Notes under the pieces: generated by a model | The model's database searches: none | The model's input: only the letters and a program-made list of their open reading frames with translations | Told to the model about the DNA's origin: nothing | Position numbers and translations under genes: made by a program | Assembly (NCBI RefSeq): GCF_001005305.1 | Contig: NZ_LBMH01000001.1 | Location: 124,001 to 188,000, forward strand | Direction: 5' to 3' | From: Kordia zhangzhouensis | GTDB lineage: Bacteria > Bacteroidota > Bacteroidia > Flavobacteriales > Flavobacteriaceae | DNA: 64,000 nucleotides | Part shown: positions 1-64,000 of the stretch, piece by piece | Numbering within the stretch: position 1 is the stretch's first letter | Layout: each line of letters begins with the position of its first letter

Positions 1-556
1 TTTCTGCATAAGTTAATTTTCCCGTATACACTTTTTTTACTTTTGTAATGAGTTCGCTCCAGAATTTTGGTCGAGCTGCGACAAATTTGTGCAATTCGGT
101 TCCTATACAATACATTTCTGCATTAATTTCTTGAGCCAAGCGAGCATATTCTAGAATAAAACTTTCATATGAAGATTCTAATTGCTTCCAATTTGCTTCT
201 GATGTAGCTTCAATAAAACCTGTGAATTCACCTTTCCATACCCAAATTTGTGGTTTAATCATAATCTTAATCCCATTCTTTTGAAGTAGTTCAGCATATT
301 GTTTGGCTCCCTTTCTAGTTTCTCCAAACCACTGTCTATCAGTATTATGAATAATTTCTGTACTTGATAGCTCTCGCATAAAACCAAAAGGCATGATTGC
401 AGCATAATTGGCGTTTACATTAATTACAGGCGTAACATGTGTCTGTGTAATCGTATCGCGAGAAGCGACAAAACTCACGCCATTTACTTTTCGTATTTGG
501 CTTGTACAAGACATTTGTAATAAGCCAAAAAATATACAGAGGAGTCTAAATTTCAT
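1..556 (-). CDS. GH113-like TIM-barrel glycosidase lipoprotein, N-terminal part
   Basis: This gene runs off the left edge; its first 185 residues are readable. The N-terminus is a lipoprotein signal ending in a lipobox-like LQMSC, so the protein is probably anchored in the outer membrane or periplasm. The body has features of GH113-type beta-mannanase-like TIM barrels: IKIMIKPQIWVWKGEFTG, then a helix with FILEYARLAQEINAE, then MYCIGTEL, where the Glu after IGT lies where the family's acid/base residue sits, and finally an LITKVKKVYTGKLTYAE strand. The start is the ATG at 556-554, which sits in the loop of a perfect inverted repeat. The gene lies 34 bp downstream of the outer-membrane protein gene on the same strand and may be co-transcribed. 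The family call is from motif memory and the substrate is unknown. Confidence 0.6.
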   Translation of the reverse strand, partial: MKFRLLCIFFGLLQMSCTSQIRKVNGVSFVASRDTITQTHVTPVINVNANYAAIMPFGFMRELSSTEIIHNTDRQWFGETRKGAKQYAELLQKNGIKIMIKPQIWVWKGEFTGFIEATSEANWKQLESSYESFILEYARLAQEINAEMYCIGTELHKFVAARPKFWSELITKVKKVYTGKLTYAE

Positions 557-576
557 ATCAATAGCTTTAGACTCCT
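540..576 (-). promoter_or_regulatory. Hairpin enclosing a start codon
   Basis: An 11-bp perfect inverted repeat (540-550 against 566-576; core GGAGTCTAAA / TTTAGACTCC) has a 15-nt loop that contains the ATG of the GH113-like gene. No T-run follows on either strand, so it does not look like a normal terminator. In mRNA it could mask translation initiation. Confidence 0.5.
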
Positions 577-590
577 AATGTACTATATTC

Positions 591-1514
591 TTAAAAGATA
601 GCTCTCAATCCGATGCTAAAAGTTTGTCCTAATCCTTGAAAGTTATGCCCTCTTACAAATTTATCAAAAGAAGCTTCAACGTTTAACACTTCGCTTAACT
701 GGTATTTTGTACCAACTCCTAAAGAGGTAGAGTTTTGGGAAAAGTCGTTTCCAAGATCAATTAAAAAAGCTTGCTTTGTGTTTACATAAACAGTTGATTT
801 AGTAGAAGGAAAATAACTCAAGAATACTCCAAAAGGTACAAATAAACTATTATTAGCAAAGCGCTCACTAACATTCTCTGAAGCTGGGTCAGCATCCGAT
901 GCTTTTTCTCCAAAGTTAAATCCAAAATCTATTTGAGTGAACAGTTGCCACTTGTCTTGCCCAAAAGTTTTATCATAAAAGAACTTTGTTTCCCAAAAAA
1001 TACTTCGTTTGTCTAAATAAGGTGCATTCGCTTTGTCTTTAAATACAGGGAAGTATACAGAACTTGTAAAAGAAAATGTTGATATATTTTTGAAAGGTTG
1101 TACTCGAATAGAAGGAGCTATGGTTGTTAATCCGCTTCGAGAAGTGTTATTATCTCTAAAGTTAAATACATCTAATGCTCCCGCACCTCCAAACGTATTA
1201 GATCGCACTTGAAAGATAAATCCAATATTTATGCGACGATTGTCACTGATTCCTGTGTAGATTTCTGTAGTATTTGTAAAAAAGGTTTCTCTTGGAATCG
1301 TAACAGAATTACTTCCTGCATCTGTTCGTTCCGTTTGTGTATAAATACTATTGAAGAATTTAATATCCCATTGTCCCTTTTTTAAAAGTTTAGAAGGCGT
1401 ATATTCTTGAATGTTTGTTTTATTATCGGTCGTTTCTTCCTCTTGTTCTTGAGCAAAGATGACATTTATAAACAATAAAGATAATACGATTGTGAATAGT
1501 TTTTGTGGATTCAT
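591..1514 (-). CDS. Putative outer-membrane beta-barrel protein, unknown function
   Basis: This 307-residue protein has a Sec signal peptide (hydrophobic run ending in NVIFAQ, likely cleaved after Ala). An acidic Glu-rich linker follows at about residues 23-37. The remainder is a series of alternating polar and aromatic strands, such as WQLFTQIDFGFNFG and TSLGVGTKYQLS, and ends in FSIGLRAIF. A C-terminal Phe in an amphipathic strand is typical of outer-membrane barrels. I do not recognise a specific family or substrate. It lies upstream of the GH113-like gene on the same strand, and DUF547 is upstream with a 71-bp gap. The start is the ATG at 1514 directly before the signal peptide. Confidence 0.6.
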   Translation of the reverse strand: MNPQKLFTIVLSLLFINVIFAQEQEEETTDNKTNIQEYTPSKLLKKGQWDIKFFNSIYTQTERTDAGSNSVTIPRETFFTNTTEIYTGISDNRRINIGFIFQVRSNTFGGAGALDVFNFRDNNTSRSGLTTIAPSIRVQPFKNISTFSFTSSVYFPVFKDKANAPYLDKRSIFWETKFFYDKTFGQDKWQLFTQIDFGFNFGEKASDADPASENVSERFANNSLFVPFGVFLSYFPSTKSTVYVNTKQAFLIDLGNDFSQNSTSLGVGTKYQLSEVLNVEASFDKFVRGHNFQGLGQTFSIGLRAIF

Positions 1515-1585
1515 TTTGAATTAATTTAGTATAGTTTTTTGGTTTGTATATTTTTTAAACTTGAATGTAGTTATAGCTTTACAGA

Positions 1586-2308
1586 CTACTCAATTTCATT
1601 CAAGTTCCAATTATAGGGATAGTAACTTATTTTTGATTTTTCATCAATTTTATCTGTGCGATATTGATTTATGAATTTGATTTCATTTCCATTTTGGGTA
1701 AAGTCTTCTTTATACCATTTCATAATTTCAGAGAGTTGTACACGTCTTTTTTGGGTATTCACCTTGATAAAATCTTCTCTGTTCAAAGCTATTCGAGTTT
1801 GTCTTTCTAATTGCAACTCAAGTGTTTCTGGCATATACGCTTCATTAATAATTGGCGGGCAACCTAATCCTGCACATACCAATACAAAATGAAAACGTGC
1901 ATCATGAAATTGTTTGCGTAATAATGTATGTTCAATATCGTTCAATGTGATTTTTTTTCCACCTACAACATGTTTTGTTATGTCAAAAAAACCTTTGATG
2001 TCTAAGGGAGATTTTACAGGGTAATTATCTATAATTCCTTTAATTACAGACAAGTTGTAAATATTAATCCAATACGCTTGATAGGTTTTTGCATCATTTT
2101 TAGTAACAGATAGCGAATTGGTCATTGCTAGAATTTTCTGCAATGATTCTGGATTTTCTTTGATTGCTTTATAATTAACACGACCATTTTGCACATATTC
2201 TTTAAAAAAAGCATCTGTTTCTTTAAAGAAGCTTGTGATATTCTGCGTCCACCCAATACTAGTGATAAACAGTAAAATAAATGTGATTTTTTTATAATTC
2301 ATAGCCAT
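1586..2308 (-). CDS. DUF547 domain protein, secreted
   Basis: This 240-residue protein has an N-terminal signal peptide (FILLFITSIGWTQ). Residues from about 70 match the DUF547 family: AYWINIYNLSVIKGIIDNYP, an FFDITKHVVGGKKITLNDIEH segment, and HFVLVCAGLGCPPI. DUF547 proteins resemble papain-fold or transglutaminase-like hydrolases, and the conserved Cys (in CAGLGCPP) and His residues are present, but no activity is firmly established. Location is probably periplasmic. The start is ATG 2308; a second ATG two codons later (2302) is equally possible. No obvious functional link to its neighbours is visible. Confidence 0.75.
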   Translation of the reverse strand: MAMNYKKITFILLFITSIGWTQNITSFFKETDAFFKEYVQNGRVNYKAIKENPESLQKILAMTNSLSVTKNDAKTYQAYWINIYNLSVIKGIIDNYPVKSPLDIKGFFDITKHVVGGKKITLNDIEHTLLRKQFHDARFHFVLVCAGLGCPPIINEAYMPETLELQLERQTRIALNREDFIKVNTQKRRVQLSEIMKWYKEDFTQNGNEIKFINQYRTDKIDEKSKISYYPYNWNLNEIE

Positions 2309-2503
2309 TTTTTTGAATCATTTTTTGAGTTTGTGATGAAATGTAAGTCCATAAAACTTCCGATAACTTACAAAGTTTTCAAAATTATTTTTTTAGCTAT
2401 TACGCTGATTTTCAAAAACAAAACAGGTTGTACTTTTATCAAATTCCTTACAATTGAATTTTAATTTATAATTATTCTAAATTCCTTGTCGAATTTAAGT
2501 TCT

Positions 2504-2511
2504 TAACTTTA
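2504..2511 (+). promoter_or_regulatory. Putative -7 element for the oxidoreductase operon
   Basis: TAACTTTA is one mismatch from the Bacteroidota -7 consensus TAnnTTTG and lies about 70 bp upstream of the ATG at 2580. A TTG at 2486-2488 could be the -33 element, but its 15-bp spacing is short. Confidence 0.35.
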
Positions 2512-2579
2512 GAGACGACAGAATTCACGTTACAAATCATTTCTGCGTAAGCTGAATTTAAAAACCCAACCACTATTTT

Positions 2580-3920
2580 ATGGAACATATTGTAATTATA
2601 GGGAATGGAATTTCTGGTGTAACAGCTGCTAGACATATTCGAAAGCTTTCCGATAAACGAATTACTATTATTTCTGCTGAAACTGAATATTTTTTCTCTC
2701 GTACTGCATTGATGTACATTTATATGGGACACATGAAGTTTGTACATACACAACCTTACGAAAATTGGTTTTGGAAAAAGAATCGAATCGAACTAAAAAA
2801 AGCATACGTTACACAAGTAAATGAAACTTCCAAAGAGTTGGTTTTTGATACTGGAGAAACAATGAAATATGATAAACTTATCATTGCTACTGGTTCTAAA
2901 CCAAATAAATTTGGTTGGCCAGGACAAGATTTGGAAGGTGTTATGGGCATGTATCATAAACAAGACTTAGAAAGTTTAGAAAAATATGCTCCAAATAATA
3001 AAGTATGTAAACGAGCTGTCATTGTTGGCGGTGGTTTAATTGGAATTGAGCTTGCTGAAATGTTACAAAGCAGAAATATCCCTGTTACCTTTTTAGTGAG
3101 AGAACAAAGTTTTTGGAACGGCGTATTACCCGCGGAAGAATCAGAAATGATTAATAGACATATCAGAGAACATCATATCGATCTTCGCTTGGGTGTAAAC
3201 TTACAAGAAATTAACGCTGATGAATATGGTAAAGTAAAATCTATCATCATTAAAGAAACTGGAGAGGAAATTGAGTGTAATATTGTTGGTCTTACTGCTG
3301 GTGTTTCTCCCAACATAGATTTTCTAAAAGGGTCAAATATTGAATTAGGTCGTGGTGTCAAAGTGAATCGTATGCTTGAAACCAATGTTAAAGATATTTA
3401 TGCAATTGGTGATTGTGCTGAACAACATGAAGCTATTGGCGAGCGCAGACCTATTGAAGCAGTTTGGTACACAGGACGAATGATGGGAGAAACATTGGCT
3501 CAAACTATTTGTGGAAACCCAAAAGAGTATACTCCAGGACATTGGTTTAATTCGGCTAAGTTTTTGGATATTGAGTACCAAACGTATGGTTGGGTTTGGG
3601 CCAAACCGAAGGAAAACGAAGCTCGTTTTTATTGGGAGCACAAAGATGGAAAAAAGTGCATTCACGTCAGTTTTGATAAAAATTCCAGAGAATTTATTGG
3701 TATTAATACATTCGGAATTCGATTGCGTCACCACTCTTTTAATACATGGCTTAATGAAAAACGTTCTGTAGATTATGTTTTAGAACACTTAGCTGATGCA
3801 AATTTTGATCCCGAATTCTACAAACAACATGAGAAAGAAATTATTACAAAATTCAATACTGAACAACAAACACAAATTACACTTAAAAAAAGAAACTGGA
3901 AACGCATATTCAGCTACTAA
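2580..3920 (+). CDS. NAD(P)/FAD-dependent oxidoreductase (pyridine nucleotide-disulfide type)
   Basis: This 446-residue flavoprotein has an N-terminal FAD-binding Rossmann motif (GNGISGVTAARHIR, about residues 8-21), the ATGSKPN motif near residue 104, a second NAD-binding Rossmann motif (VIVGGGLIGIELAEML, about 147-162), and a DIYAIGDCAE FAD-contacting motif near 273. This layout matches NADH-dependent nitrite/rubredoxin/ferredoxin reductase-like enzymes. The C-terminal 120 residues are not the usual disulfide-reductase dimer domain and end in a basic tail. The next gene, 20 bp downstream, encodes a membrane polyferredoxin, so the likely role is passing electrons between NAD(P)H and that membrane complex. 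The electron acceptor is inferred from context only. Confidence 0.8.
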   Translation: MEHIVIIGNGISGVTAARHIRKLSDKRITIISAETEYFFSRTALMYIYMGHMKFVHTQPYENWFWKKNRIELKKAYVTQVNETSKELVFDTGETMKYDKLIIATGSKPNKFGWPGQDLEGVMGMYHKQDLESLEKYAPNNKVCKRAVIVGGGLIGIELAEMLQSRNIPVTFLVREQSFWNGVLPAEESEMINRHIREHHIDLRLGVNLQEINADEYGKVKSIIIKETGEEIECNIVGLTAGVSPNIDFLKGSNIELGRGVKVNRMLETNVKDIYAIGDCAEQHEAIGERRPIEAVWYTGRMMGETLAQTICGNPKEYTPGHWFNSAKFLDIEYQTYGWVWAKPKENEARFYWEHKDGKKCIHVSFDKNSREFIGINTFGIRLRHHSFNTWLNEKRSVDYVLEHLADANFDPEFYKQHEKEIITKFNTEQQTQITLKKRNWKRIFSY

Positions 3921-3940
3921 TCTTACCTAAAAAACACGTT

Positions 3941-5794
3941 ATGAAATTCATTCGAATTACTGGCCTTTATATATTCATTGTGTCTGTGTTATTATCTATC
4001 ACAACACTTTTTATGGGATCTTATACGCTAACTTCTTCTTCCATTGAAGAAGCATTTAGCGGCAAAAAATCTCGAGTTAGCGAGACACTTACTGTTGTTG
4101 CTAAAGAAAATGGATTGCTCAATAAAACTTATCCAAATCAATTTTCCTTTATGGAAGATGTAAAAATACTTTTAAATAAGTACAATACTCGCATTACAGA
4201 CGATCTTACAAAAGAGCGTGGAATTTCTTCTGTAGAAAAAGAACGTGTACTCTCTGCAGCTACCAAAGAAGGCAAGGTTATATATTCGCAAGAAATTATA
4301 AATCAATCGCTTTCTGAAAATAAGGCAAAGTTGCTACATGATGGAACAAATTGGATGTATACCTCCAATAAAACTTATGAATACGAAGAAAACTTTGAAA
4401 AAGATCTTACTGATAAAATAAACGAAATTAACCGTCAACTGGCAGGAGAATATGTTCTTTATGATAATAAATATACTCGTTTTGACATTACTGAACGTTC
4501 TGCTACTGGAATTATAACGAACAACAAAGTATTGTTTTTATTTCTCACATTTGGTTTGGGTGTTATAGGTTCCTTGATGTATATCATTACAGGATTATTT
4601 TTAAAACCAATTCCCGGTATTAAAAACAACGGAATTTATTTTAACAATGCCATCAACCGTGGTTGGGTTGGTATCATCGTTTTTGGGTTTTTAGTATCAT
4701 TTTACGTTTTGCTATACTTTTATCCTTATATCATTGCAAACTGGACAAATATTGTAGATCCACTAAAAAGTATTTTCATTAAAAATGGTTCTGCTTCCCA
4801 ATGGTTTTTATATGGAATTTTATATACCGTTTCAATGATTGTTATGGGTATTCGTATGTTCATTAAGTATCGTCATAATCAATATCAAATTGTTAGAACA
4901 GCTAGCGTACTCTTTTTCCAAATTATATTTGCCTTTTTATTGGTTGAAATTTTACCATTATTTGATCTTCCTGGCGTAGACTTAAAAAATGCTTGGCCAC
5001 TAGATTATAACTTTTTAACCGATTGGAATGTCAAGAACTACTTAGAAGCAGGCCATTTAGGAAAGTTTTTATTTTTTTGGGGCTTTATTCTTTCGTTGGT
5101 CGTGGTTCCGGTATTGGTCTATTTTTATGGAAAACGTTGGTATTGTTCATGGGTTTGCGGCTGCGGAGGATTGGCAGAAACACTCGGCGACCCGTACAGA
5201 CAATTATCTGACAAACGCTTAATTGCTTGGAAAATTGAACGCTGGACCATTTATCCAATTTTGATATTTGCAATTGTGATGACAATTGTTGTTGGAATGA
5301 ATACGTATGACATTATTGCTACACCAAACAATCCAAATAATCATACATTTTTAGGAATTAATGCATATAAAATTAACGAATGGTACGGTTTCTTTATCGG
5401 CTCTATCTTTGCAGGTGTTATAGGAACAGGTTTTTACCCAATTCTTGGAAACCGTAGTTGGTGCCGTTTTGGTTGTCCTCTAGCTGCCTATATGGGCATC
5501 GTTCAACGATTCAAATCAAAGTTTAGGATTACGACCAATGGCGGGCAATGCATTTCCTGCGGAAACTGTTCCACATACTGCGAACAAGGAATTGATGTAC
5601 GCTCTTATGCTCAAAAAGGACAAAATATTGTTCGTGCTTCTTGTGTTGGTTGCGGAATTTGTAGTGCGGTTTGTCCTCGTGGTGTTTTAAAATTAGAAAA
5701 TGCTCCAAATGATGGAAAAACACGTCATGAAATTCCTGAAGTAATTTTAGGAAATGATGTGAATTTGTTTGAAATGCTTGAGGAAAATAAATAG
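3941..5794 (+). CDS. Membrane-bound polyferredoxin (NapH/CcoG/NosR-like 4Fe-4S protein)
   Basis: This 617-residue protein has an N-terminal membrane anchor, a soluble segment of about 170 residues, then at least five membrane helices from about residue 196. Between and after these lie Cys motifs: C402-x3-C406-x-C408 (CSWVCGC), C508-x3-C512P (CRFGCP), and two classical 4Fe-4S ferredoxin motifs at C537/C540/C543/C547 and C568/C571/C574/C578P. The paired membrane CxxxC(P) motifs followed by two ferredoxin clusters resemble NapH, CcoG and the C-terminal half of NosR. The FAD oxidoreductase lies 20 bp upstream. The pair probably forms an inner-membrane electron-transfer module. No nitrous-oxide or nitrate reductase genes are in the window, so the terminal acceptor is unknown. 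Confidence 0.8.
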   Translation: MKFIRITGLYIFIVSVLLSITTLFMGSYTLTSSSIEEAFSGKKSRVSETLTVVAKENGLLNKTYPNQFSFMEDVKILLNKYNTRITDDLTKERGISSVEKERVLSAATKEGKVIYSQEIINQSLSENKAKLLHDGTNWMYTSNKTYEYEENFEKDLTDKINEINRQLAGEYVLYDNKYTRFDITERSATGIITNNKVLFLFLTFGLGVIGSLMYIITGLFLKPIPGIKNNGIYFNNAINRGWVGIIVFGFLVSFYVLLYFYPYIIANWTNIVDPLKSIFIKNGSASQWFLYGILYTVSMIVMGIRMFIKYRHNQYQIVRTASVLFFQIIFAFLLVEILPLFDLPGVDLKNAWPLDYNFLTDWNVKNYLEAGHLGKFLFFWGFILSLVVVPVLVYFYGKRWYCSWVCGCGGLAETLGDPYRQLSDKRLIAWKIERWTIYPILIFAIVMTIVVGMNTYDIIATPNNPNNHTFLGINAYKINEWYGFFIGSIFAGVIGTGFYPILGNRSWCRFGCPLAAYMGIVQRFKSKFRITTNGGQCISCGNCSTYCEQGIDVRSYAQKGQNIVRASCVGCGICSAVCPRGVLKLENAPNDGKTRHEIPEVILGNDVNLFEMLEENK

Positions 5795-5852
5795 GAAAAA
5801 CCAACACTGTTTTCAATCTTCAAAAAAGAGTTAAAACTAAAAGTATCACATT

Positions 5853-6329
5853 ATGAAATATGCACTCCTCATTTTTTGTATCAGCATCTCTATCTGCGGA
5901 AGCATTGAAAAAGAATATAAAAAAAGCTATCATGCTAATGGAAAGCTAAAAGCAGAAGGATGGGTTCGGGATGGAAAACGAATCAAATACTGGAAATTTT
6001 ATCATACAAATGGTGTAATTTCCAAAGAAGGCCATTACAAAGATGGAAAAGCTGTTAAATATTGGTACTTTTATCGCGAAAACGGTAAAAAATTAAGTGA
6101 AGGACATTTTTTAGAAGGCCAAAAATGCAAATGGTGGCTTTTTTATGATGAAAATGAAAAGGTTAACCATAAATGTCAGCTAAAAGATAATCAAAAAAAT
6201 GGTTACTGTTTACGTTATAAAAATGAAGAATTAGTTAGAGCAGAAAAATATCTAAACGGAAAAAAAATAGGTGAATGGACCGATTTAGCAAGTTTTAAAA
6301 AAGAAAACAGCATTTGGGACTTACGGTAG
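5853..6329 (+). CDS. MORN/YwqK-type repeat protein, secreted
   Basis: This 158-residue protein has a short N-terminal signal sequence (FCISISICGS) followed by repeats of about 23 residues of the type YHxNGKLKxEGxxxDGKxxxYWKFY. Copies start near residues 24, 48, 71 and 93. This is the MORN-like pattern found in proteins often annotated as YwqK-family antitoxins, although in Bacteroidota most are isolated and have no toxin partner. None is seen here. It follows the polyferredoxin gene by 58 bp on the same strand and may be read through from it. Function is unknown; repeats of this kind usually form a beta-sheet surface for binding. Confidence 0.7.
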   Translation: MKYALLIFCISISICGSIEKEYKKSYHANGKLKAEGWVRDGKRIKYWKFYHTNGVISKEGHYKDGKAVKYWYFYRENGKKLSEGHFLEGQKCKWWLFYDENEKVNHKCQLKDNQKNGYCLRYKNEELVRAEKYLNGKKIGEWTDLASFKKENSIWDLR

Positions 6330-6488
6330 AATTGAAAAATTAATCGCTACATCTCAATTTTCTTAAAATGGTAAGTACTATTGGTGCACTTAAACTGAAT
6401 ATAGTTTTTTTACATAGAAAATTATATAAAAAGGTACTGGAACATGTAAATTCCTAAAACTATGAGGTCAACAGCCAAAAAATAAAAT

Positions 6489-7175
6489 ATGATCATAAAA
6501 GTTATCATTCCTGCGTACAATGAAGAAGATTCTATTGCAAGTGTGATTCAGGAAATCCCCAAAGAAGTACACGAAGTTATTGTGGTAAGTAATAACTCAA
6601 CCGATAATACTGAAGTTAATGCCAAAGCTGTAGGTGCCACTGTTTTAAAAGAGCCACAAAAAGGCTATGGATATGCCTGTCTCAAAGGAATGGACTATAT
6701 TGCTGCTCAAAGTGAGCAACCGAACATTGTCGTTTTTTTAGATGGCGATTATTCGGATTATCCTGAAGATTTGACAAAAATTGTGGAACCTATTATTGAA
6801 AATGATATCGATTTTGTGGTTGGTGCACGTGTAAAATCGTTACGAGAAAGTAGCTCTATGACACCGCAACAAGTATTTGGTAATTGGTTAGCCACTTTTT
6901 TGATGACATTATTTTTTGGAGCAAAATTCACAGATTTAGGCCCTTTTAGAGCAATTAAATATAAAAAGCTTTTACAACTAAACATGGAAGACAAAACCTA
7001 TGGTTGGACAGTTGAAATGCAGCTTAAAGCTTTGAAACAGAAATTATCTTATATTGAAGTTCCTGTACGCTACAAAAGGAGAATTGGTGTCTCAAAAGTT
7101 TCAGGAACCGTAAAAGGTACTATATTTGCTGGCGTAAAAATTTTAGGTTGGATATTTAAATATAGTTTTAAATAG
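6489..7175 (+). CDS. Soluble GT2 glycosyltransferase (polyprenyl-phosphate sugar synthase type)
   Basis: This 228-residue protein is one GT-A domain: IPAYNEEDSIASVI at the N-terminus, VVSNNSTDNT, and a FLDGDYSDYPEDL segment giving the DxD-type metal site near residues 83-88. The acceptor-side motif YGWTVEMQLKALK is near 173-186. It resembles dolichyl/undecaprenyl-phosphate mannose or glucose synthases but lacks C-terminal membrane helices; the final hydrophobic segment (FAGVKILGWIFKYSFK) could be a peripheral anchor. Its stop codon abuts the start of the next GT gene, so they form one operon. Inferred role: making a lipid-linked sugar donor for the GT-C enzyme two genes downstream. Confidence 0.75.
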   Translation: MIIKVIIPAYNEEDSIASVIQEIPKEVHEVIVVSNNSTDNTEVNAKAVGATVLKEPQKGYGYACLKGMDYIAAQSEQPNIVVFLDGDYSDYPEDLTKIVEPIIENDIDFVVGARVKSLRESSSMTPQQVFGNWLATFLMTLFFGAKFTDLGPFRAIKYKKLLQLNMEDKTYGWTVEMQLKALKQKLSYIEVPVRYKRRIGVSKVSGTVKGTIFAGVKILGWIFKYSFK

Positions 7176-8681
7176 ATGGATTTTGATGCAGAATTTTTCA
7201 AACTAGCACTGTCATTTGTCGTAATGGCTATTTATGGAATTGCTTTGATTATGATATTGATGTATAGTTTAGCACAATTAAACTTGCTTATCAATTATTT
7301 AAAAGCAAAGAAAAAAAATGATAACGCACCACGTTTTGATTTGAACAATCCAAACGAAGTTCCCTATGTAACCATTCAACTTCCTGTGTTTAATGAACTG
7401 TATGTAATGGAACGCTTGTTGGATAATATTGCTCTGATTGACTATCCAACAGATAAATTAGAAATTCAGGTATTGGATGATTCTACTGATGAATCTGTAA
7501 TTTCAACTGCAGAAAAAATTAAAGAACTTCAAGAACAAGGATTGGATATTCAACATATTCGCCGAGAAAATAGAACTGGTTTTAAAGCAGGTGCGTTAAA
7601 AGAAGGATTAAATGATGCCAAAGGAGAGTTTATTGCCATTTTTGATGCTGATTTTTTACCAAAAAGTGACTGGTTAAAGCAAACCATTCCCTATTTTAAA
7701 GATCAAAGTATTGGGGTTGTGCAAACACGCTGGGGACATTTGAATAGAGATTATTCATTACTTACCAAAATTCAAGCATTTGCGCTTGATGCCCATTTTA
7801 CATTGGAACAAGTAGGAAGAAATTCTAAAGGGCATTTTATCAATTTTAACGGGACAGCTGGAATTTGGCGTAAAACCTGTATCATTGACGCTGGAAATTG
7901 GGAAGGCGATACGCTAACGGAAGACCTAGACTTGAGTTATCGAGCGCAATTGAAAAACTGGAAGTTCAAATACTTGGAAGATGTTGAAACACCTGCAGAA
8001 TTACCTGTTGTGATTAGTGCAGCACGTTCTCAACAATTTCGCTGGAATAAAGGTGGCGCAGAAAACTTTCGAAAGATGGTAAAACGTGTTATTTCTTCAA
8101 AAAACATATCTTTTAAAACCAAAGTTCATGGAATCTTACATTTGTTAAATAGTACTATGTTCTTGAATGTATTGATTGTAGGTATTTTGAGTATTCCAAT
8201 GTTGTATATTAAAAACTCGTATGGTCACTTAGAAATCTACTTTACGATTTCTAGTTTTTTTATTATCAGTACTATCATCTTTTTTGTTTGCTTTTGGTTT
8301 CCATTCAAACGTGTACAAGGTGGCGGATTTGTTAATTTTATAGATTATATCAAAATGTTCTTTACCTTCTTTTCTGTAGCGATGGGGTTTTCAGTTCATA
8401 ATTCTGTAGCTGTTTTAGAAGGTCATATGGGAAAACGCAGTGAATTTGTACGAACGCCAAAATTCAACATTAAGAGCTTAAAAGATTCATGGAAAAACAA
8501 TAAATACATTAAGAAAAAAGTTTCTGCCAATACTATCATTGAAGCGTTATTAATGATTTATTTTTTATTTGGCATGTACAGTGCTTATCCGTTGAATGAT
8601 TTTGGTTTGTTCCCTTTTCACTTGATGCTTTTCTTAGGTTTTGCTTTTGTGTTTTTTAATTCGATTCGTTCCAAAGTGTGA
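7176..8681 (+). CDS. Membrane GT2 glycosyltransferase (cellulose-synthase-like)
   Basis: This 501-residue processive-type GT2 protein has a membrane helix at about residues 10-36, then a cytosolic GT-A domain with the D,D,D,QxxRW signature: LDDSTDES, FDADFLP, TEDLDLSYR and QQFRWNKG. At least four more helices follow from about residue 320. This architecture matches cellulose synthase-like, mannan synthase-like and ceramide glucosyltransferase-like enzymes. No PilZ domain is seen. The ATG directly follows the previous gene's stop codon, and its own TGA overlaps the next gene's GTG, so translation is probably coupled. The product could be a glycolipid or polysaccharide; the sequence does not say which. 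Confidence 0.8.
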   Translation: MDFDAEFFKLALSFVVMAIYGIALIMILMYSLAQLNLLINYLKAKKKNDNAPRFDLNNPNEVPYVTIQLPVFNELYVMERLLDNIALIDYPTDKLEIQVLDDSTDESVISTAEKIKELQEQGLDIQHIRRENRTGFKAGALKEGLNDAKGEFIAIFDADFLPKSDWLKQTIPYFKDQSIGVVQTRWGHLNRDYSLLTKIQAFALDAHFTLEQVGRNSKGHFINFNGTAGIWRKTCIIDAGNWEGDTLTEDLDLSYRAQLKNWKFKYLEDVETPAELPVVISAARSQQFRWNKGGAENFRKMVKRVISSKNISFKTKVHGILHLLNSTMFLNVLIVGILSIPMLYIKNSYGHLEIYFTISSFFIISTIIFFVCFWFPFKRVQGGGFVNFIDYIKMFFTFFSVAMGFSVHNSVAVLEGHMGKRSEFVRTPKFNIKSLKDSWKNNKYIKKKVSANTIIEALLMIYFLFGMYSAYPLNDFGLFPFHLMLFLGFAFVFFNSIRSKV

Positions 8682-10066
8682 TTGCATCTTTGGTAAAATA
8701 TCATAAAATCACTGGTCTTTTTGTACTACTCAGTGTCTTTGTGTATTATTATATTGGCTATCCATTAGAGCGAACGAATACGACATTACTACTATCTTTA
8801 TACAGTATTGTATTTGCATGTTTTTTAGGATTACTTCGCATAGAAAAACTATCCTTTTTAGGACTTGCAGGTATTGCAGTTTTTTTTCGGTTAATTTTTA
8901 TAGGAAGTATTCCCAACTTATCACAAGATTTTTATCGTTTTATTTGGGACGGAAGAATGTTGTTAGAAGGTTGGAATCCCTATTTATATTTACCAAAAGA
9001 TTTGATAGCAAGTGATTCAGCACCAATTGCGCAAGCTCATGAACTTTTTAATGGCATGGGCGAATTAAGCGCCTCTCATTATACTAATTATCCTCCTATC
9101 AATCAATTATGTTTTGCTATTGCAGGAATTTTTGCTGGAAAAAGTATTTTAGGCTCAGTTATAGTACTACGAGTAATTATCATATTAGCAGATATCGGAA
9201 CCTTGTATGTTGGCACAAAATTATTGCAACGTCTTAATTTACCAGTAAAAAGCATTGGGTCATATATGCTCAATCCTTTTATTATCATTGAGCTTACAGG
9301 AAACTTACATTTTGAAGGCGTAATGATTTTCTTTTTAGTATGGAGTTTATATTGGCTTCACAAAGGTTGGTGGAAATTAGCAGCAATCTTACTCGCCTTT
9401 TCTGTTTCTGTAAAATTAATTCCATTACTGTTTTTACCATTATTTTTTCAATGGTTTACCAAATACAAAGTTTCAGCATTTTATAAAAAAAATTTCAAGT
9501 TTATTATAAAAGGAGTTTTTAATCTTAGTATATTTTATCTCATCGTAATTGGCACTATTTTTCTATTGTTTTTGCCTTTTATTTCTTTTCAATTTATAGA
9601 AAACTACCAGCAAACAGTAGGCTTGTGGTTTCAAAACTTCGAATTTAACGCTAGTTTCTATTATATAGCCCGTTGGATTGGCTATCAGGTAGTAGGTTGG
9701 AATACCATCGCAACAATCGGAAAAATCACACCGATAATAGTGCTGCTGCTCGTACTTACTCTGAGTTTTTTTAGAGATAATACGAATTTTCAAAAAACAA
9801 TAACAGCTATGCTTTTAGGGCTTTCTTTTTATTTTTTTGCCACCACTACCATGCATCCCTGGTACTTAGCTACGCTATTGTTTTTAAGTGTTTATACAAA
9901 ATATCGCTTTACAGTAGTTTGGTCCTTTACTATCATGCTTAGCTATACCGCCTACAGTAAGGATTCTTACCAAGAAAACTTAATTTTTGTAGCTTTAGAG
10001 TACATCCTCATGTATGGCTATTTAATATATGAAGTATTATTTAAGACTACTGCCAAAGAAACATAA
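8678..10066 (+). CDS. GT-C family membrane mannosyltransferase-like protein
   Basis: This 462-residue, very hydrophobic protein has about 10-12 membrane helices. The first large loop carries SQDFYRFIWDGRMLLEGWNPY, the acidic loop typical of GT-C enzymes (DUF2029/GT87, MptA/B and PIG-M-like), where the Asp is catalytic or metal-binding. NYPPINQ is a second conserved loop. Such enzymes use polyprenyl-phosphate sugars on the outer face of the inner membrane. The start is GTG, overlapping the upstream stop as GTGA; no ATG fits better. As the last gene of the three-gene operon, it is a plausible consumer of the donor made by the first gene. Confidence 0.75.
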   Translation: MIASLVKYHKITGLFVLLSVFVYYYIGYPLERTNTTLLLSLYSIVFACFLGLLRIEKLSFLGLAGIAVFFRLIFIGSIPNLSQDFYRFIWDGRMLLEGWNPYLYLPKDLIASDSAPIAQAHELFNGMGELSASHYTNYPPINQLCFAIAGIFAGKSILGSVIVLRVIIILADIGTLYVGTKLLQRLNLPVKSIGSYMLNPFIIIELTGNLHFEGVMIFFLVWSLYWLHKGWWKLAAILLAFSVSVKLIPLLFLPLFFQWFTKYKVSAFYKKNFKFIIKGVFNLSIFYLIVIGTIFLLFLPFISFQFIENYQQTVGLWFQNFEFNASFYYIARWIGYQVVGWNTIATIGKITPIIVLLLVLTLSFFRDNTNFQKTITAMLLGLSFYFFATTTMHPWYLATLLFLSVYTKYRFTVVWSFTIMLSYTAYSKDSYQENLIFVALEYILMYGYLIYEVLFKTTAKET

Positions 10067-10137
10067 AGCAATCCTCATAAACCTTCTTTCATTTTTTTTC
10101 TGTAATTTTATGTTATAACCATTATAATTACCAGATC

Positions 10138-10857
10138 ATGAAATCATTACGTCTCTTACCAATTACATTACTTTTTGCTTTTACAACAACCACATTTGCA
10201 CAGATTGATGGTTCTCCAAGACAATTTGAAACTACCTCTCAGATATATGATCAATTATTCAAGATTATGAATACTAGAGAAAAAATACCTTATGAAATTG
10301 ATTGGAACAATGTACAAGGAAGTCCTTACTTAGACGAAAACTATAAACTGGCAAAGTTATATGTGGGAGATACATCCTATGGAAATATCATGATGCGCTT
10401 TAATACATATACCAATGAAATTGAATTGTATCCTAGAGAAGGAAAAGAATCGGAAGCATTAATGAAATTAGACGATTCCAAAATTGTATACGAAGATACT
10501 ACCATAGAAATCTTTGAGTTTACAAATGAAGAAGGTGCGACAAAAAAAGGGTATTTTGTTGTGTTAAGCGATCAAGATGATGTAAAACTTTTGCTTCGTA
10601 AAAAATGTGTGTTTTCACCAAACGAAAAAGCACAAACTGCCAATCAAGCAGATCGAAAGGCAAAATTCACACAGTACGATTATTTTTATATTGTTCAGAA
10701 CGGAGAATTGACTCAAGTTGATCCGCGAAAAAAAGACATTATCGAGCTTTTTCCTCAGAAAGAAAAAGAAATCAAAAAATACATTAAAGCACAAAAATTA
10801 AAGCTTAAGAATGCAGACGATTTTGCAAAGCTGATTAATTATGTAGCCTCTTTATAA
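10138..10857 (+). CDS. Hypothetical secreted protein
   Basis: This 239-residue protein has a clear Sec signal peptide (LLPITLLFAFTTTTFAQ, cleavage after Ala). The mature part is mixed, with a Lys-rich helical C-terminus (KEKEIKKYIKAQKLKLKNADDF). It contains YVGDTSYGNIMMRFNTYTNEIEL, a pattern I associate with conserved flavobacterial periplasmic proteins of unknown role, but I cannot name a family. It lies 71 bp after the GT operon on the same strand and converges, 8 bp apart, on the response-regulator gene. Confidence 0.55.
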   Translation: MKSLRLLPITLLFAFTTTTFAQIDGSPRQFETTSQIYDQLFKIMNTREKIPYEIDWNNVQGSPYLDENYKLAKLYVGDTSYGNIMMRFNTYTNEIELYPREGKESEALMKLDDSKIVYEDTTIEIFEFTNEEGATKKGYFVVLSDQDDVKLLLRKKCVFSPNEKAQTANQADRKAKFTQYDYFYIVQNGELTQVDPRKKDIIELFPQKEKEIKKYIKAQKLKLKNADDFAKLINYVASL

Positions 10858-10865
10858 AGATTTTT

Positions 10866-11531
10866 TTAGATTAGCCCAAGATCTTTAGCATTGGCTATTA
10901 AATGAATTGCATTATTTGCTTTAAAGTAAATTTTGAGTTTGCTAAGGCGTTTTTCAATTGAACTTAAACTGTTAGGCGAAATACTTCTTTTTTTCAAATC
11001 AGAAGCGATTTCGTCTTGGCTCATTCCTTTGGATAGTAGTTTTAATAAGCCAATATCATAGTCGTCAATCTCCATAGCGGTTTTAGGACTTAATGCATTA
11101 CGTACTTTTGGCGACAGATACGTATCGCCTCCTGAAATTGCTTTTATGGCATTTTTAAGTTCTAACAAGCTTTTTCTGCCTTTACATACATAAGCATCAA
11201 TGTCGTATTCTTGAAAAAGCCTACGAACACGTTGTAATTTGTCTTCCACAGAATAGACGATGACTTTTAATGCGGGTTGTTCTTCTTTAAGTTTAATCAA
11301 TAATTCTTCCCCAGAACTTAATTTTTGTTTTCTGTGGTCTTTTACAAACGATAAATCGGTAATGAGTAAATCATAAGGAACATTATCTTTTCGGGCTCTT
11401 TTTGCTTTTAAGTCTGCATCATCACAATATTGAGCTTGATCTATTGTAGCTATTTCCAATTCGGAAAGTGCTTTCAAGACACCAGCGTTAATATCGTCCA
11501 TATCTTCGGCAATTAAAACTTTTGTAAACAT
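10866..11531 (-). CDS. Response regulator (NarL/LuxR-like)
   Basis: This 221-residue protein has a receiver domain at about residues 1-130: acidic pair E9/D10 (LIAEDMDD), phosphoacceptor in LLITDL (D59), S/T-K region VYSVEDKLQRV and CKGRKSL. A C-terminal helix-turn-helix (LLSKGMSQDEIASDLKKR...SIEKRLSKLKIYF) resembles LuxR-type HTHs but is divergent. It lies 10 bp downstream of the TPR histidine kinase on the same strand, which is its evident partner. It probably activates or represses transcription upon phosphorylation. Target genes are unknown. Confidence 0.8.
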   Translation of the reverse strand: MFTKVLIAEDMDDINAGVLKALSELEIATIDQAQYCDDADLKAKRARKDNVPYDLLITDLSFVKDHRKQKLSSGEELLIKLKEEQPALKVIVYSVEDKLQRVRRLFQEYDIDAYVCKGRKSLLELKNAIKAISGGDTYLSPKVRNALSPKTAMEIDDYDIGLLKLLSKGMSQDEIASDLKKRSISPNSLSSIEKRLSKLKIYFKANNAIHLIANAKDLGLI

Positions 11532-11541
11532 AAGTTATCTA

Positions 11542-13497
11542 TCATATTGGAACATTAATACTAAACTTACAACCTTTTTCAAGTTGTGTATCAAAAGTAA
11601 GAGTTCCCTGAATGGCATGAATACGGTTTTCCGCATTTTGTAATCCATTTTTTGAAATCTTCTTAGAAAAGCCCTTTCCGTTGTCGATATATTGAATGAA
11701 TAATTCTTTGTTTTTTTTCTCAATTGAAACCACTACAAGTCCGGCATTGCTATGCTTTTTCATGTTTGTCAACAATTCTTGTAATACTCGATAAATAGTA
11801 ACTTTTATATGAGAAGACACTTGTGTCCAAATTGCGATATCATACCGTTTTAAAAGTACATTTACCTCATCTGATTGATAGCTTCGGAATAAATTTGTGA
11901 CTTCTTCTGCAAATCCTTCACCGGTTTCCACACTTCTATTTTGCTTTGAAATATCGCGTGCATTATTATAAATAGTATCTAGCTTGTCTAACACAAACTC
12001 TTTTTCTGGATCGGATGTTTCCAATTGCGCCATTAAATTATGAATATCATTCGCCAATTCGTCATGTACTTTGCTTGAAATTCGAGCTTCAGTTTGATGA
12101 ACAGTATCCACTTTTTCTATCTTATGTTGACGTTTAATTTTTTGATAGATGAAGAAGATTGCAACAAGAACAAGTATTAAAACTAGAGCCAGAATTAAGA
12201 TGCTATTTTGGTTATCAGTAGCTCTTTGCCTTTCTTCCATCGCTTCTCTTTCAGCTCGAATTCTTTTGCTTTCTGAATCATCAAAATCAAATTTATTACT
12301 AATATATAACGAATTAAAGAACTTACGCTTGTTTTCTAATTTACGCTTGACTTTAAAAAATTCATTTTTAAAATCTTCCTTTATCTGAATTTGAGGTAAT
12401 TTTTCAAGCTTAAATTCCATCATCTCATAAATTGATGATAAATTTCCCAATTCTTTAGCCTTGTTAATAGCCTCATCGATATAGTTTATAAAAACAGAAA
12501 TATCTTTCTCACTGTAGAGTTCTGCTAATTTTTTATTGACACTAATTTGTAAAGAAAGGTTGTCCGTCTTTTTAGCTGAATCTAACGCTTTTTCAAGCAG
12601 TGAATCTGAAATAGCATTAAACCCTAATTTTATATACATAGCTCTAGCTAAGTTACTTTCTATACGAGGAATTGCTTTACTATTTTTAACCTCTTTTAAA
12701 AGTGATTTATAAATTGCAATCGCTTTATCTGGCTCTTGTTGAAGTGTAAATATGTTTGCACGGGTTTCTTTATAAACAATAATATTAGTTGCTCTTGCTC
12801 TGATTGTATAGGTTGTATCTTGTCCAATTTTTAAAGAGGAATCGTTCTTTTTTAGAGCTTCTTCATATTCGTTATTTTCCTTTGAAATTACTGCAAGAAC
12901 GTGGTATAATCCGCTAAGAGTTTTCCCATCGTTTAAATTTTCAAGGTACTTAATCCCGTCTTGTGCCACGAGTTGTGCTATATAAAAATTTCCTATCCTT
13001 TTTTGAATATTGGCGATTTCTAAAGAAGCTTTCCCTGCGTATATACTATCTTTCTTTTTCGCATATAGTTTCTTAGCTTCAGCTAAATTTTGATATGCTA
13101 AATCAACACTGTCAACATCTCTATAAAATAACCCTCTATAATAGAGAGCCTTTGCTATTTGAAGCGTATCAGCATTTTTTATACTTATATCACAATATTT
13201 ATCTACATACTGTTTTGCGGAATCCTTTCGGTTGCTTCTGTTAAATGCCAAATAAAGTCTGTAATATGCGTCTCTAATTGAAGTATTTGATTTTTCTTTT
13301 CTTGCGTGATAGAGCATTTTTTGTGCGTATACAATTGCACTATCATATTCTTTAACATCTACACTATTATAAGACTTATTCTCATAGTAAGATACTATTT
13401 TAGATTTCTTCGTTGTTTGCTTTAATTCTCTCTCACAACCTGTGATTATATATACGATTAAAATAAAAAAGAAGGATGTCGCTGGCAGTAGTTTCAT
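11542..13497 (-). CDS. TPR-containing lipoprotein sensor histidine kinase (HisKA_3/NarX type)
   Basis: This 651-residue protein has a signal sequence with lipobox-like ITGC (C21), then about 350 residues of TPR-like helical hairpins, a charged coiled coil near 405-428, one membrane helix (about 432-451), and a cytosolic kinase core. The phosphoacceptor is likely H478 in ISSKVHDELANDIHN, the HisKA_3 arrangement. The C-terminal HATPase has an N-box-like LLTNMKKHSNAG and a G-box DNGKGF. It follows a small lipoprotein gene by 36 bp and precedes the response regulator by 10 bp. TPR sensors of this type are common in Bacteroidota, and the signal is generally unknown. A C21 that is both a lipid-anchor candidate and upstream of a membrane helix is odd; it could simply be a cleaved or uncleaved signal. 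Confidence 0.8.
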   Translation of the reverse strand: MKLLPATSFFFILIVYIITGCERELKQTTKKSKIVSYYENKSYNSVDVKEYDSAIVYAQKMLYHARKEKSNTSIRDAYYRLYLAFNRSNRKDSAKQYVDKYCDISIKNADTLQIAKALYYRGLFYRDVDSVDLAYQNLAEAKKLYAKKKDSIYAGKASLEIANIQKRIGNFYIAQLVAQDGIKYLENLNDGKTLSGLYHVLAVISKENNEYEEALKKNDSSLKIGQDTTYTIRARATNIIVYKETRANIFTLQQEPDKAIAIYKSLLKEVKNSKAIPRIESNLARAMYIKLGFNAISDSLLEKALDSAKKTDNLSLQISVNKKLAELYSEKDISVFINYIDEAINKAKELGNLSSIYEMMEFKLEKLPQIQIKEDFKNEFFKVKRKLENKRKFFNSLYISNKFDFDDSESKRIRAEREAMEERQRATDNQNSILILALVLILVLVAIFFIYQKIKRQHKIEKVDTVHQTEARISSKVHDELANDIHNLMAQLETSDPEKEFVLDKLDTIYNNARDISKQNRSVETGEGFAEEVTNLFRSYQSDEVNVLLKRYDIAIWTQVSSHIKVTIYRVLQELLTNMKKHSNAGLVVVSIEKKNKELFIQYIDNGKGFSKKISKNGLQNAENRIHAIQGTLTFDTQLEKGCKFSINVPI

Positions 13498-13533
13498 CCT
13501 TCTAAAATAGTAAAAATATATTTACATTATATA

Positions 13534-13704
13534 TTAACTTCCCGTTGGTTTTTCGTTTCCACCATCATCTGAAACTTCTCCATCATCGCCTTCTGTAGCT
13601 TGCTGTTCAAAGTGAATTTCATCTTCTGCAACCGAGTTTGGTGTACAAGAAAATAATGCGCAATTGAGGAAAACCGTAAGTATAATTAAACTGAATTTTT
13701 TCAT
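13534..13704 (-). CDS. Small lipoprotein, 56 residues
   Basis: I read this short gene directly from the minus strand. It starts at ATG 13704 and ends at TAA 13534. The N-terminus MKKFSLIILTVFL is a hydrophobic signal leading to a lipobox-like LFSC (Cys20). The mature part of about 37 residues is strongly acidic and Gly-rich (EGDDGEVSDDGG, ending EKPTGS), with no further hydrophobic segment. It is 36 bp upstream of the TPR histidine kinase and in the same orientation, so it is probably the first gene of that operon. It could be an accessory ligand or sensor partner for the periplasmic TPR domain, but that is only context-based. Short lipoproteins of this kind recur in flavobacteria. Confidence 0.65.
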   Translation of the reverse strand: MKKFSLIILTVFLNCALFSCTPNSVAEDEIHFEQQATEGDDGEVSDDGGNEKPTGS

Positions 13705-14095
13705 TTTGTTAGAGTTTAAAATTGGACATACGTGTTGCCGTCCGAGGTATACTCAGCGTATCATAGATTCAGCAACACAGCGAAATTGAAATGGCGCCGA
13801 TTTCTTGTGTTTTCTTGGAAGTGAAGAGATGATTGCAACAGAAAAACTACTTCCAGAAAGTTCTTCTAGTACAGATTGTCTCTAAGGTAAACTGAGTCTT
13901 AAATGCAGGAGATCAAGTTGATTTAATCCTCAGTTTGAGAAATATTTCTGAAGCAAATTAAAGGAGGAATCACAGGAAAAAATGGAAAGACTGAGGAAAG
14001 GTTTGGGAAAGATTGTAGAAATTAATTTCCCTGTTTTTTACACAAAATGTATGCTCACTTTTACGGATAGATATGAAAACCTAAAACTATAAGTC
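13705..14095. other. Long divergent intergenic region without a recognisable gene
   Basis: This stretch of 391 bp lies between the minus-strand lipoprotein operon and the plus-strand membrane protein gene. I find no ORF with a credible start. It holds an imperfect structured patch at 13732-13778 with 7-bp arms GTGTTGC and GCAACAC, which would lie in the leader of the lipoprotein mRNA. No full TAnnTTTG element is obvious on either strand. The length leaves room for two promoters or a small RNA, but nothing in the sequence proves one. Confidence 0.5.
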
Positions 14096-14854
14096 ATGCA
14101 TAGAGATTTAATAATTAGTGCTTTTGATAAAGCCAAAAAAGATGAGAAAGAAGAAACTGGAGTGAATATGTCCGTCACTGGACTGTCGAAGAGAATTTCA
14201 GATTTTATGTTGGAAGAATGCCACTTTCAGTATCATGAAAAAAGTCTACGGAATAAGTTAAAGGCAGCGCAAAAAGATGAACCTGTTGAATTGAAAGCTC
14301 CTGTAGCAAACTGTTTATGTAAGTATTTAGATTATGAAAATTATGCTGATTTTGTGATGAAGAATTCCAATCAAATAACTCAGGAGTTACATGAGAATGA
14401 ACGTTTTATTGATAGCGGATTTCTAAAAAAGAAAATAAAAAAAGAGGTGTCAATGGGAGAAAAATTAAAAATTGTCATTCAGAAGAATAAGGTGACTTTG
14501 ATTTTTTGCCTGTTTGTGATTATCGGTTTTTTTTCTTTGGTAGTTATTAATAAACAACGATGGATGGTTTGGGAAAATGACCGATATGTGGAAGTTCCTT
14601 TTGATGTTGAGAAGTACGGATTGTCAAATTTAAAATTGTTCAAAAAAGATCGGGTTCGGTATTTTAGAAAAGTAAATCCTGATTGTGAATATGCTTTTTT
14701 TAAGCCAGACGGAAGCGAAAATTTATGGTATCAAAAATCCGCTAGTGGAGAACTGGAATTTTTTACTTCCTTCGGACTTCATCCAGAGACAGGAAAAACC
14801 CTAAAAAAAATTACTCCCCACATGATTAAAAAATACATTTGCGAAACCTATTGA
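14096..14854 (+). CDS. Hypothetical single-pass membrane protein
   Basis: This 252-residue protein has a cytosolic, charged, helical N-terminal half (about 1-120). One membrane helix follows near 138-158 (VTLIFCLFVIIGFFSLVVI), with a C-terminal outer domain of about 90 residues. The N-terminal region contains SVTGLSKRISDFML, FQYHEKSLRNKLKAA and LCKYLDYENYADFVM. This resembles the small helical N-terminal domain seen in several flavobacterial membrane proteins of unknown role. The C-terminal domain is rich in aromatic and basic residues. It is a single gene, divergent from the two-component operon and converging on the pseudouridine synthase. No function can be assigned. Confidence 0.55.
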   Translation: MHRDLIISAFDKAKKDEKEETGVNMSVTGLSKRISDFMLEECHFQYHEKSLRNKLKAAQKDEPVELKAPVANCLCKYLDYENYADFVMKNSNQITQELHENERFIDSGFLKKKIKKEVSMGEKLKIVIQKNKVTLIFCLFVIIGFFSLVVINKQRWMVWENDRYVEVPFDVEKYGLSNLKLFKKDRVRYFRKVNPDCEYAFFKPDGSENLWYQKSASGELEFFTSFGLHPETGKTLKKITPHMIKKYICETY

Positions 14855-14860
14855 CAATAA

Positions 14861-14887
14861 AAAAACCTCCCAAAAATTGAGAGGTTT
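14861..14887 (-). terminator. Rho-independent terminator
   Basis: Arms AAACCTC (14863-14869) and GAGGTTT (14881-14887) form a stem. On the minus strand the stem is followed by a T-run, so it ends transcription of the pseudouridine synthase gene whose stop is at 14914. It also lies just after the plus-strand gene that stops at 14854, but no T-run follows in that direction. Confidence 0.75.
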
Positions 14888-14913
14888 CAGCAATAAATTT
14901 GACTACAATTTAT

Positions 14914-15774
14914 TTATATGTTCTTTAAATTAATGATTTCTTGAGTTGTTAAATTTCTCCAATGACTTCGCGGCAAATCTTTTTTCGTTAAGCCTGCAAA
15001 AACTACACGATCTAAACGCAATATTGTATACGATAAACTTTCAAAAATTGCTTTTATCATTCCATTGCTTCCAGAACTTACTTTGATTCCAACTTCTCTT
15101 TTGGTTGCTCCTTGAATCCAAGAAATTTCATCAACTTCCAATTTTTCTCCTCTAATACGAATACCATCTTTGATTTTATTGAAATCTGCCTGACTTAAAT
15201 TTCTATCTAGCTCTACATGAAATATTTTACGTACATTTTTTTGTGGATCTGTTAATTTTCGAGCAAGCTCTCCATCGTTTGTAAACAGCAATAAGCCTGT
15301 TGTTTGTCGTTCCAAACGTCCTACTGGAACTACTCTCGCAGTTGTTGCTTGAGCAATCAAATCCATGACCGTTTTTCTTCCTTTTTCATCTTTTGTTGTG
15401 ACCAAAAAACCTTTGGGTTTGTTCAACAAAATATAGGTAGGTTTTTCAGGGTTAATTACTCGTCCATCAAAGCGAACTTCATCTGTAATTTTCACTTTAT
15501 ATCCCATTTCTGTAACCACTTTCCCATTAACGGTAACACTTCCAATAGAGATGTGCATATCAGCTTCACGTCGAGAACACACACCTGAGTTTGAGATATA
15601 TTTATTCAACCGCACCTCATCAGGATTACTTGAAGATTTCGGTTTTGTTGTTGATTTTTTCTTGTAAACTGGCCTTTTTCCATCTACAGATTTCTTTCCC
15701 TGAAAAGATTTTTTTTCGCTATATTCTTTTTTTCCAGAGGTAGCTTTGCTCTTTCCTTGTCGTTCTTTTGCCAT
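14914..15774 (-). CDS. rluB: rRNA pseudouridine synthase, RsuA/RluB family
   Basis: This 286-residue protein has a Lys/Ser-rich disordered N-terminal extension of about 50 residues. An S4 RNA-binding domain follows (VRLNKYISNSGVCSRREAD, about 54-72), then the pseudouridine synthase core with ILLNKPKGFLVTTKDEKGRKT and the catalytic-Asp-type motif VPVGRLERQTTGLLLFTNDG. In this motif the usual RLDxxTxG is RLERQTTG, so the position normally held by catalytic Asp is Glu. The basic N-terminal extension is usual in Bacteroidota RluB-like proteins. It likely modifies 23S rRNA uridine 2605 or an equivalent; the exact target is inferred. The start is ATG 15774 with a -7 element about 25 bp upstream. 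Confidence 0.8.
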   Translation of the reverse strand: MAKERQGKSKATSGKKEYSEKKSFQGKKSVDGKRPVYKKKSTTKPKSSSNPDEVRLNKYISNSGVCSRREADMHISIGSVTVNGKVVTEMGYKVKITDEVRFDGRVINPEKPTYILLNKPKGFLVTTKDEKGRKTVMDLIAQATTARVVPVGRLERQTTGLLLFTNDGELARKLTDPQKNVRKIFHVELDRNLSQADFNKIKDGIRIRGEKLEVDEISWIQGATKREVGIKVSSGSNGMIKAIFESLSYTILRLDRVVFAGLTKKDLPRSHWRNLTTQEIINLKNI

Positions 15775-15797
15775 TGTATATATACTATAATTTTTTG

Positions 15798-15805
15798 CAA
15801 AGATA
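15798..15805 (-). promoter_or_regulatory. -7 promoter element for the pseudouridine synthase gene
   Basis: TATCTTTG on the minus strand is an exact TAnnTTTG match, 24 bp upstream of the ATG at 15774. No strong -33 TTG is seen. Confidence 0.6.
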
Positions 15806-15892
15806 CTTTTTAATTTGCGATAAACGAATGTAGTTTCAATTATTCTACAAGCAAATTATAATCTCTTAATTTACTCAAAATCAAAATATAAA

Positions 15893-16849
15893 CTATCCCT
15901 TAATTTTAATTGTGCTTTGACGTTCTCTATTTAAAATAAGCTGCGTTACATCTGGTCTTGAATAATGACCTACAGCATCAAAATTTTGACGTTCTTCCAA
16001 TACTTTATTAAAATCTAAAGTAGCAATGATTAACCCTTCTTCATGCAGTATTGGAGCCACCAACCATTCTCCATCTGGACTCGCAATACACGATCCTCCA
16101 TTAGCGAGTTCATCTGGAATGTTGGCTAAAATTTTGTCAACGTTTGGAATGGTTTCCGGAATATCTGTTTTTCGCATTAAACTAGATACAGAAATTACAT
16201 ACGAACGAGATTCGCGAGCAATAAAGCGCGTGATATCTTTGGTATTTACATCGCTTCCTGGCCAAACAGCAATATGTAAGTTTTCGCCCATTCCATATAA
16301 AGCAGCTCTTGGCAAAGGCATCCAATTTTCCCAACAATTCAGTCCGCCAACTGTAAAATCTTTTAACGCATGTACTTGCAAACCATTTCCATCACCACTT
16401 GCCCAAGTAAGTCGCTCTTCATAGGTTGGCATTAATTTTCGATGAACTGATCGTATTTCTCCAGTAGGATTAATATAAACCAATGAACAATATATGCTAT
16501 GACCTCCTCGATCTGCAGCACGTTCCATAATTCCTAGGTAAATTGCTATAGAGTGTAACTTGGCAAGTTCACAAATTTCATCCAAATCTCCTGTTTCTAT
16601 TTGCACTGAATTTTGCACATAGTGTCTATGAATTTCTTTTTGAACTGTACTATTAAATTCAGCTCCATTGGTATGAGCTATCCAAAAAGGATAACCCGGC
16701 AACAAAGCTTCTCCAAAAACAATCAATTCACAACCATTTTTAGCGGCATTCTTAATTTCGTGTTTGATTTTTAGTAAGGTTCCGTTTTTATCTAACCAAA
16801 CGGGAGCAATTTGTGCCAATGCAACTTTAAGTTCGTGTGATAATGACAT
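15893..16849 (-). CDS. Nitrilase-family carbon-nitrogen hydrolase
   Basis: This 318-residue protein has the full catalytic triad of the nitrilase superfamily: Glu47 in VFGEALLPGYP, Lys138 in HRKLMPTYEER, and Cys172 in GGLNCWENWMP. The GYPFW and CWEN contexts match true nitrilases (branch 1, nitrile to carboxylic acid plus ammonia) rather than amidases or N-carbamoylases. A C-terminal HYSRPDVTQL motif is also nitrilase-like. The enzyme is cytosolic with no signal peptide. It stands 91 bp after the mevalonate/prenyltransferase genes on the same strand. No aldoxime dehydratase or nitrile hydratase is nearby, so the natural substrate is unknown. Confidence 0.85.
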   Translation of the reverse strand: MSLSHELKVALAQIAPVWLDKNGTLLKIKHEIKNAAKNGCELIVFGEALLPGYPFWIAHTNGAEFNSTVQKEIHRHYVQNSVQIETGDLDEICELAKLHSIAIYLGIMERAADRGGHSIYCSLVYINPTGEIRSVHRKLMPTYEERLTWASGDGNGLQVHALKDFTVGGLNCWENWMPLPRAALYGMGENLHIAVWPGSDVNTKDITRFIARESRSYVISVSSLMRKTDIPETIPNVDKILANIPDELANGGSCIASPDGEWLVAPILHEEGLIIATLDFNKVLEERQNFDAVGHYSRPDVTQLILNRERQSTIKIKG

Positions 16850-16940
16850 GCGATGTTTTTATTACAAATTACCATTTTTCAACTAGAAAATGCATACACT
16901 TATCTTGCTTTAACAAAATTGATAAACAAGAAATATGATA

Positions 16941-17855
16941 TCACAAAACAGTAGTTATTTTGTCTAAAATCACATCGATATTTAAGAGAGGAATACTAAA
17001 AACGCCTGAAACTATAACGAATTTTAAAATATTGTGAAGTAATAAGTAATGTGATTTGGTAGTAGCACGATACAATATAAATACTGAACTAATTAATAAA
17101 ATGCTACTTCCGTAGAAATAATACAGCATATATCCTGTATCATACATAGAGATGAGATAAATGGTTACTAAAACGGCTATGCTTGCAGCAAAAGTAATGA
17201 TAGCTTTAGAGGTTTTTTCTCCATAAAGAACCGGTATCGTTTGATAATTTTGAGCTAAATCTCCTTTTAAATTTTCTAAATCTTTGATGAATTCCCTAAT
17301 TAGAATCAGCAAGAATAAAAATGTAGCGTGTACAAAAATGACACTATTTAGATTTCTGTAATAGATAAATACGACAAAAAAAGGTGTAATAGCTAATACT
17401 GCCGAAGTAAGATTGCCTATCAGTGGAATTTTTTTTAGTTTATGTGAGTAAAACCAAATTCCAAAAATATACGCTGAAAAAAATATGACTGCTTGTATTG
17501 AAATAAAACTTGCAATGATAACTGAGATTAGATTAAGCGTAAAGTAAACGCTGAGTTTAGTTTGTTGACTCACCAATCGATCTAGCATTGATTTTTTAGG
17601 ACGATTGATTAAATCTTTCTCCGCATCATAAAAGTTATTGATAATGTAACCTGCAGCAATGGCTACAGCAGAAGCAAGAATTAAAGCAAAAAAGTGAATA
17701 TCAAAAATAATTTCTGAGAATGTCCTTCCTTGCGCCAAAATATATCTTGCTGCTAAATATTGCGCAATTACAATAATCAAAATATTGTAACCTCTTACAA
17801 CGGAAAATAAGCTGAATAGTTTGTAGATAAATAGCTTTTGCTTCCTTGATAGCAT
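16941..17855 (-). CDS. UbiA-family prenyltransferase (geranylgeranylglycerol-phosphate type)
   Basis: This 304-residue integral membrane protein has about 8-9 helices. The first Asp-rich motif is NNFYDAEKDLINRPKKS (N73, D77, D81) and the second is REFIKDLENLKGD near 188-200. Both are required for Mg-prenyl-diphosphate binding in the UbiA superfamily. In Bacteroidota this protein sits next to mevalonate-pathway genes and is often annotated as geranylgeranylglycerol-phosphate geranylgeranyltransferase. It starts 13 bp after the mevalonate kinase stop, so it is the last gene of the mvaD-mvk-ubiA operon. The acceptor (quinone ring, glycerol phosphate or other) cannot be read from the sequence. 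Confidence 0.75.
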   Translation of the reverse strand: MLSRKQKLFIYKLFSLFSVVRGYNILIIVIAQYLAARYILAQGRTFSEIIFDIHFFALILASAVAIAAGYIINNFYDAEKDLINRPKKSMLDRLVSQQTKLSVYFTLNLISVIIASFISIQAVIFFSAYIFGIWFYSHKLKKIPLIGNLTSAVLAITPFFVVFIYYRNLNSVIFVHATFLFLLILIREFIKDLENLKGDLAQNYQTIPVLYGEKTSKAIITFAASIAVLVTIYLISMYDTGYMLYYFYGSSILLISSVFILYRATTKSHYLLLHNILKFVIVSGVFSIPLLNIDVILDKITTVL

Positions 17856-17868
17856 GTGCGTCTATACT

Positions 17869-18798
17869 TTAAAAGTTATAGACTACTTCGAGTTTGTAAT
17901 CTTTTAGTGTTTGTTTTGTTTGTTCGATGTTTTCGGTAAATCCAAGGATATATCCGCCTCCACCAGAACCGCAAAGTTTTAAGTAATATTCATTCGTTTC
18001 AATTCCTTTTTTCCATAGTTCATGAAATTGTGTAGGAATCATTGGTTTAAAATTGTTGAATACTACTTTAGATAATGATTTTAAATTTCCAAATAGTGAC
18101 TTGATATCGCCTTTTAAGAAATCTTCTACACACGAATCCGTATGTTTAATAAATTGATCTTTTAGCATTTTTCGGAAACCTTCTTGCTTCATATTTTCCA
18201 TAAAGATATGTACCATTGGAGCAGTTTCTCCAATAATACCACTATCTAATAAAAACACGGCTCCTTTGCCAGCCTCGTTTTGAGAAGGGATTCCTGTTGG
18301 CTCTATATTATCTTTAGAGTTAATTAAAATTGGAAGGCTCAAGTAACTATTTAAAGGATCCAATCCAGAACTCTTTCCATGGAAAAATGATTCCATTGCT
18401 CCGAAAATTTCTTTTAGTTTGAGTAGTTTCTCGCGTGTGAGATTTTCTAAAACCGTAATTTTATCAAAAGCATATTTATCATATATAGATGCAACTAAAG
18501 CTCCAGAACTTCCTACTCCATATCCTTGAGGAATAGACGAATCAAAGTACATTCCTTTGTCCAAATCACTTTTTAATGCTTCAATATCGAATTGAACAAG
18601 ATGAGCATCCAAAGCTTCTAAATAATTTGCGAATTTTTGAAGACTTTCGTTAGATTTCTCCGCTTCCACAGAAAGATTCTCATCAATTTTTAATGCTCCT
18701 TTATAGAAATTATAAGGGATAGATAATCCTTTTGAATCTTTGATGATTCCATATTCTCCGAAAAGTAATATTTTAGAATAGAAAAGTGGTCCTTTCAT
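17869..18798 (-). CDS. Mevalonate kinase-like GHMP kinase
   Basis: This 309-residue GHMP-superfamily kinase begins with MKGPLFYSKILLFGEYG, whose last part is the family's substrate-site motif 1. GYGVGSSGA near 92-100 is the ATP-binding motif 2 (PxxxGLGSSAA-like), and CGSGGGGYILGF near the C-terminus is motif 3. The reaction would be ATP-dependent phosphorylation of mevalonate. I chose the ATG at 18798 over a GTG two codons upstream because it matches the usual start of flavobacterial homologs. It lies between mvaD (35 bp upstream) and ubiA. Phosphomevalonate kinase is not in the window, so a role in that step cannot be excluded. Confidence 0.8.
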   Translation of the reverse strand: MKGPLFYSKILLFGEYGIIKDSKGLSIPYNFYKGALKIDENLSVEAEKSNESLQKFANYLEALDAHLVQFDIEALKSDLDKGMYFDSSIPQGYGVGSSGALVASIYDKYAFDKITVLENLTREKLLKLKEIFGAMESFFHGKSSGLDPLNSYLSLPILINSKDNIEPTGIPSQNEAGKGAVFLLDSGIIGETAPMVHIFMENMKQEGFRKMLKDQFIKHTDSCVEDFLKGDIKSLFGNLKSLSKVVFNNFKPMIPTQFHELWKKGIETNEYYLKLCGSGGGGYILGFTENIEQTKQTLKDYKLEVVYNF

Positions 18799-18833
18799 TT
18801 GCACTTCAGTTTGAGGCTTTTATAAATGTAAAA

Positions 18834-19916
18834 TTACGCTTTTTTTGCACCAAAACCTACTCTATCGCAGATATGATGTCCTTTTTGACAAAAATTTAGT
18901 AATTCTTTTTGAATAAATGGATACACAGTATCTTTTTCGTATTCAGGATACAACACATGCACATTGGCTCCTGCATCTAATGTAAAACACACATGCGTAC
19001 CTGATTCTTGGCGAAACTTCCATATTCGATTGATGATTTCTAGCGTGTTCGGTTTCATCAAAATGAAATACGGTGTAGAAGTCATCATCATAGCATGTAA
19101 GGTCAACGCTTCACTTTCTACAAGGCTGATAAATTTATCCAAGTTTCCTTCTGCTAAGATTGATTGTATCTTGGTTAAGTTTTCATGCGCTTGATCGAAT
19201 CGTTGTTTAGCAAACGGATGATTGTGCATTAAATTATGTCCGACTGTACTACTAACTTGTTTTTCTCCTTTATCAACCAATAAAATAGTATCATAATAGT
19301 TTTTAAAAACATCGTGTACTTTATACGGATACTTGATTCCATACAAATCTGAACTTCCTTCAGTATACTTATGCGTTCCCCAAACAACTATATCTCCTTC
19401 AATACTTCTACTTGCACTTCCAGAACCTAATCGCGATAAAAATGATGCTTTTTGCTTGAAAAATTCGGCTGTCATTGTTGGATTCAATTCTTTCTCCAAA
19501 CTCATTAAACACAAGGCTAAAGCACTCATCCCTGAAGCTGAAGAAGCAATTCCACTACTGTGAGGAAATGAGTTCGAAGTCTCAATTGTGAAATGGTATT
19601 CTTTTAAAAAAGGGAGATACAACTCAATTCTTTGAAAAAATGTATGAACTTTAGGTTTGAAATCGTCTTTTTGCTTTCCTTCAAAAATCAAATCAAAAGA
19701 AAAATCATTACTTTTTATGGGCTTTTTTGTATACGAAAGCTTTGTAGTTGTAGCACATGCATCCAATGTAAAACTTATGGAAGGGTTTTGAGGAATTTGT
19801 GAATCTTTTTTCCCCCAATATTTAATCAATGCAATATTACTAGGGGATTTCCAAGTTACACTTCCTTGCTCTTTAGTATGCGTGTACGTTTTAGGTAGAA
19901 ATGCTGCTATTTCCAT
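18834..19916 (-). CDS. mvaD: Diphosphomevalonate decarboxylase
   Basis: This GHMP-family enzyme of about 360 residues converts mevalonate 5-diphosphate to isopentenyl diphosphate. It shows the diagnostic NIALIKYWGK (about 27-36) and the phosphate-binding FPHSSGIASSASG (about 117-129), then RLGSGSASRS and CFTLDAGANVHVL at the C-terminus. The start is the ATG at 19916. A TTG four codons upstream would leave almost no leader behind the -7 element at 19937-19944. It is the first gene of the isoprenoid operon with mevalonate kinase and UbiA. Confidence 0.9.
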   Translation of the reverse strand: MEIAAFLPKTYTHTKEQGSVTWKSPSNIALIKYWGKKDSQIPQNPSISFTLDACATTTKLSYTKKPIKSNDFSFDLIFEGKQKDDFKPKVHTFFQRIELYLPFLKEYHFTIETSNSFPHSSGIASSASGMSALALCLMSLEKELNPTMTAEFFKQKASFLSRLGSGSASRSIEGDIVVWGTHKYTEGSSDLYGIKYPYKVHDVFKNYYDTILLVDKGEKQVSSTVGHNLMHNHPFAKQRFDQAHENLTKIQSILAEGNLDKFISLVESEALTLHAMMMTSTPYFILMKPNTLEIINRIWKFRQESGTHVCFTLDAGANVHVLYPEYEKDTVYPFIQKELLNFCQKGHHICDRVGFGAKKA

Positions 19917-19936
19917 GAATGATTTCAAAATTTGTG

Positions 19937-19944
19937 CAAAGATA
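19937..19944 (-). promoter_or_regulatory. -7 promoter element of the mvaD-mvk-ubiA operon
   Basis: TATCTTTG on the minus strand matches TAnnTTTG exactly and lies 20 bp upstream of the mvaD ATG (19916). This position argues for ATG 19916 rather than the upstream TTG. Confidence 0.65.
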
Positions 19945-20023
19945 CAGTTATTGTATAAGACTTTTTCAGATATGCTATTTTTTTGAATTCCGAGAGCTAA
20001 GTCGCTATTTTACAAAGTTCTTG

Positions 20024-21244
20024 TTATGCAAACATATGATTTGCAACTATATAACTTCCCGTCCATGCGTTTTGAAAGTTAAAACCACCAGTAATCGCAT
20101 CAATATTTAGAATTTCTCCTGCAAAGTAAAGGTTGTTGTGTATTTTACTCTCAAATGTTTTAAAATTGACTTCTTTTAAATCAATTCCACCTGCAGTTAC
20201 AAACTCTTCTTTGAATGTACTTTTACCTGTAACCTCAAAAATAGCTTCTGTCAGCTGACTTGCTAATGTCTCACTTTGCGACTTGTTCAAATCTGCCCAA
20301 CGCATTGTATCTTTTATGTTTGAAGCTTCTACAATACGTTGCCACAAGCGTTTAGGAATATCAAACGGATTGTTTTTTTGAACTGTTTTTTTGGCTAATG
20401 TTAGTTTATATTCTTTGATTTGGTCCAAACATGCTGCTCTTTCTGTATAGTTTAACCAATTCACTTGAATTTGAAAGTGATAATTTTTTGTTGCCAGAAG
20501 TCGTGCACCCCATGCTGAAAGTTTTAGAATTCCTGGACCGCTCATTCCCCAATGTGTAATGAGTAACGGTCCATTTGACATTAATTTGGTATCTACTACC
20601 TGTACACTTGCTTCGGTGGCAACTCCGAGTAAATCTTTGATTCGTGGATCTTTTATATTGAATGTAAATAGTGATGGAACTGCTGGAACAATCGTATGTC
20701 CCAATGTTTCTAACATTTTCCACATTTTTGGATTACTTCCAGTGGTCAATACTAATTTTTCTGCTTTAATTGTTTCTTGATTGGTAGATACTTCCCAATA
20801 ATCATTGTTTCTTGAAACTTTTTTTACAGCATAATTCTTTCGTAAGTCTATTTGGTACTTTTTTGCTTCTCGTAAAAAACAATCAATAATAGTCGCAGAA
20901 GAGTCTGTTTTAGGAAAAATTCTTCCATCTTCTTCTATTTTCAAAGCTACGCCACGTTCTTCAAACCAACCCATGGTATCGCCACAACAAAATTGATGAA
21001 AAGGACCGAGCAACTCTTTTTCTCCACGTGGATAATATTGCACTAGCTCTTTTGGGTCAAAACAAGCATGCGTCACATTGCATCTTCCGCCTCCAGAAAT
21101 CCTAACCTTTGTTAAAAACTCTTTTCCTCTTTCTAAAACAACTACTGATTTTTCAGGATACTTTTCTGCAATATTAATTGCTGTAAAAAAACCTGCTGCG
21201 CCGCCACCTACAATAAGAACATCAACACTCTGCATTTTTGTCAT
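20024..21244 (-). CDS. HI0933/YhiN-like flavoprotein (NAD(P)/FAD-dependent oxidoreductase)
   Basis: This 406-residue flavoprotein of the HI0933 (BaiN/RdsA-like) family has an N-terminal Rossmann motif (VLIVGGGAAGFFTAINIA, about 9-26). It also has the family-typical ISGGGRCNVTH near 49-59, LVLTTGSNPKMW near 165-176, and a C-terminal VTAGGIDLKEVNF followed by FAGEILNIDAITGGFNFQNAW. It is cytosolic, and the physiological substrate of most members is unknown. It is upstream of the mvaD operon on the same strand with a gap of about 107 bp that contains the mvaD promoter, so it is probably a separate unit. ATG 21244 was taken; ATG 21235 is also possible. Confidence 0.85.
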   Translation of the reverse strand: MTKMQSVDVLIVGGGAAGFFTAINIAEKYPEKSVVVLERGKEFLTKVRISGGGRCNVTHACFDPKELVQYYPRGEKELLGPFHQFCCGDTMGWFEERGVALKIEEDGRIFPKTDSSATIIDCFLREAKKYQIDLRKNYAVKKVSRNNDYWEVSTNQETIKAEKLVLTTGSNPKMWKMLETLGHTIVPAVPSLFTFNIKDPRIKDLLGVATEASVQVVDTKLMSNGPLLITHWGMSGPGILKLSAWGARLLATKNYHFQIQVNWLNYTERAACLDQIKEYKLTLAKKTVQKNNPFDIPKRLWQRIVEASNIKDTMRWADLNKSQSETLASQLTEAIFEVTGKSTFKEEFVTAGGIDLKEVNFKTFESKIHNNLYFAGEILNIDAITGGFNFQNAWTGSYIVANHMFA

Positions 21245-21403
21245 TTTTGATTAGTATTAAGGAATGTTTTTCTGAAAAGCTGAATTATACCTTATTTTTT
21301 GACAAATGTACGATTTCGTCAAATCTTAAACTATTCTTAATTGACTTACAAAATTTCCGCTTCCGTAAGGAAAGCTGTATTTTTACGAAAAACCCTCTAT
21401 TAT

Positions 21404-22261
21404 ATGATAAAAACACTTTTAAAACGCTTATTTATAATTATATTGTTTACAAATTGTACTGCAAACTATGGTCAGCTTACATTAGTTGCCCATTTACAAG
21501 GCGATTTAGAAGAAGTTTCAGGTGTAGAAGTTTCAAATACAACTGAGGGGTTTTATATGATTAATGATGGTGGAGATAAATCACGATTGTATGTATTGGA
21601 TGATTCAGGAAAAATTTCCAAAACTATAGAAATAGAAGGAAAAAATGAGGATTGGGAAGATTTAACCAAAGACACTATAGGAAATGTATATATAGGAGAT
21701 TTCGGAAATAATAGAAATCGAAGAAAAGATTTGAAAATATATTTTCTTGCAGCAGAAGATCTTGAGGGGCAAAAAAACATAACTCCTCAAAAAATAGAAT
21801 TTTCGTTTCCCAATCAGAAAAAATTTCCTCCTAAAAAGAAAAATCGCCATTTTGATGTAGAATCTTTTTTTTACTACCAAGGATACTTGTATTTATTCAC
21901 TAAAAGTCGTGTAAAGAAAGACTATGGTCGTACAAATTTGTACAAAATTCCTGCTCAACCCGGTACGCATGAAGCCAAATTTATTAGCACGTATACTTCT
22001 TGTGATAAAAATGAGTGTTGGATTACTTCAGCGGCTATAAGTCCTGATGGTTCAAAAGTCGTTTTATTATCGCACACAACTATTCTTCAATTCACAGATT
22101 TTACTGGAGATGACTTCTTTAGTGGAAAAGCAACACAATTTGATCTTAATCACGAATCCCAAAAAGAGGGAATTTGTTTTAAAAATGACTCAACAGTGTA
22201 CATAACAGATGAAGAATCGCACGGAGAAGGAAGAAATTTATACGTATTTACCCTCGATTAA
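21404..22261 (+). CDS. Secreted beta-propeller-like protein, unknown function
   Basis: The protein has about 285 residues from ATG 21404. An in-frame start 63 bp upstream would put 21 charged residues before the signal sequence and is rejected. The N-terminus (KRLFIIILFTNCTANYGQ) is a signal peptide, possibly cleaved before Gln. The mature part has repeated short beta segments with Asp/Gly turns, such as YVLDDSGKISKTIEI, EDWEDLTKDTIGNVYIGDFGNN and DGSKVVLLSHTTILQFTDF. It ends with EGICFKNDSTVYITDEESHGEG. This pattern fits a propeller like those of SdiA-regulated/NHL-type proteins. I cannot name a family or substrate. Confidence 0.6.
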   Translation: MIKTLLKRLFIIILFTNCTANYGQLTLVAHLQGDLEEVSGVEVSNTTEGFYMINDGGDKSRLYVLDDSGKISKTIEIEGKNEDWEDLTKDTIGNVYIGDFGNNRNRRKDLKIYFLAAEDLEGQKNITPQKIEFSFPNQKKFPPKKKNRHFDVESFFYYQGYLYLFTKSRVKKDYGRTNLYKIPAQPGTHEAKFISTYTSCDKNECWITSAAISPDGSKVVLLSHTTILQFTDFTGDDFFSGKATQFDLNHESQKEGICFKNDSTVYITDEESHGEGRNLYVFTLD

Positions 22262-22333
22262 CTCTTTCTTCTTTCTAACACGCTCTATTTTACGTAACTT
22301 CACGAGTGTTAATCACTACTTAATTTTCAACAC

Positions 22334-22966
22334 ATGGCAACACTTACAAAAGGAATCGACATCTCTAAATTTCAAGGACATGAAATCAACGATATCAATA
22401 CAAACAATACGGATTTGAGTTTTGTGATTTGTAAAGCTACCGAAGGAATTACCTACACAGATCCTAATTTTTCTGAAAATTGGAACACTATTACGCAACA
22501 AGGATTTATTAAAGGTGCGTATCATTTTTACCGAACCAACGATGCTCCGCAACCGCAAGCAGATAATTTTTTAAACGCATTAGGAGATTTGCCAACAACT
22601 GCTTTTTCTCCCATTGTAGATTTTGAGGAAGGAAGTATTGTTGAAGCGACTTCAAAAGATCAAATTATATCTGATTTGCTTTCTTTCTTAACTATTTTGG
22701 AACAAAAATATGATCGTGTCCCAATGATTTATACGGATGTGAATATAGGTAATGCTTACCTAAACGATGCTCGTTTTGCAAAATATCCTTTGTGGATTGC
22801 TAATTACACCTCTGCTTCTGCACCTACTATGCCTGGAGCTTGGGAAGGAACAGAATGGATCCTTTGGCAACAATCAGACAATTATAAAATTGGAGATACT
22901 GCGAATGATTATGATTTATTTAACGGCAATATCGTGCAATTAAAGGCTTTTATTGCGAAAAATTAG
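22334..22966 (+). CDS. GH25 lysozyme-like muramidase without signal peptide
   Basis: This 210-residue protein is a single GH25 domain. It has the N-terminal KGIDISKFQG motif (D9), FVICKATEGITYTDPNF, GAYHFYR, the DxE motif PIVDFEEG (D96 and E98), and YPLWIANYT plus WQQSDN near the end. These are the catalytic and structural features of Chalaropsis-type muramidases that cleave peptidoglycan between MurNAc and GlcNAc. There is no signal peptide or anchor, so the route to peptidoglycan is unclear. It stands alone, 72 bp after the propeller gene, with no phage or T6SS genes nearby. Confidence 0.85.
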   Translation: MATLTKGIDISKFQGHEINDINTNNTDLSFVICKATEGITYTDPNFSENWNTITQQGFIKGAYHFYRTNDAPQPQADNFLNALGDLPTTAFSPIVDFEEGSIVEATSKDQIISDLLSFLTILEQKYDRVPMIYTDVNIGNAYLNDARFAKYPLWIANYTSASAPTMPGAWEGTEWILWQQSDNYKIGDTANDYDLFNGNIVQLKAFIAKN

Positions 22967-23003
22967 TGTATTCTTCAAGTTCCGTTATTGCTGTTTATTT
23001 TCT

Positions 23004-23011
23004 TAAATTTG
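23004..23011 (+). promoter_or_regulatory. -7 promoter element for rluF
   Basis: TAAATTTG is an exact TAnnTTTG match, 22 bp before the ATG at 23034. Confidence 0.6.
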
Positions 23012-23033
23012 CAAACTGAATTATTCATAATAA

Positions 23034-23768
23034 ATGAGCGATACACAACTAACACGAATCAACAAATTCTTGAGCGAAGCCGGTTACTGTTCTCGTAGAG
23101 CTGCTGATAAATTGATTGAGCAACAACGAGTAACTATTAATGGAAAAGTACCTGAAATGGGTACAAAAATTGCCCCAGGTGACGAGGTTCGAGTAGATGG
23201 CAAGTTGGTTTCTAATGCAACAGAAGAACACGTGTATTTAGCTTTCAACAAACCAGTTGGTATTGTTTGTACAACAGATACGCGTGTTGAAAAAGATAAT
23301 ATTATAGATTATATCAATTATCCAACTCGTATTTTTCCTATTGGCCGACTAGATAAGCCGAGTGAAGGATTGATTTTTTTGACGAGTGATGGTGATATTG
23401 TGAATAAGATTTTGCGTGCTCGAAACAATCACGAAAAAGAATATGAAGTCACCGTAGATAGGCCTATCACAAATGATTTTATTAAAAAAATGGGGAGTGG
23501 AATTCCTATTTTGGGAACAATGACTCGTAAGTGCAAAGTTGAACAACTAACAAAATATACATTCAAGATTATTTTAACTCAAGGACTGAACCGTCAAATT
23601 CGAAGAATGTGTGAATATTTAGATTATAACGTTGTAAAATTAAAGCGCACACGTATTATGAATGTTTCTTTGGATGTTCCGGTTGGAAAATGGCGTCGTT
23701 TGACGAAAGAAGAATTGATGGAAATTAACAATTCTACAAGTGACTCTAAAAAAACACATAAAAATTAA
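23034..23768 (+). CDS. rluF: 23S rRNA pseudouridine synthase RluF-like
   Basis: This 244-residue protein has an S4 domain at residues 5-60 (TRINKFLSEAGYCSRRAADKL) and a pseudouridine synthase core with YLAFNKPVGIVCTTD, then IFPIGRLDKPSEGLIFLTSDG containing the catalytic Asp. GLNRQIRRMCEYLDYNVVKLKR completes the RsuA-type C-terminal signature. The compact length and the IGRLDKPSEGL form match RluF (target U2604 in E. coli 23S rRNA). The target is inferred from family similarity. It converges on the LytTR regulator gene 15 bp away. Confidence 0.85.
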   Translation: MSDTQLTRINKFLSEAGYCSRRAADKLIEQQRVTINGKVPEMGTKIAPGDEVRVDGKLVSNATEEHVYLAFNKPVGIVCTTDTRVEKDNIIDYINYPTRIFPIGRLDKPSEGLIFLTSDGDIVNKILRARNNHEKEYEVTVDRPITNDFIKKMGSGIPILGTMTRKCKVEQLTKYTFKIILTQGLNRQIRRMCEYLDYNVVKLKRTRIMNVSLDVPVGKWRRLTKEELMEINNSTSDSKKTHKN

Positions 23769-23783
23769 TTTCTGTGCTTTTGA

Positions 23784-24506
23784 TTAAAACCCTAACAATT
23801 CTTTAAATTTATATGATTGTCTGCGGGATATTTCTATCTCTTGTTCGCTATTTTTTATAGCTACTTTAAGCTTTCCATTAAACCATGGAATAACTTTATC
23901 AACATGGTTCAAATTGATAATTTGTTGTCTATTTGCCCTAAAAAATGTCTCCTCTGGTAATTTCGCTTCAATTTGATTAAGAGATTTATATATAAGCGGT
24001 TTATTTTTTTCAAAATACACTCGCGTATAATTTCCAACAATTTCAAAAACAGCAATTTCAGAAACTCGAATAAGCCAACAATTTTCACCTTCCTTAATGA
24101 AAATCTGACGATGCAATTCAAAAGGTTTCTCTGTGGTTTTTTCTTTTTCAATGGTTACAATTACTTTTTCTATTGTTTTAGAAAAACGTTCTTGGCTGAT
24201 TGGTTTTAGTAAATAATCAAATGCATTGTATTCAAACGATTTGATTGCATATTCATCATATGCAGTTGTAAAAATCACCAATGGCACATTATCTAGCATT
24301 TCCAGCAATTCAAAACCGTTTTTTTCTGGCATATTAATGTCTAAAAATACTATTTGTGGTTGCTTAGTATGAATTAAATCAAAAGCAGTGTCAACATTTT
24401 CTGCTTCAGCAACTAGCTCAATTTTAGGATGCTTTTTTAAAAGTTCCTTTAGTTCATTTCGTGCCAAACGCGAGTCTTCTACTATAATTGCTGTGATATG
24501 TTCCAT
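23784..24506 (-). CDS. LytTR-family response regulator
   Basis: This 240-residue protein has a receiver domain with the acidic pair in IIVEDSRLA and phosphoacceptor D56 in IVFLDINMP. FTTAYDEYAIKSFEYNAFDYLLKPI is the usual LytTR-receiver end. The LytTR DNA-binding domain from about 140 to 240 has the expected IFIKEGENCWLI, FFRANRQQIINLNHVDKV and ISRRQSYKFKELL motifs. It begins 2 bp after the histidine kinase gene, its evident partner. A 21-bp-phased direct repeat upstream of the hydrolase gene, transcribed toward this pair, is a likely operator. Confidence 0.9.
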   Translation of the reverse strand: MEHITAIIVEDSRLARNELKELLKKHPKIELVAEAENVDTAFDLIHTKQPQIVFLDINMPEKNGFELLEMLDNVPLVIFTTAYDEYAIKSFEYNAFDYLLKPISQERFSKTIEKVIVTIEKEKTTEKPFELHRQIFIKEGENCWLIRVSEIAVFEIVGNYTRVYFEKNKPLIYKSLNQIEAKLPEETFFRANRQQIINLNHVDKVIPWFNGKLKVAIKNSEQEIEISRRQSYKFKELLGF

Positions 24507-24508
24507 AC

Positions 24509-25570
24509 TTAATCTACAGGTATTTTAATAATGGCTTGTACTTCATTTTCAACTTCTTTTAACACCAGTGCTGCCCGTTTTCCATAAAGTAACTCCAATC
24601 GTTTTTCTATATTTTCTATGCCAATTTTTGTAGAGTTGGAATCTGATTTTAATGTTCCCGTATTATTGACTTGAAGTACAATTTCTTCTGTATTATCAGT
24701 AACAATTACGGTTATTTTTCCTCCATTTTTTTGATCGGACACACCATGTTTTATTGCATTTTCAACCAACATTTGTAAAATCATGGGAGGAATTTTTAAC
24801 TGTAGCAAGGATTCATCAATCTTTTTTTCGTATTGCAATCGGTCTTCTAATTGAATTTTAGAAAGTGCAATATAATTATCAACCGTTTCAAGTTCTTCTT
24901 TAATCTGAATGGCATTTACTTTATTCATGTTAAGTGAATAACGAAGCATTTCAGATAATCGTGTAAGCATTTCACGAGCCTTGTCAACATCTTCTAACAT
25001 TAACCCACGAATATTGTTTAAACTATTAAACATAAAATGTGGATTTAACTGCCCTTTTAATGTATTTAATTGCGATTCTTTTAGGGAAGCCTCTAGTTTA
25101 AGGCGATCTATTTTATTGCGTTGATTTCTAGCTATCAATTTCACTGAAATATAAATCACTATCCAGAAAAAGATAAATATAGCAATGTTTAATGTTGTAG
25201 AAAGCACAATTAGTAATGACAGTTCTAAAGGCTTTTCATTAATGGCTTCAAATCCTATGTAAGAACCTAAAAGTAATAGAAACGAAAATAAAAATACAAC
25301 GATTACATATCCGGCAAATGCTTTTATATAGTTTTTTTGCGATTGATTTTCAACAAAATCAATTCGTTTTAGATAGTTTCTATAAAGAGTCGTTAGGAGA
25401 ATCGAAAAAAGTAAAAATAAAATTCCTTCTAAGAAAAAATAACTAGGTTTTACTTTATCTGCTGGAACGAGAAATGCCTTTACCCAAATGTTGACAAAGG
25501 TTATAAATCCCCAACCTGATATTTGTAATACCCAGAAAATGAGTGAATTTATTTTTTTTGAAATCGCCAT
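24509..25570 (-). CDS. LytS-like sensor histidine kinase (His_kinase/PF06580 type)
   Basis: This protein of about 353 residues has four N-terminal membrane helices, a short coiled linker, and the His_kinase domain with LKGQLNPHFMFNSLNNIRGLM, whose His is the phosphoacceptor. A HATPase domain follows with MILQMLVENAIKHGV and later KIGIENIEKRL. The start is the ATG at 25570. A TTG-initiated extension to 25609 is rejected because it runs through the terminator hairpin of the upstream hydrolase gene. The signal is unknown; no sensor domain other than the membrane helices is present. It is co-transcribed with the LytTR regulator. Confidence 0.85.
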   Translation of the reverse strand: MAISKKINSLIFWVLQISGWGFITFVNIWVKAFLVPADKVKPSYFFLEGILFLLFSILLTTLYRNYLKRIDFVENQSQKNYIKAFAGYVIVVFLFSFLLLLGSYIGFEAINEKPLELSLLIVLSTTLNIAIFIFFWIVIYISVKLIARNQRNKIDRLKLEASLKESQLNTLKGQLNPHFMFNSLNNIRGLMLEDVDKAREMLTRLSEMLRYSLNMNKVNAIQIKEELETVDNYIALSKIQLEDRLQYEKKIDESLLQLKIPPMILQMLVENAIKHGVSDQKNGGKITVIVTDNTEEIVLQVNNTGTLKSDSNSTKIGIENIEKRLELLYGKRAALVLKEVENEVQAIIKIPVD

Positions 25571-25590
25571 AGGATGAAAAGTATAGGATG

Positions 25591-25626
25591 AAAAAATACG
25601 CTTTTTCAATAAGAGAAAGCGTATTT
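25591..25626 (-). terminator. Rho-independent terminator of the hydrolase gene
   Basis: An 11-bp perfect stem (25594-25604 with 25616-25626, core AATACGCTTT) has an 11-nt loop. On the minus strand the stem ends in a T-run (25596-25591). It lies 17 bp after the hydrolase stop and before the kinase ATG, so the two-component pair probably needs its own promoter or read-through. Confidence 0.8.
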
Positions 25627-25642
25627 ACTTTTTGATTGATTT

Positions 25643-27034
25643 TTAGAATCGTTTGTTAATCCACTGAGAAACGAAGTTTAGTGCTATTGGTGCGAAAGTT
25701 TCTTCAATTTCAGCATATTCACTTAATGCTCCTGTTGTAGATGTTTGAAACAAGTGATTTAAGTCTTTAAATTGTTTGATGGTTACATCTTTATTATGTT
25801 TTAATCCTTTTTGGATTGCCATAAGATTAGGCTCTGGCAACACTTGAAAATCTTTTTCTCCATTGATTGCCAACACAGGACAAGTTACATTTTGCAGAGA
25901 TGTTTGCGGGTCGTATTTTAAAAATGCCAACATCCAAGGCGATGTAATCATTTCAACTTGTCTGTCCATCGCTTCTTTGGTCATTTCTTTTTGTGCTTTT
26001 TCAGAAATCATTTCTGTTCGCAATTGTGCATACAAAGCTGCTATTTCGTTTTTGGAAGCTTCTCCTTGGTAATTTCTACATATGTCATAAACTTTTGTAG
26101 AAATTTTTTGTGAAGCAGCAATATCTTCAGCAGGATAGCCTTCAAGCTCTGCGGCTCTTTTTCCTTGAGTCAATAAAATTTCTTTTCCATCAACTCCTGG
26201 TCCAGCTAGTAATACACAAAAAGCTACGTCCTTGTTTCTCGCTGCAATAATTGGTGCTATCAATCCACCTTCACTATGTCCTATAAAGCCAATTTTTTGA
26301 ACATCAACATCGTTTCTAGTTTGCAAGTATGTCATTGCAGCTTCAGCATCTGTAGCAAAATCAAAAGATGTTGCTGTAGAGAAATTACCTTCTGAGCTTG
26401 CTGTTCCTCTATCATCATAACGTAATACGGCAATTCCGTTACGTGTTAGATGGTCTGCTAGCACCAAAAATGGTTTGTGTCCTAATAATTCTTCGTCTCG
26501 ATTTTGTGGTCCTGAACCTGAAATTAGTATCGCCACCGGAGGATTTTTTACATCGTTTGGTAAAGTTAATGTCCCTGCAAGTTTAATATGATCTGCTTTG
26601 GGATTTTCAAAAGTAACCTCAATTGAAGCGTATGGATATGGCTTTTTAGGTTCCTGAGGTTTTTCTTTTTTTACTGCTTTTTCTCCTTTCTTTAAGTCTA
26701 ACGGAAAAGTTTGCCCAGATTGTTTAAAGGTTCCTTTAAAAGTTCCATCAGAAAACGTTGCGGTATATTCCATTCCCATCTGTGCTTGTGTAATGGTTAG
26801 TTTATTATCGACAAAAGTTGTTTTATCGATAGGAATTCCAAACGCATTTTGCAATGGACTATCTAAAGTTGTCGTGTATTCTCCATTGGCTACTGAAATA
26901 TTAAACGCTAAAGGAAGTTCCATTCCTTGTACACTTAACGCTCCTTTCCATGTTCCTGAAATGTCTTGAGCGGACGCAATGATTGCTGCTAAGAAAAGTG
27001 CTAGTTTAAATATAAGTTTACTGAGTGATTGCAT
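25643..27034 (-). CDS. Secreted alpha/beta hydrolase (dienelactone hydrolase-like) with N-terminal lipocalin-like domain
   Basis: The protein has about 463 residues from ATG 27034. The signal peptide (KLALFLAAIIASAQ) directly follows this start, so a longer upstream reading (to 27088) is rejected. Residues 24-120 form a small beta-rich domain (DISGTWKGALSVQGMELPLAF) seen in Bacteroidota hydrolases. The alpha/beta hydrolase core has LISGSGPQNRDE, LRYDDRGTASSEG, the nucleophile elbow GHSEGG, and a terminal DLNHLFQ with the catalytic His. It is probably a periplasmic or extracellular esterase or peptidase. The substrate is unknown. A putative LytTR operator lies immediately upstream. Confidence 0.85.
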   Translation of the reverse strand: MQSLSKLIFKLALFLAAIIASAQDISGTWKGALSVQGMELPLAFNISVANGEYTTTLDSPLQNAFGIPIDKTTFVDNKLTITQAQMGMEYTATFSDGTFKGTFKQSGQTFPLDLKKGEKAVKKEKPQEPKKPYPYASIEVTFENPKADHIKLAGTLTLPNDVKNPPVAILISGSGPQNRDEELLGHKPFLVLADHLTRNGIAVLRYDDRGTASSEGNFSTATSFDFATDAEAAMTYLQTRNDVDVQKIGFIGHSEGGLIAPIIAARNKDVAFCVLLAGPGVDGKEILLTQGKRAAELEGYPAEDIAASQKISTKVYDICRNYQGEASKNEIAALYAQLRTEMISEKAQKEMTKEAMDRQVEMITSPWMLAFLKYDPQTSLQNVTCPVLAINGEKDFQVLPEPNLMAIQKGLKHNKDVTIKQFKDLNHLFQTSTTGALSEYAEIEETFAPIALNFVSQWINKRF

Positions 27035-27058
27035 GTCTGTTGTTTTTTGATTACAATG

Positions 27059-27066
27059 TAAAAGTA
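27059..27066 (-). promoter_or_regulatory. -7 promoter element of the hydrolase gene
   Basis: TACTTTTA on the minus strand is one mismatch from TAnnTTTG and lies 24 bp upstream of the hydrolase ATG. With it as -7, the proximal operator repeat falls at about -41 to -54, which suits an activator. Confidence 0.5.
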
Positions 27067-27093
27067 GATTGTTTTTATCTTTTGACATTACAA

Positions 27094-27128
27094 ATTATGA
27101 TGAACGGATTATAGATTATGACGAGCGG
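27094..27128 (-). promoter_or_regulatory. Putative LytTR-type operator, 21-bp-phased direct repeat
   Basis: On the minus strand, CCGCTCGTCATAA (27128-27116) and CCGTTCATCATAA (27107-27095) are direct copies that differ at two positions, with a start-to-start distance of exactly 21 bp, or two helical turns. LytTR regulators bind paired direct repeats with this periodicity, usually just upstream of the promoter. A LytTR regulator gene lies two genes downstream in the same direction. The sequence shows the repeat; the regulator assignment is inferred. Confidence 0.55.
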
Positions 27129-27192
27129 TTTTAAATTCAATAATATAAAATCCATTAAAAACTATTCGTAAAGAATACGAAATATCTATAAA

Positions 27193-27906
27193 CTATTTTT
27201 TTCGTTTTTCAATTTCTTCTAAAATTCGTTCTGCCCGCTTTTTAAAAACAGTCAATTCGGGAAGAAATACTTTGTATGCTACAAAATATACACTAGCAAT
27301 TCTGTTTTTGTAATCAGGATCGTTTAACGCATATTCAACAAATTCTTTGCTACTTCTCATAGAAATGAGATCTGACCACCATTCATAGTTATTTTTATAA
27401 TGCGAATAGTTTTCTTTAAAATCATTCGCTCTCAATTCATCGTCAATTTGAATTTCTCGTAAACGTTCTGTATAAAACTCAATGATATGAGTTGGTAAAC
27501 TATCTTGAAAACTATCTGTATTATACGTTACCAATTGGTCATATCCACGTTTATTAAAAGTAATTTCTGGAAAACCAATCGTAAGATAAGTGTATTGTGG
27601 ATTCAACATATAATCTATACGGCGAACCGAATCATTTAAGATTTTGGTAAATAAAGGATCAACCGATTTGTAGAAACGTTGAATTTTATCAATCTCTTGT
27701 AAATCATTTGTTAAGTCATCTTTGATAATATTGTAAATATTGAATAGTTTCTTTTGTTCCTTACGGTTTTCATTCCAATTATTCAATGACACAGCAATAA
27801 GAATTCCAATAACTACTAGAATGATTTCTCCAACTGCATATGCTAGATAGTTTCCTATTTTCTTATTTTTCAATAGTTTATTTCTTTGATTTCTAAATAA
27901 TTTCAT
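27193..27906 (-). CDS. DUF6090 family membrane-anchored protein
   Basis: The protein has about 237 residues from ATG 27906. A TTG upstream start would overlap the end of the large lipoprotein gene and is rejected. The N-terminal pattern KLLKNKKIGNYLAYAVGEI, then VVIGILIAVSLNNWNENRK, is the hallmark of DUF6090: a short basic cytosolic segment, one membrane helix, and a helical outer domain of about 175 residues. Such proteins are abundant and often multi-copy in Flavobacteriia, with no known function. It follows the large metallophosphoesterase gene by 10 bp on the same strand and is probably co-transcribed. Confidence 0.8.
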   Translation of the reverse strand: MKLFRNQRNKLLKNKKIGNYLAYAVGEIILVVIGILIAVSLNNWNENRKEQKKLFNIYNIIKDDLTNDLQEIDKIQRFYKSVDPLFTKILNDSVRRIDYMLNPQYTYLTIGFPEITFNKRGYDQLVTYNTDSFQDSLPTHIIEFYTERLREIQIDDELRANDFKENYSHYKNNYEWWSDLISMRSSKEFVEYALNDPDYKNRIASVYFVAYKVFLPELTVFKKRAERILEEIEKRKK

Positions 27907-27916
27907 AGCCTTTTTT

Positions 27917-30900
27917 TTAAAAGCCAAAACCTAAACCAAAGGCAAAACGCATTCCATCATTTGAGTTGAATAACGAAAAGTTTGCAGTCAAAATATCAGC
28001 TCCATTGATCCAAATTCCACCGCCGAGAGAAGTATTCCATTTTTCGGATGTATCCCCACTAATCCAGATTCTACCATAGTCAAACCCTCCAAATACTCCA
28101 ATATTCAATGGCATTAATCCTGTTCTTACTTTTCTTAAGTTTAAACGAAGATCTGTAGTTTGCACAAAAGCCCTTTTTCCCGTAAAACGTTCATTTCTAA
28201 ATCCACGAAGTCCCGTACGAGCTCCGATAGTAGCTCCTTGATAAAATTCGAATCCGTCTCCAAAGTTTATATGTCCTCGTAGTTTGGTAGCAAGTACTAG
28301 TTGTCCACTATCAATTAATCGGTGATCAATAGCAAACTCTGGAATTAGGTATCCAAAGCCTTTTGAGGTACTAACATTATTTTTGTAGCCTGTTTCGAGG
28401 CTCACTTCCATCCCCATCGTTGGGAACGCTTCGTTATCCACATTTTTAAAGTGATATTTTGCATTTACCCCATAAAAGTCCTGTTGATCGAATACGGTAG
28501 AATTTGCGGGAAAAGTTTGATCTAAAAATCGCCCTTCTGTTCGTTCTATTTCATTACTTTCATAAGAAACTCCTACTCGAAGACTTCCTCCAAGTTGACC
28601 TCGCCACACTAAAGCAGGTAAAAATCGAAATGTTCGAATTTTAACTCGGTTATAATCTAATGTAACATCCAAACCATCATTTTCATCTGCTTCAGGATTG
28701 GGTGTATCGCTTCCAAAACCAAAGAAATTGACCGCATAATTGGGACTATTAAAATCAACTCCTAGTTGCAAGTTCCATCGTCCTATAATATTATTAAATT
28801 CTCCTAAATAGCCAATATCGAAACCGCGAGTTGCAAAATAATATGCTGCTCTAAAACTATGACGTGATGTGTACGGGTTTCGTTCAAAACCATAATTGGT
28901 TTGCGTTGCCGAAAAACCTACTTTGAATCCATCGTCGGGGTTGAAACCTATCGTTGGTAAGATTTGCGTAGAGCCATTTTTAAATTTTTTATAATTGTAC
29001 ACATTGGTTTCGTAATTATCCGTAAGAACTCTGTGACCCTTTTTTGTTTTAAATGTGTTTTTTTTGGATTTATAATCGTAATACGTTAGTTTTTTTCCAT
29101 TTTCTATATCATAAATATCATTGTTTTGACCTCCTATTAAGCGTACTCTTATATAATCATTACCATTGCCGTATACATGAAAGACATCGTCATCATCAAG
29201 CCCATAAATCCAAATTTCACTTGTTTCTTTTTTTGAATACGTTCTTTGATGAAAAATATCTTTTTTCTCACCGTCTTTAATTCGATAAGCCGTTACTTTT
29301 GTGTGTCCATTAGGCATACGTTCTACATCGAACCAATCATCTTTATTGGTTCCTTTAACTACTGCGAGTTCGTTGATTAATTTGTAATAACGATCAGAAA
29401 TTGCTTGTAGGTTTTCACGTCTAGATTTAAGATTTTTTTTGATTGTATGCATATCTTCATCTCTCACTGCTTCAGGAAATGCTAAAAAGGCTTCATCAAT
29501 AACTTCATCTGTTAAGCCCTCTTGAATAATTTTGACTTGTGCATCCCAAACCTCTTTTCCCGACTGAAGAATTAAAGTCATGTCCAAAGGATAAGGTTCT
29601 ACATTCATTCCTTTTACATCTTCTAAATCTCCACTGTAAGAACGTAATAAACGTGCCGTAGGAACAATGGCAACTGCTGTAGATAGTACGAATCCATCTG
29701 ACATTTTAGAGAATGCTTGGTCACGGTCTCTCGGTAAAGGACGAAACACACGTTGTCCATTTTCTCTGAATTCAATCCAACGCCATTGATCTTGATGTCT
29801 GTCCCAATCACCAATTAACATATCAAATAAACGAGCACGAATGTAAGACGCTTCGTCAAGAATGACATCTTCATCTTTATTCAGTTTTTTCAACATATCA
29901 TCTGTGCTTTCTATATCATCCTGATATCCAAAACTTGCTTTGTCGCTGTGTCCTTCAGAAGTATGTTCTTCTATCATATATAATTCGTCTCCAAAGTGTT
30001 CATTATATTTCCCAAGTCCTTGTTGTTTAGGTATATAATATAAGGTAGGATTGGTATGGTAAATTCCAACAGCATCTGACAGCTTTCCTACTACAAATGG
30101 AGCGTAAGGATGTGCCCCAGAAAATATATCTAGTATTAGCTCTTGTGTAACAGTATCTTCAAATTGTCCTTTTATATATTGATCTTTAAAAAGTACTGCT
30201 TGTAAATATCGCAGTGCTTGTTTTCTGAGTGCACGCATTACATATTGAGCACCATTCTTGTCTTCCAATCGCAAAGATTTTGATTGATTTCCTCCTCCCA
30301 TTCGAACAGGCTTCAATCCACCAAAAAGTGTGTCAAGATTAACAGTCGGAGCTGTTATTTCGGTACTAAACTGTTTTCGGTAGCGCTCGCCCCATAAAAA
30401 TTTGTGAAAACCAGAAATATCTGTTTCTTCTTTTGTGTATATGGAAGCGGTTACTTCCTTAGGAAAAGTTTTAGGGTATACTACTTTTACTTCTGGTGAT
30501 GGTGGGCGAATTACTTGAGTTTCAAAGACTATTTTATCTTCAATTGCTGAATAAAAACGTACATGTGACGAACCATCTTCAAAAATATCCAATCTGGCAA
30601 AACCAAAAGTGCCATACGAAAAAAGTCCACCTCCAACATTACGTGTTCCTGACATTTTAGACCCTGACCCGCTTACTATTTGTCGAAGGTTATCTTCTTC
30701 AATATATTGCAAACTATGTTCGTGGCCTGAAACAAAAATAACTTTATCATTCTCTTGAGACAGTGTAATAATACGCTTTCTTAACTCATTGTAACGCTTA
30801 TGAGACATATCTACATTGGCAGTTCCACTTGTTGATCTCACTAAATTCTTAATAGTACCTAGTATTGGTATTGGCGATAAGTGAGATTTAAAAGTATACT

Positions 30901-31606
30901 GTCGGTCATGTGGCCCATTTGTATACATTGGATGATGTAACGCAACAATTGTAGTTTTTCCACGAGCTTTTTTAATAAGACTACTATATTCTTCTAGGAA
31001 TTTTTCTCGTGTTTTTATTTGACATTCATCATTCATTGTAGGATGCTTGTCCCAATTGGTAATATACCATTGAGTATCGACTATAATCAGTTCAATATCA
31101 TCACTAATATGAATCTTTTCTAGAGGACAACCATCTTCTGGAAGAAAGGTGTTTTTTCCTAAAATATCCTCAACATATTTTTCTTGACGTTTTAACCCTT
31201 CCAACCCATTGTTGTACCAATCATGATTCCCAGGAATAAAAATTGTCCTTCCAGCATATTTTCTAACAACAGCTGTTTGTGCGTCTAATTGATGAGCTGC
31301 AAAAGCTCTTTTACTGCTTGATTCTTTTGGCAGTCCTGCAGGATAAATATTGTCTCCCAAAAAAATTGTCGTGCTATTTTTCGAGGCTTCTTTCAACTGT
31401 TTTTCAAGCATTTGCAACGCTACTGCTTTACCATTAAGTGGAGAATTCCCTGCGTCTCCGATTAGGTAAAACGTGTGTTTTATTTCTTTATCTACAGGAA
31501 AAGGACTCATACTCATTTTCTCTGCATATTGTGCTTTAAACGTTGCACAGGCATTGAAAATAATGAATAAAAAAATGAGTATTATAAATCGTAATGATTG
31601 TATCAT
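27917..31606 (-). CDS. Giant lipoprotein: metallophosphoesterase + Fam20C-like kinase domain + outer-membrane barrel
   Basis: This 1229-residue protein has a signal sequence with lipobox-like FNAC (C20). Residues 45-365 are a calcineurin-like metallophosphoesterase: IGDAGNS (D51), GDNIYP, GNHDW (126-130), HH224-225, GHEH (294-297). Residues about 430-760 contain motifs like the secretory kinases of the Fam20C/HipA/CotH fold: GGGNQSKSLRL with YVMRALRK, then RLFDMLIGDWDRHQDQWRW (592-610) and RDRDQAF (626-632). These correspond to the catalytic DRH and metal-binding Asp segments. The region from about 890 to the end (FGLGFGF) is a surface-antigen/BamA-like barrel. It would act at the outer membrane, probably on phosphorylated or phosphorylatable substrates. 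The outer domains are confident; the kinase domain is inferred from motifs. Confidence 0.75.
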   Translation of the reverse strand: MIQSLRFIILIFLFIIFNACATFKAQYAEKMSMSPFPVDKEIKHTFYLIGDAGNSPLNGKAVALQMLEKQLKEASKNSTTIFLGDNIYPAGLPKESSSKRAFAAHQLDAQTAVVRKYAGRTIFIPGNHDWYNNGLEGLKRQEKYVEDILGKNTFLPEDGCPLEKIHISDDIELIIVDTQWYITNWDKHPTMNDECQIKTREKFLEEYSSLIKKARGKTTIVALHHPMYTNGPHDRQYTFKSHLSPIPILGTIKNLVRSTSGTANVDMSHKRYNELRKRIITLSQENDKVIFVSGHEHSLQYIEEDNLRQIVSGSGSKMSGTRNVGGGLFSYGTFGFARLDIFEDGSSHVRFYSAIEDKIVFETQVIRPPSPEVKVVYPKTFPKEVTASIYTKEETDISGFHKFLWGERYRKQFSTEITAPTVNLDTLFGGLKPVRMGGGNQSKSLRLEDKNGAQYVMRALRKQALRYLQAVLFKDQYIKGQFEDTVTQELILDIFSGAHPYAPFVVGKLSDAVGIYHTNPTLYYIPKQQGLGKYNEHFGDELYMIEEHTSEGHSDKASFGYQDDIESTDDMLKKLNKDEDVILDEASYIRARLFDMLIGDWDRHQDQWRWIEFRENGQRVFRPLPRDRDQAFSKMSDGFVLSTAVAIVPTARLLRSYSGDLEDVKGMNVEPYPLDMTLILQSGKEVWDAQVKIIQEGLTDEVIDEAFLAFPEAVRDEDMHTIKKNLKSRRENLQAISDRYYKLINELAVVKGTNKDDWFDVERMPNGHTKVTAYRIKDGEKKDIFHQRTYSKKETSEIWIYGLDDDDVFHVYGNGNDYIRVRLIGGQNNDIYDIENGKKLTYYDYKSKKNTFKTKKGHRVLTDNYETNVYNYKKFKNGSTQILPTIGFNPDDGFKVGFSATQTNYGFERNPYTSRHSFRAAYYFATRGFDIGYLGEFNNIIGRWNLQLGVDFNSPNYAVNFFGFGSDTPNPEADENDGLDVTLDYNRVKIRTFRFLPALVWRGQLGGSLRVGVSYESNEIERTEGRFLDQTFPANSTVFDQQDFYGVNAKYHFKNVDNEAFPTMGMEVSLETGYKNNVSTSKGFGYLIPEFAIDHRLIDSGQLVLATKLRGHINFGDGFEFYQGATIGARTGLRGFRNERFTGKRAFVQTTDLRLNLRKVRTGLMPLNIGVFGGFDYGRIWISGDTSEKWNTSLGGGIWINGADILTANFSLFNSNDGMRFAFGLGFGF

Positions 31607-31630
31607 TGGGTTGCTTTTTTTTTGGTCGCT

Positions 31631-31638
31631 TAAAGATA
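31631..31638 (-). promoter_or_regulatory. Putative -7 element for the giant lipoprotein gene
   Basis: TATCTTTA on the minus strand is one mismatch from TAnnTTTG, 24 bp upstream of the ATG at 31606, immediately after the stop of the upstream small gene. Confidence 0.4.
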
Positions 31639-31639
31639 A

Positions 31640-31915
31640 TCATTCATTTTCTAAATGGTAAGGTATCAACAGGTAGTTTTCTAAAAAATGACGAACGTCT
31701 TCTGCTGGCATTTCGCACGGTTTCAAAAATTCATTCGTGCTCGTACAGTAATAATTAAGACTAATAAAGTGTGTTCCACCAAGTTCTTTTGCGTAAATTT
31801 TATAGCTCTTTCCTTGATTAAATTCGCTTTTTGTCACTCCATATTTTACTTGTTTATAATATACTTCCGAATATCCTATAGGTATTTTTTGAATTCGTTC
31901 TAAAAGAGTCATCAT
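31640..31915 (-). CDS. Small conserved flavobacterial protein (sometimes labelled methionine sulfoxide reductase)
   Basis: This 91-residue protein has MTLLERIQKIPIGYSEVYY, KIYAKELGGTHFISLNYY and LKPCEMPAEDVRHFLENY. I recall conserved flavobacterial proteins with this pattern that are annotated as peptide methionine sulfoxide reductase, but the classical MsrA GCFWG motif is absent, so that label is doubtful. Its ATG overlaps the stop of the glutaredoxin gene (ATGA), so the two are translationally coupled. That suggests a shared redox-related role, which is inference. Confidence 0.6.
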   Translation of the reverse strand: MMTLLERIQKIPIGYSEVYYKQVKYGVTKSEFNQGKSYKIYAKELGGTHFISLNYYCTSTNEFLKPCEMPAEDVRHFLENYLLIPYHLENE

Positions 31916-32166
31916 AAACTTTTACTTAACCATTTGTCAAGAACTTCATCTTGAGGGTTTCGCAATTTCTTTGTTCCAATAGTAATTGTTGGAAAATTGA
32001 GTTTTTTATTGGTATACAGATTTCGCAAAATTTCTGCACTTTCTTTATTTTTTAAAACATCAAAAAACAAGAAAGGTAAATTCTTATTTTTAAAAAACGC
32101 TATATAATGCTTTGTTTTATGGCAGTTTTCAGTGCCAAATAGTCGTATTTCTGGTATCGTTTTCAT
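31912..32166 (-). CDS. Glutaredoxin-like protein with atypical active site
   Basis: This 84-residue protein has a glutaredoxin/thioredoxin-fold pattern: IRLFGTENCHKTKHYIAFF at the N-terminus, LPFLFFDVLKN, and FPTITIGTKKL with the cis-Pro before Thr. The active site is C15-H-K-T, so the second Cys is missing and only a monothiol mechanism is possible. No signal peptide is present, so it is cytosolic. It forms an overlapping pair with the following 91-residue gene, and is divergent from the HD-PycTM gene with about 150 bp between. Confidence 0.75.
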   Translation of the reverse strand: MKTIPEIRLFGTENCHKTKHYIAFFKNKNLPFLFFDVLKNKESAEILRNLYTNKKLNFPTITIGTKKLRNPQDEVLDKWLSKSL

Positions 32167-32315
32167 AACATTTATAGTCGGTTTACTTCAAATTTTCTTA
32201 CGTTTATAAAATTAGAAAACTATCTACTATCACAATAAATAATCTACCTTTCGTTATACTCACAAAACATTGCTTAATGTTTTGTATTTTTACTTAAACT
32301 ATTTTTAATATTTCT

Positions 32316-33530
32316 ATGGACATTATCGCAGAGGCAGAAAAGTTTGTCGTTGATTATTTCAATCAAAATCTTGACAAAGCGTATGTATATCATAATTTAT
32401 CGCATACCAAATCTGTAGTCAGTAAAACAAAGGAAATTGTTGAAGGGCTTGAAGTGATTGAAGAAGACGCTAAACTTGTATTGCTTGCGGCTTGGTTTCA
32501 CGACATAGGTTATACAGAAGGATTTGCCAACCACGAGGAAAAAGGAGTCACTATTGCAACTGATTTTTTGCAGAAACACAATGTCTCAAATACCGATATT
32601 AAAAAAGTGTGCGACTTGATTTTGATTACTAAAATGGGAGAAAAACCAGAAACTCTCCTTGAAAAAATCATTAGTGATGCAGATTGTGGTCATGTAGGTA
32701 GCAAAAATTTTAATGAACTGACAGAGTTACTTCGCAAGGAAATTGAACTTACGCAAGATGAAGCCATTTCTGAAGCTGAATGGCTTCAAGAAAATATCAA
32801 TTTTTTATCAGAACAACATAAATTTCACACTTCATATGCCGCTAAGAATTGGCAAAAACGAAAAGGGAAAAATTTAGCCAAACTTTTAAAGTCAAAAAAT
32901 AAAGTTTCTAGAGAAGTTAAAAAATTAAAGCAAAAAAAAGCAGAACTTAAATACAAAAAGACCAAAAGAGATATTCCTGAACGTGGAATTGAAACTATGT
33001 TTCGTGTAACACTTAAAAACCATATTGAATTGAGTAATATAGCTGATACAAAAGCCAATATTCTTTTATCTGTAAATGCGATTATCATTTCTTTAGTATT
33101 GTCAACATTGGTTTCTAAATTAGACAAAGCAGACAATGCACATTTAATTGTACCCACGATTATCTTTACACTATTTACAGTTGTTTCAATGATTTTATCA
33201 ATTTTGGCAACTCGTCCAAATGTAACCGAAGGAAAGTTTGACAAAAAAGATGTAGAAAATAAAAAAGTGAATTTACTTTTCTTCGGAAACTTTCACAAAA
33301 TGAGCCTTCCTGATTTTGAATGGGCAATTGGTGAAGTAATGCAAGATAAAGACTATTTATATTCTTCTTTAACCAAAGATCTTTACTTTTTAGGAAAAGT
33401 ATTGGATAAAAAATATAAAATATTGCGGTTAACATATTTGGTTTTTGTAATTGGAATTATTGCTTCTGTAATTGCATTTGGAATTGCATTTGCTACACGT
33501 CCAGAAACATTACCAGTTATTACCACCTAA
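32316..33530 (+). CDS. HD phosphohydrolase fused to Pycsar-type transmembrane effector domain (DUF5706/PycTM)
   Basis: This 404-residue protein has two parts. Residues 1-180 are an HD domain with intact metal-site residues: H30 (HNLSH), H62-D63 (WFHDIGY) and D121/D123 (SDADCGH). A Lys-rich coiled segment follows at about 185-222. The C-terminal part (225-400) is the PycTM-like module: ETMFRVTLKNHIELSNIADTKAN, two helices at about 248-266 and 279-298, and a last helix at about 371-393. PycTM is the membrane effector of Pycsar antiphage systems, which respond to cCMP or cUMP. HD domains cleave phosphoesters, including cyclic nucleotides. No cyclase gene is adjacent. The fusion is seen; its function is inferred. 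Confidence 0.8.
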   Translation: MDIIAEAEKFVVDYFNQNLDKAYVYHNLSHTKSVVSKTKEIVEGLEVIEEDAKLVLLAAWFHDIGYTEGFANHEEKGVTIATDFLQKHNVSNTDIKKVCDLILITKMGEKPETLLEKIISDADCGHVGSKNFNELTELLRKEIELTQDEAISEAEWLQENINFLSEQHKFHTSYAAKNWQKRKGKNLAKLLKSKNKVSREVKKLKQKKAELKYKKTKRDIPERGIETMFRVTLKNHIELSNIADTKANILLSVNAIIISLVLSTLVSKLDKADNAHLIVPTIIFTLFTVVSMILSILATRPNVTEGKFDKKDVENKKVNLLFFGNFHKMSLPDFEWAIGEVMQDKDYLYSSLTKDLYFLGKVLDKKYKILRLTYLVFVIGIIASVIAFGIAFATRPETLPVITT

Positions 33531-33533
33531 TAA

Positions 33534-33565
33534 AAAAAGCCTCCTAAATGTTTAGGAGGCTTTTT
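33534..33565. terminator. Bidirectional Rho-independent terminator
   Basis: Arms 33534-33548 and 33551-33565 (core AAGCCTCCTAAA / TTTAGGAGGCTT) are perfect over 15 bp. A-runs on the left and T-runs on the right serve both convergent genes, HD-PycTM (stop 33530) and hemD (stop 33588). Confidence 0.9.
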
Positions 33566-33587
33566 AATGTATTTTTTTATGCAATAA

Positions 33588-34334
33588 TTATTTCTTATTT
33601 ACTTCATCAATATATTTTGCCAAAGCCATAGTCATGGATGGTGTTTCTGGTGTCGGTGCTTGTATATCTACACGCAATCCGGCCTCTGTAGTTGCTTTAA
33701 CTGTTGAATTTCCAAATACAGCGATACGCGTATTATTTTGTTCAAAATCAGGAAAGTTTGTTAATAATGATTTGATTCCTGATGGACTAAAAAACACTAG
33801 AATATCGTAGTACACATCACGTAAATCCGATAAATCACTCACTACCGTCTTGTAAAAAATACCACGTTCCCACTTTACACTCAATGAATCTAGTGTTTCT
33901 GGCACCGCAGGCTTCAAAGCATCTGATGATGGCAACAAGAATGTTTCATCTTTATACTTTTTAATAAGTGGAGACAATTCTTGGAATGTACGTTTACCCA
34001 CATAAATTTTACGCTTTCTGTACACAACGTATTTCTGTAGATAGTAAGCAACAGCTTCTGATTGACAAAAATACTTCATGGTGTCTGGCACTTTGAAGCG
34101 CATCTCTTCAGCGACTCTAAAAAAGTGATCTACAGCATTTCGACTTGTCAAGATAATCGCAGTAAACTTAGATAAATCTATTTTCTGTTGTCTTACATCT
34201 CTAGCACTCACACCTTCAACGTGTATAAACGGCCTAAAATCGATTTTCACCTTTTGCTTATCGATAAGTCGAGAGTACGGCGAGTTCTCAATTTTTGGTT
34301 CTGGTTGAGAAACTAAAATGGTTTTTACCTTCAT
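33588..34334 (-). CDS. hemD: Uroporphyrinogen-III synthase
   Basis: This 248-residue protein catalyses ring closure of hydroxymethylbilane in tetrapyrrole synthesis. HemD sequences vary widely; the support here is the pattern TILVSQPEPKIENSPYSRL, an FTAIILTSRNAVDHFF segment, LVFFSPSGIKSLL-like ILVFFSPSGIKSLL near 180, and IAVFGNSTVKATTEAGL near 205-221. The last three are the family's typical U3S motifs. In Bacteroidota HemD is commonly next to a DUF4271 membrane protein, as it is here 21 bp upstream. Soluble, cytosolic. Confidence 0.85.
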   Translation of the reverse strand: MKVKTILVSQPEPKIENSPYSRLIDKQKVKIDFRPFIHVEGVSARDVRQQKIDLSKFTAIILTSRNAVDHFFRVAEEMRFKVPDTMKYFCQSEAVAYYLQKYVVYRKRKIYVGKRTFQELSPLIKKYKDETFLLPSSDALKPAVPETLDSLSVKWERGIFYKTVVSDLSDLRDVYYDILVFFSPSGIKSLLTNFPDFEQNNTRIAVFGNSTVKATTEAGLRVDIQAPTPETPSMTMALAKYIDEVNKK

Positions 34335-34355
34335 AAACCTGTATTTAATGTTGCG

Positions 34356-35015
34356 TTATTTAATTAAAAATTTATAGATAACTAAATAGGGGGCAATTTC
34401 AAGTGCGCAAAGATACAAAATAAAATAAAACAACTTACTGATTATCAATTTTTGATAATTCTTTAGTAGAAGAAATAATACGATGAGATTATATACGATA
34501 AAAATAAAAAATACTGAGAAAAATACAACTCTTTTTCCTTCAAAACTATACACTAGAAGCAAATTAACAGGAAGCAAGAATAAGCCAAAAAGATTTCTTG
34601 CGTTGATTTTCTGAAAGTTATACGCATCAATATACGATTCGATATCTAAAATTACTGCAATTATTTTTTCAATAATATATTTAATTACTAAGAAAAATAG
34701 AATAAATGAACTAATCTTGATAAATAAAAGAGGCGTATTTACTGTGTAAGGTTTAAAGAAAAGAGCCACTATATAAGTAAATATTGAAAATGAAATGACT
34801 TGTACTAGAAATAATAATGAAGTAAATCCATTAATATTTTTTTCTTGTTTGGCTTGAAGTTGGTGTTGGTATTTATTCGAAAATAGAAATCCTACAAACA
34901 AACCGAGTCGTTTTCTGTAAATAAAGCGTGTAATTACTAGTATGCACAAAATAGTGACAAACAATAATGTGAGCCAATCTTTTGAGATTAATGTCCTTTC
35001 TATAGATGGTAACAT
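34356..35015 (-). CDS. DUF4271 membrane protein
   Basis: This 219-residue protein has about six membrane helices. LFVGFLFSNKYQ near the N-terminus, VINARNLFGLFLLPVNLLLVY-like KINARNLFGLFLLPVNL near the middle, and FILYLCALEIAPYLVIYK at the end match the DUF4271 pattern that accompanies hemD in Bacteroidota. Its function is unknown. It is the first gene of a two-gene operon with hemD. A weak -7-like TAATTTTA lies shortly upstream of the ATG at 35015. Confidence 0.8.
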   Translation of the reverse strand: MLPSIERTLISKDWLTLLFVTILCILVITRFIYRKRLGLFVGFLFSNKYQHQLQAKQEKNINGFTSLLFLVQVISFSIFTYIVALFFKPYTVNTPLLFIKISSFILFFLVIKYIIEKIIAVILDIESYIDAYNFQKINARNLFGLFLLPVNLLLVYSFEGKRVVFFSVFFIFIVYNLIVLFLLLKNYQKLIISKLFYFILYLCALEIAPYLVIYKFLIK

Positions 35016-35100
35016 TTGGTAAAATTAGAAAGTATGTTAAATAATACATAAAAAATTCACACAAAATCTAAGACCTCATTCACAAAAGGCATAATTTGTT

Positions 35101-35108
35101 TACTTTTG
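35101..35108 (+). promoter_or_regulatory. -7 promoter element of the GT2-pyrC-DUF4296 operon
   Basis: TACTTTTG is an exact TAnnTTTG match, 18 bp before the ATG at 35127. Confidence 0.6.
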
Positions 35109-35126
35109 TTTGCCCAATACACGAAG

Positions 35127-35864
35127 ATGTCAGAAGCAATTGTTATCATACCAACGTATAACGAAATTGAAAACATAGAAGCTATTATTGAAGCCGTTTT
35201 TGCTCAAAAAGAGGCTTTTCATGTGTTGATAGTTGATGATAATTCTCCTGATGGAACCGCAAATAAAGTTACTGAGCTTCAGCAAAAATACACAGATCAA
35301 CTTTTTTTAGAGGTACGAAATGCCAAAACTGGCTTAGGAACTGCTTATATTCATGGATTTCGTTGGGCATTGGCACGCCAATATGAATTTATTTTTGAAA
35401 TGGATGCTGATTTTTCACACAATCCTGCAGATTTAGTTCGACTATTAAAAACCTGTAAAGATGAAGGTGCCGATGTTGCTATAGGTTCACGGTATGTAAA
35501 AGGTGTCAATGTAGTCAATTGGCCTATGAATCGTGTACTTATGTCTTATTTTGCATCAAAATATGTTCGTTTTATTACTGGAATTCCTATACATGATACA
35601 ACCGCAGGTTTTATTTGCTATCGCCGAAAAGTATTAGAAACTATTGATCTGGACAATATTCGATTTGTAGGGTATGCTTTTCAGATTGAATTAAAATTCA
35701 AAGCTTGGAAACTAGGATTTAATAGTAAAGAAGTTTCGGTAATTTTTACTGATAGAACCAAAGGCAAATCTAAAATGAACAGCTCTATATTTTCTGAAGC
35801 TGTATTTGGGATTATTAAAATGAAAATTAGAAGTATGTTTACTAAAACCAAACACCATGCATAA
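35127..35864 (+). CDS. Polyprenol-phosphate mannosyltransferase-like GT2 (DPM1 type)
   Basis: The protein has about 245 residues from ATG 35127; a TTG seven codons upstream overlaps the -7 element and is rejected. It has the DPM1 signature: VIIPTYNEIENIEAII, IVDDNSPDGTANKV, FEMDADFSHNPADLVRLL (DxD at about 92-94), and DTTAGFICYRRKVLE plus GYAFQIELKFKAWKLGF. The product would be polyprenyl-phosphate mannose from GDP-mannose, used by membrane mannosyltransferases. It overlaps the start of dihydroorotase by 8 bp, an arrangement conserved in many flavobacteria. Confidence 0.85.
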   Translation: MSEAIVIIPTYNEIENIEAIIEAVFAQKEAFHVLIVDDNSPDGTANKVTELQQKYTDQLFLEVRNAKTGLGTAYIHGFRWALARQYEFIFEMDADFSHNPADLVRLLKTCKDEGADVAIGSRYVKGVNVVNWPMNRVLMSYFASKYVRFITGIPIHDTTAGFICYRRKVLETIDLDNIRFVGYAFQIELKFKAWKLGFNSKEVSVIFTDRTKGKSKMNSSIFSEAVFGIIKMKIRSMFTKTKHHA

Positions 35865-37191
35865 AACACTCCTTAAAAACGCACAAATCGTTAGTGAAAG
35901 TGAAATTCGAACAGCAGATATTCTCATTGAAGGAGAACGTATTGTAAAAATTGACACTAATCTTACTGACATTGTTGATGAAGTGATTGATGCTACTGGG
36001 AAACATGTATTCCCTGGTATCATTGACGATCAAGTGCATTTTAGAGAACCTGGCTTAACGCATAAAGCTACTATTGCTACGGAGTCAAAAGCAGCTATTG
36101 CTGGTGGAATTACTTCTTTTGTGGAAATGCCAAATACAAATCCGCAAACAACAACTTTAGAAAAGCTGCAAGAAAAATTAAATATTGCCAAAGAAACATC
36201 GTTTGCAAATTATTCATTCATGTTTGGTGGAACAAACGATAATTTGGACGAAATTTTAAAAGTTGATCCAACACAAGTAGCTGGATTGAAATTATTTTTG
36301 GGTTCCTCTACAGGAAACATGTTGGTCGATAACGAAGCTGTTTTAGAAAAAATATTTTCTAATACCGATATGGTAATTTCTGTACACTGTGAAGATGAGG
36401 CAACTATCCGAGAAAACCTAGCAAAATACAAAGAGCAATACGGCGATGATATTCCTATCGAGCTCCATCCAATTATTCGAAGTGAAGAAGCTTGCTACTT
36501 ATCATCTTCACGTGCTATTGCTTTGGCAAAAAAAACTGGTGCACGTTTGCATGTATTTCATTTATCGACTGGAAAAGAAACGCATTTATTTGACAATTCG
36601 ATTCCGCTAGAAGAAAAGAAAATTACGTCTGAAGTTTGTATTCATCATTTATGGTTTACCGATGCTGATTATAAAGAAAAAGGTACACATATCAAGTGGA
36701 ATCCTGCAGTAAAAACAGCTAATGATAGAGCCGAACTTTGGAAAGCTTTATTAGATGATCGAATTGATGTTATTGCTACCGATCATGCTCCTCACACCTT
36801 AGAGGAAAAAAGTAATGTATACACTTCGGCACCTTCAGGCGGACCATTAGTTCAACATGCGCTCAATGCAATGATTCAAGCACATAAACAAGGAAAAATT
36901 TCTTTAGAGAAAATTGCTCAAAAAATGTGTCACAATCCCGCTCGTTTATTTCAAGTAAAAGATCGCGGTTTTGTTAAAGAAGGGTATTATGCGGATTTGG
37001 TATTGGTCGATTTAGAAAAATCATATCAAGTTACCAAAGACAATGTTTTGTATAAATGTGGTTGGTCACCATTTGAAGGTACAACGTTTGATTCTGTTAT
37101 TACCCATACATTTGTTAATGGAAACTTAGCCTACAGCAATGGAAAAATTTCAGAGAAACGTCAAGTAAAACAATTAGAATTTAACAGATAA
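35857..37191 (+). CDS. pyrC: Dihydroorotase
   Basis: This 444-residue class I amidohydrolase of pyrimidine synthesis closes carbamoyl-aspartate to dihydroorotate. The metal-binding DDQVHFREPG (family motif DxHxH/R) is near residues 53-62, with GLKLFLGSSTGNM, VHCEDE (His in metal site) and HVFHLST following. IATDHAPHTLEEK near 306-318 carries the catalytic Asp-His. The start ATG lies inside the end of the upstream GT2 gene, and the DUF4296 gene starts immediately after the stop, so all three are one operon. Confidence 0.95.
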   Translation: MHKTLLKNAQIVSESEIRTADILIEGERIVKIDTNLTDIVDEVIDATGKHVFPGIIDDQVHFREPGLTHKATIATESKAAIAGGITSFVEMPNTNPQTTTLEKLQEKLNIAKETSFANYSFMFGGTNDNLDEILKVDPTQVAGLKLFLGSSTGNMLVDNEAVLEKIFSNTDMVISVHCEDEATIRENLAKYKEQYGDDIPIELHPIIRSEEACYLSSSRAIALAKKTGARLHVFHLSTGKETHLFDNSIPLEEKKITSEVCIHHLWFTDADYKEKGTHIKWNPAVKTANDRAELWKALLDDRIDVIATDHAPHTLEEKSNVYTSAPSGGPLVQHALNAMIQAHKQGKISLEKIAQKMCHNPARLFQVKDRGFVKEGYYADLVLVDLEKSYQVTKDNVLYKCGWSPFEGTTFDSVITHTFVNGNLAYSNGKISEKRQVKQLEFNR

Positions 37192-37650
37192 ATGAAAAAG
37201 GTAATTAGTTTATTCATTCTATGTATCACTATTATTTCTTGTAAGGAAGAAGCTGTTCCAAAACCAGACAATTTACTTTCTAAAGAAAAAATGGCTGAGA
37301 TTCTCTACGACATTACATTAATAAATGCTGCTAAAGGTGTAGACAACAAAAAACTAGAAGAAAGTTACATGCACTTAGATGCATACGTATATCAAAAACA
37401 TCAAATAGATAGTTTGCAATTTTTAGTTAGCAATAATTATTATGCCGCTAACCCTTTGATATATGATGAAATTTATGGAATTGTTCAAGCAAAACTTACC
37501 AAAGAACGTAAAGCTATTGGTAAAGAAATTGAGTTAGAACAAAAACGAAGAGATTCTATTCAAGATGCTAAAAAAATAGCTCGTAAAGAGAGAAACAATG
37601 ATTCCATAACAGAAAAGAAGCCTAAATTTAAACAAGCGAAAAAACAGTAG
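37192..37650 (+). CDS. DUF4296 lipoprotein
   Basis: This 152-residue protein has a lipobox-like IISC (C17) after a short signal. The DUF4296 pattern is LLSKEKMAEILYDITLINAAKG, then YVYQKHQIDSLQFLVSNNYYA, then a highly charged Lys/Glu-rich tail (about 100-152) predicted to be helical or disordered. Function is unknown. It starts immediately after the dihydroorotase stop (TAAATG), an arrangement typical of flavobacteria. It probably sits in the periplasm or at the outer membrane. Confidence 0.8.
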   Translation: MKKVISLFILCITIISCKEEAVPKPDNLLSKEKMAEILYDITLINAAKGVDNKKLEESYMHLDAYVYQKHQIDSLQFLVSNNYYAANPLIYDEIYGIVQAKLTKERKAIGKEIELEQKRRDSIQDAKKIARKERNNDSITEKKPKFKQAKKQ

Positions 37651-37708
37651 TTTGTTTATATGTTAAAACCCTTTTTATAGAATTTTACAATCTCGAATAA
37701 ACACTTTT

Positions 37709-38722
37709 TCAATGTTCTTTTCTATAGCGCTTACTCACACGTTCAATTGTTTCTTCCAAAGGCGTAAATGAAAAGTGTAATGCTTGTTGAAGTTTACTAC
37801 TGTCATATACTGTTTTTGATTGAATAGATTTTGCTGTCAGTCGTGTCAATCGGCGGCGTTTTCCTGTAAATAGTTGTCGCCACCAATCCAATCGCCACGC
37901 CATTCCCAAAAGAAAAGCACCAGCCTCTTTTTGTGGTGGTTTTACTCCTAATGTTTTTGCAGTGATTTTACTAAACTTTTCTAGCGTCCAATTCTCTCCC
38001 ACAAGTACAAAACGTTCATTTGTAATATCGCTTTCCATCAATTGAATCATTGCAGAAACGACGTCCTGCACATCTACATATGCTAAAATTCCTTGTGTAT
38101 AATAGTCAAGTCCCTTATCAATTTTTCGAAACAACGAGCCGCTTCCGCCACCACGCCAAAATCCTGCACCCAAAATAATTCCAGGATTCACAATCACAAC
38201 ATCCAATCCTTCTTGCGAACCGCGCCATACTTCCATTTCTGAACCATATTTAGAGATGGCATACACATTATTATCTGCTTCTGGATTCCAATGAGTTTCT
38301 TCTGTAATTGGAATCGTCACGTCTTCATTTTCACCAATTGCTGCTATTGAACTTACAAAACAAAGTTTTTGAACACCACGAGCAATACATAAATTAACAA
38401 TATTCGCAGTGCCTTCAATATTCGTTTTGCGGAGTGCATCAAAGTCTTTCGGGTCAAAAGAAATCATTGCAGCTACATGATATACTTGCGTCACTTCAGG
38501 AAAGACAGCTTCTAATGAAGGAATATCAATTACATCAGCTTCGTGCCAATCAATCTTCTCAAAAAACGTAGACACCTCATCAAAATAATACCCAAACACT
38601 TTTTCAACCGTTTTGAGCTTGTCTTTGGTTCTGTAAATTGCCTTAATCTGTGATTCGGTCTTTGCTAAATACGCCAAAAGATGCGCACCAACCAAACCTG
38701 TTCCGCCTGTTACTAATATCAT
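37709..38722 (-). CDS. NAD-dependent epimerase/dehydratase (extended SDR)
   Basis: The protein has about 337 residues from ATG 38722; a longer reading to 38800 would overlap tyrS and add residues before the Rossmann fold. The N-terminus MILVTGGTGLVGAHLLAYL is the NAD-binding glycine motif. VYHVAAMISFD and SSIAAIG follow, then the catalytic YAISKYG (YxxxK). NPGIILG near 180 is typical of atypical/extended SDRs such as dihydroflavonol reductase-like enzymes. Substrate unknown; cytosolic. It is divergent from tyrS. Confidence 0.85.
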   Translation of the reverse strand: MILVTGGTGLVGAHLLAYLAKTESQIKAIYRTKDKLKTVEKVFGYYFDEVSTFFEKIDWHEADVIDIPSLEAVFPEVTQVYHVAAMISFDPKDFDALRKTNIEGTANIVNLCIARGVQKLCFVSSIAAIGENEDVTIPITEETHWNPEADNNVYAISKYGSEMEVWRGSQEGLDVVIVNPGIILGAGFWRGGGSGSLFRKIDKGLDYYTQGILAYVDVQDVVSAMIQLMESDITNERFVLVGENWTLEKFSKITAKTLGVKPPQKEAGAFLLGMAWRLDWWRQLFTGKRRRLTRLTAKSIQSKTVYDSSKLQQALHFSFTPLEETIERVSKRYRKEH

Positions 38723-38756
38723 GCTACTAAAATAACTTTTTTTCTTTTCACTTTTA

Positions 38757-38764
38757 TATCTTTG
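38757..38764 (+). promoter_or_regulatory. -7 promoter element of tyrS
   Basis: TATCTTTG is an exact TAnnTTTG match, 25 bp before the ATG at 38790. Confidence 0.65.
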
Positions 38765-38789
38765 CGAAGCTTTAAAAAATACAGTACAA

Positions 38790-40088
38790 ATGAATAGCAA
38801 TTTAGTAGAAGAATTACGTTGGAGAGGAATGATTCATGACATCATGCCTGGAACAGAAGAGCAATTGAATAAAGAGATGACAACTGCGTATATTGGATTT
38901 GACCCAACCTCTGATTCCTTGCATATTGGAAGCTTAGTTCCTATTATTTTGCTAATGCATTTACACAAAGCTGGCCACAAACCTATTGCTCTGGTCGGTG
39001 GTGCTACTGGAATGATTGGAGATCCTTCAGGAAAGTCTGACGAACGCAATTTATTGACTGAAGATATTTTACAAAAAAATGTAGCTGGAATCAAACGTGT
39101 GTTGTCACGCTTTTTAGATTTTGGAGGAACAGAAGAAAATGCGCCAATTTTGGTAAATAACTATGATTGGATGAAAGATTTTTCTTTTATCAATTTTGCG
39201 CGAGATGTAGGAAAACGCATTACAGTAAATTATATGATGGCAAAAGATTCTGTAAAAAAACGCTTGAGCGATACTGGAAACGGAATGTCTTTTACTGAGT
39301 TTACGTACCAACTGATTCAAGGATACGATTTTTACCATTTGCACAAAGAACACAATTGTTTGTTACAAATGGGCGGCTCTGATCAGTGGGGAAATATCAC
39401 GACAGGAACCGAATTGGTACGTCGTATGAATGATGAAGGTGCAAAAGCGTACGCCATGACCTGTCCATTAATCACCAAAGCAGATGGTTCCAAGTTTGGA
39501 AAAACCGCTGGCGGAAATATCTGGCTGGACGCAGATAAAACTTCGGTATATAAGTTCTACCAATTTTGGATCAATACAAGTGATGAAGATGCGGAAAAAT
39601 ATATTAAAATCTTTACGTTTTTAGACAAAAACCACATTGATGAATTAATCTCAGAGCATAAAGAAGATGAAGGAAGAAACATATTACAAAAACGACTTGC
39701 TGAAGAAGTAACATTATTAGTGCATGGAGAAGAAGCTTTAGAAAATGCCATTAAAGCGTCAAAAATTCTTTTTGGTAAAACGACTTCAGAAGATTTAAAA
39801 CGTTTGGATACACAAACTTTACTAGACGTTTTTGAAGGTGTTCCACAAGCAGAAATTGACCGTGCTGATATTGAAGAAGGTTTAGATATGATTGCAGCAT
39901 TGGCTGCCAAAACAAACTTTTTGGCTTCCAACGGAGAAGCGCGAAGAGCGTTGAAGCAAAATTCAATTTCAGTAAATAAAACTAAGGTAAAAGAAGATTA
40001 TACAATAACTACAGACGACTTGATTGATAATAAATTTATAACTATTCAACACGGTAAAAAGAATCAATTCTTACTGATTGTGAAGTAA
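38790..40088 (+). CDS. tyrS: Tyrosyl-tRNA synthetase
   Basis: This 432-residue class I aminoacyl-tRNA synthetase charges tRNA-Tyr. The HIGH-equivalent motif is HIGSL within [17 protein letters not shown] (about 32-48). The tyrosine-binding [15 protein letters not shown] and [12 protein letters not shown] are near 180-215, and the KMSKS-equivalent is KFGKT within [13 protein letters not shown] (about 231-243). A C-terminal S4-type RNA-binding domain ([20 protein letters not shown]) completes it. The form is the bacterial TyrRS with the KFGKS/T variant. No T-box or other leader is apparent. Confidence 0.97.
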
Positions 40089-40107
40089 GTTCTGTGAAAT
40101 TTTAGGT

Positions 40108-40133
40108 TTTACGAAGTCTTAAGACTTCGTAAA
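40108..40133 (+). terminator. Perfect 26-bp palindrome after tyrS, possible terminator
   Basis: Bases 40108-40120 are the exact reverse complement of 40121-40133 (half-site TTTACGAAGTCTT). It starts 20 bp after the tyrS stop. The hairpin would have a very small loop and no T-run follows, so it is an unusual terminator. A protein-binding palindrome or repeat remnant is also possible. Confidence 0.45.
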
Positions 40134-40153
40134 GCTTGCATTTTAAACAAAGA

Positions 40154-40184
40154 ACGGGATTGCTTCGTCGCTCCGCTTCTCGCA
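40154..40184. repeat. Dispersed-repeat-like remnant
   Basis: The stretch reads ACGGGATTGCTTCGTCGCTC followed by CGCTTCTCGCA. This is markedly GC-richer than its surroundings and resembles intergenic repeats I recall in other Bacteroidota (ATTGCTTCG...TCTCGCAATG). Only one copy is in the window, so it is called by resemblance. Confidence 0.35.
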
Positions 40185-40224
40185 CATATTATAGAATACA
40201 TTTTCAAATCATCAAATTAAAAAA

Positions 40225-41523
40225 CTACGCTTCTACATTCGGCAATCGGTAGCTTTGGTACGCACCTAGCAAACCGAAAAGTGATAGCACTAAAATAACT
40301 CCTTCAATAGAGATTAAAGAGACTAATGCGCTTAATCCACCCGTAACGAGTAGAATTAATCCAATCACTGTATTACTCACCGAGACATAATTGGTTCGAT
40401 TGTTTCCTGTTGCCATATCAACGATATAGGTTTTTCGACCTAAACGAACACCTTCGTGTGCCATTCCTAAAACAAAAAAGGCAATAGGATACAACCAATT
40501 AGCATTTCTAAGAGTGTTTTCAAGTGAAACAATTCCATAGATGATAATTCCTAACGCAGAAGCAATTAATACAGCGACAGCCATCACGTCTTTACTTGAC
40601 CGGTCTGACCATTTTCCCCAAATTGGCGAACTGATAATAGAGGCAATACCTTTAGAAATGATAAATAATCCAAGTAGATAACTTTCTTTTCCTACATATT
40701 TTTGTGCCAATAATATATAATAGGGCGCAGTTAATGCCGAACATAGTAGTAAAGAACGTGCAATGACAAAGTTTCTGAATTGTGTATCTGTTTTTAGCAG
40801 ACTGAGTTTTGATAGTATGCTTTCATTTTTGGGATTTTCTTCCGTAGTTTTTCCAGGAAATTCTTTAATTCTCGCGTAGACCAATGCAGCAATCAACCAC
40901 ATCACAGCAGCAAAAAAAATCAAAGAACTATAAAATGTTATATCAGCAGCATCTTTCGAAGTATATAAAATGTATAACCCAACTGCCAACACTAACACGC
41001 CTGAAACAGAAACCGTATACCCTTTTAAACGACCGCGACGTGTTTTGGGAATGGTTTTTCCTGTGACATCTTTTGACGAAAGTGATGATAAACTTCTTGA
41101 GATACTAAATATAATCACAGCTACAATAATAAGCCAACCTGCAGCAACTCCTTCAAAGTACAGAGCAATAAGCCCAATTGAAGCGATGGCTACAAATTGC
41201 AATACAGCTCCGAAAACCCAAATCCATTTTCGAATGGCCTTTTTGCTTACGTAATTTGACAATACCACTTGTGGCACCATTGATCCAGATTCTCTTATGG
41301 GAACCACTAAACTTATCAAATAAACAGGTGCACTCACATAGCTCATAAGCCAAGTTAGTATTGTTTTAGGGTTACTCATAGTATCCCCAAGCTTAATTAA
41401 GACACTACTTACAAGAATTAGAAAGTAATTTTTAGGAACATGTTCGCATGCTTCGTCTGTAATATCGGTACAAACTCGTTCTCCTTTTTCATTATTTACA
41501 TAGCGATATACCTTTTTTAGCAT
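40225..41523 (-). CDS. MFS transporter
   Basis: This 432-residue protein has about 11-12 membrane helices. The N-terminal cytosolic segment is KVYRYVNNEKGERVCTDITDEACEHVPKNYF in character: a short charged, Cys-containing extension of about 35 residues before the first helix. The central loop KEFPGKTTEENPKNESILSKL separates the halves. GKWSDRSSKDVMAVAVLI resembles the MFS motif A of the second half (GxxSDRxxxK). The substrate cannot be assigned. It is a single gene with a long 5' region of about 230 bp that contains the terminator of the LuxE-like gene. Confidence 0.8.
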   Translation of the reverse strand: MLKKVYRYVNNEKGERVCTDITDEACEHVPKNYFLILVSSVLIKLGDTMSNPKTILTWLMSYVSAPVYLISLVVPIRESGSMVPQVVLSNYVSKKAIRKWIWVFGAVLQFVAIASIGLIALYFEGVAAGWLIIVAVIIFSISRSLSSLSSKDVTGKTIPKTRRGRLKGYTVSVSGVLVLAVGLYILYTSKDAADITFYSSLIFFAAVMWLIAALVYARIKEFPGKTTEENPKNESILSKLSLLKTDTQFRNFVIARSLLLCSALTAPYYILLAQKYVGKESYLLGLFIISKGIASIISSPIWGKWSDRSSKDVMAVAVLIASALGIIIYGIVSLENTLRNANWLYPIAFFVLGMAHEGVRLGRKTYIVDMATGNNRTNYVSVSNTVIGLILLVTGGLSALVSLISIEGVILVLSLFGLLGAYQSYRLPNVEA

Positions 41524-41629
41524 AAAGTTTGAGTCGCTTTTTTAGGGTTAGAGAGTAAAATTAACTTTGTTTAAAGATACGGTTTTAATACTGGTTAGCT
41601 TTCAATTTTTCTAAACCGATAAAAAATAA

Positions 41630-41664
41630 CGCAACACTGCGTAAAGTAGGAATACAATGTTGCG
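41630..41664 (-). terminator. Putative Rho-independent terminator of the LuxE-like gene
   Basis: Arms CGCAACA (41630-41636) and TGTTGCG (41658-41664) form a stem with a 21-nt loop. On the minus strand the sequence continues TTATTTTTTATC. It is about 90 bp after the stop at 41756. Confidence 0.5.
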
Positions 41665-41755
41665 CTTTTTAACTATTAAATAACTAAACTATTTAAGATG
41701 TGAATCTTATATACTTAAGTTCGAAAAAATATTTAAAACTTTCATAATGAAAGCG

Positions 41756-42733
41756 TTAAAAAATCATTAAATTACAACCACGTATATCTGAATGATCAAA
41801 ACGCCCAATAACCTCAAAAGTATTGTCCTCATACACTTTACCTAAATCTTGAGTTGCAATGAATGCACATGAATTGATATTTGCCAAGTCAATTATATTT
41901 ATTCCTCCCGACTTTCCATATGGTTGAATTGTGAGTGCATCTTCTGTATCACGTGTTAGGATTTTCATCCACGGAGGCGATTTGAATATTCCTTTTCCAT
42001 TGGAATACCCTTGCGATAATAATTCGGTCATTCCGTATTCAGAATGAACTTCATTTACTCCAAAACCTTTACGAAGTTGCTGGTGTAGTTCTGCTCTAAT
42101 TATTTCTTTACGACGACCTTTCATACCACCTGTTTCCATGATGATCGTATTTTTCAATTGAAACTGAGTGGTTTCCACTAAATCCAATAATGCAAACGAA
42201 ACTCCTATCAATAATACTTTTTTCCCTTCGTTATCTAACCGAATTAATTTTTTAGTAAGTTCTTCTATATTGTCCAAATAGAAACCACTCTCAACACTTT
42301 TGCTTCGTTTTATTAAATCATTCACCATGTAGACTAAAGAAGATCCTTTTCGCTCTAAATAGTTGGGTAAAAGCGCTAAAACAACATACTGTTCAATAGC
42401 TCCGTAAAAATATTCAAATCCTTTTTGGAAACTTTTTTCATATAGAGAAATATCAGTTACCAAATGCTTGCTCGTATTATTTCCGGTAGTTCCAGAACTT
42501 GTAAATACTTCTTGGATGTTTTTTTGATTGGAAACAATTTTGTGAGACTTGAAAAATTGGATTGGCAGGAAGGGAATTTCTTCGATTTTCTTTACATCGC
42601 TAGGATGTACATACAACAAATCACAAAATGAACGGTAGGTACGGTTATTTTCAAATTGATGGCGAAATATATGAAAAGCATGCTTTTCAAAAGTAGCATC
42701 ATTCGAGATGTTGAAAATAGTATTTGATTCCAT
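41756..42733 (-). CDS. LuxE/acyl-protein synthetase-like protein
   Basis: This 325-residue protein belongs to the LuxE-type branch of the adenylate-forming superfamily. It has FTSSGTTGNNTSKH near 88-101 (nucleotide-binding P-loop-like motif), LLIGVSFALLDLVE, and METGGMKGRRKEIIR with NEVHSEYGMTELLSQGYS near 219-236. In luminous bacteria LuxE activates fatty acids with ATP for reduction by LuxC. Here no luxC, luxD or luxAB lies beside it. Homologs occur as free-standing genes in Bacteroidota. The likely activity is acyl or aryl carboxylate activation; the substrate is unknown. Confidence 0.8.
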   Translation of the reverse strand: MESNTIFNISNDATFEKHAFHIFRHQFENNRTYRSFCDLLYVHPSDVKKIEEIPFLPIQFFKSHKIVSNQKNIQEVFTSSGTTGNNTSKHLVTDISLYEKSFQKGFEYFYGAIEQYVVLALLPNYLERKGSSLVYMVNDLIKRSKSVESGFYLDNIEELTKKLIRLDNEGKKVLLIGVSFALLDLVETTQFQLKNTIIMETGGMKGRRKEIIRAELHQQLRKGFGVNEVHSEYGMTELLSQGYSNGKGIFKSPPWMKILTRDTEDALTIQPYGKSGGINIIDLANINSCAFIATQDLGKVYEDNTFEVIGRFDHSDIRGCNLMIF

Positions 42734-42752
42734 GAGCGTATGAGCTTGACCG

Positions 42753-42760
42753 CAAAAATA
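42753..42760 (-). promoter_or_regulatory. -7 promoter element of the LuxE-like gene
   Basis: TATTTTTG on the minus strand is an exact TAnnTTTG match, 19 bp before the ATG at 42733. Confidence 0.6.
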
Positions 42761-42824
42761 CTCAAAAATAACAGGAATATTAAGTTCTTTATTTCTCTTC
42801 TTTTGTAGGTTGTATTAAAAAGAA

Positions 42825-42851
42825 AAGCATCTTGAATATCAAGATGCTTTC
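42825..42851 (-). terminator. Rho-independent terminator of the T9SS protein gene
   Basis: A 12-bp perfect stem (42825-42836 with 42840-42851, core AAAGCATCTTGA) has a 3-nt loop. On the minus strand it is followed by a TTCTTTTT run. It lies 26 bp after the stop at 42878. Confidence 0.85.
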
Positions 42852-42877
42852 TGTATGAAATATTGTTTGTAATAGAA

Positions 42878-44704
42878 TTACTTAATCACTAATTTCTTAG
42901 TAGCTGATTTACCATTTTCTGTAATTTTTACCACGTATACTCCCGATTGTAATCCAGTAACATCTAATGTATTTGTAATTGTTGTATTGATTACTTTTTT
43001 ACCTATGATGCTGTATACTTCAACATCTTTTGTATTGTTTGAAGCAGATGTAATAGTAATTGTATTTCCTGTAGCAGGGTTTGGATAAATACTAAAAGAA
43101 GTAGTTCCAAACTCGTCTGTACTTAAAGTAGTATCGATATCGCTAGCATATCTAGGAAAAACTTGGTATGTTCCATTAAACTCAGAACCTAAACCAGTAA
43201 TATTTGCTGGATCAGCAGGGATTGTTGTTCCAATAAGATCTTCATCCCCAAAAGAAACTCTACATACTGTCATATCCGTTCCTCCATTTTCAGTTACATT
43301 GTAGTTTGTGTTGTCTGCAAACATTCCTCCAGCATCCATACCATCAAAAGTAACGTTAAGTAAACGGATTAAACGGCTTTCATATACTTCTCCATTGGTT
43401 GCTAATTCAGCAGCAGTTACATCAATTGGAGTTAATGTATTTCCAGTAGTTGATGCACCAGGCACGTTAGCCGTTGGTACAAATTGTAATACTCCACTGA
43501 ATTGAGATAATTGTCCTTGTAATCCAACAATACCGTCACCAATGTTTAAAGGAGCACTTAAAGTTCCTGCTGTATCATCGATAAGAATTCCTGCACCACT
43601 ATCTTGGATGTATTTTTGATTTCTAGTGTTTTCAGTTACGATGTAAGAGATAATTGCTTCTCCAGTTAATTCATAAAAACCTCCAATAGTTCCTGCACGT
43701 AATGCTGTGATATCAGAAACTTGTGTAATACTTGCAATAGAGAAAGAAACCATTTGTGTATCAACAACCATATTGTTTTCCAATAACTCAACAGTAACAT
43801 TATATGTAGTACCGTCGGTAGTTGGGATTGTGTATGGACTAGAAACATCAGCATCTGTAGGATTTGCATCAACCGTAATATTTACTTGGTTTCCTGCTAC
43901 CATTAAATCAATGTTTTGAGTTGTAAATGTAACATCAACACTATTGGTCCCTGGATCGAAGGTAGTACCATCTGCAGGCGTTACAATACTTACAGAAGGA
44001 GTTGATGAGTTATTCATAATTTCATTCCAGCTAGTTGCCACACGTACACCATCTACTAGTACTGTAGGTATGTTACTTGACTGACGAAAAGCAATTGCAG
44101 AAATTGCTTGCCCAGCTCCACCATTACTTGTAGCTTCTGGCATTGCTGGCTCAGTTGGCGTTACTGCTGATAACACATATAAATTTGAATCTCCTGTATC
44201 AATATTAAAAGAAAAAACAAGTAAGTATGTCGTATTTAAGCTATATGAAGCTGCTCCATAAACTAATGTAGAAGTATTTGCTCCAATACCAAATTGAACT
44301 CCTCCGCCACCATCATCTCTTGCTCCAACTCTTGCTCTAAATCCGCCAGAATTAAAGTGAAGAAAATAGTTTCCAGTACCAACAGCACTAATGTTTACTA
44401 AAGCACTTCCGTATACAGTTCCTGAAGATACTGTAGCAAAACTTCTGTTCACATCCTCAGCACCACTTCCATTGAATGTTACATGTCCTCCAACTCCTGA
44501 AGAAGGGTATCCTGCCATTGTCAAACTTGGAGTTGCAATATAAGCAACTGGCAATGTAGTTCCTGAGTGTTGCGCCCATGCTCCTCCACTTACTGCTGTA
44601 AGATCTCCGTCTGTCATTCCATAATCAAAATCTTCCGCTAAAATCTGCCCGAAAGAGATAGAAGATATTAATAATGCTACTAATAATAAGTAATTTTTAA
44701 TCAT
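42878..44704 (-). CDS. T9SS-secreted multidomain protein with OB-fold (DUF5689-like) region
   Basis: This 608-residue protein has a Sec signal (LLVALLISSISFGQ). An N-terminal beta-sandwich-like domain (about 20-230) comes first, then an Ig-like segment (TPADGTTFDPGTNSVDVTF, about 238-325). A region with ITALRAGTIGGFYELTGEAIISY, then YIQDSGAGILIDDT and IVGLQGQLSQFSGVLQF, follows. This resembles the DUF5689/OB-fold domains found before extracellular nucleases or phosphatases. The C-terminal 75 residues (FSIYPNPATGN ... VKITENGKSATKKLVIK) are a type A T9SS sorting domain. It therefore crosses the outer membrane and is likely cell-surface or released. It follows the beta-helix lipoprotein by 183 bp and has its own promoter. 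Confidence 0.8.
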   Translation of the reverse strand: MIKNYLLLVALLISSISFGQILAEDFDYGMTDGDLTAVSGGAWAQHSGTTLPVAYIATPSLTMAGYPSSGVGGHVTFNGSGAEDVNRSFATVSSGTVYGSALVNISAVGTGNYFLHFNSGGFRARVGARDDGGGGVQFGIGANTSTLVYGAASYSLNTTYLLVFSFNIDTGDSNLYVLSAVTPTEPAMPEATSNGGAGQAISAIAFRQSSNIPTVLVDGVRVATSWNEIMNNSSTPSVSIVTPADGTTFDPGTNSVDVTFTTQNIDLMVAGNQVNITVDANPTDADVSSPYTIPTTDGTTYNVTVELLENNMVVDTQMVSFSIASITQVSDITALRAGTIGGFYELTGEAIISYIVTENTRNQKYIQDSGAGILIDDTAGTLSAPLNIGDGIVGLQGQLSQFSGVLQFVPTANVPGASTTGNTLTPIDVTAAELATNGEVYESRLIRLLNVTFDGMDAGGMFADNTNYNVTENGGTDMTVCRVSFGDEDLIGTTIPADPANITGLGSEFNGTYQVFPRYASDIDTTLSTDEFGTTSFSIYPNPATGNTITITSASNNTKDVEVYSIIGKKVINTTITNTLDVTGLQSGVYVVKITENGKSATKKLVIK

Positions 44705-44738
44705 ACGATTTGTTTTAACTATTTATAAAATTATATCA

Positions 44739-44746
44739 CAAATATA
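44739..44746 (-). promoter_or_regulatory. -7 promoter element of the T9SS protein gene
   Basis: TATATTTG on the minus strand is an exact TAnnTTTG match, 34 bp before the ATG at 44704. No TTG is found at the -33 position. Three TAAC/TTAA-like half-sites lie upstream at 44793-44821. Confidence 0.6.
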
Positions 44747-44830
44747 CAAAAGAAGCCGAATTGAAAAAGACGACTCACACAATAATATACTATTTTAACC
44801 ATTTGATAACAAAAGTGTTATTGCATAGCA

Positions 44831-44867
44831 CATAAAAAACACCTTCCAATGGAAGGTGTTTTTTATG
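44831..44867. terminator. Strong Rho-independent terminator after the lipoprotein gene
   Basis: A 17-bp perfect stem (44831-44847 with 44851-44867, core AACACCTTCC) has a 3-nt loop and A/T runs in both directions. On the minus strand it ends transcription of the gene that stops at 44888. Confidence 0.9.
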
Positions 44868-44887
44868 TGTATTATTTACTGTAGAAA

Positions 44888-46093
44888 TTAGTTTCCTACT
44901 GTCCAACCAGCTCCCCAAGTTGCATAATCAGTTCCTGTTCCGTTTCCGTCACCTGAAATAAGATCTGCATCTGTAAAAGAAACTCCTGTATCGTTCTTCA
45001 CTTTTAAAGTGATGTCTGTAAATAAAATATCTGTTACTTGTGTTTCTCCACTTGTTACGCCAGCACCAGTTGGGCTATCTGTATCGTTTCCATCTAAATC
45101 AAATCCTTCAGCATATCCTTGTAAAGAAACATTGTTGAACATTGCTCTTGTTCCTGCTCTTAAACGAATAGCCTCGCTACTTGTTGCAGAACCTAACCCA
45201 ATGATAGTAAGATTGTTTACTGTAGGGCTAGAGAAATAAATAGGATTTGAATTGTTTCCGATATCAGTATTGAATCCATCTGCTTCAATTCCTTTATCGT
45301 GATCAGCTCCGTGCTTTACGTAAGCATCAGTAATTGTTCCTGTGTATCCTTCTGTCCAGTCAATAGAATCGTCTTGAGCATTGATAACAGAGGCATAGCT
45401 TACGTTTACTGTTCCACCGAAAAATTCAATTCCATCATCTTTTCCTTCAAATACTTGTACGTATTCAACAGTAGTTCCGTTTCCTACTCCATAAAAAGAG
45501 ATTCCGTTGTTTTCAGATTGTCCGTCAGCAGAACCACCTGAATATTGTACACGTACATAACGTAAAATTCCAGAGTTATCATTAGCTTGAGTTCCTCCAT
45601 AAGGTAAACTAGCAATCTCAGATGTAGAAGTAGCATTTCCAGATACAGAGTTGATTGGAGCTTTTCCTAATAAGATTAATCCTCCCCAATCTCCAGCTTC
45701 TGGAGCAGATGCATCAGATGTAAAAACAATTGGGTTATCAACTGTTCCAATTGCTTCGATTCTTGCACCTTGTGAAATAGCAACATATACGTCAGCACCA
45801 CCAGCTAAAGCTTCGATTGTCATTCCAGCAGGAATACGTAAAGTTGTTCCTGAAGCCATGATTAAAGACCCGTTTACTTTGTAAGTATTGTTAGCATCTA
45901 AATCTAAATCTGTAGTATAAGTTCCAGATAAAAAGATTGTTTGCCCTCCATTGTTCCCTCCTCCAGGGTTAGTTGTCGTGTTGTTTACTACACTGTTATC
46001 AGTAATATTGATATCAGCAGTATCGTCTGATGCACAAGAAGTCATTACTAATGCTCCTAATAGTGCGAATCCAAATATTAAGCGATTCTTCAT
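44888..46093 (-). CDS. Surface lipoprotein with right-handed beta-helix-like fold
   Basis: This 401-residue protein has a signal with lipobox-like MTSC (C20). An Asn/Thr/Gly-rich linker (about 25-50) follows. The rest is repetitive beta structure of the type found in right-handed helices: GSLIMASGTTLRIPAGMTIEA, DWGGLILLGKAPIN, VRVQYSGGSADGQSENNGISFYGV, FEGKDDGIEFFGGTVNVSYASVINAQDDSIDW. Homologs in Bacteroidota carry misleading labels such as multidrug transporter. It follows the TonB receptor gene by 39 bp and is probably its surface-exposed partner lipoprotein, as in Sus-like systems. Ligand unknown. Confidence 0.75.
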   Translation of the reverse strand: MKNRLIFGFALLGALVMTSCASDDTADINITDNSVVNNTTTNPGGGNNGGQTIFLSGTYTTDLDLDANNTYKVNGSLIMASGTTLRIPAGMTIEALAGGADVYVAISQGARIEAIGTVDNPIVFTSDASAPEAGDWGGLILLGKAPINSVSGNATSTSEIASLPYGGTQANDNSGILRYVRVQYSGGSADGQSENNGISFYGVGNGTTVEYVQVFEGKDDGIEFFGGTVNVSYASVINAQDDSIDWTEGYTGTITDAYVKHGADHDKGIEADGFNTDIGNNSNPIYFSSPTVNNLTIIGLGSATSSEAIRLRAGTRAMFNNVSLQGYAEGFDLDGNDTDSPTGAGVTSGETQVTDILFTDITLKVKNDTGVSFTDADLISGDGNGTGTDYATWGAGWTVGN

Positions 46094-46132
46094 TGTTTTT
46101 GTGTTTTAATTGTAATCTTTAAATTGTGTTTG

Positions 46133-48976
46133 TTAAAATTTGTATTTTAATTGTAATCCTATATTTCTTCCTCTTTCATATCCTGAAACTCCTTTTCCGT
46201 TAGTAGATGTTACCAAAACATCTCCACCAGTGGTTTCACGGATATACTTGATTTTAGGATTTAAGATGTTGCGTACACTGAAATTAATTTCAAAGTTTTC
46301 TGAGATTTCATTTTTCATGATAAAATCTAGCGTAGGAACAGATTTTTCGATGATGTTTCCTAATTGACCAGAACCTAATGCATCAATTCTATCTGCAAAG
46401 TATGAGAACACTAAGTTTCCTGTTGGCTTGTAGCTTCCAAATGTTGGTGAGTAGCTTACATCAGCATTAATAATAAATGGTGATGCACCTTGTAGTTGTT
46501 CTGAATCGTTTCTAAAGTTAACACTGTATGTACCTTGAATTACATCAAATAAATCTTGCTCTGTATGCATTAATGTAGTATTCAAACCAGCAGACAATAA
46601 TGTTTCTTCGTTCTCATTTTCAAGAATATTTTTTCTGAATTCAAGTTCGATACCATATACATCAGCTTGCTCTCCTGTTCTGAAGTAACGTTGCGTTCCA
46701 GTAGCATCAAAAGCTACTACTCTGTTTACTGGGTCTTTGATTTGTTTTGCAAAAGCAGCTACAGAAAATATTTCTCCTTTTCCAAAAAACCATTCATATT
46801 TTAAGTCAAAGTTCAATACATCTGAATATGATACGTCACTTACATTGATAAAATCAGGGTTTGTAGAACCTAATAAGTCAGGGTTACCTCCTATTCTATT
46901 TGTGACATCAATGTATACAAATGGTGCTGTTTCTTTAAATTCTGGCAATGAAACTGTTCTACTTGCAGAAAAACGTAAGTTTTGTTCTTCGTTCAGTTCG
47001 TATTTGATGTTCAAACTTGGTAAAATTAAGTTTTCGTACGCACTTGCTGTTGCGTTCCCGTTGTTTCCTAGGTTGATTACATCGTAGTCAATACTTTGAT
47101 CAAAAGATTCTACTCGAACCCCTGGCACAAATAACCATTTACCCGTTTTGATCTCAGCATCTACATATCCAGCAAAAATATCTAAATTACCTTTGTATGT
47201 GTTTTCTGGAAGTCCCGGTCTATTAGTATTACTTAATCCTGGAATCGCATTGATTACCTTAATTTCATAAATTCCATCACCTGAAGTCAAACTAATGTTT
47301 GCTGGACTAAACACTGCATTCAGGTTATTTACATCTGTAATTTGAAAATCTGAATCAATAATGTCGTATCCATAACGAATGTTTTCAAAGTTACGTTCCT
47401 TACTTCTAGCGTTGTATCCAAAATTCAATTTAACGTTTTCATTTACCTCATAGTTCAAGTTCACTCGTCCATTAAATTCTGTATCATCGATATCTTGAAA
47501 ATAACGCTGATTATCATAATCAACATTACTATAAAATGTTGGATTGGTACTAGGATCATTATCTAAAGCAAATTGATAATTTTCAATAGTGATACGTCTA
47601 CGATCTGGTTGTTTAGCTACCACAAAGTTATATCCAGCTGCCCAATCTAATTCGAACTTTCCAGATTTATGATTACCAATCAACTGATTTACAAACACCT
47701 GATTTTGATCAAACTGCGCATTCATTTGATAAAATCCTTCGTCTGTATTTAAAATCGCATCTCTATCTCTACCAGTTCCATCAATACCAAAGTATCCAAC
47801 TTCGTTTGTAGAACTATTGATAAACAAAGAGTTGAATTTCAATTTATTTTTATCATCAACTTTATAATTTACAGTTGCCATTGCCGTAGTCGTTGTACTA
47901 TATTCGTACTCTTCTGCAGCTTTAAATGTTTTCTTTTCTACTGTAGTAAAATCGGTTGCTTCTCCCGATCTATACTCATATCCATTTTCAAAAGAAACTG
48001 TACCAAAAACACTCAAACGTGAACCATTCTCAAAGTCAAAAGATTTTCCTCCAGCAATTCCAAAGTTTACATTAATTGGGGCATCAACTGACTCAGGGTC
48101 AATCCCGTGAGATAATACTACCGCAAAAGGATTTTGATTGTGACGTGCATAATCTCCAAAATACCCAGAACCTTCACTCACTACAAAATTTTCACCAACA
48201 GCATTCGTGTTGACACTTGATCCAGCGAAAGCTTCTAAATATCCTTTCCCTTTATAATCTTTTGAGTTGATGTTAACATTCCCCGCAGCAAAATCTCCGT
48301 ACTGCTTGGAAGAGTATGCTTTACTGATAGAAACATTTTCAATAACATCGGTAGCAAACAAGCTTAATTCAACGTTTTTCTTATTGATGTCGTTTGATGG
48401 TAAAGGCAATCCGTTAAAAGTAGTATTTAAATAACGATCTCCTAACCCACGTACATAAACATTACTAGAACCTTCTTGTTTAGAAACACCTGATATTTTT
48501 GTTACAGCACTTGCAGCATCACTAACACCTTTTCTTGAAAGTTCCTCTGCTCCAATAATTTGCTTGATATCAACTGCTTTCTTTTGTTCTAATAATGTTG
48601 CTGCCTCCGATACTTTTCTGGTAGTTGCTACAATAGTTACCTGATCTAAAGCAGCTGCATTTGCAGATAAAATAACATCAACATTAGTAATTTGCCCTGA
48701 ATTTACAACTACATTAGGAACTTCTTGTGTCGTATATCCAACAAAACTAAATACTAGTGTGTATGTTCCTGGCGCCACTTCTGGAATTTGATACAATCCA
48801 TCAAAATCGGAAGTAGTTCCTTTTGTTGTACCTTTGATAGTAATATTTGCAAAAGGTAATGGCGCATTGTTTTCTTCTTTATCTTGCACTTTTCCAACAA
48901 TAGTTCCGTTGGTTTGTGCATATCCTATTATAAAGGTAAAGAATAGGAGAATCGTTAGGGATATTTTTTGTCTCAT
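46133..48976 (-). CDS. TonB-dependent receptor with N-terminal carboxypeptidase-regulatory-like domain
   Basis: This 947-residue protein has a signal peptide ending GYAQ. A CarboxypepD_reg-like domain (GTIVGKVQDKEENNAPLPFANITI, about 25-110) is followed by a plug domain (about 130-260) with IKQIIGAEELSRKG, VYVRGLGDRYLNTTFNGLPLPS and KAYSSKQYGDFAAGNVNI. A 22-stranded-type barrel fills the rest, ending GRNIGLQLKYKF. It imports a ligand across the outer membrane using TonB energy. The lipoprotein gene 39 bp downstream is likely in the same operon, and a PhoB/PhoR-like pair is divergent. Phosphorus-containing ligands are therefore plausible, but this is inference. Confidence 0.9.
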   Translation of the reverse strand: MRQKISLTILLFFTFIIGYAQTNGTIVGKVQDKEENNAPLPFANITIKGTTKGTTSDFDGLYQIPEVAPGTYTLVFSFVGYTTQEVPNVVVNSGQITNVDVILSANAAALDQVTIVATTRKVSEAATLLEQKKAVDIKQIIGAEELSRKGVSDAASAVTKISGVSKQEGSSNVYVRGLGDRYLNTTFNGLPLPSNDINKKNVELSLFATDVIENVSISKAYSSKQYGDFAAGNVNINSKDYKGKGYLEAFAGSSVNTNAVGENFVVSEGSGYFGDYARHNQNPFAVVLSHGIDPESVDAPINVNFGIAGGKSFDFENGSRLSVFGTVSFENGYEYRSGEATDFTTVEKKTFKAAEEYEYSTTTTAMATVNYKVDDKNKLKFNSLFINSSTNEVGYFGIDGTGRDRDAILNTDEGFYQMNAQFDQNQVFVNQLIGNHKSGKFELDWAAGYNFVVAKQPDRRRITIENYQFALDNDPSTNPTFYSNVDYDNQRYFQDIDDTEFNGRVNLNYEVNENVKLNFGYNARSKERNFENIRYGYDIIDSDFQITDVNNLNAVFSPANISLTSGDGIYEIKVINAIPGLSNTNRPGLPENTYKGNLDIFAGYVDAEIKTGKWLFVPGVRVESFDQSIDYDVINLGNNGNATASAYENLILPSLNIKYELNEEQNLRFSASRTVSLPEFKETAPFVYIDVTNRIGGNPDLLGSTNPDFINVSDVSYSDVLNFDLKYEWFFGKGEIFSVAAFAKQIKDPVNRVVAFDATGTQRYFRTGEQADVYGIELEFRKNILENENEETLLSAGLNTTLMHTEQDLFDVIQGTYSVNFRNDSEQLQGASPFIINADVSYSPTFGSYKPTGNLVFSYFADRIDALGSGQLGNIIEKSVPTLDFIMKNEISENFEINFSVRNILNPKIKYIRETTGGDVLVTSTNGKGVSGYERGRNIGLQLKYKF

Positions 48977-49046
48977 CTAGTTTTTATTTCACAGCGCAAA
49001 GAAAGACGTAGCGTGTAAAGATGATGTTATTTGCAAGTTAAACCTT

Positions 49047-49093
49047 TGTAATATGTATGTTAGCTTAATGTTATGATATTAAAAGAGTGTTAA
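49047..49093 (-). promoter_or_regulatory. Array of TAACA-like half-sites upstream of the TonB receptor gene
   Basis: On the minus strand, TTAACA (49093-49088), TTAATA (49082-49077), ATAACA (49074-49069), CTAACA (49063-49058) and ATTACA (49052-49047) are direct repeats. Their spacings are 11, 8, 11 and 11 bp. OmpR/PhoB-type regulators bind direct repeats with 11-bp spacing. The array lies about 70-117 bp upstream of the receptor ATG. Confidence 0.5.
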
Positions 49094-49119
49094 CCTCTTT
49101 CAATATTTAATTTTATATT

Positions 49120-49127
49120 TACTTTTG
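49120..49127 (+). promoter_or_regulatory. -7 promoter element of the PhoB/PhoR-like operon
   Basis: TACTTTTG is an exact TAnnTTTG match, about 70 bp before the ATG at 49199. The predicted leader contains a second half-site array. Confidence 0.6.
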
Positions 49128-49132
49128 CGGAG

Positions 49133-49172
49133 TTAAACCGAACTTTAACCACAACCTAACAGAAACATAATC
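49133..49172 (+). promoter_or_regulatory. Second TAAC-like half-site array in the regulator leader
   Basis: TTAAACC (49133), TTTAACC (49144), CCTAACA (49155) and CATAATC (49166) are direct repeats spaced exactly 11 bp. The motif and phase match the array upstream of the divergent receptor gene. Position just downstream of the predicted transcription start would suit autoregulation. Confidence 0.5.
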
Positions 49173-49198
49173 AACTACTTAAACACAACAACACAAAA

Positions 49199-49882
49199 AT
49201 GAAGAAAAAAGATATTAAAATATTATTGGTAGATGATGAACCGGATATTTTAGAAATTGTCGGTTATAATTTATCCTCAGAAGGTTACCAATTAACGACA
49301 GCAAGTAATGGTATTGAAGCGGTGGCAAAAGCTAGAAAAGTAAAACCTCATTTAATCATCATGGATGTTATGATGCCTGAAATGGATGGTATTGAAGCTT
49401 GCGAGAACATTCGAAAAGATAGCAACTTAGCAAATACTATCATTACCTTTTTAACGGCTCGTGGCGAAGATTATTCGCAAGTAGCTGGTTTTGATGCTGG
49501 CGCAGACGATTACATCACAAAGCCAATAAAACCTAAAGTACTCGTTAGCAAGGTAAAAGCACTACTACGCCGATTAAAAAGTGATGAAGAAAATCCGCAA
49601 ATAGTAACTGTAGGAAGTATCATCATTAATCGAGAAGAGTACAAAATAGAAAAAGATGGTGATGAAATCATTTTACCTCGAAAAGAATTTGAACTACTTT
49701 CATTACTAGCTTCTCGCCCTGGAAAAGTATTTAAAAGAGAAGAAATTCTAGATAAAGTATGGGGAAATGAGGTCATAGTAGGTGGTCGTACTATTGATGT
49801 TCATATCCGTAAATTACGAGAAAAAATAGGCGAAAACCATTTTAAAACTGTTAAAGGCGTAGGTTATAAATACGTACAATAA
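49199..49882 (+). CDS. phoB: OmpR/PhoB-family response regulator
   Basis: This 227-residue protein has a receiver domain with VDDEPDILE (D12, D13), phosphoacceptor D56 in IIMDVMMPEMDG, and ITKPIKP (Lys switch). The C-terminal winged helix (about 130-227) has LPRKEFELLSLLASRPGKVFKREEIL and GRTIDVHIRKLREKIG, then FKTVKGVGYKYV, all typical of the PhoB subgroup. The sensor kinase starts 3 bp after the stop. The phoB name rests on family similarity and on the pairing; no pst or pho genes are in the window. Confidence 0.85.
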   Translation: MKKKDIKILLVDDEPDILEIVGYNLSSEGYQLTTASNGIEAVAKARKVKPHLIIMDVMMPEMDGIEACENIRKDSNLANTIITFLTARGEDYSQVAGFDAGADDYITKPIKPKVLVSKVKALLRRLKSDEENPQIVTVGSIIINREEYKIEKDGDEIILPRKEFELLSLLASRPGKVFKREEILDKVWGNEVIVGGRTIDVHIRKLREKIGENHFKTVKGVGYKYVQ

Positions 49883-49885
49883 ATT

Positions 49886-50929
49886 ATGACTCAACAACTC
49901 AAAAAATCGTATCGCTTTGCGTTGCGCGGCTCCGCTTACATTACATTATTCATGACAATTGTTTTGGCCGTAATGCTTTACTTTTTTGAGATTGACAATA
50001 TCTTCATTCTTATTCTTTTTACTTGCATCTGCTATACGTTTTGCTTTTTTATTTTACAATTTAGAGTGGAACGTTTTATTTATCGAAGAGTCAAAAAAAT
50101 ATACGATGATGTAACCTTGCTAGATGCAAGGGATCTTCACAGCTATCCAATTACAACTGATATGGCAACACTAACAAAAGAAATTGAAAAGTTTGCCACT
50201 AATAAGAAATTGGAAATAGAAACTTTGCGCATTCGAGAAAACTATCGAAAAGAATTCATCGGAAATGTATCACACGAGCTTAAAACACCATTATTTACTG
50301 TTCAAGGATATATTTTAACTCTTCTTGATGGTGCTATGAAAGATAAAACCATCCGAAAAAAATACCTAAGTCGTGCTGCAAAAGGCGTAGAACGTTTGAT
50401 ATATATTGTAAAAGATCTTGATATGATTACTAAGCTTGAGGCTGGTGATTTGCATCTTGACACAGAAGTTTTCAATATTATTGAATTGGTTCAAAATGTA
50501 TTTGACCTATTGGAAATGAAAGCTGCCAAAAAAAGTATTTCTCTTTCTTTTGATATGCAGTACTCAAAACCTATTATGGTCAAAGCAGATAAAGAGCGTA
50601 TACAACAAGTTTTAACCAATTTAATTGTTAACTCTATAAAATACGGCCGCACTAATGGAACCACTGAAATTAGTATTGAAAACTTAATTCGCAACAAAGT
50701 TATTGTACGTGTTACTGATAATGGCGAAGGAATAGAAGCTGAAAATATTCCTCGTTTATTTGAACGTTTTTATCGTGTTGATAAAAGTGGTTCACGCCGA
50801 GAAGGTGGTTCTGGATTAGGACTTTCTATTGTAAAACACATCATTGAAGCACACAACGAAAAAATTTATGTAGAAAGTGAATTTAATGTAGGATCAGAGT
50901 TTTCGTTTACGCTTGAAAAGGTGGAATAA
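49886..50929 (+). CDS. phoR: PhoR-like sensor histidine kinase
   Basis: This 347-residue protein has two N-terminal membrane helices (about 12-56), a short linker, and a HisKA domain with FIGNVSHELKTPLFTVQGYI (His phosphoacceptor). The HATPase has NLIVNSIKYGR (N-box), DNGEGIEAENIPRLFERFYRV (G1/F box) and GGSGLGLSIVKHI (G2). No PAS or periplasmic sensor domain is evident, which fits PhoR-like kinases that sense through a partner. It is co-transcribed with the response regulator. Its 3' end overlaps the convergent glycosyltransferase gene by 36 bp. Confidence 0.85.
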   Translation: MTQQLKKSYRFALRGSAYITLFMTIVLAVMLYFFEIDNIFILILFTCICYTFCFFILQFRVERFIYRRVKKIYDDVTLLDARDLHSYPITTDMATLTKEIEKFATNKKLEIETLRIRENYRKEFIGNVSHELKTPLFTVQGYILTLLDGAMKDKTIRKKYLSRAAKGVERLIYIVKDLDMITKLEAGDLHLDTEVFNIIELVQNVFDLLEMKAAKKSISLSFDMQYSKPIMVKADKERIQQVLTNLIVNSIKYGRTNGTTEISIENLIRNKVIVRVTDNGEGIEAENIPRLFERFYRVDKSGSRREGGSGLGLSIVKHIIEAHNEKIYVESEFNVGSEFSFTLEKVE

Positions 50930-51964
50930 TGCCTTGTAATTCTCTTCATGATGAAAGCAACTCAACCCTTTAAAATCATTCACGCGTTCCAATTGCTCAA
51001 TAAAAAAGTTGTCTTGTGTAGTAGTAGGCACCAATTGTTGTTTTTGCAAACGCTTTGCTAAGTACTCTTGCTCAAACTGCCCTGGAGTTGGTATAAAAAA
51101 AGCTTTCTTATTTAATTTGGCTAAATCCATCACCGTTGTATATCCTGAACGACTTAGAATCAGTTCACTTTCATTGAATGCTTTTTCAAGCTGCTCGCTT
51201 TGCATAAAATTATACACATCACAATTCAAAAATTGAACATATTCTTGCTTGGCTTCAATTTTTCCTCTAACAAACAGCACTTTTCCATCAAAATGTTTTA
51301 CCTCTTCAAATAATTTCTCTTCCAACATGGTACGCTGCGGTTCTGGCCCTGATAAAATAACCATAAGGTCATACACTTTTGGCAATTCCTGAAACTTCAA
51401 ACGGCTTAACGGCCCAATATACTTAAGAGACAATGTATGCTTTTTTAAATGTCCCAACTTTCCTGACAAATTAGGCTTTCCTTCAACATCAGGCACCCAA
51501 CATTCATCAAATTTCTTAATAATCACTTGATGAATTTTACTACTAAACCATGTTGTTGTTCCACTCAACACATTCAATTGATGTGTAATAAATACCGAAG
51601 GGACTTTTTTACTATACACTCCTAAGCGATTATCAGAAATAATTCCGCAAAAATCACGTTCCTTGACTAATTTTTTAATGATTTTTCTCTCTTTTGAGAT
51701 TGCTTTCAGCATCTTTGGAGAATCTTTCAACATTTTGAGTTTAAAATTTTTTCCTTTTTTAGCATATTCTATCTGATAATCAGGAAGTGTCAAAGTTTCC
51801 AAGTTTGGAAACTCTTTCTTCAATAATTGCAAAGCTATTCCATCAGAAGCAATCACAGGAACAAAATTCTCTTGAAGCAACGCATGAATAATTGGGATAC
51901 ATCGCGTAGCATGACCCAATCCCCAATTCAGAGGCGCAACGAGTACGGTTTTAGAATTCTTCAT
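50894..51964 (-). CDS. MurG-like glycosyltransferase (GT28-type C-terminal domain)
   Basis: The protein has about 356 residues from ATG 51964; the upstream extension to 52018 is not supported. The N-terminal KTVLVAPLNWGLGHATRCIPII is the glycine-rich acceptor loop of GT-B enzymes of the MurG/MGDG-synthase type. C-terminal LMVILSGPEPQRTMLEEKLF, ELILSRSGYTTVMDLAKLNKKAFFIPTPGQFEQEYLAKRL is the donor-binding region, with the Gln-Glu-x4-Ala pattern of UDP-sugar binding. It is conserved as a predicted glycosyltransferase in flavobacteria. A -7 element (TATCTTTG, 51970-51977, minus strand) is only 6 bp upstream of ATG 51964, so the transcript may have a very short leader. Confidence 0.8.
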   Translation of the reverse strand: MKNSKTVLVAPLNWGLGHATRCIPIIHALLQENFVPVIASDGIALQLLKKEFPNLETLTLPDYQIEYAKKGKNFKLKMLKDSPKMLKAISKERKIIKKLVKERDFCGIISDNRLGVYSKKVPSVFITHQLNVLSGTTTWFSSKIHQVIIKKFDECWVPDVEGKPNLSGKLGHLKKHTLSLKYIGPLSRLKFQELPKVYDLMVILSGPEPQRTMLEEKLFEEVKHFDGKVLFVRGKIEAKQEYVQFLNCDVYNFMQSEQLEKAFNESELILSRSGYTTVMDLAKLNKKAFFIPTPGQFEQEYLAKRLQKQQLVPTTTQDNFFIEQLERVNDFKGLSCFHHEENYKALFHLFKRKRKL

Positions 51965-51969
51965 AAATT

Positions 51970-51977
51970 CAAAGATA
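51970..51977 (-). promoter_or_regulatory. -7-like element close to the glycosyltransferase start
   Basis: TATCTTTG on the minus strand matches TAnnTTTG exactly. It is only 5 bp from the ATG at 51964, so transcription would start at or next to the start codon: either a leaderless mRNA or a chance match. Confidence 0.4.
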
Positions 51978-52006
51978 AGAATATTCAAAGGTCTGCAAGA
52001 TTTCCT

Positions 52007-52014
52007 TAGTTTTG
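52007..52014 (+). promoter_or_regulatory. -7 promoter element of trmB
   Basis: TAGTTTTG is an exact TAnnTTTG match, 21 bp before the GTG start of trmB. Confidence 0.55.
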
Positions 52015-52035
52015 TCAAAATATTAAGAAACTATT

Positions 52036-52710
52036 GTGGGAAGCAAGAATAAACTAAAGCGTTTTAGAGAAAACGATACATTTACCAATGTCATTCAACC
52101 AACTCGTGAAGAAATAGTTACAGGAAAATTTCCGTACAAAGGAAAATGGAATCAAGATTTCTTTAAAAATGATTCGCCAATCGTCTTAGAACTTGGCTGT
52201 GGAAAAGGAGAATACAGCGTGGCTTTGGCGGCTCAATTTCCAAATAAAAACTTTATTGGTATAGATATAAAAGGGGCTCGTTTTTGGCGCGGAGCCAAAA
52301 CAGCCATCGAAGAAAACCTGAATAATGTAGCTTTTATCAGAACTCAAATTGAATTGATAGAAGGTTTATTTGATGAAAATGAAGTTTCAGAAATTTGGAT
52401 TACTTTTCCCGATCCGCAAATCAAATATAAACGCACCAAACACCGATTGACCAACGAAGCTTTTTTAGCTAGATACAAAAAAATACTGAACCCTAAAGGT
52501 ACCGTGCATTTGAAAACTGATAGCGAATTCATGCATGGCTACACACTAGGATTATTACATGGTGCTGGTCATGAAGTATTATACGCCAATCACGATGTAT
52601 ACAAAAACGAGGGAAGTCCCAAAGAAGTTACTGATATTCAGACTTTTTATGAAGCTCAATATTTGGAAATAAACAAAGCGATTACGTATATTCACTTCAA
52701 AATCAAGTAA
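52036..52710 (+). CDS. trmB: tRNA (guanine-N7-)-methyltransferase
   Basis: This 224-residue SAM-dependent enzyme methylates G46 of tRNA. It begins GTG as MGSKNKLKRFRENDTF, the usual flavobacterial TrmB N-terminus, which supports the non-ATG start. The SAM-binding motif is IVLELGCGKGEYSVALA (about 49-65), followed by FIGIDIKGARFWRGAK. EIWITFPDPQIKYKRTKHRL near 115-134 carries the tRNA-binding and catalytic Asp. It overlaps the next gene by 1 bp (TAATG), so it is the first gene of an operon with the LysE-type transporter and the ATL gene. Confidence 0.93.
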   Translation: MGSKNKLKRFRENDTFTNVIQPTREEIVTGKFPYKGKWNQDFFKNDSPIVLELGCGKGEYSVALAAQFPNKNFIGIDIKGARFWRGAKTAIEENLNNVAFIRTQIELIEGLFDENEVSEIWITFPDPQIKYKRTKHRLTNEAFLARYKKILNPKGTVHLKTDSEFMHGYTLGLLHGAGHEVLYANHDVYKNEGSPKEVTDIQTFYEAQYLEINKAITYIHFKIK

Positions 52711-53354
52711 TGACCGATCTCATTATTCTCTTTTTTATCACTTTTTCTGCGGCACTTCTTGGAGTAGTTCCTCCTGGATTAATTAACATCACTGCTGCAA
52801 AAATAAGTACACAAAAGGGGAAAATGAACGGAATTATTTTTGCTATTGGTGCTTCACTAATTGTGTTGATTCAAGCATTTGTGGCTGTGATGATTTCTAA
52901 ATACTTGTATCACAATCAAGAAATTATAGATGCATTGCTCAAAATAGCCTTGATTATTTTTGGTGTTTTGGCAATTTATTTCTTTATCATCGCACAAAAG
53001 AAAAAAGAAAAAAGAATTCGCATGGTTAAAGTAACCAAGAAGAAAAGTTTTTTAAAAGGAATTTTGTTGGCGACACTCAATGTTTTACCAATTCCCTACT
53101 TTGCAGGGCTTAATGCTTTATGGAATGTCTCCGACTTGATGGAATTTACTCCTGAAGATATTATCATTTTTATATTAGCAGCTGGGTTAGGTACATTTGC
53201 TATGCTCTATATGTATGTTTTCTATTTTGACAAATCACGAGCAAAATCAAGTCATTTCTCTAAATATTCAGATTATATATTAAGTGTTTTAATGGTTGTA
53301 TTAGTCATCATCACACTAATTCGCATATTTTACAATCAAGAAATCATTGAATGA
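52710..53354 (+). CDS. LysE-family transporter
   Basis: This 214-residue protein has six membrane helices. The N-terminal ALLGVVPPGLINITAAKIS is the LysE/RhtB pattern (PGP-like motif here GVVPPG), and a cytosolic charged loop (AQKKKEKRIRMVKVTKKK) separates the halves. Family members export amino acids or related small solutes. The substrate cannot be read. It is coupled to trmB upstream (1-bp overlap) and to the alkyltransferase-like gene downstream (4-bp overlap). Confidence 0.8.
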   Translation: MTDLIILFFITFSAALLGVVPPGLINITAAKISTQKGKMNGIIFAIGASLIVLIQAFVAVMISKYLYHNQEIIDALLKIALIIFGVLAIYFFIIAQKKKEKRIRMVKVTKKKSFLKGILLATLNVLPIPYFAGLNALWNVSDLMEFTPEDIIIFILAAGLGTFAMLYMYVFYFDKSRAKSSHFSKYSDYILSVLMVVLVIITLIRIFYNQEIIE

Positions 53355-53686
53355 AACCAGAAAACCAAAACTTTTTTGAACGTGTATACGAAGTAGCTAG
53401 GTTGATTCCTTATGGACGCGTAACTAGTTATGGTGCCATTGCAAAATATTTAGGTGCTGCCCGAAGTGCGCGCATGGTTGGTTGGGCAATGAACAACTCT
53501 GGAAAATACGATGATATTGCGGCGCATAGAGTCGTAAACAGAAAAGGATTACTTACTGGAAAACACCATTTTCAAGGAACCAATTTAATGCAACAACTTT
53601 TAGAAAGTGAAGGTATTGAAGTTATAGACAATCAAATTCAAAACCTTGAAAACTATTTCTGGGACCCTTCTAAAGAGTTAAAATAA
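53351..53686 (+). CDS. Alkyltransferase-like (ATL) protein, MGMT family without active-site Cys
   Basis: This 111-residue protein is only the DNA-binding domain of the O6-alkylguanine-DNA alkyltransferase fold: IPYGRVTSYGAIAKYLG, SARMVGWAMN, then IAAHRVVNRKG. In true alkyltransferases the last motif is PCHRV with the acceptor Cys; here it is A57-A58-H59-R60-V61, so the Cys is Ala. ATL proteins bind alkylated bases and hand them to nucleotide-excision repair. The helix-turn-helix and Arg-finger-type residues are kept. The gene overlaps the LysE-type gene by 4 bp. Confidence 0.9.
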   Translation: MKPENQNFFERVYEVARLIPYGRVTSYGAIAKYLGAARSARMVGWAMNNSGKYDDIAAHRVVNRKGLLTGKHHFQGTNLMQQLLESEGIEVIDNQIQNLENYFWDPSKELK

Positions 53687-53796
53687 CGCTACTATTTTTT
53701 TCCTAATAATACACTCTCTTATCTTTTCAATAATCAGATAAAATCGCATCATAAATCATTTCAATGTAACCACTTCGCTTTCTAAACATTTCGCTG

Positions 53797-53804
53797 TATC
53801 TTTG
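53797..53804 (+). promoter_or_regulatory. -7 promoter element of the Mrp/NifU-domain genes
   Basis: TATCTTTG is an exact TAnnTTTG match, about 77 bp before the GTG start at 53882. Confidence 0.5.
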
Positions 53805-53881
53805 CAATTTAGAATCAATTTACATTGAAGTAACAAAACGATGTAATTCGTTGATTGAAATACAACACAAAAAGTAGTATC

Positions 53882-55009
53882 GTGAAAATAGATAAAAAAG
53901 AAATACAAGCAGCATTAAGTACAATCACAGCTCCTGGTGAAGGTGCAAATATGATTGCTAGTGGTGCTGTTCGAAATGTTATGACATTTGCAGATGAAAT
54001 TGTAGTAGATATTGTCATTACAAATCCTTCCCTTCAAGCCAAAAAGAAAGTTGAAAATGAAATTACTACGGTTCTTCGCGAAAAAGTATACGCAGACGCC
54101 AAAGTAAAAGTAAATATAAAAGTTGAACGTCCAGAGAAACCTGAAATTAAAGGAAAGTCGTTGCCAAATATCAAAAATATTATTGCTGTGGCTTCTGGTA
54201 AAGGTGGTGTTGGAAAATCTACCGTAACTGCTAATCTAGCTGTAACACTAGCAAAAATGGGGTTCAATGTTGGTATTTTAGATGCCGACATATATGGTCC
54301 ATCTATGCCAATTATGTTTGATGTAGAAGGAGAAAAACCATTGGCAGTTCGCGTAGATGGTGTTTCTAAAATGAAACCTGTAGAAAGTTACGGAATTAAA
54401 ATTTTATCTATTGGATTCTTTACAAAACCGAACCAAGCTGTAGTTTGGCGAGGACCAATGGCAAGTAAAGCGCTAAATCAAATGATATTTGATGCTGATT
54501 GGGGAGAGCTTGATTTTCTATTACTTGATTTGCCTCCTGGAACAGGCGATATTCACTTAAGTATTATGCAATCCTTACCAATTACTGGTGCTGTAGTAGT
54601 AAGTACTCCACAAAATGTTGCACTAGCTGATGCTAAAAAAGGAGTTGCAATGTTCCAACAAGAAAGTATCAATGTTCCTGTATTGGGAATTGTTGAAAAT
54701 ATGGCGTACTTTACTCCAGAAGAACTACCAAACAATAAGTATTACATTTTTGGAAAACAAGGTGCTCAAAATTTAGCTGAAGATATTGAAGTTCCTTTCT
54801 TAGGGGAAATTCCATTAGTACAAAGTATTCGTGAAGCAGGTGATGTAGGCCGACCAGCCGCTATGCAAACAGCGACAATCATAGAAGCTGCTTTTGAAAA
54901 ACTGACACAAAACGTAGTTCAAGAAGTAGTAAATAGAAATGAAAGCTTGCCGGCTACTGAAGTCATAAAAATTACAACAATGGCTGGTTGTTCAGCAGTT
55001 AAAAAATAA
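53882..55009 (+). CDS. Mrp/NBP35-family iron-sulfur carrier ATPase
   Basis: The protein has about 375 residues. I took GTG 53882, which gives the family-typical MKIDKKEIQAALSTI; a TTG nine codons upstream adds nothing conserved. An N-terminal DUF59-like domain (about 1-90) precedes the P-loop ATPase: VASGKGGVGKSTVTANLAV (deviant Walker A, about 102-120), ADIYGPSMP, and LLDLPPGTGDIHL. A C-terminal Cys in AGCSAVKK is single, unlike the CxxC of many Mrp proteins (one visible difference). It likely loads or transfers Fe-S clusters, and the NifU-domain gene follows 22 bp downstream. Confidence 0.88.
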   Translation: MKIDKKEIQAALSTITAPGEGANMIASGAVRNVMTFADEIVVDIVITNPSLQAKKKVENEITTVLREKVYADAKVKVNIKVERPEKPEIKGKSLPNIKNIIAVASGKGGVGKSTVTANLAVTLAKMGFNVGILDADIYGPSMPIMFDVEGEKPLAVRVDGVSKMKPVESYGIKILSIGFFTKPNQAVVWRGPMASKALNQMIFDADWGELDFLLLDLPPGTGDIHLSIMQSLPITGAVVVSTPQNVALADAKKGVAMFQQESINVPVLGIVENMAYFTPEELPNNKYYIFGKQGAQNLAEDIEVPFLGEIPLVQSIREAGDVGRPAAMQTATIIEAAFEKLTQNVVQEVVNRNESLPATEVIKITTMAGCSAVKK

Positions 55010-55031
55010 ATCACGTAAATTCAGATTAGAG

Positions 55032-55271
55032 ATGACAAGTGAAGAAATAAAAATTAATGTTGAAAAGGCACTAGAAGAAATTCGCCCTTTCTTACAAAGT
55101 GATGGTGGCGATATCAGACTTGTAGATATAGAAAACGATACGCTTGTAAAAGTACAACTTGAAGGAGCCTGTGTAGGTTGTAGCGTGAATCAAATGACAC
55201 TGAAATCAGGTGTTGAAATGACTATCAAAAAACACGTTCCTCAAATTGAAAAAGTCATTAGTGTAGACTAA
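55032..55271 (+). CDS. NifU C-terminal-domain protein (Nfu type)
   Basis: This 79-residue protein is only the Nfu domain: LQSDGGDIRLVDI, then VQLEGACVGCSVNQMTLKSGVE with the CxxC (in GACVGCS) that binds a 4Fe-4S cluster shared between two monomers. It acts as an Fe-S scaffold or carrier. The position after the Mrp ATPase and before the ferredoxin reductase and ferredoxin genes supports an Fe-S role. Start ATG 55032. Confidence 0.92.
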   Translation: MTSEEIKINVEKALEEIRPFLQSDGGDIRLVDIENDTLVKVQLEGACVGCSVNQMTLKSGVEMTIKKHVPQIEKVISVD

Positions 55272-55307
55272 CTGATATATATCATAAAAGTCAGAACTTA
55301 TACATCG

Positions 55308-55315
55308 TATTTTTG
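55308..55315 (+). promoter_or_regulatory. -7 promoter element of the ferredoxin-NADP reductase gene
   Basis: TATTTTTG is an exact TAnnTTTG match, 26 bp before the ATG at 55342. Confidence 0.6.
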
Positions 55316-55341
55316 TATCAGATTTTATTAGAACAGAAAAA

Positions 55342-56397
55342 ATGATTAAAACCGATATACTCATTATTGGCGCTGGTCCTACAGGTCTTTTTGCCGTATT
55401 TGAAGCTGGATTACTCAAACTAAAATGTCACCTTATAGATGCACTTCCCCAACCTGGCGGACAATGTGCCGAAATATATCCTAAAAAACCTATTTATGAT
55501 ATTCCTGGATATCCCGAAGTACTGGCAGGTGACCTTGTAGATAATTTGATGAAGCAAATTGAACCTTTTGAGCCAACTTTTACACTTGGAGAACGTGCTG
55601 AAACTATTGAAAAACTCGAAGACGGAACATTCATAGTTACTACGAATAAAGGAACCAAACATCACGCTCCTATTGTTGCCATTGCTGGCGGATTGGGAAG
55701 TTTCGAACCGAGAAAACCTCCTATTCAAAATTTGGCAAACTACGAAGATAAAGGAGTTGAGTATATTATCCGTGATCCAGAAATGTATCGAAATAAAAAA
55801 GTTGTGATTGCAGGTGGTGGCGATTCAGCGTTAGACTGGAGTATCTTTTTAACTGATGTTGCTTCTGAAGTTACTTTGGTACACAGACGTAACGAATTTC
55901 GCGGTGCGCTAGATTCTGTTGAAAAAGTACAAGAACTCAAAAACTTAGGTAAAATTAACCTCATCACTCCTGCAGAAATTACAGGAATTCAAGGAGAAGG
56001 TCATGTTACCGCTGTAGAAGTAACTAAAAAAGGAGAAGAACCATTTACAGTTGATACTGATCATTTCATCCCTTTGTTTGGGTTGGCTCCAAAATTAGGT
56101 CCTATTGCCGATTGGGGATTGGAAATTGAAAAAAATGCTATCAAAGTTGACAATACCTTAGATTATCAAACAAATATTCCAGGAATTTATGCAATTGGTG
56201 ATGTGAATACGTATCCTGGTAAATTAAAATTAATCCTTTGTGGTTTCCATGAAGCAACACTAATGTGTCAAAGTGCATACCAACGAATCTTTCCTGATAA
56301 AAAATATGTCATGAAATATACAACTGTCAGCGGAATTGATGGCTTTGACGGAACGCGAAAAGAAGCTCCCAAAGCAGTAGTAAAAGCTATTAATTAA
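55342..56397 (+). CDS. Ferredoxin-NADP+ reductase (thioredoxin-reductase-like, YumC type)
   Basis: This 351-residue flavoprotein has an FAD-binding GAGPTGLFAVFEAGLL (about 9-24) and PGGQCAEIYPKKPIYDIPGYP, characteristic of YumC-type FNRs. The NADP-binding fold has VVIAGGGDSALDW (about 154-166) with VTLVHRRNEFRGA. The C-terminus has GIYAIGDVNTYPGKLKLILCGFHEA. There is no CxxC redox pair, which separates it from thioredoxin reductases. It exchanges electrons between NADPH and ferredoxin. The 2Fe-2S ferredoxin gene 106 bp downstream is a probable partner. Confidence 0.9.
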   Translation: MIKTDILIIGAGPTGLFAVFEAGLLKLKCHLIDALPQPGGQCAEIYPKKPIYDIPGYPEVLAGDLVDNLMKQIEPFEPTFTLGERAETIEKLEDGTFIVTTNKGTKHHAPIVAIAGGLGSFEPRKPPIQNLANYEDKGVEYIIRDPEMYRNKKVVIAGGGDSALDWSIFLTDVASEVTLVHRRNEFRGALDSVEKVQELKNLGKINLITPAEITGIQGEGHVTAVEVTKKGEEPFTVDTDHFIPLFGLAPKLGPIADWGLEIEKNAIKVDNTLDYQTNIPGIYAIGDVNTYPGKLKLILCGFHEATLMCQSAYQRIFPDKKYVMKYTTVSGIDGFDGTRKEAPKAVVKAIN

Positions 56398-56503
56398 TAA
56401 TTTGGCTGAGATTTCATCACATATTATCCTTTGCACTAGAAAGAATCATCAATGTGCTTAACCAAAATATCAATTACAACAATCTAAAATTATTGATTAA
56501 AAC

Positions 56504-56836
56504 ATGTCACAAGACATTACTATAAAAATAACCGATAGAGAAGGCGTTACTCACGAAGTACAAGCTCCCACTGATATGGCAATGAACCTAATGGAAATAG
56601 TTCGTTCGTACGAACTTGCCGAAGAAGGAACCATTGGAATTTGTGGTGGCATGGCAATGTGTGCTTCTTGTCAATGTTATGTAAATTCAGATCATGAATT
56701 GCCAGAAATGAGTATGGATGAAGACATGATGCTTGCAGAAGCCTTTCATGTAAAGGATAATAGCCGTTTGGGTTGCCAAATACAAATGACACCTGAGTTA
56801 GACGGTTTGGAAGTAGAACTAGCACCAGAGAGTTAA
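56504..56836 (+). CDS. 2Fe-2S ferredoxin, adrenodoxin-like
   Basis: This 110-residue ferredoxin has C47, C53, C56 and C91 (CX5CX2CX34C), the cluster-binding spacing of adrenodoxin/ISC-type ferredoxins, in CGGMAMCASCQCYV and RLGCQIQ. An extra C58 is present. The acidic surface between (ELPEMSMDEDMM) is a typical partner-recognition helix. It is soluble and cytosolic. Context (Mrp, Nfu, FNR) suggests electron supply for Fe-S cluster assembly or hydroxylases. Confidence 0.92.
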   Translation: MSQDITIKITDREGVTHEVQAPTDMAMNLMEIVRSYELAEEGTIGICGGMAMCASCQCYVNSDHELPEMSMDEDMMLAEAFHVKDNSRLGCQIQMTPELDGLEVELAPES

Positions 56837-56911
56837 TTCCTTTAGCACATTTGTTTACATTTTCACCTTGTATTTGTGTGTTAGTGTCATCATATATTTT
56901 TGAAGGTTTTT

Positions 56912-57811
56912 CTAAAAAGTACTTTTGTAATCACTCAAATCTCTTGGTCCTTCTAATACCTCACGCTCAATTTTCAAAATTCCATCATCGGTAGTAGACG
57001 TATACCACTTGATGAGTGAAATTGCATTATTTTCAATCTCGATTCCTGTAATACTTCGTGGATGCACACAACTTCCATCATTGAAAAAAGAAATCTCATC
57101 TGGATTTGGAAATCTTGGACGATGAGTATGCCCTACCACAGTAATTAAATTGTCGTTATCTATAATCCATTTTTTAATTCTGCGCTCTACCTTGATTAAA
57201 TTTTTATAATTTTTTGCCGGACTTGTAGGATCCGCAATTCCAACTATTTGTAAAGGTTTCCAGAGAGCACGTACCATAAAACGACTCCATTTCCAAAATA
57301 AATAGTTCCACCAATCTGCCTGATGTCCATGCGTTAAGAAGATTTCCTGCTCAGTTTCCGTATTTTTAAGCACAATTCCTTCATGATATTTCAAATCTGT
57401 AAACAAAGGTTTATCTGTTCCTGTTTTTGGATCAAAGTATGTAGACAAATGCTTTTGCACATAAGCTTCATTGCGATATACCATATCATGATTTCCCCAA
57501 ATAAGATGTAGTCGGTTTGACTCATGAAAGTCTTTTAATAGCATATAAATATTCTTATGAGCAGAGAAAATAGATTGAAAACTTATATTTTCCCATAACT
57601 CATCGCCATCACCTAATTCACAATACGTAAATCCGTGCTTATGATATTGCTTTAAGGCGTGAAAATAGATATTTCTATTGTTCGCAAAATCATCTGCAAA
57701 ACTATTATCACCTCGATGACAATCACTAAATAAAATAATTTTTGAGGATTGATTAAAAGGAACTCTTTGTGCTTGTTTATACACTCGAGTGAGACGTTTT
57801 TTGGAAGACAT
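56912..57811 (-). CDS. Calcineurin-like metallophosphoesterase
   Basis: This 299-residue protein has all metal-site motifs: FSDCHRGD (about 28-35; an unusual DCH form of DxH), GDGDELW, WGNHDM (about 104-109), THGHQADWW and GHTHRPRF (about 226-233). It is cytosolic, with no signal peptide. Family members act as serine/threonine phosphatases or nucleotide/diphosphatases; the substrate is not readable. A hydrophobic segment near 165-190 (YLFWKWSRFMVRALWKPLQIV) could bind membranes. It converges with the ferredoxin gene. Confidence 0.85.
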   Translation of the reverse strand: MSSKKRLTRVYKQAQRVPFNQSSKIILFSDCHRGDNSFADDFANNRNIYFHALKQYHKHGFTYCELGDGDELWENISFQSIFSAHKNIYMLLKDFHESNRLHLIWGNHDMVYRNEAYVQKHLSTYFDPKTGTDKPLFTDLKYHEGIVLKNTETEQEIFLTHGHQADWWNYLFWKWSRFMVRALWKPLQIVGIADPTSPAKNYKNLIKVERRIKKWIIDNDNLITVVGHTHRPRFPNPDEISFFNDGSCVHPRSITGIEIENNAISLIKWYTSTTDDGILKIEREVLEGPRDLSDYKSTF

Positions 57812-58054
57812 ACATAAGCGATTTTCTAGCTAAATATCGTAAAAAAATAATAAGTGACCACAGCATTAACTTTGTAGAAATTAAACACGATTACTTTTTA
57901 CAAATACGCAAACTATATAAACAACTTAACAAATTGTGTAACAGAAAGTTGACACAAACGTCCGTTCTTGTAAGCAATCTGTACAATTACAGACAAATTA
58001 ATAGTTACTAACACACAAAAAAAGGTACATACCCTTTCAAATTATAGGATTTTG
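57812..58054. other. Divergent intergenic region, no gene seen
   Basis: The 240-odd bases between the phosphoesterase and GAF genes hold no credible ORF. A second TAnnTTTG match, TAACTTTG (57867-57874), lies far upstream of the GAF gene and has no associated gene; it could start a long leader or be chance. Confidence 0.5.
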
Positions 58055-58062
58055 TATCTTTG
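58055..58062 (+). promoter_or_regulatory. -7 promoter element of the GAF protein gene
   Basis: TATCTTTG is an exact TAnnTTTG match, 20 bp before the ATG at 58083. Confidence 0.65.
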
Positions 58063-58082
58063 TAAGTCAAATAGTTTGGATC

Positions 58083-60464
58083 ATGGACAAGAAAAAAGAA
58101 CAACAGGAATTAAATTTACCATTACAACTAATTATTAGTTTTGATCAGGTTATTTCTTTTTATGATCGATATATAGAAGATACTGAGCATCCTTATCACA
58201 AATCTGCTGTTGAGATTACAGAATATCTGGAAAACTATCCTGAACTTCGCGAAGGTTTCTCTGATCTTTGCAAGTTAGATACCTATAAAGACCAAATTGA
58301 TTTAGTACTAGAAGGTCTATTCCCCGAAATTCTTACAGACAATGAGATCAAAGTAGCCACAATTCCTTTTTCATTTCAATCGTTCAAATATTCAAATAGG
58401 TTAAAGAATATTTTGAAAAATGCGGGAGATGAGTACAATTTTACAGCACGAAATTTAGAAGAAAAAGAATTATACTTACACGCATGTGTATTAATATTGA
58501 ATGTTTGTTATGGATATTCAATTGATTTGAAACGTCCATTCTATTTTGATATTCCAGATAAAAAACTAGGAGTTACCAAACATTATCGCGTTGCATTTAA
58601 TGGTGATTTTTGCCAAGTCATTCCTACGGAAAAAGCACCCCAAATTACAGAAGAAGATGTTCGTCTACTACTAGATAATTATGATAATTTAGACGTATGG
58701 AAACAAAAATTTCCATTAGACAGCTACATTTTTAAAGGATTTGGAATCATGAATCTTTTTGATGTAACTTTTGATGAGACTTTATCTTCAATTCGTGAAA
58801 ACCTATTACGTAGTGATGACAATCTGGTACCAGAATTACGAAAAAATCTAAGTGAATTTTTCAATATAAAAGATTTAAAATTAGGTTTTTCTGTTTTCGG
58901 TAGTATTGACAAAGACACACACTTTAGTCGCATAAAGCGTTCTGAAAGTTTATTGTTTTCTGACGAAAATGAAGTGGCCTGCTCCGATTTCTTTTGTCAA
59001 GGAATCGTAGAAAACATTTTTAAAAAAAGAAAAGAAATTGCCATTTCTGATGTGGAACACTATGGCGAACTTTCTGGCAAAAATGGCTTTTACAGTCGAC
59101 TAAAAGCACAAGACATTCAAAGCATCATCTTAATACCTATTGTCGCTTCTAAAGGGCGAGATTTGGCAGTTTTGGAGATTGCTTCGCCACGCGCATACGA
59201 GTTAAATTCTGTAAATCAACAGAAACTACAAGATATTATTCCTGTCTTTGAAGCGGCTGTTTCACGTGCTTCTGAAGATTACCAAAATACACTAGAAGCT
59301 ACCATTCAAGAGCAATATACTTCTATACATCCTTCTGTAAAGTGGCGATTTTATGATGCTGCGGAAAATTATCAAAAGCAATTGGCAAATCAAGTGGAAG
59401 ATCCAATGATTGAAGATATTGTATTTGATGAAGTATACCCACTATACGGGCAAAGTGATATCAAAGGGTCATCAGTAGCTAGAAATGAAGCGATAAAAGA
59501 AGATCTCACAACACAATTAGAACTAGCTATTAAAGTTTTAGATGCAGCTCTAAAGCAAGATAAGTTACCTATTTATGAAGAACTTATTTTTAGAATTTCT
59601 ACGTATCTAAATGATACACAAGAAGGGTTGAAAGCTGGCGACGAATTGGGGATTTTACAATTTTTGAAAAGAGATATTTACCCGGTATTTAACCACCTTA
59701 AAGCCACAGATCCAAAACTTGCTTTACTCATCACAGAGTATATCAACAGTTTAGATAAAAACCTAAAAGTGGTTTACGATAAACGAAAAGAATACGAAGA
59801 CAGTGTAAATATTTTGAATAAGCGTTTAGCCAATTATATAGACAAGAAACAAGAAGAAGCACAAGCTATGTTTCCGCATTATTTTGAACGCTATAAAACG
59901 GATGGTGTAGAATATAACATGTACATTGGGCAATCACTGGTAAAAGATAAACCATTTAATAAATTGTACCTATACAATTTGCGTTTGTGGCAATTGCAAA
60001 ACACTTATGAAATGGAACAAATTGCCCATAACGCTAAAAAAATAATGGAAAATAAGCTAGAGGTGGCTTCTCTAATTTTAGTACATAGCAGTCCATTGGC
60101 TATTAAATTTAGAATGGATGAAAAGCAGTTTGATGTAGATGGAGCTTACAATATTCGCTATGAAATTATTAAAAAGCGAATCGATAAAGCTTGTATTAAG
60201 AATACTACAGAACGGCTAACTGTTCCCGGTAAAATTGCTATTGTATATTCGCAAGATAAAGACGAGCGTGAGTACACAAAATACATTAAATACATGCAAT
60301 CTAAAAACTATTTTGGAAAAGTAGAAAGGCTTGAGCTAGAAGATTTACAAGGTATTTCTGGATTACGTGCATTACGTGTAGAAGTAATTTATGAAGATGA
60401 TTTCTCTGAAAAATCAGCGATGACTATTGATGAACTTATGCAAGGATTTGAAACTAAACAATAG
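58083..60464 (+). CDS. Large GAF-domain-like protein, unknown function
   Basis: This 793-residue protein has no signal peptide or membrane helix. An N-terminal helical/mixed part (about 1-230) precedes a GAF-like region near 280-400 with IQSIILIPIVASKGRDLAVLEIASP. A long helical part follows (about 400-620). The C-terminal portion includes FPHYFERYKTDGVEYNMYIGQSLVKDKPFNKLYLYNLRLWQL, a strongly conserved-looking stretch, and ends in acidic residues. I recall similar large cytosolic proteins annotated as GAF-domain proteins in flavobacteria. Role unknown. It is a single gene with its own promoter and shares a bidirectional terminator with pckA. Confidence 0.65.
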   Translation: MDKKKEQQELNLPLQLIISFDQVISFYDRYIEDTEHPYHKSAVEITEYLENYPELREGFSDLCKLDTYKDQIDLVLEGLFPEILTDNEIKVATIPFSFQSFKYSNRLKNILKNAGDEYNFTARNLEEKELYLHACVLILNVCYGYSIDLKRPFYFDIPDKKLGVTKHYRVAFNGDFCQVIPTEKAPQITEEDVRLLLDNYDNLDVWKQKFPLDSYIFKGFGIMNLFDVTFDETLSSIRENLLRSDDNLVPELRKNLSEFFNIKDLKLGFSVFGSIDKDTHFSRIKRSESLLFSDENEVACSDFFCQGIVENIFKKRKEIAISDVEHYGELSGKNGFYSRLKAQDIQSIILIPIVASKGRDLAVLEIASPRAYELNSVNQQKLQDIIPVFEAAVSRASEDYQNTLEATIQEQYTSIHPSVKWRFYDAAENYQKQLANQVEDPMIEDIVFDEVYPLYGQSDIKGSSVARNEAIKEDLTTQLELAIKVLDAALKQDKLPIYEELIFRISTYLNDTQEGLKAGDELGILQFLKRDIYPVFNHLKATDPKLALLITEYINSLDKNLKVVYDKRKEYEDSVNILNKRLANYIDKKQEEAQAMFPHYFERYKTDGVEYNMYIGQSLVKDKPFNKLYLYNLRLWQLQNTYEMEQIAHNAKKIMENKLEVASLILVHSSPLAIKFRMDEKQFDVDGAYNIRYEIIKKRIDKACIKNTTERLTVPGKIAIVYSQDKDEREYTKYIKYMQSKNYFGKVERLELEDLQGISGLRALRVEVIYEDDFSEKSAMTIDELMQGFETKQ

Positions 60465-60484
60465 TCATATAAATTGACATAATA

Positions 60485-60522
60485 AAAAAAGCGTATATCT
60501 ATAAATTGACATACGCTTTTTT
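60485..60522. terminator. Bidirectional Rho-independent terminator
   Basis: A 12-bp stem (60485-60496 with 60511-60522, core AAGCGTAT / ATACGCTT) has a 14-nt loop and A/T runs on both sides. It serves the GAF gene (stop 60464) and pckA (stop 60548). Confidence 0.9.
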
Positions 60523-60547
60523 CCTTTTTAGGTCTAGTTATATCATG

Positions 60548-62146
60548 TTATTTGATTGGTCCACCAGCCATGATTTCTTCATTGGCAAACTCTTCAAATT
60601 TCGCAAAATTCTTTTTAAATGAATTAGACAGTTCAGTAGCCTTCGTATTATATGCATCCGCATCAGCCCAAGTATCAATAGGATTCAATACTTCATTAGG
60701 CACATTTGGACAATCTTTAGGAATTGCCAATCCGAAAACTGGATGTATTTGATAGTCCACATCATTTAGTTTTCCTTCCAGTGCTGCACTAATCATAGCA
60801 CGTGTATATTTCAATTTCATACGATTACCAATACCATAAGGACCGCCTGTCCATCCTGTATTGATTAACCAAACATTGACACCTGCTTCTTGCATTTTTT
60901 TACTTAGCATTTCGGCGTATTTTGTTGGGTGCAACGGCATAAATGGTGCTCCAAAACATGCTGAGAAACTAGGAACAGGCTCAGTAATTCCCGCTTCAGT
61001 TCCTGCTACTTTGGCTGTATATCCTGAAATAAAGTGATAAGCTGCTTGTCCAGGTGTAAGCTTAGAAATTGGAGGCAAAACTCCAAAAGCATCTGCTGTT
61101 AAAAAGAATATATTCTTTGGATTGGTTCCAATAGAAGGCTCTTGAATATTATCAATATGATAAATAGGATAACTTACACGTGTATTTTGTGTAATGCTTG
61201 TATCTTCAAAATCTACATTCTTATTCTCGTCTAAAATTACATTTTCAAGGATTGCTCCTTTTTTGATTGCATGATAAATATCCGGTTCTTTTTCTTCACT
61301 TAAATCAATTACTTTCGCATAACAACCACCTTCAAAATTAAAGACGGTGTTTTCGTTTGTCCAACCGTGCTCATCATCACCAATCAATTTTCGTTCTGGA
61401 TCAGCTGATAATGTAGTTTTTCCAGTTCCTGATAATCCAAAAAAGATAGCAGTATCTCCATCTTTGCCAACATTTGCACTACAGTGCATCGGTAAAGTAT
61501 TCTTGAATACTGGCAAAATAAAATTTAATGCTGAGAAAATTCCTTTCTTAATCTCTCCTGTATAACCAGTTCCTCCAATCAAAGCAATTTTCTTCTCAAA
61601 ATTCAAAATTGCAAAGTTATGTTGACGTGTTCCATCTATTGCTGGATCTGCCATAAATCCTGGTGCATTTACGATTAGCCAATCTTCTTCAAAATTTTCC
61701 AATTCATCTTCTGTTGGACGTAAAAACATATTATGAGCAAACATGTTACTCCAAGGATATTCATTTACTACACGAATATTTAAACGGTAGTTATCATCTG
61801 CACAAGCATATGCATCACGCACATACACTTCTTTTCCTGATAAATAATCAACCACTTTATCATATAGTTTATCAAAAGCAGTTGGTTCAAAAGGAATGTT
61901 AATGTTTCCCCACCAAACCTTGTCTTCTGTAATACTATCCTTTACTATAAATCGATCTTTAGGTGATCTTCCTGTAAATTCTCCAGTATTTACAGCAATG
62001 GCTCCAAAAGAAGTTTCAACTCCTTGTCCATTCTTTATAGTTTCTTCATGTAATTGGTCTGAGGAAAGTTGGTAGTGCGCTTTCGCTTCTTTGATTCCGT
62101 ACGGAGTTAACGAAATCGTTTTCGTTGAGAAGGTGTTATTCGTCAT
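60548..62146 (-). CDS. pckA: Phosphoenolpyruvate carboxykinase (ATP)
   Basis: This 532-residue enzyme interconverts oxaloacetate and PEP with ATP, the entry step of gluconeogenesis. It has the kinase-1a P-loop FFGLSGTGKTTLSADPERKL (about 234-253), kinase-2 LIGDDEHGW, and the substrate-site MHCSANVG plus FTGRSPKDRFIV near the N-terminus. The length is normal for the family (about 530-540). Start ATG 62146, with a -7 element TACTTTTG about 35 bp upstream. The gene is monocistronic, bounded by a bidirectional terminator. Confidence 0.97.
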   Translation of the reverse strand: MTNNTFSTKTISLTPYGIKEAKAHYQLSSDQLHEETIKNGQGVETSFGAIAVNTGEFTGRSPKDRFIVKDSITEDKVWWGNINIPFEPTAFDKLYDKVVDYLSGKEVYVRDAYACADDNYRLNIRVVNEYPWSNMFAHNMFLRPTEDELENFEEDWLIVNAPGFMADPAIDGTRQHNFAILNFEKKIALIGGTGYTGEIKKGIFSALNFILPVFKNTLPMHCSANVGKDGDTAIFFGLSGTGKTTLSADPERKLIGDDEHGWTNENTVFNFEGGCYAKVIDLSEEKEPDIYHAIKKGAILENVILDENKNVDFEDTSITQNTRVSYPIYHIDNIQEPSIGTNPKNIFFLTADAFGVLPPISKLTPGQAAYHFISGYTAKVAGTEAGITEPVPSFSACFGAPFMPLHPTKYAEMLSKKMQEAGVNVWLINTGWTGGPYGIGNRMKLKYTRAMISAALEGKLNDVDYQIHPVFGLAIPKDCPNVPNEVLNPIDTWADADAYNTKATELSNSFKKNFAKFEEFANEEIMAGGPIK

Positions 62147-62180
62147 AACTTTTAACTCTTGTTGTGTTTTTTGTAAAGGG

Positions 62181-62188
62181 CAAAAGTA
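62181..62188 (-). promoter_or_regulatory. -7 promoter element of pckA
   Basis: TACTTTTG on the minus strand is an exact TAnnTTTG match, 35 bp before the ATG at 62146. Confidence 0.6.
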
Positions 62189-62214
62189 TAAATATTTTTA
62201 TAGATAACAGATTT

Positions 62215-62613
62215 TTAAGCCATTTTATCCACTTTAGTTCTAAAAAAACTCACGATTAGAACAATCCACCCAATAATTAACAAAGTTCCTCCAATTGGTG
62301 TTACAAATGCTATTGTTTTAAAGTCAAAACTGGTCATATCATTTGTTGCAAGTACATATATTGACCCAGAGAACAATACAGTTCCCCAAAGAATAAATAT
62401 GTATATTAGTTTTTGCATTTTAGGAGCTACAAAAGCAGAAGATCCAAGAAACAATAAAAAAAGTGCATGATACATTTGATAACGCACTCCTGTCTCAAAA
62501 GAAATTAGCTGATCTGAATTTAACGTATTTTTGAGCCCATGAGCTCCAAAAGCCCCTAAAATAACTGCCAAACATCCTAAAATAGCTCCTGTGTATAAAA
62601 TTTTTTTTCTCAT
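62215..62613 (-). CDS. DUF423 membrane protein
   Basis: This 132-residue protein has four membrane helices. The N-terminal TGAILGCLAVILGAFGAHGLKN and the YQMYHALFLLFLG segment are the signature of DUF423 (YgdD/TMEM256-like), and the C-terminus has FVTPIGGTLLIIGWIVLI. The function is unknown. It is located in the inner membrane. It is upstream of pckA on the same strand with about 68 bp between, and divergent from the saccharopine dehydrogenase gene. Confidence 0.88.
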   Translation of the reverse strand: MRKKILYTGAILGCLAVILGAFGAHGLKNTLNSDQLISFETGVRYQMYHALFLLFLGSSAFVAPKMQKLIYIFILWGTVLFSGSIYVLATNDMTSFDFKTIAFVTPIGGTLLIIGWIVLIVSFFRTKVDKMA

Positions 62614-62703
62614 ATTTTTATGAAGTTATTTTTATAAATGTAACATTTCACTACATTCGTGTTAAATTAATGTCCATTACAAAATTACGCAACAAAAGCC
62701 ACT

Positions 62704-64000
62704 ATGCGAAACATTTTAATTATTGGTGCAGGAAAATCTGCCTCTTACCTCATCAAATATTTTCTAGATAAAAGCCAAACCGAAAATTTACACATAACTG
62801 TTGGAGATATCAACGTCGAAAATGCAAAAAAACTAGTCGGAAATCATCCTAATGCTTCTGCAGTATTCTTGGATGTATTTCAAGAAGATAGTCGAAAAGA
62901 AGCCATTCAAAAGGCTTCAATTGTAATTTCTATGCTCCCTGCACGCTTCCATATTGAAGTTGCAAAAGACTGTGTCCATTTTGGAAAAAACATGGTGACC
63001 GCTTCATACATAAGTCCTGAAATGCAAGCGCTTGACAAAGCTGTAAAGGAAAAAGGGCTCGTGTTTATGAACGAAATTGGAGTAGATCCTGGTATTGATC
63101 ACATGAGTGCAATGGAAGTCATTGATCGCATTCGTGACAATGGTGGAAAAATGATTTTATTTGAATCTTTTACAGGTGGATTGGTCGCTCCCGAAAGTGA
63201 TACCAACTTGTGGAATTATAAGTTTACATGGAATCCTCGAAACGTAGTTTTAGCGGGACAAGGTGGTGCGGCTAAATTTATTCAAGAAGGCACTTATAAA
63301 TACATTCCTTACCACCGATTATTCCGTCGTACAGAATTTCTAAACGTAGAAGGCTATGGAAAATTTGAAGCGTATGCCAATCGGGATTCTTTAAAATATA
63401 GAAGTGTTTACGGCTTAGATGACATTTTGACTTTATATCGAGGAACCATTCGAAGAGTTGGGTTTTCTCGTGCATGGCAAATGTTTGTTGTATTAGGAAT
63501 GACTGACGACAGTTATACCATCGAAAACTCTGCAAAAATGAGTTATCGTGATTTCGTAAACTTATTTTTACCATATAGTCCTACCGATTCCGTTGAACTT
63601 AAAATGCGTCACAACTTGAAAATTGATCAAGATGATACGCTTTGGGAAAAATTATTAGAATTAGATATTTTCAATCCAAATAAAAAAATAGGTCTTGAAA
63701 ATGCAACACCTGCCCAAATTCTTCAAAAAATATTAATGGATAGTTGGTCACTAGCTCCTGACGATAAAGATATGATTGTGATGTATCATAAATTTGGATA
63801 TGAATTAGATGATAAAAAACATCAAATAGAATCGAAAATGGTAATTTTAGGAGAAGACCAAACTTATACAGCCATGGCTAAAACCGTTGGATTGCCGGTT
63901 GCGATTGCCGCTTTAAAAATCTTAAATGGTAAAATTACAACACCTGGCGTACAATTACCTATTACAAGAGAAGTATACACACCTATTTTAGAAGAGCTAA
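62704..64000 (+). CDS. Saccharopine dehydrogenase family protein, C-terminus cut by window end
   Basis: The gene is open to the window edge, with 432 codons readable from ATG 62704. The N-terminal Rossmann fold has ILIIGAGKSASYLIKYFLD (about 4-22). VISMLPARFHIEVAKDCVHFGKNMVTASYIS and NEIGVDPGIDHMSAMEVID, then a substrate region with SFTGGLVAPESDTNLWNYKFTWNPRN, match saccharopine dehydrogenase/reductase (homospermidine-synthase-like) enzymes. The C-terminal domain (QTYTAMAKTVGLPVAIAALKILNG) is also typical. Probably only some 20-30 residues are missing. Likely role is lysine catabolism via saccharopine; this is inferred. It is a single gene divergent from DUF423. Confidence 0.85.
   Translation, partial: MRNILIIGAGKSASYLIKYFLDKSQTENLHITVGDINVENAKKLVGNHPNASAVFLDVFQEDSRKEAIQKASIVISMLPARFHIEVAKDCVHFGKNMVTASYISPEMQALDKAVKEKGLVFMNEIGVDPGIDHMSAMEVIDRIRDNGGKMILFESFTGGLVAPESDTNLWNYKFTWNPRNVVLAGQGGAAKFIQEGTYKYIPYHRLFRRTEFLNVEGYGKFEAYANRDSLKYRSVYGLDDILTLYRGTIRRVGFSRAWQMFVVLGMTDDSYTIENSAKMSYRDFVNLFLPYSPTDSVELKMRHNLKIDQDDTLWEKLLELDIFNPNKKIGLENATPAQILQKILMDSWSLAPDDKDMIVMYHKFGYELDDKKHQIESKMVILGEDQTYTAMAKTVGLPVAIAALKILNGKITTPGVQLPITREVYTPILEEL

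Follow-up and report, generated by a model that had tools for sequence, protein, structure and literature searches.

The architecture of a PF00149 domain joined to an Omp85 barrel was published in 2014 as the 'Metallo' Omp85 subfamily, and the PF00149 domain was termed a metalloprotease (Heinz and Lithgow, PMC4104836). The words 'kinase' and 'phosphatase' are absent from the main text of that paper. It also covers the patatin-Omp85 protein PlpD, in which an enzyme lies N-terminal to an Omp85 barrel. The gene described here lies in a 64,000-nucleotide stretch of the Kordia zhangzhouensis genome (the window). Its product shares the PF00149 domain and the Omp85 barrel with the Metallo subfamily, which probably includes these proteins. 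It differs in having a predicted kinase-fold domain in the middle and an enzyme that resembles purple acid phosphatases. Compared with PlpD, the enzyme is different, there is a lipobox but no POTRA match, and split-gene versions exist.

Several kinase groups have features in common with the middle domain. Fam20C (PF06702), a secretory pathway kinase of animals, is similar in its DRH loop and in fold. HipA-type kinases (PF07804) are cytoplasmic toxin kinases. The HipA DDH loop aligns with GDWDRH of the protein studied here, and its spacing (Asp, Asn at +5, Asp at +23) is much like that of the present family; CtkA, from the same group, is the best fold match. CotH (PF08757) has the first Asp in 17/17, Asn or Gln at +5 in 16/17, and the second Asp at +23 in 17/17, while here the second Asp is at +25. 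The CotH motifs are WDxYxxN and YDYDNTF, compared with WDRHxDQW and RDRDQAF, and CotH lacks the fusion to a purple acid phosphatase and a barrel. Lani_1194/NoeA is a predicted but untested kinase family that also occurs in Flavobacteriales and has Arg at the lysine position (PMC9758233). Its homologues were considered here for this shared occurrence, but they are kinase-methyltransferases: 94% have a methyltransferase domain, and Omp85 and phosphoesterase domains are absent from the section text of that paper.

Domain organization

A single polypeptide, common in Bacteroidota, combines an outer-membrane barrel with a purple acid phosphatase of the TRAP type and a domain of kinase fold. This suggests an enzyme that both adds phosphate to the envelope and removes it. 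The gene and its parts are as follows.

27917..31606, minus strand: whole gene from the ORF list, 1229 aa (lipoprotein with purple acid phosphatase-like domain, kinase-fold domain, beta linker and Omp85 barrel)
31547..31606, minus strand: signal peptide and lipobox, residues 1-20, with Cys20 (from Cys20 conservation)
30509..31480, minus strand: purple acid phosphatase (TRAP-like) domain, residues 43-366 (Pfam PF00149, E 1.8e-9; profile against PDB)
29378..30454, minus strand: kinase-fold domain, residues about 385-743 (AF2 model of 385-865; Foldseek)
30290..30298, minus strand: glycine loop GGG 437-439 (GGGxQS)
30221..30235, minus strand: basic residues R458 and K462 on the third strand, possible nucleotide-binding sites
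29783..29812, minus strand: catalytic loop GDWDRHQDQW 599-608, aligned to the CotH and HipA loops (D602 is the putative catalytic base, and Q607 occupies the Asn position at +5)
29711..29731, minus strand: metal-binding segment RDRDQAF 626-632 (D627 proposed metal ligand)
29024..29368, minus strand: linker domain rich in beta strands, residues 747-861, lying between kinase and barrel (both AF2 models have a run of strands here)
27920..28972, minus strand: 16-strand Omp85 barrel, residues 879-1229 (AF2 strands, Foldseek)
28199..28213, minus strand: GLRGF 1132-1136, like the Omp85 loop-6 RGF/Y motif (between AF2 strands 11 and 12)

The AF2 model of residues 30-1229 has a pLDDT of 86.3 and a pTM of 0.85. 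The sequence-only reading had described an open reading frame with a lipobox, D51, GNHDW and GHEH. The frame, its length and these motifs were confirmed, with the lipobox cysteine at residue 20, GNHDW at 126-130 and GHEH at 294-297. The middle-region motifs that it reported, LFDMLIGDWDRH (593-604) and RDRDQAF (626-632), are also present, but its residue numbers there need a shift of one, which makes the aspartates D600/D602 and D627/D629. Its BamA-like barrel with a terminal Phe was borne out as well, with Phe1229 at the end and BamA as the best Foldseek match (E 9.0e-11).

Phosphatase domain

Purple acid phosphatases have five motif blocks: GDxG, GDxxY, GNHD/E, xxHH/xxxH, and GHxH. All five of these blocks are present in the phosphoesterase domain, as GDAG (50), GDNIY (84), GNHD (126), ALHH (222) and GHEH (294). 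When the phosphatase profile was compared with PDB, six of the seven sequences at E<=0.1 were TRAP or other purple acid phosphatases (best E 4.8e-13). The seventh was GAP50, which also matches the phosphatase by fold (Foldseek, E 4.1e-10). Motifs and profile matches place the phosphoesterase among the purple acid phosphatases of TRAP type; enzyme activity and an Fe-Tyr color are inferred at most. Its likeness to TRAP (ACP5) consists of the motif blocks and the PDB match. It differs in belonging to a lipoprotein of bacteria that also carries a kinase fold and a barrel, and in being degenerate in some members.

That the protein is an Omp85 metalloprotease, as the 2014 label for this architecture implies, is almost certainly wrong. 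The label rests on the name given to the PF00149 domain in PMC4104836, but PF00149 is the calcineurin-like phosphoesterase family. It was rejected on the basis of this family assignment, the purple acid phosphatase motifs, and the TRAP matches in PDB.

Kinase-fold domain

The predicted structure of the middle domain is kinase-like, as the sequence-only reading had proposed, but the matches are loose. The AF2 model of residues 385-865 (pLDDT 89.9, pTM 0.90) has two lobes, and all 11 Foldseek matches at E<=0.001 (of 403 at E<=10) are kinase-fold proteins; YihE and MSMEG_1954 are among them. In PDB the best match was CtkA (E 3.9e-6, probability 1.00), and COQ8A/ADCK3 (6.8e-5), Rio2 (5.2e-4) and PI4K-II (6.9e-4) matched as well. 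The match to Fam20C had an E-value of 1.2e-3, a probability of 0.99 and a target TM-score of 0.35. The rmsd ranged from 7.8 to 20.9 over the 11 matches at E<=0.001, and the target TM-score was at most 0.57 among the 50 Foldseek matches listed. The model supports a protein kinase-like fold in a family of its own; kinase activity is inferred.

Searches of PDB and Pfam by sequence alone were unusable for this domain, and the answer came from fold prediction. The kinase profile had no significant sequence match in PDB (lowest E 0.17). Pfam had no family for the middle domain in the window protein and 51 members. The proposed kinase reading is borne out by the predicted fold and the conserved residues, but by score the domain is not Fam20C: PF06702 was over the Pfam cut-off in 0/148 genomes and had no match in the window protein. 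The sole Fam20C-profile match in the 148 genomes is sub-threshold and lies on a family member, and the matched stretch ends at DWDRHQ. Its single-genome E-value is 4.8e-4, which corresponds to about 0.07 such matches expected over 148. The PI3/PI4-kinase family PF00454 was found in 0/61 genomes. CotH (PF08757) matched only 1/51 members in Pfam, at E 0.022, and had no matches in the window's own genome. HipA (PF07804) had no match in the window's own genome either and was absent among the 25 of 31 families listed for the 51 members.

In hhalign comparisons with two kinase profiles, the score for CotH (P 0.0029) was better than that for HipA (P 0.044). The CotH alignment is in the catalytic register, but its probability is weak (10.6%); controls gave P 0.068 and 0.33. 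Low hhalign P-values arise easily, as is seen when CotH is compared with HipA: a stretch that is out of register still gives P 0.017. Kinship to HipA is not claimed from sequence because its P of 0.044 is no better than that of an unrelated control (0.068). In PADLOC, PDC-M03A aligns with some 30 residues at the catalytic loop (whole-protein E 2.9e-4), and the best PDC-M03A model matches 22/51 members at E<=0.1. This is taken as a shared kinase loop and not as a role in defense.

Conservation of the kinase motifs is more than chance. It was counted in 72 middle domains from 30 best-match loci and 40 hand-chosen loci (two with two domains each), window included; alignment A1 comprises the window and 50 of the other 71. 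The glycines G437, G438 and G439 are found in 66, 67 and 64 of the 72 domains, R458 in 67 and K462 in 68. In the catalytic loop D600 is found in 71, D602 in 68, R603 in 69, H604 in 66 and Q607 in 68, and in the metal-binding segment D627 is found in 68, R628 in 67, D629 in 67 and F632 in 63. The DRH and DRD residues of the earlier reading are thus conserved. Several kinase positions are changed in distant members (L046, the first copy in L058, L065, L068, L069 and L070), and a single position is changed in five more (L010, L021, L025, L044 and L067). Misalignment may be the source of some of these changes.

The kinase appears to be the kept core of the family, since it is intact beside degenerate phosphatases and some members of the tree lack the phosphatase by size. 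Three proteins, L037, L048 and L113, have all three domains but a degenerate phosphatase; the 12 checked kinase positions show no deviation in them, and in a fourth such protein, the second copy in G130, the kinase motifs are intact. A tree was made from 71 of the 72 rows, with one degenerate row excluded and architectures assigned by length only. Twenty of its 71 rows have the size of a kinase-barrel protein without the phosphatase.

The site is atypical, with R458 at the usual lysine position and Gln instead of Asn at +5. Some kinase-fold proteins carry out AMP transfer or glutamylation or sense nucleotides, and ATP is scarce in the periplasm. It is therefore conceivable, if unlikely, that the domain carries out one of these other reactions or senses a nucleotide and gates the phosphatase or barrel. 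The atypical site and the presence of COQ8A, an atypical kinase-fold member, among the fold matches point that way, but the catalytic and metal aspartates are each kept in 68/72 domains, and the spacing is near that of CotH, an enzyme that depends on D228 and D251 for activity.

Barrel and location in the envelope

The C-terminal domain meets the Omp85 features of a 16-strand barrel, a loop-6 RGF/Y motif and a terminal aromatic residue. The count of 16 long strands was made manually on the secondary structure of the AF2 model. NF047779 matches the barrel at E 6.4e-13 but scores only 48.9 bits, where the cut-off is 200, and PF01103 matches the split barrel in L062 at E 7.1e-13. GLRGF resembles the Omp85 loop-6 RGF/Y motif, and R1134 is invariant in 52 sequences. 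At least 587 relatives were found, of which the best 80 were taken; alignment A2 comprises the window and 70 of these 80, and alignment A5 the window and 51 of them. No POTRA domain matched the window protein at E<=1.

A periplasm-facing position is more likely than the surface, although this is inferred from residues next to the lipobox. Cys20 is kept in 119/125 proteins longer than 1100 aa. Surface lipoproteins of Bacteroidota follow an acidic export-signal rule (PMC12578637 and PMC5080379). Two or more acidic residues at +2 to +7 were found in 0/119 Cys20 homologues, which argues for the periplasmic side; 29/119 have one acidic residue among the six after Cys.

In two genomes of one genus (L062 and L063) the kinase, phosphatase and barrel are three consecutive genes (Pfam was run for L062), and by eye every separate part starts with a signal-like segment, a further point for the periplasmic side. 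Adjacent separate genes suggest that the three domains probably act together as one unit. They also bear on the doubtful case that the barrel takes the phosphatase and kinase to the surface as a passenger, in the manner of PlpD, which likewise has its enzyme N-terminal to an Omp85 barrel (PMC4104836). The separate kinase and phosphatase genes, a barrel with its own signal-like segment, and Cys20 in 119/125 proteins all speak against such secretion. It concerns location only and does not exclude the chemistry of the main reading, addition and removal of envelope phosphate.

Distribution and gene neighborhood

The family is widespread in the phylum. Some part was matched in 138/296 sampled Bacteroidota genomes, and 28/30 sampled genomes of Flavobacteriaceae, the window's own family, carry the gene. 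Among viral contigs 21 stretches fitted a pattern, and none was a relative. No Rfam family reached the gathering threshold in 26500-33000. Three other genes of the window have relatives near the gene elsewhere.

32316..33530, plus strand: HD domain and PycTM membrane domain protein, divergent neighbor (Pfam PycTM E 1.2e-35, HD 4.2e-9)
21341..22261, plus strand: SdiA-regulated-like protein, about 6 kb from the gene (tblastn 21419-22258)
58083..60464, plus strand: 793-aa protein with a weak GAF match, 27 kb away (tblastn 58119-60443)

Neighbors were counted in 81 loci (the window, searched over 64 kb, and the best 80 of at least 587, mostly flavobacteria by title) and in 35 loci (L190-L224) hand-picked for 18 families and not random. 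The counts in the 80 loci are lower bounds because several loci end close to the gene. HD-PycTM genes are near the gene in 56/81 and 22/35 loci; by eye, the 22 links include four with PycTM only and one with HD only. SdiA-regulated-like relatives, which outside the window lie next to the gene, were counted in 58/81 (window included) and 20/35, and Pfam assigned SdiA-regulated to the relative in L190. Relatives of the 793-aa protein, which outside the window lie next to HD-PycTM, were counted in 50/81 (window included) and 10/35; GAF in the L129 relative (E 0.0063) is below the cut-off.

In some families a polyphosphate kinase (7/35 picked loci) or a histidine-phosphatase-family gene (9/35) is near the gene. 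These neighbors are compatible with phosphate scavenging, in which the phosphatase would free phosphate from organic phosphates and the kinase would re-phosphorylate the nutrient for retention. This is quite unlikely, since members with a degenerate phosphatase still keep the kinase. Also, in a phosphate-starvation survey of Flavobacterium johnsoniae, a strain that may lack the studied gene, the PF00149 enzyme is a PUSI phosphodiesterase annotated with PF00149 alone (PMC8115612).

Proposed function

The reading favored here, with modest confidence, is that the protein works in the outer membrane as both writer and eraser, phosphorylating some target in the envelope and later taking the phosphate off. 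Both active sites are conserved; catalysis and a shared substrate are inferred, and the substrate and phosphoryl donor are unidentified. The lipid-anchored TRAP-like phosphatase and the kinase-like domain would sit on the periplasmic side of the 16-strand barrel. The kinase, with its glycine loop (437-439), R458/K462, catalytic D602, Q607 and metal-binding D627, would phosphorylate a hydroxyl group of some protein, glycan or lipid in the envelope. The phosphatase (D51, D85, Y88, N127, H128, H224, H295, H297) would strip phosphate or clear by-products, and the barrel would anchor both domains and might let substrate or product through. The likelihoods given to the alternatives are not exclusive of one another and add up to more than one with that of the main reading.

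Points against the writer-eraser reading are the lack of biochemical data, R458 at the lysine position, Gln at +5, the loose fold matches, the missing PDB and Pfam sequence matches for the kinase domain, the weak hhalign evidence and the changed kinase positions in distant members. Nor is ATP known to be available in the periplasm.

A bolder proposal, possible but doubtful, is that bacteria have here an equivalent of the Fam20C/TRAP pair of animals, in which the phosphatase acts on osteopontin, a substrate of the kinase. One outer-membrane chain with its own channel would provide reversible envelope phosphorylation across Bacteroidota, and the donor would not be cytoplasmic ATP but possibly polyphosphate, via the linked polyphosphate kinase.

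The analysis corrects the metalloprotease label in the Omp85 literature. It also describes a widespread kinase-fold family with conserved catalytic residues for which no Pfam family of its own was found. This would make extracytoplasmic phosphorylation in Bacteroidota directly testable, and it raises the question of how the phosphoryl donor gets to the outer membrane. Whether joined in one chain or encoded in a three-gene cluster, a kinase with a phosphatase makes a natural writer-eraser pair.

Domain architecture and location

The gene at 27917-31606 on the reverse strand encodes a protein of 1229 aa and is present in one copy in the 4.03-Mb genome. Its closest relative among the best 80 of 587 is in a record titled Kordia sp. 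TARA_039_SRF (81-82% identity). The motifs claimed in the sequence-only reading are all found in the protein, while its kinase residue numbers were off by one; the aspartates are D600, D602, D627, and D629. Two regions were matched by profiles:

Residues 45-297: PF00149 phosphoesterase domain (Pfam, E 1.8e-9)
Residues 880-1207: Omp85 domain (NCBIfam, E 6.4e-13, but only 48.9 bits where the cut-off is 200)

A hand count on the AlphaFold2 model of residues 30-1229 (pLDDT 86.3, pTM 0.85) gives 16 long strands across the C-terminal 350 residues. Among the 50 Foldseek matches listed for the model, BamA is at the top (E 9.0e-11); GAP50 has E 4.1e-10 and TamA E 6.6e-10. A profile of 23 phosphoesterase-domain sequences matched seven PDB sequences at E<=0.1, six of them TRAP-type purple acid phosphatases (best E 4.8e-13) and the seventh GAP50. 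The protein alone reached no better than E 0.014 with GAP50 and E 0.21 with TRAP. It contains all five motif blocks of the purple acid phosphatase family, as GDAG, GDNIY, GNHD, ALHH, and GHEH.

The protein is more likely to face the periplasm. Cys20 is present in 119 of 125 long homologues. Within the six residues that follow it, 29 of the 119 have a single acidic residue and none has more. Two or more such residues are a criterion for surface lipoproteins in Bacteroidota (PMC12578637; see also PMC5080379), and this prediction rests on their absence.

A middle domain with a predicted kinase-like fold

The middle domain very probably has a kinase-like fold. An AlphaFold2 model of residues 385-865, made with 70 relatives (pLDDT 89.9, pTM 0.90), had 403 PDB fold matches at E<=10 and 11 at E<=0.001. 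The 11 are chains of CtkA, ADCK3/COQ8A, YihE, MSMEG_1954, Rio2, and PI4K-II; YihE and MSMEG_1954 are taken here to be kinase-fold proteins. Fam20C comes next (E 1.2e-3, probability 0.99). A kinase-like fold had been set beforehand as a check, and the model agrees with it, though the superpositions are loose: rmsd is 7.8-20.9 for the 11, and the target TM-score reaches at most 0.57 among the 50 matches listed (0.35 for Fam20C).

The conserved columns of 72 middle domains fit a kinase site. The glycine loop G437/G438/G439 is kept in 66, 67, and 64 of the 72, and the basic residues of the third strand, R458 and K462, in 67 and 68. D493, in the helix after that strand, is found in 69 and is otherwise Glu, and E546, in the strand preceding the C-terminal lobe, is found in 66. 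Conservation of the DRH and DRD aspartates, the other check set beforehand, was borne out (D602 and D627 68/72, D629 67/72), and Q607 is kept in 68. Phosphate transfer by this domain is probable, in the absence of biochemical data. The catalytic loop at 29762-29854 (residues 585-615) is also hit by PDC-M03A from PADLOC; of 51 family members, 22 are matched at E<=0.1 by one such model.

Relation to known kinases

The catalytic residues are spaced much as in CotH and HipA. The alignments show D221 (17/17), N226 (16/17), and D244 (17/17) in CotH and D154, N159, and D177 (each 15/15) in HipA; the equivalents here are D602, Q607, and D627. In each case the amide residue comes five positions behind the first Asp; the second Asp follows the first by 23 residues in CotH and HipA and by 25 in this family. 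CotH of B. subtilis is reported to lose activity by change at D228 or D251, likewise 23 residues apart (PMC7821199).

In hhalign, the family aligned GDWDRH and RDRDQAF to the catalytic and metal segments of CotH (P 0.0029, probability 10.6%). An unrelated phosphatase profile gave P 0.068 with the family and 0.33 with CotH. CotH against HipA gave P 0.017 with the stretch out of register; the family against HipA was in register, yet no better than the control (P 0.044). This is weak support for kinship at the sequence level. Searched with the Pfam Fam20C profile, 148 Bacteroidota genomes yielded a single match, sub-threshold (E 4.8e-4 per genome; about 0.07 expected by chance across the genomes). 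It falls on the second family copy in genome G130 and ends at DMLIGDWDRHQ. The domain is thus perhaps kin to the Fam20C/CotH group, but it is below the Pfam cut-offs for both. In three genomes of one family (L190, L191, and L192), the kinase-barrel gene has a CotH-type kinase gene and a porin-like gene close by; the CotH-type assignment rests on Pfam matches in the genomes of the first two and on similarity for L192.

Distribution and changes of architecture

Parts of the protein are matched in 138 of 296 sampled Bacteroidota genomes. In its own family 28 of 30 sampled genomes match, all 28 at full length. A hand count among the matches listed gave about 81 three-domain and 40 kinase-barrel proteins, and phosphatase-only and kinase-only genes also exist. 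Mapped onto a 71-row tree of the kinase domain, with architecture judged from protein length, the three-domain label can be explained by 8 changes, where shuffled labels take 20.4. Starred branches force no fewer than 6 of the 8, indicating that the architecture changed several times.

Three members have a degenerate phosphatase site with none of 12 checked kinase positions changed (L037, L048, L113), and in the second copy of genome G130 (L173) the phosphatase is degenerate and the kinase motifs intact. By contrast, at least three kinase positions are changed in six distant members (L046, the first copy of L058, L065, L068, L069, L070) and one in five (L010, L021, L025, L044, L067). L058 (the same stretch is in L196) carries tandem kinase-barrel genes, at 2 to ~2212 and 2223 to ~4787; the kinase site is degenerate in the first and intact in the second, reminiscent of a pseudokinase/active pair.

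In two genomes of one genus (L062 and L063), kinase, phosphatase, and Omp85 barrel are three consecutive genes, with domains assigned by Pfam in L062. The kinase has 545 aa from a TTG or 518 from an inner ATG in L062 and 518 aa in L063, the phosphatase 403 aa, and the barrel 395 and 394 aa, respectively. The gaps are 13 and 6 bases, with an overlap of 4 for the barrel gene. Judged by eye, kinase and phosphatase carry lipoprotein signals and the barrel a signal peptide. The arrangement suggests joint action of the three parts and separate export of each, which is evidence against the barrel being a mere pore for the enzymes.

Gene neighbourhood

The neighbours hint at phosphate or polyphosphate biology and are no proof of the donor. 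Across this locus and those of the best 80 of 587 relatives, an HD-PycTM gene is found in at least 56 of 81, an SdiA-regulated-like gene in at least 58, and a GAF-like gene in at least 50; the last two lie 6 kb and 27 kb from the gene here. Of 35 hand-picked loci, 22, 20, and 10 have these three genes, respectively; 9 have a histidine-phosphatase-family gene (SixA-like) and 7 have polyphosphate kinase. The 22 HD-PycTM links spread over 12 of 18 hand-sampled families, and five are partial versions. The genome has two polyphosphate kinase genes, both outside the window. Two genes of the window were also noted:

32316-33530: fusion of an HD domain with PycTM, a Pycsar effector domain
58083-60464: 793-aa protein with relatives near HD-PycTM at many loci; the one relative examined has only a sub-threshold GAF match

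PycTM-only or HD-only versions replace HD-PycTM at other loci, and a role for PycTM beyond phage defence seems possible. At L198 (overlapping L057), adjacent kinase-barrel genes lie next to polyphosphate kinase, a histidine-phosphatase-family gene, and HD-PycTM.

Proposed function

Heinz and Lithgow 2014 (PMC4104836) describe an Omp85 'Metallo' subfamily with PF00149 as metalloprotease and propose quality control or secretion; their main text contains neither 'kinase' nor 'phosphatase'. No report of this kinase domain was found in the literature searched, in which subscription papers were thinly covered. The likeness to the animal pair of Fam20C, a secretory kinase, and TRAP, a phosphatase active on the Fam20C substrate osteopontin, is no more than an analogy. 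That kinase and phosphatase act on a shared substrate is a tentative idea. Without biochemical data, the best reading, and a somewhat favoured one, is that the protein would act as a writer-eraser enzyme on the periplasmic side of the outer membrane.
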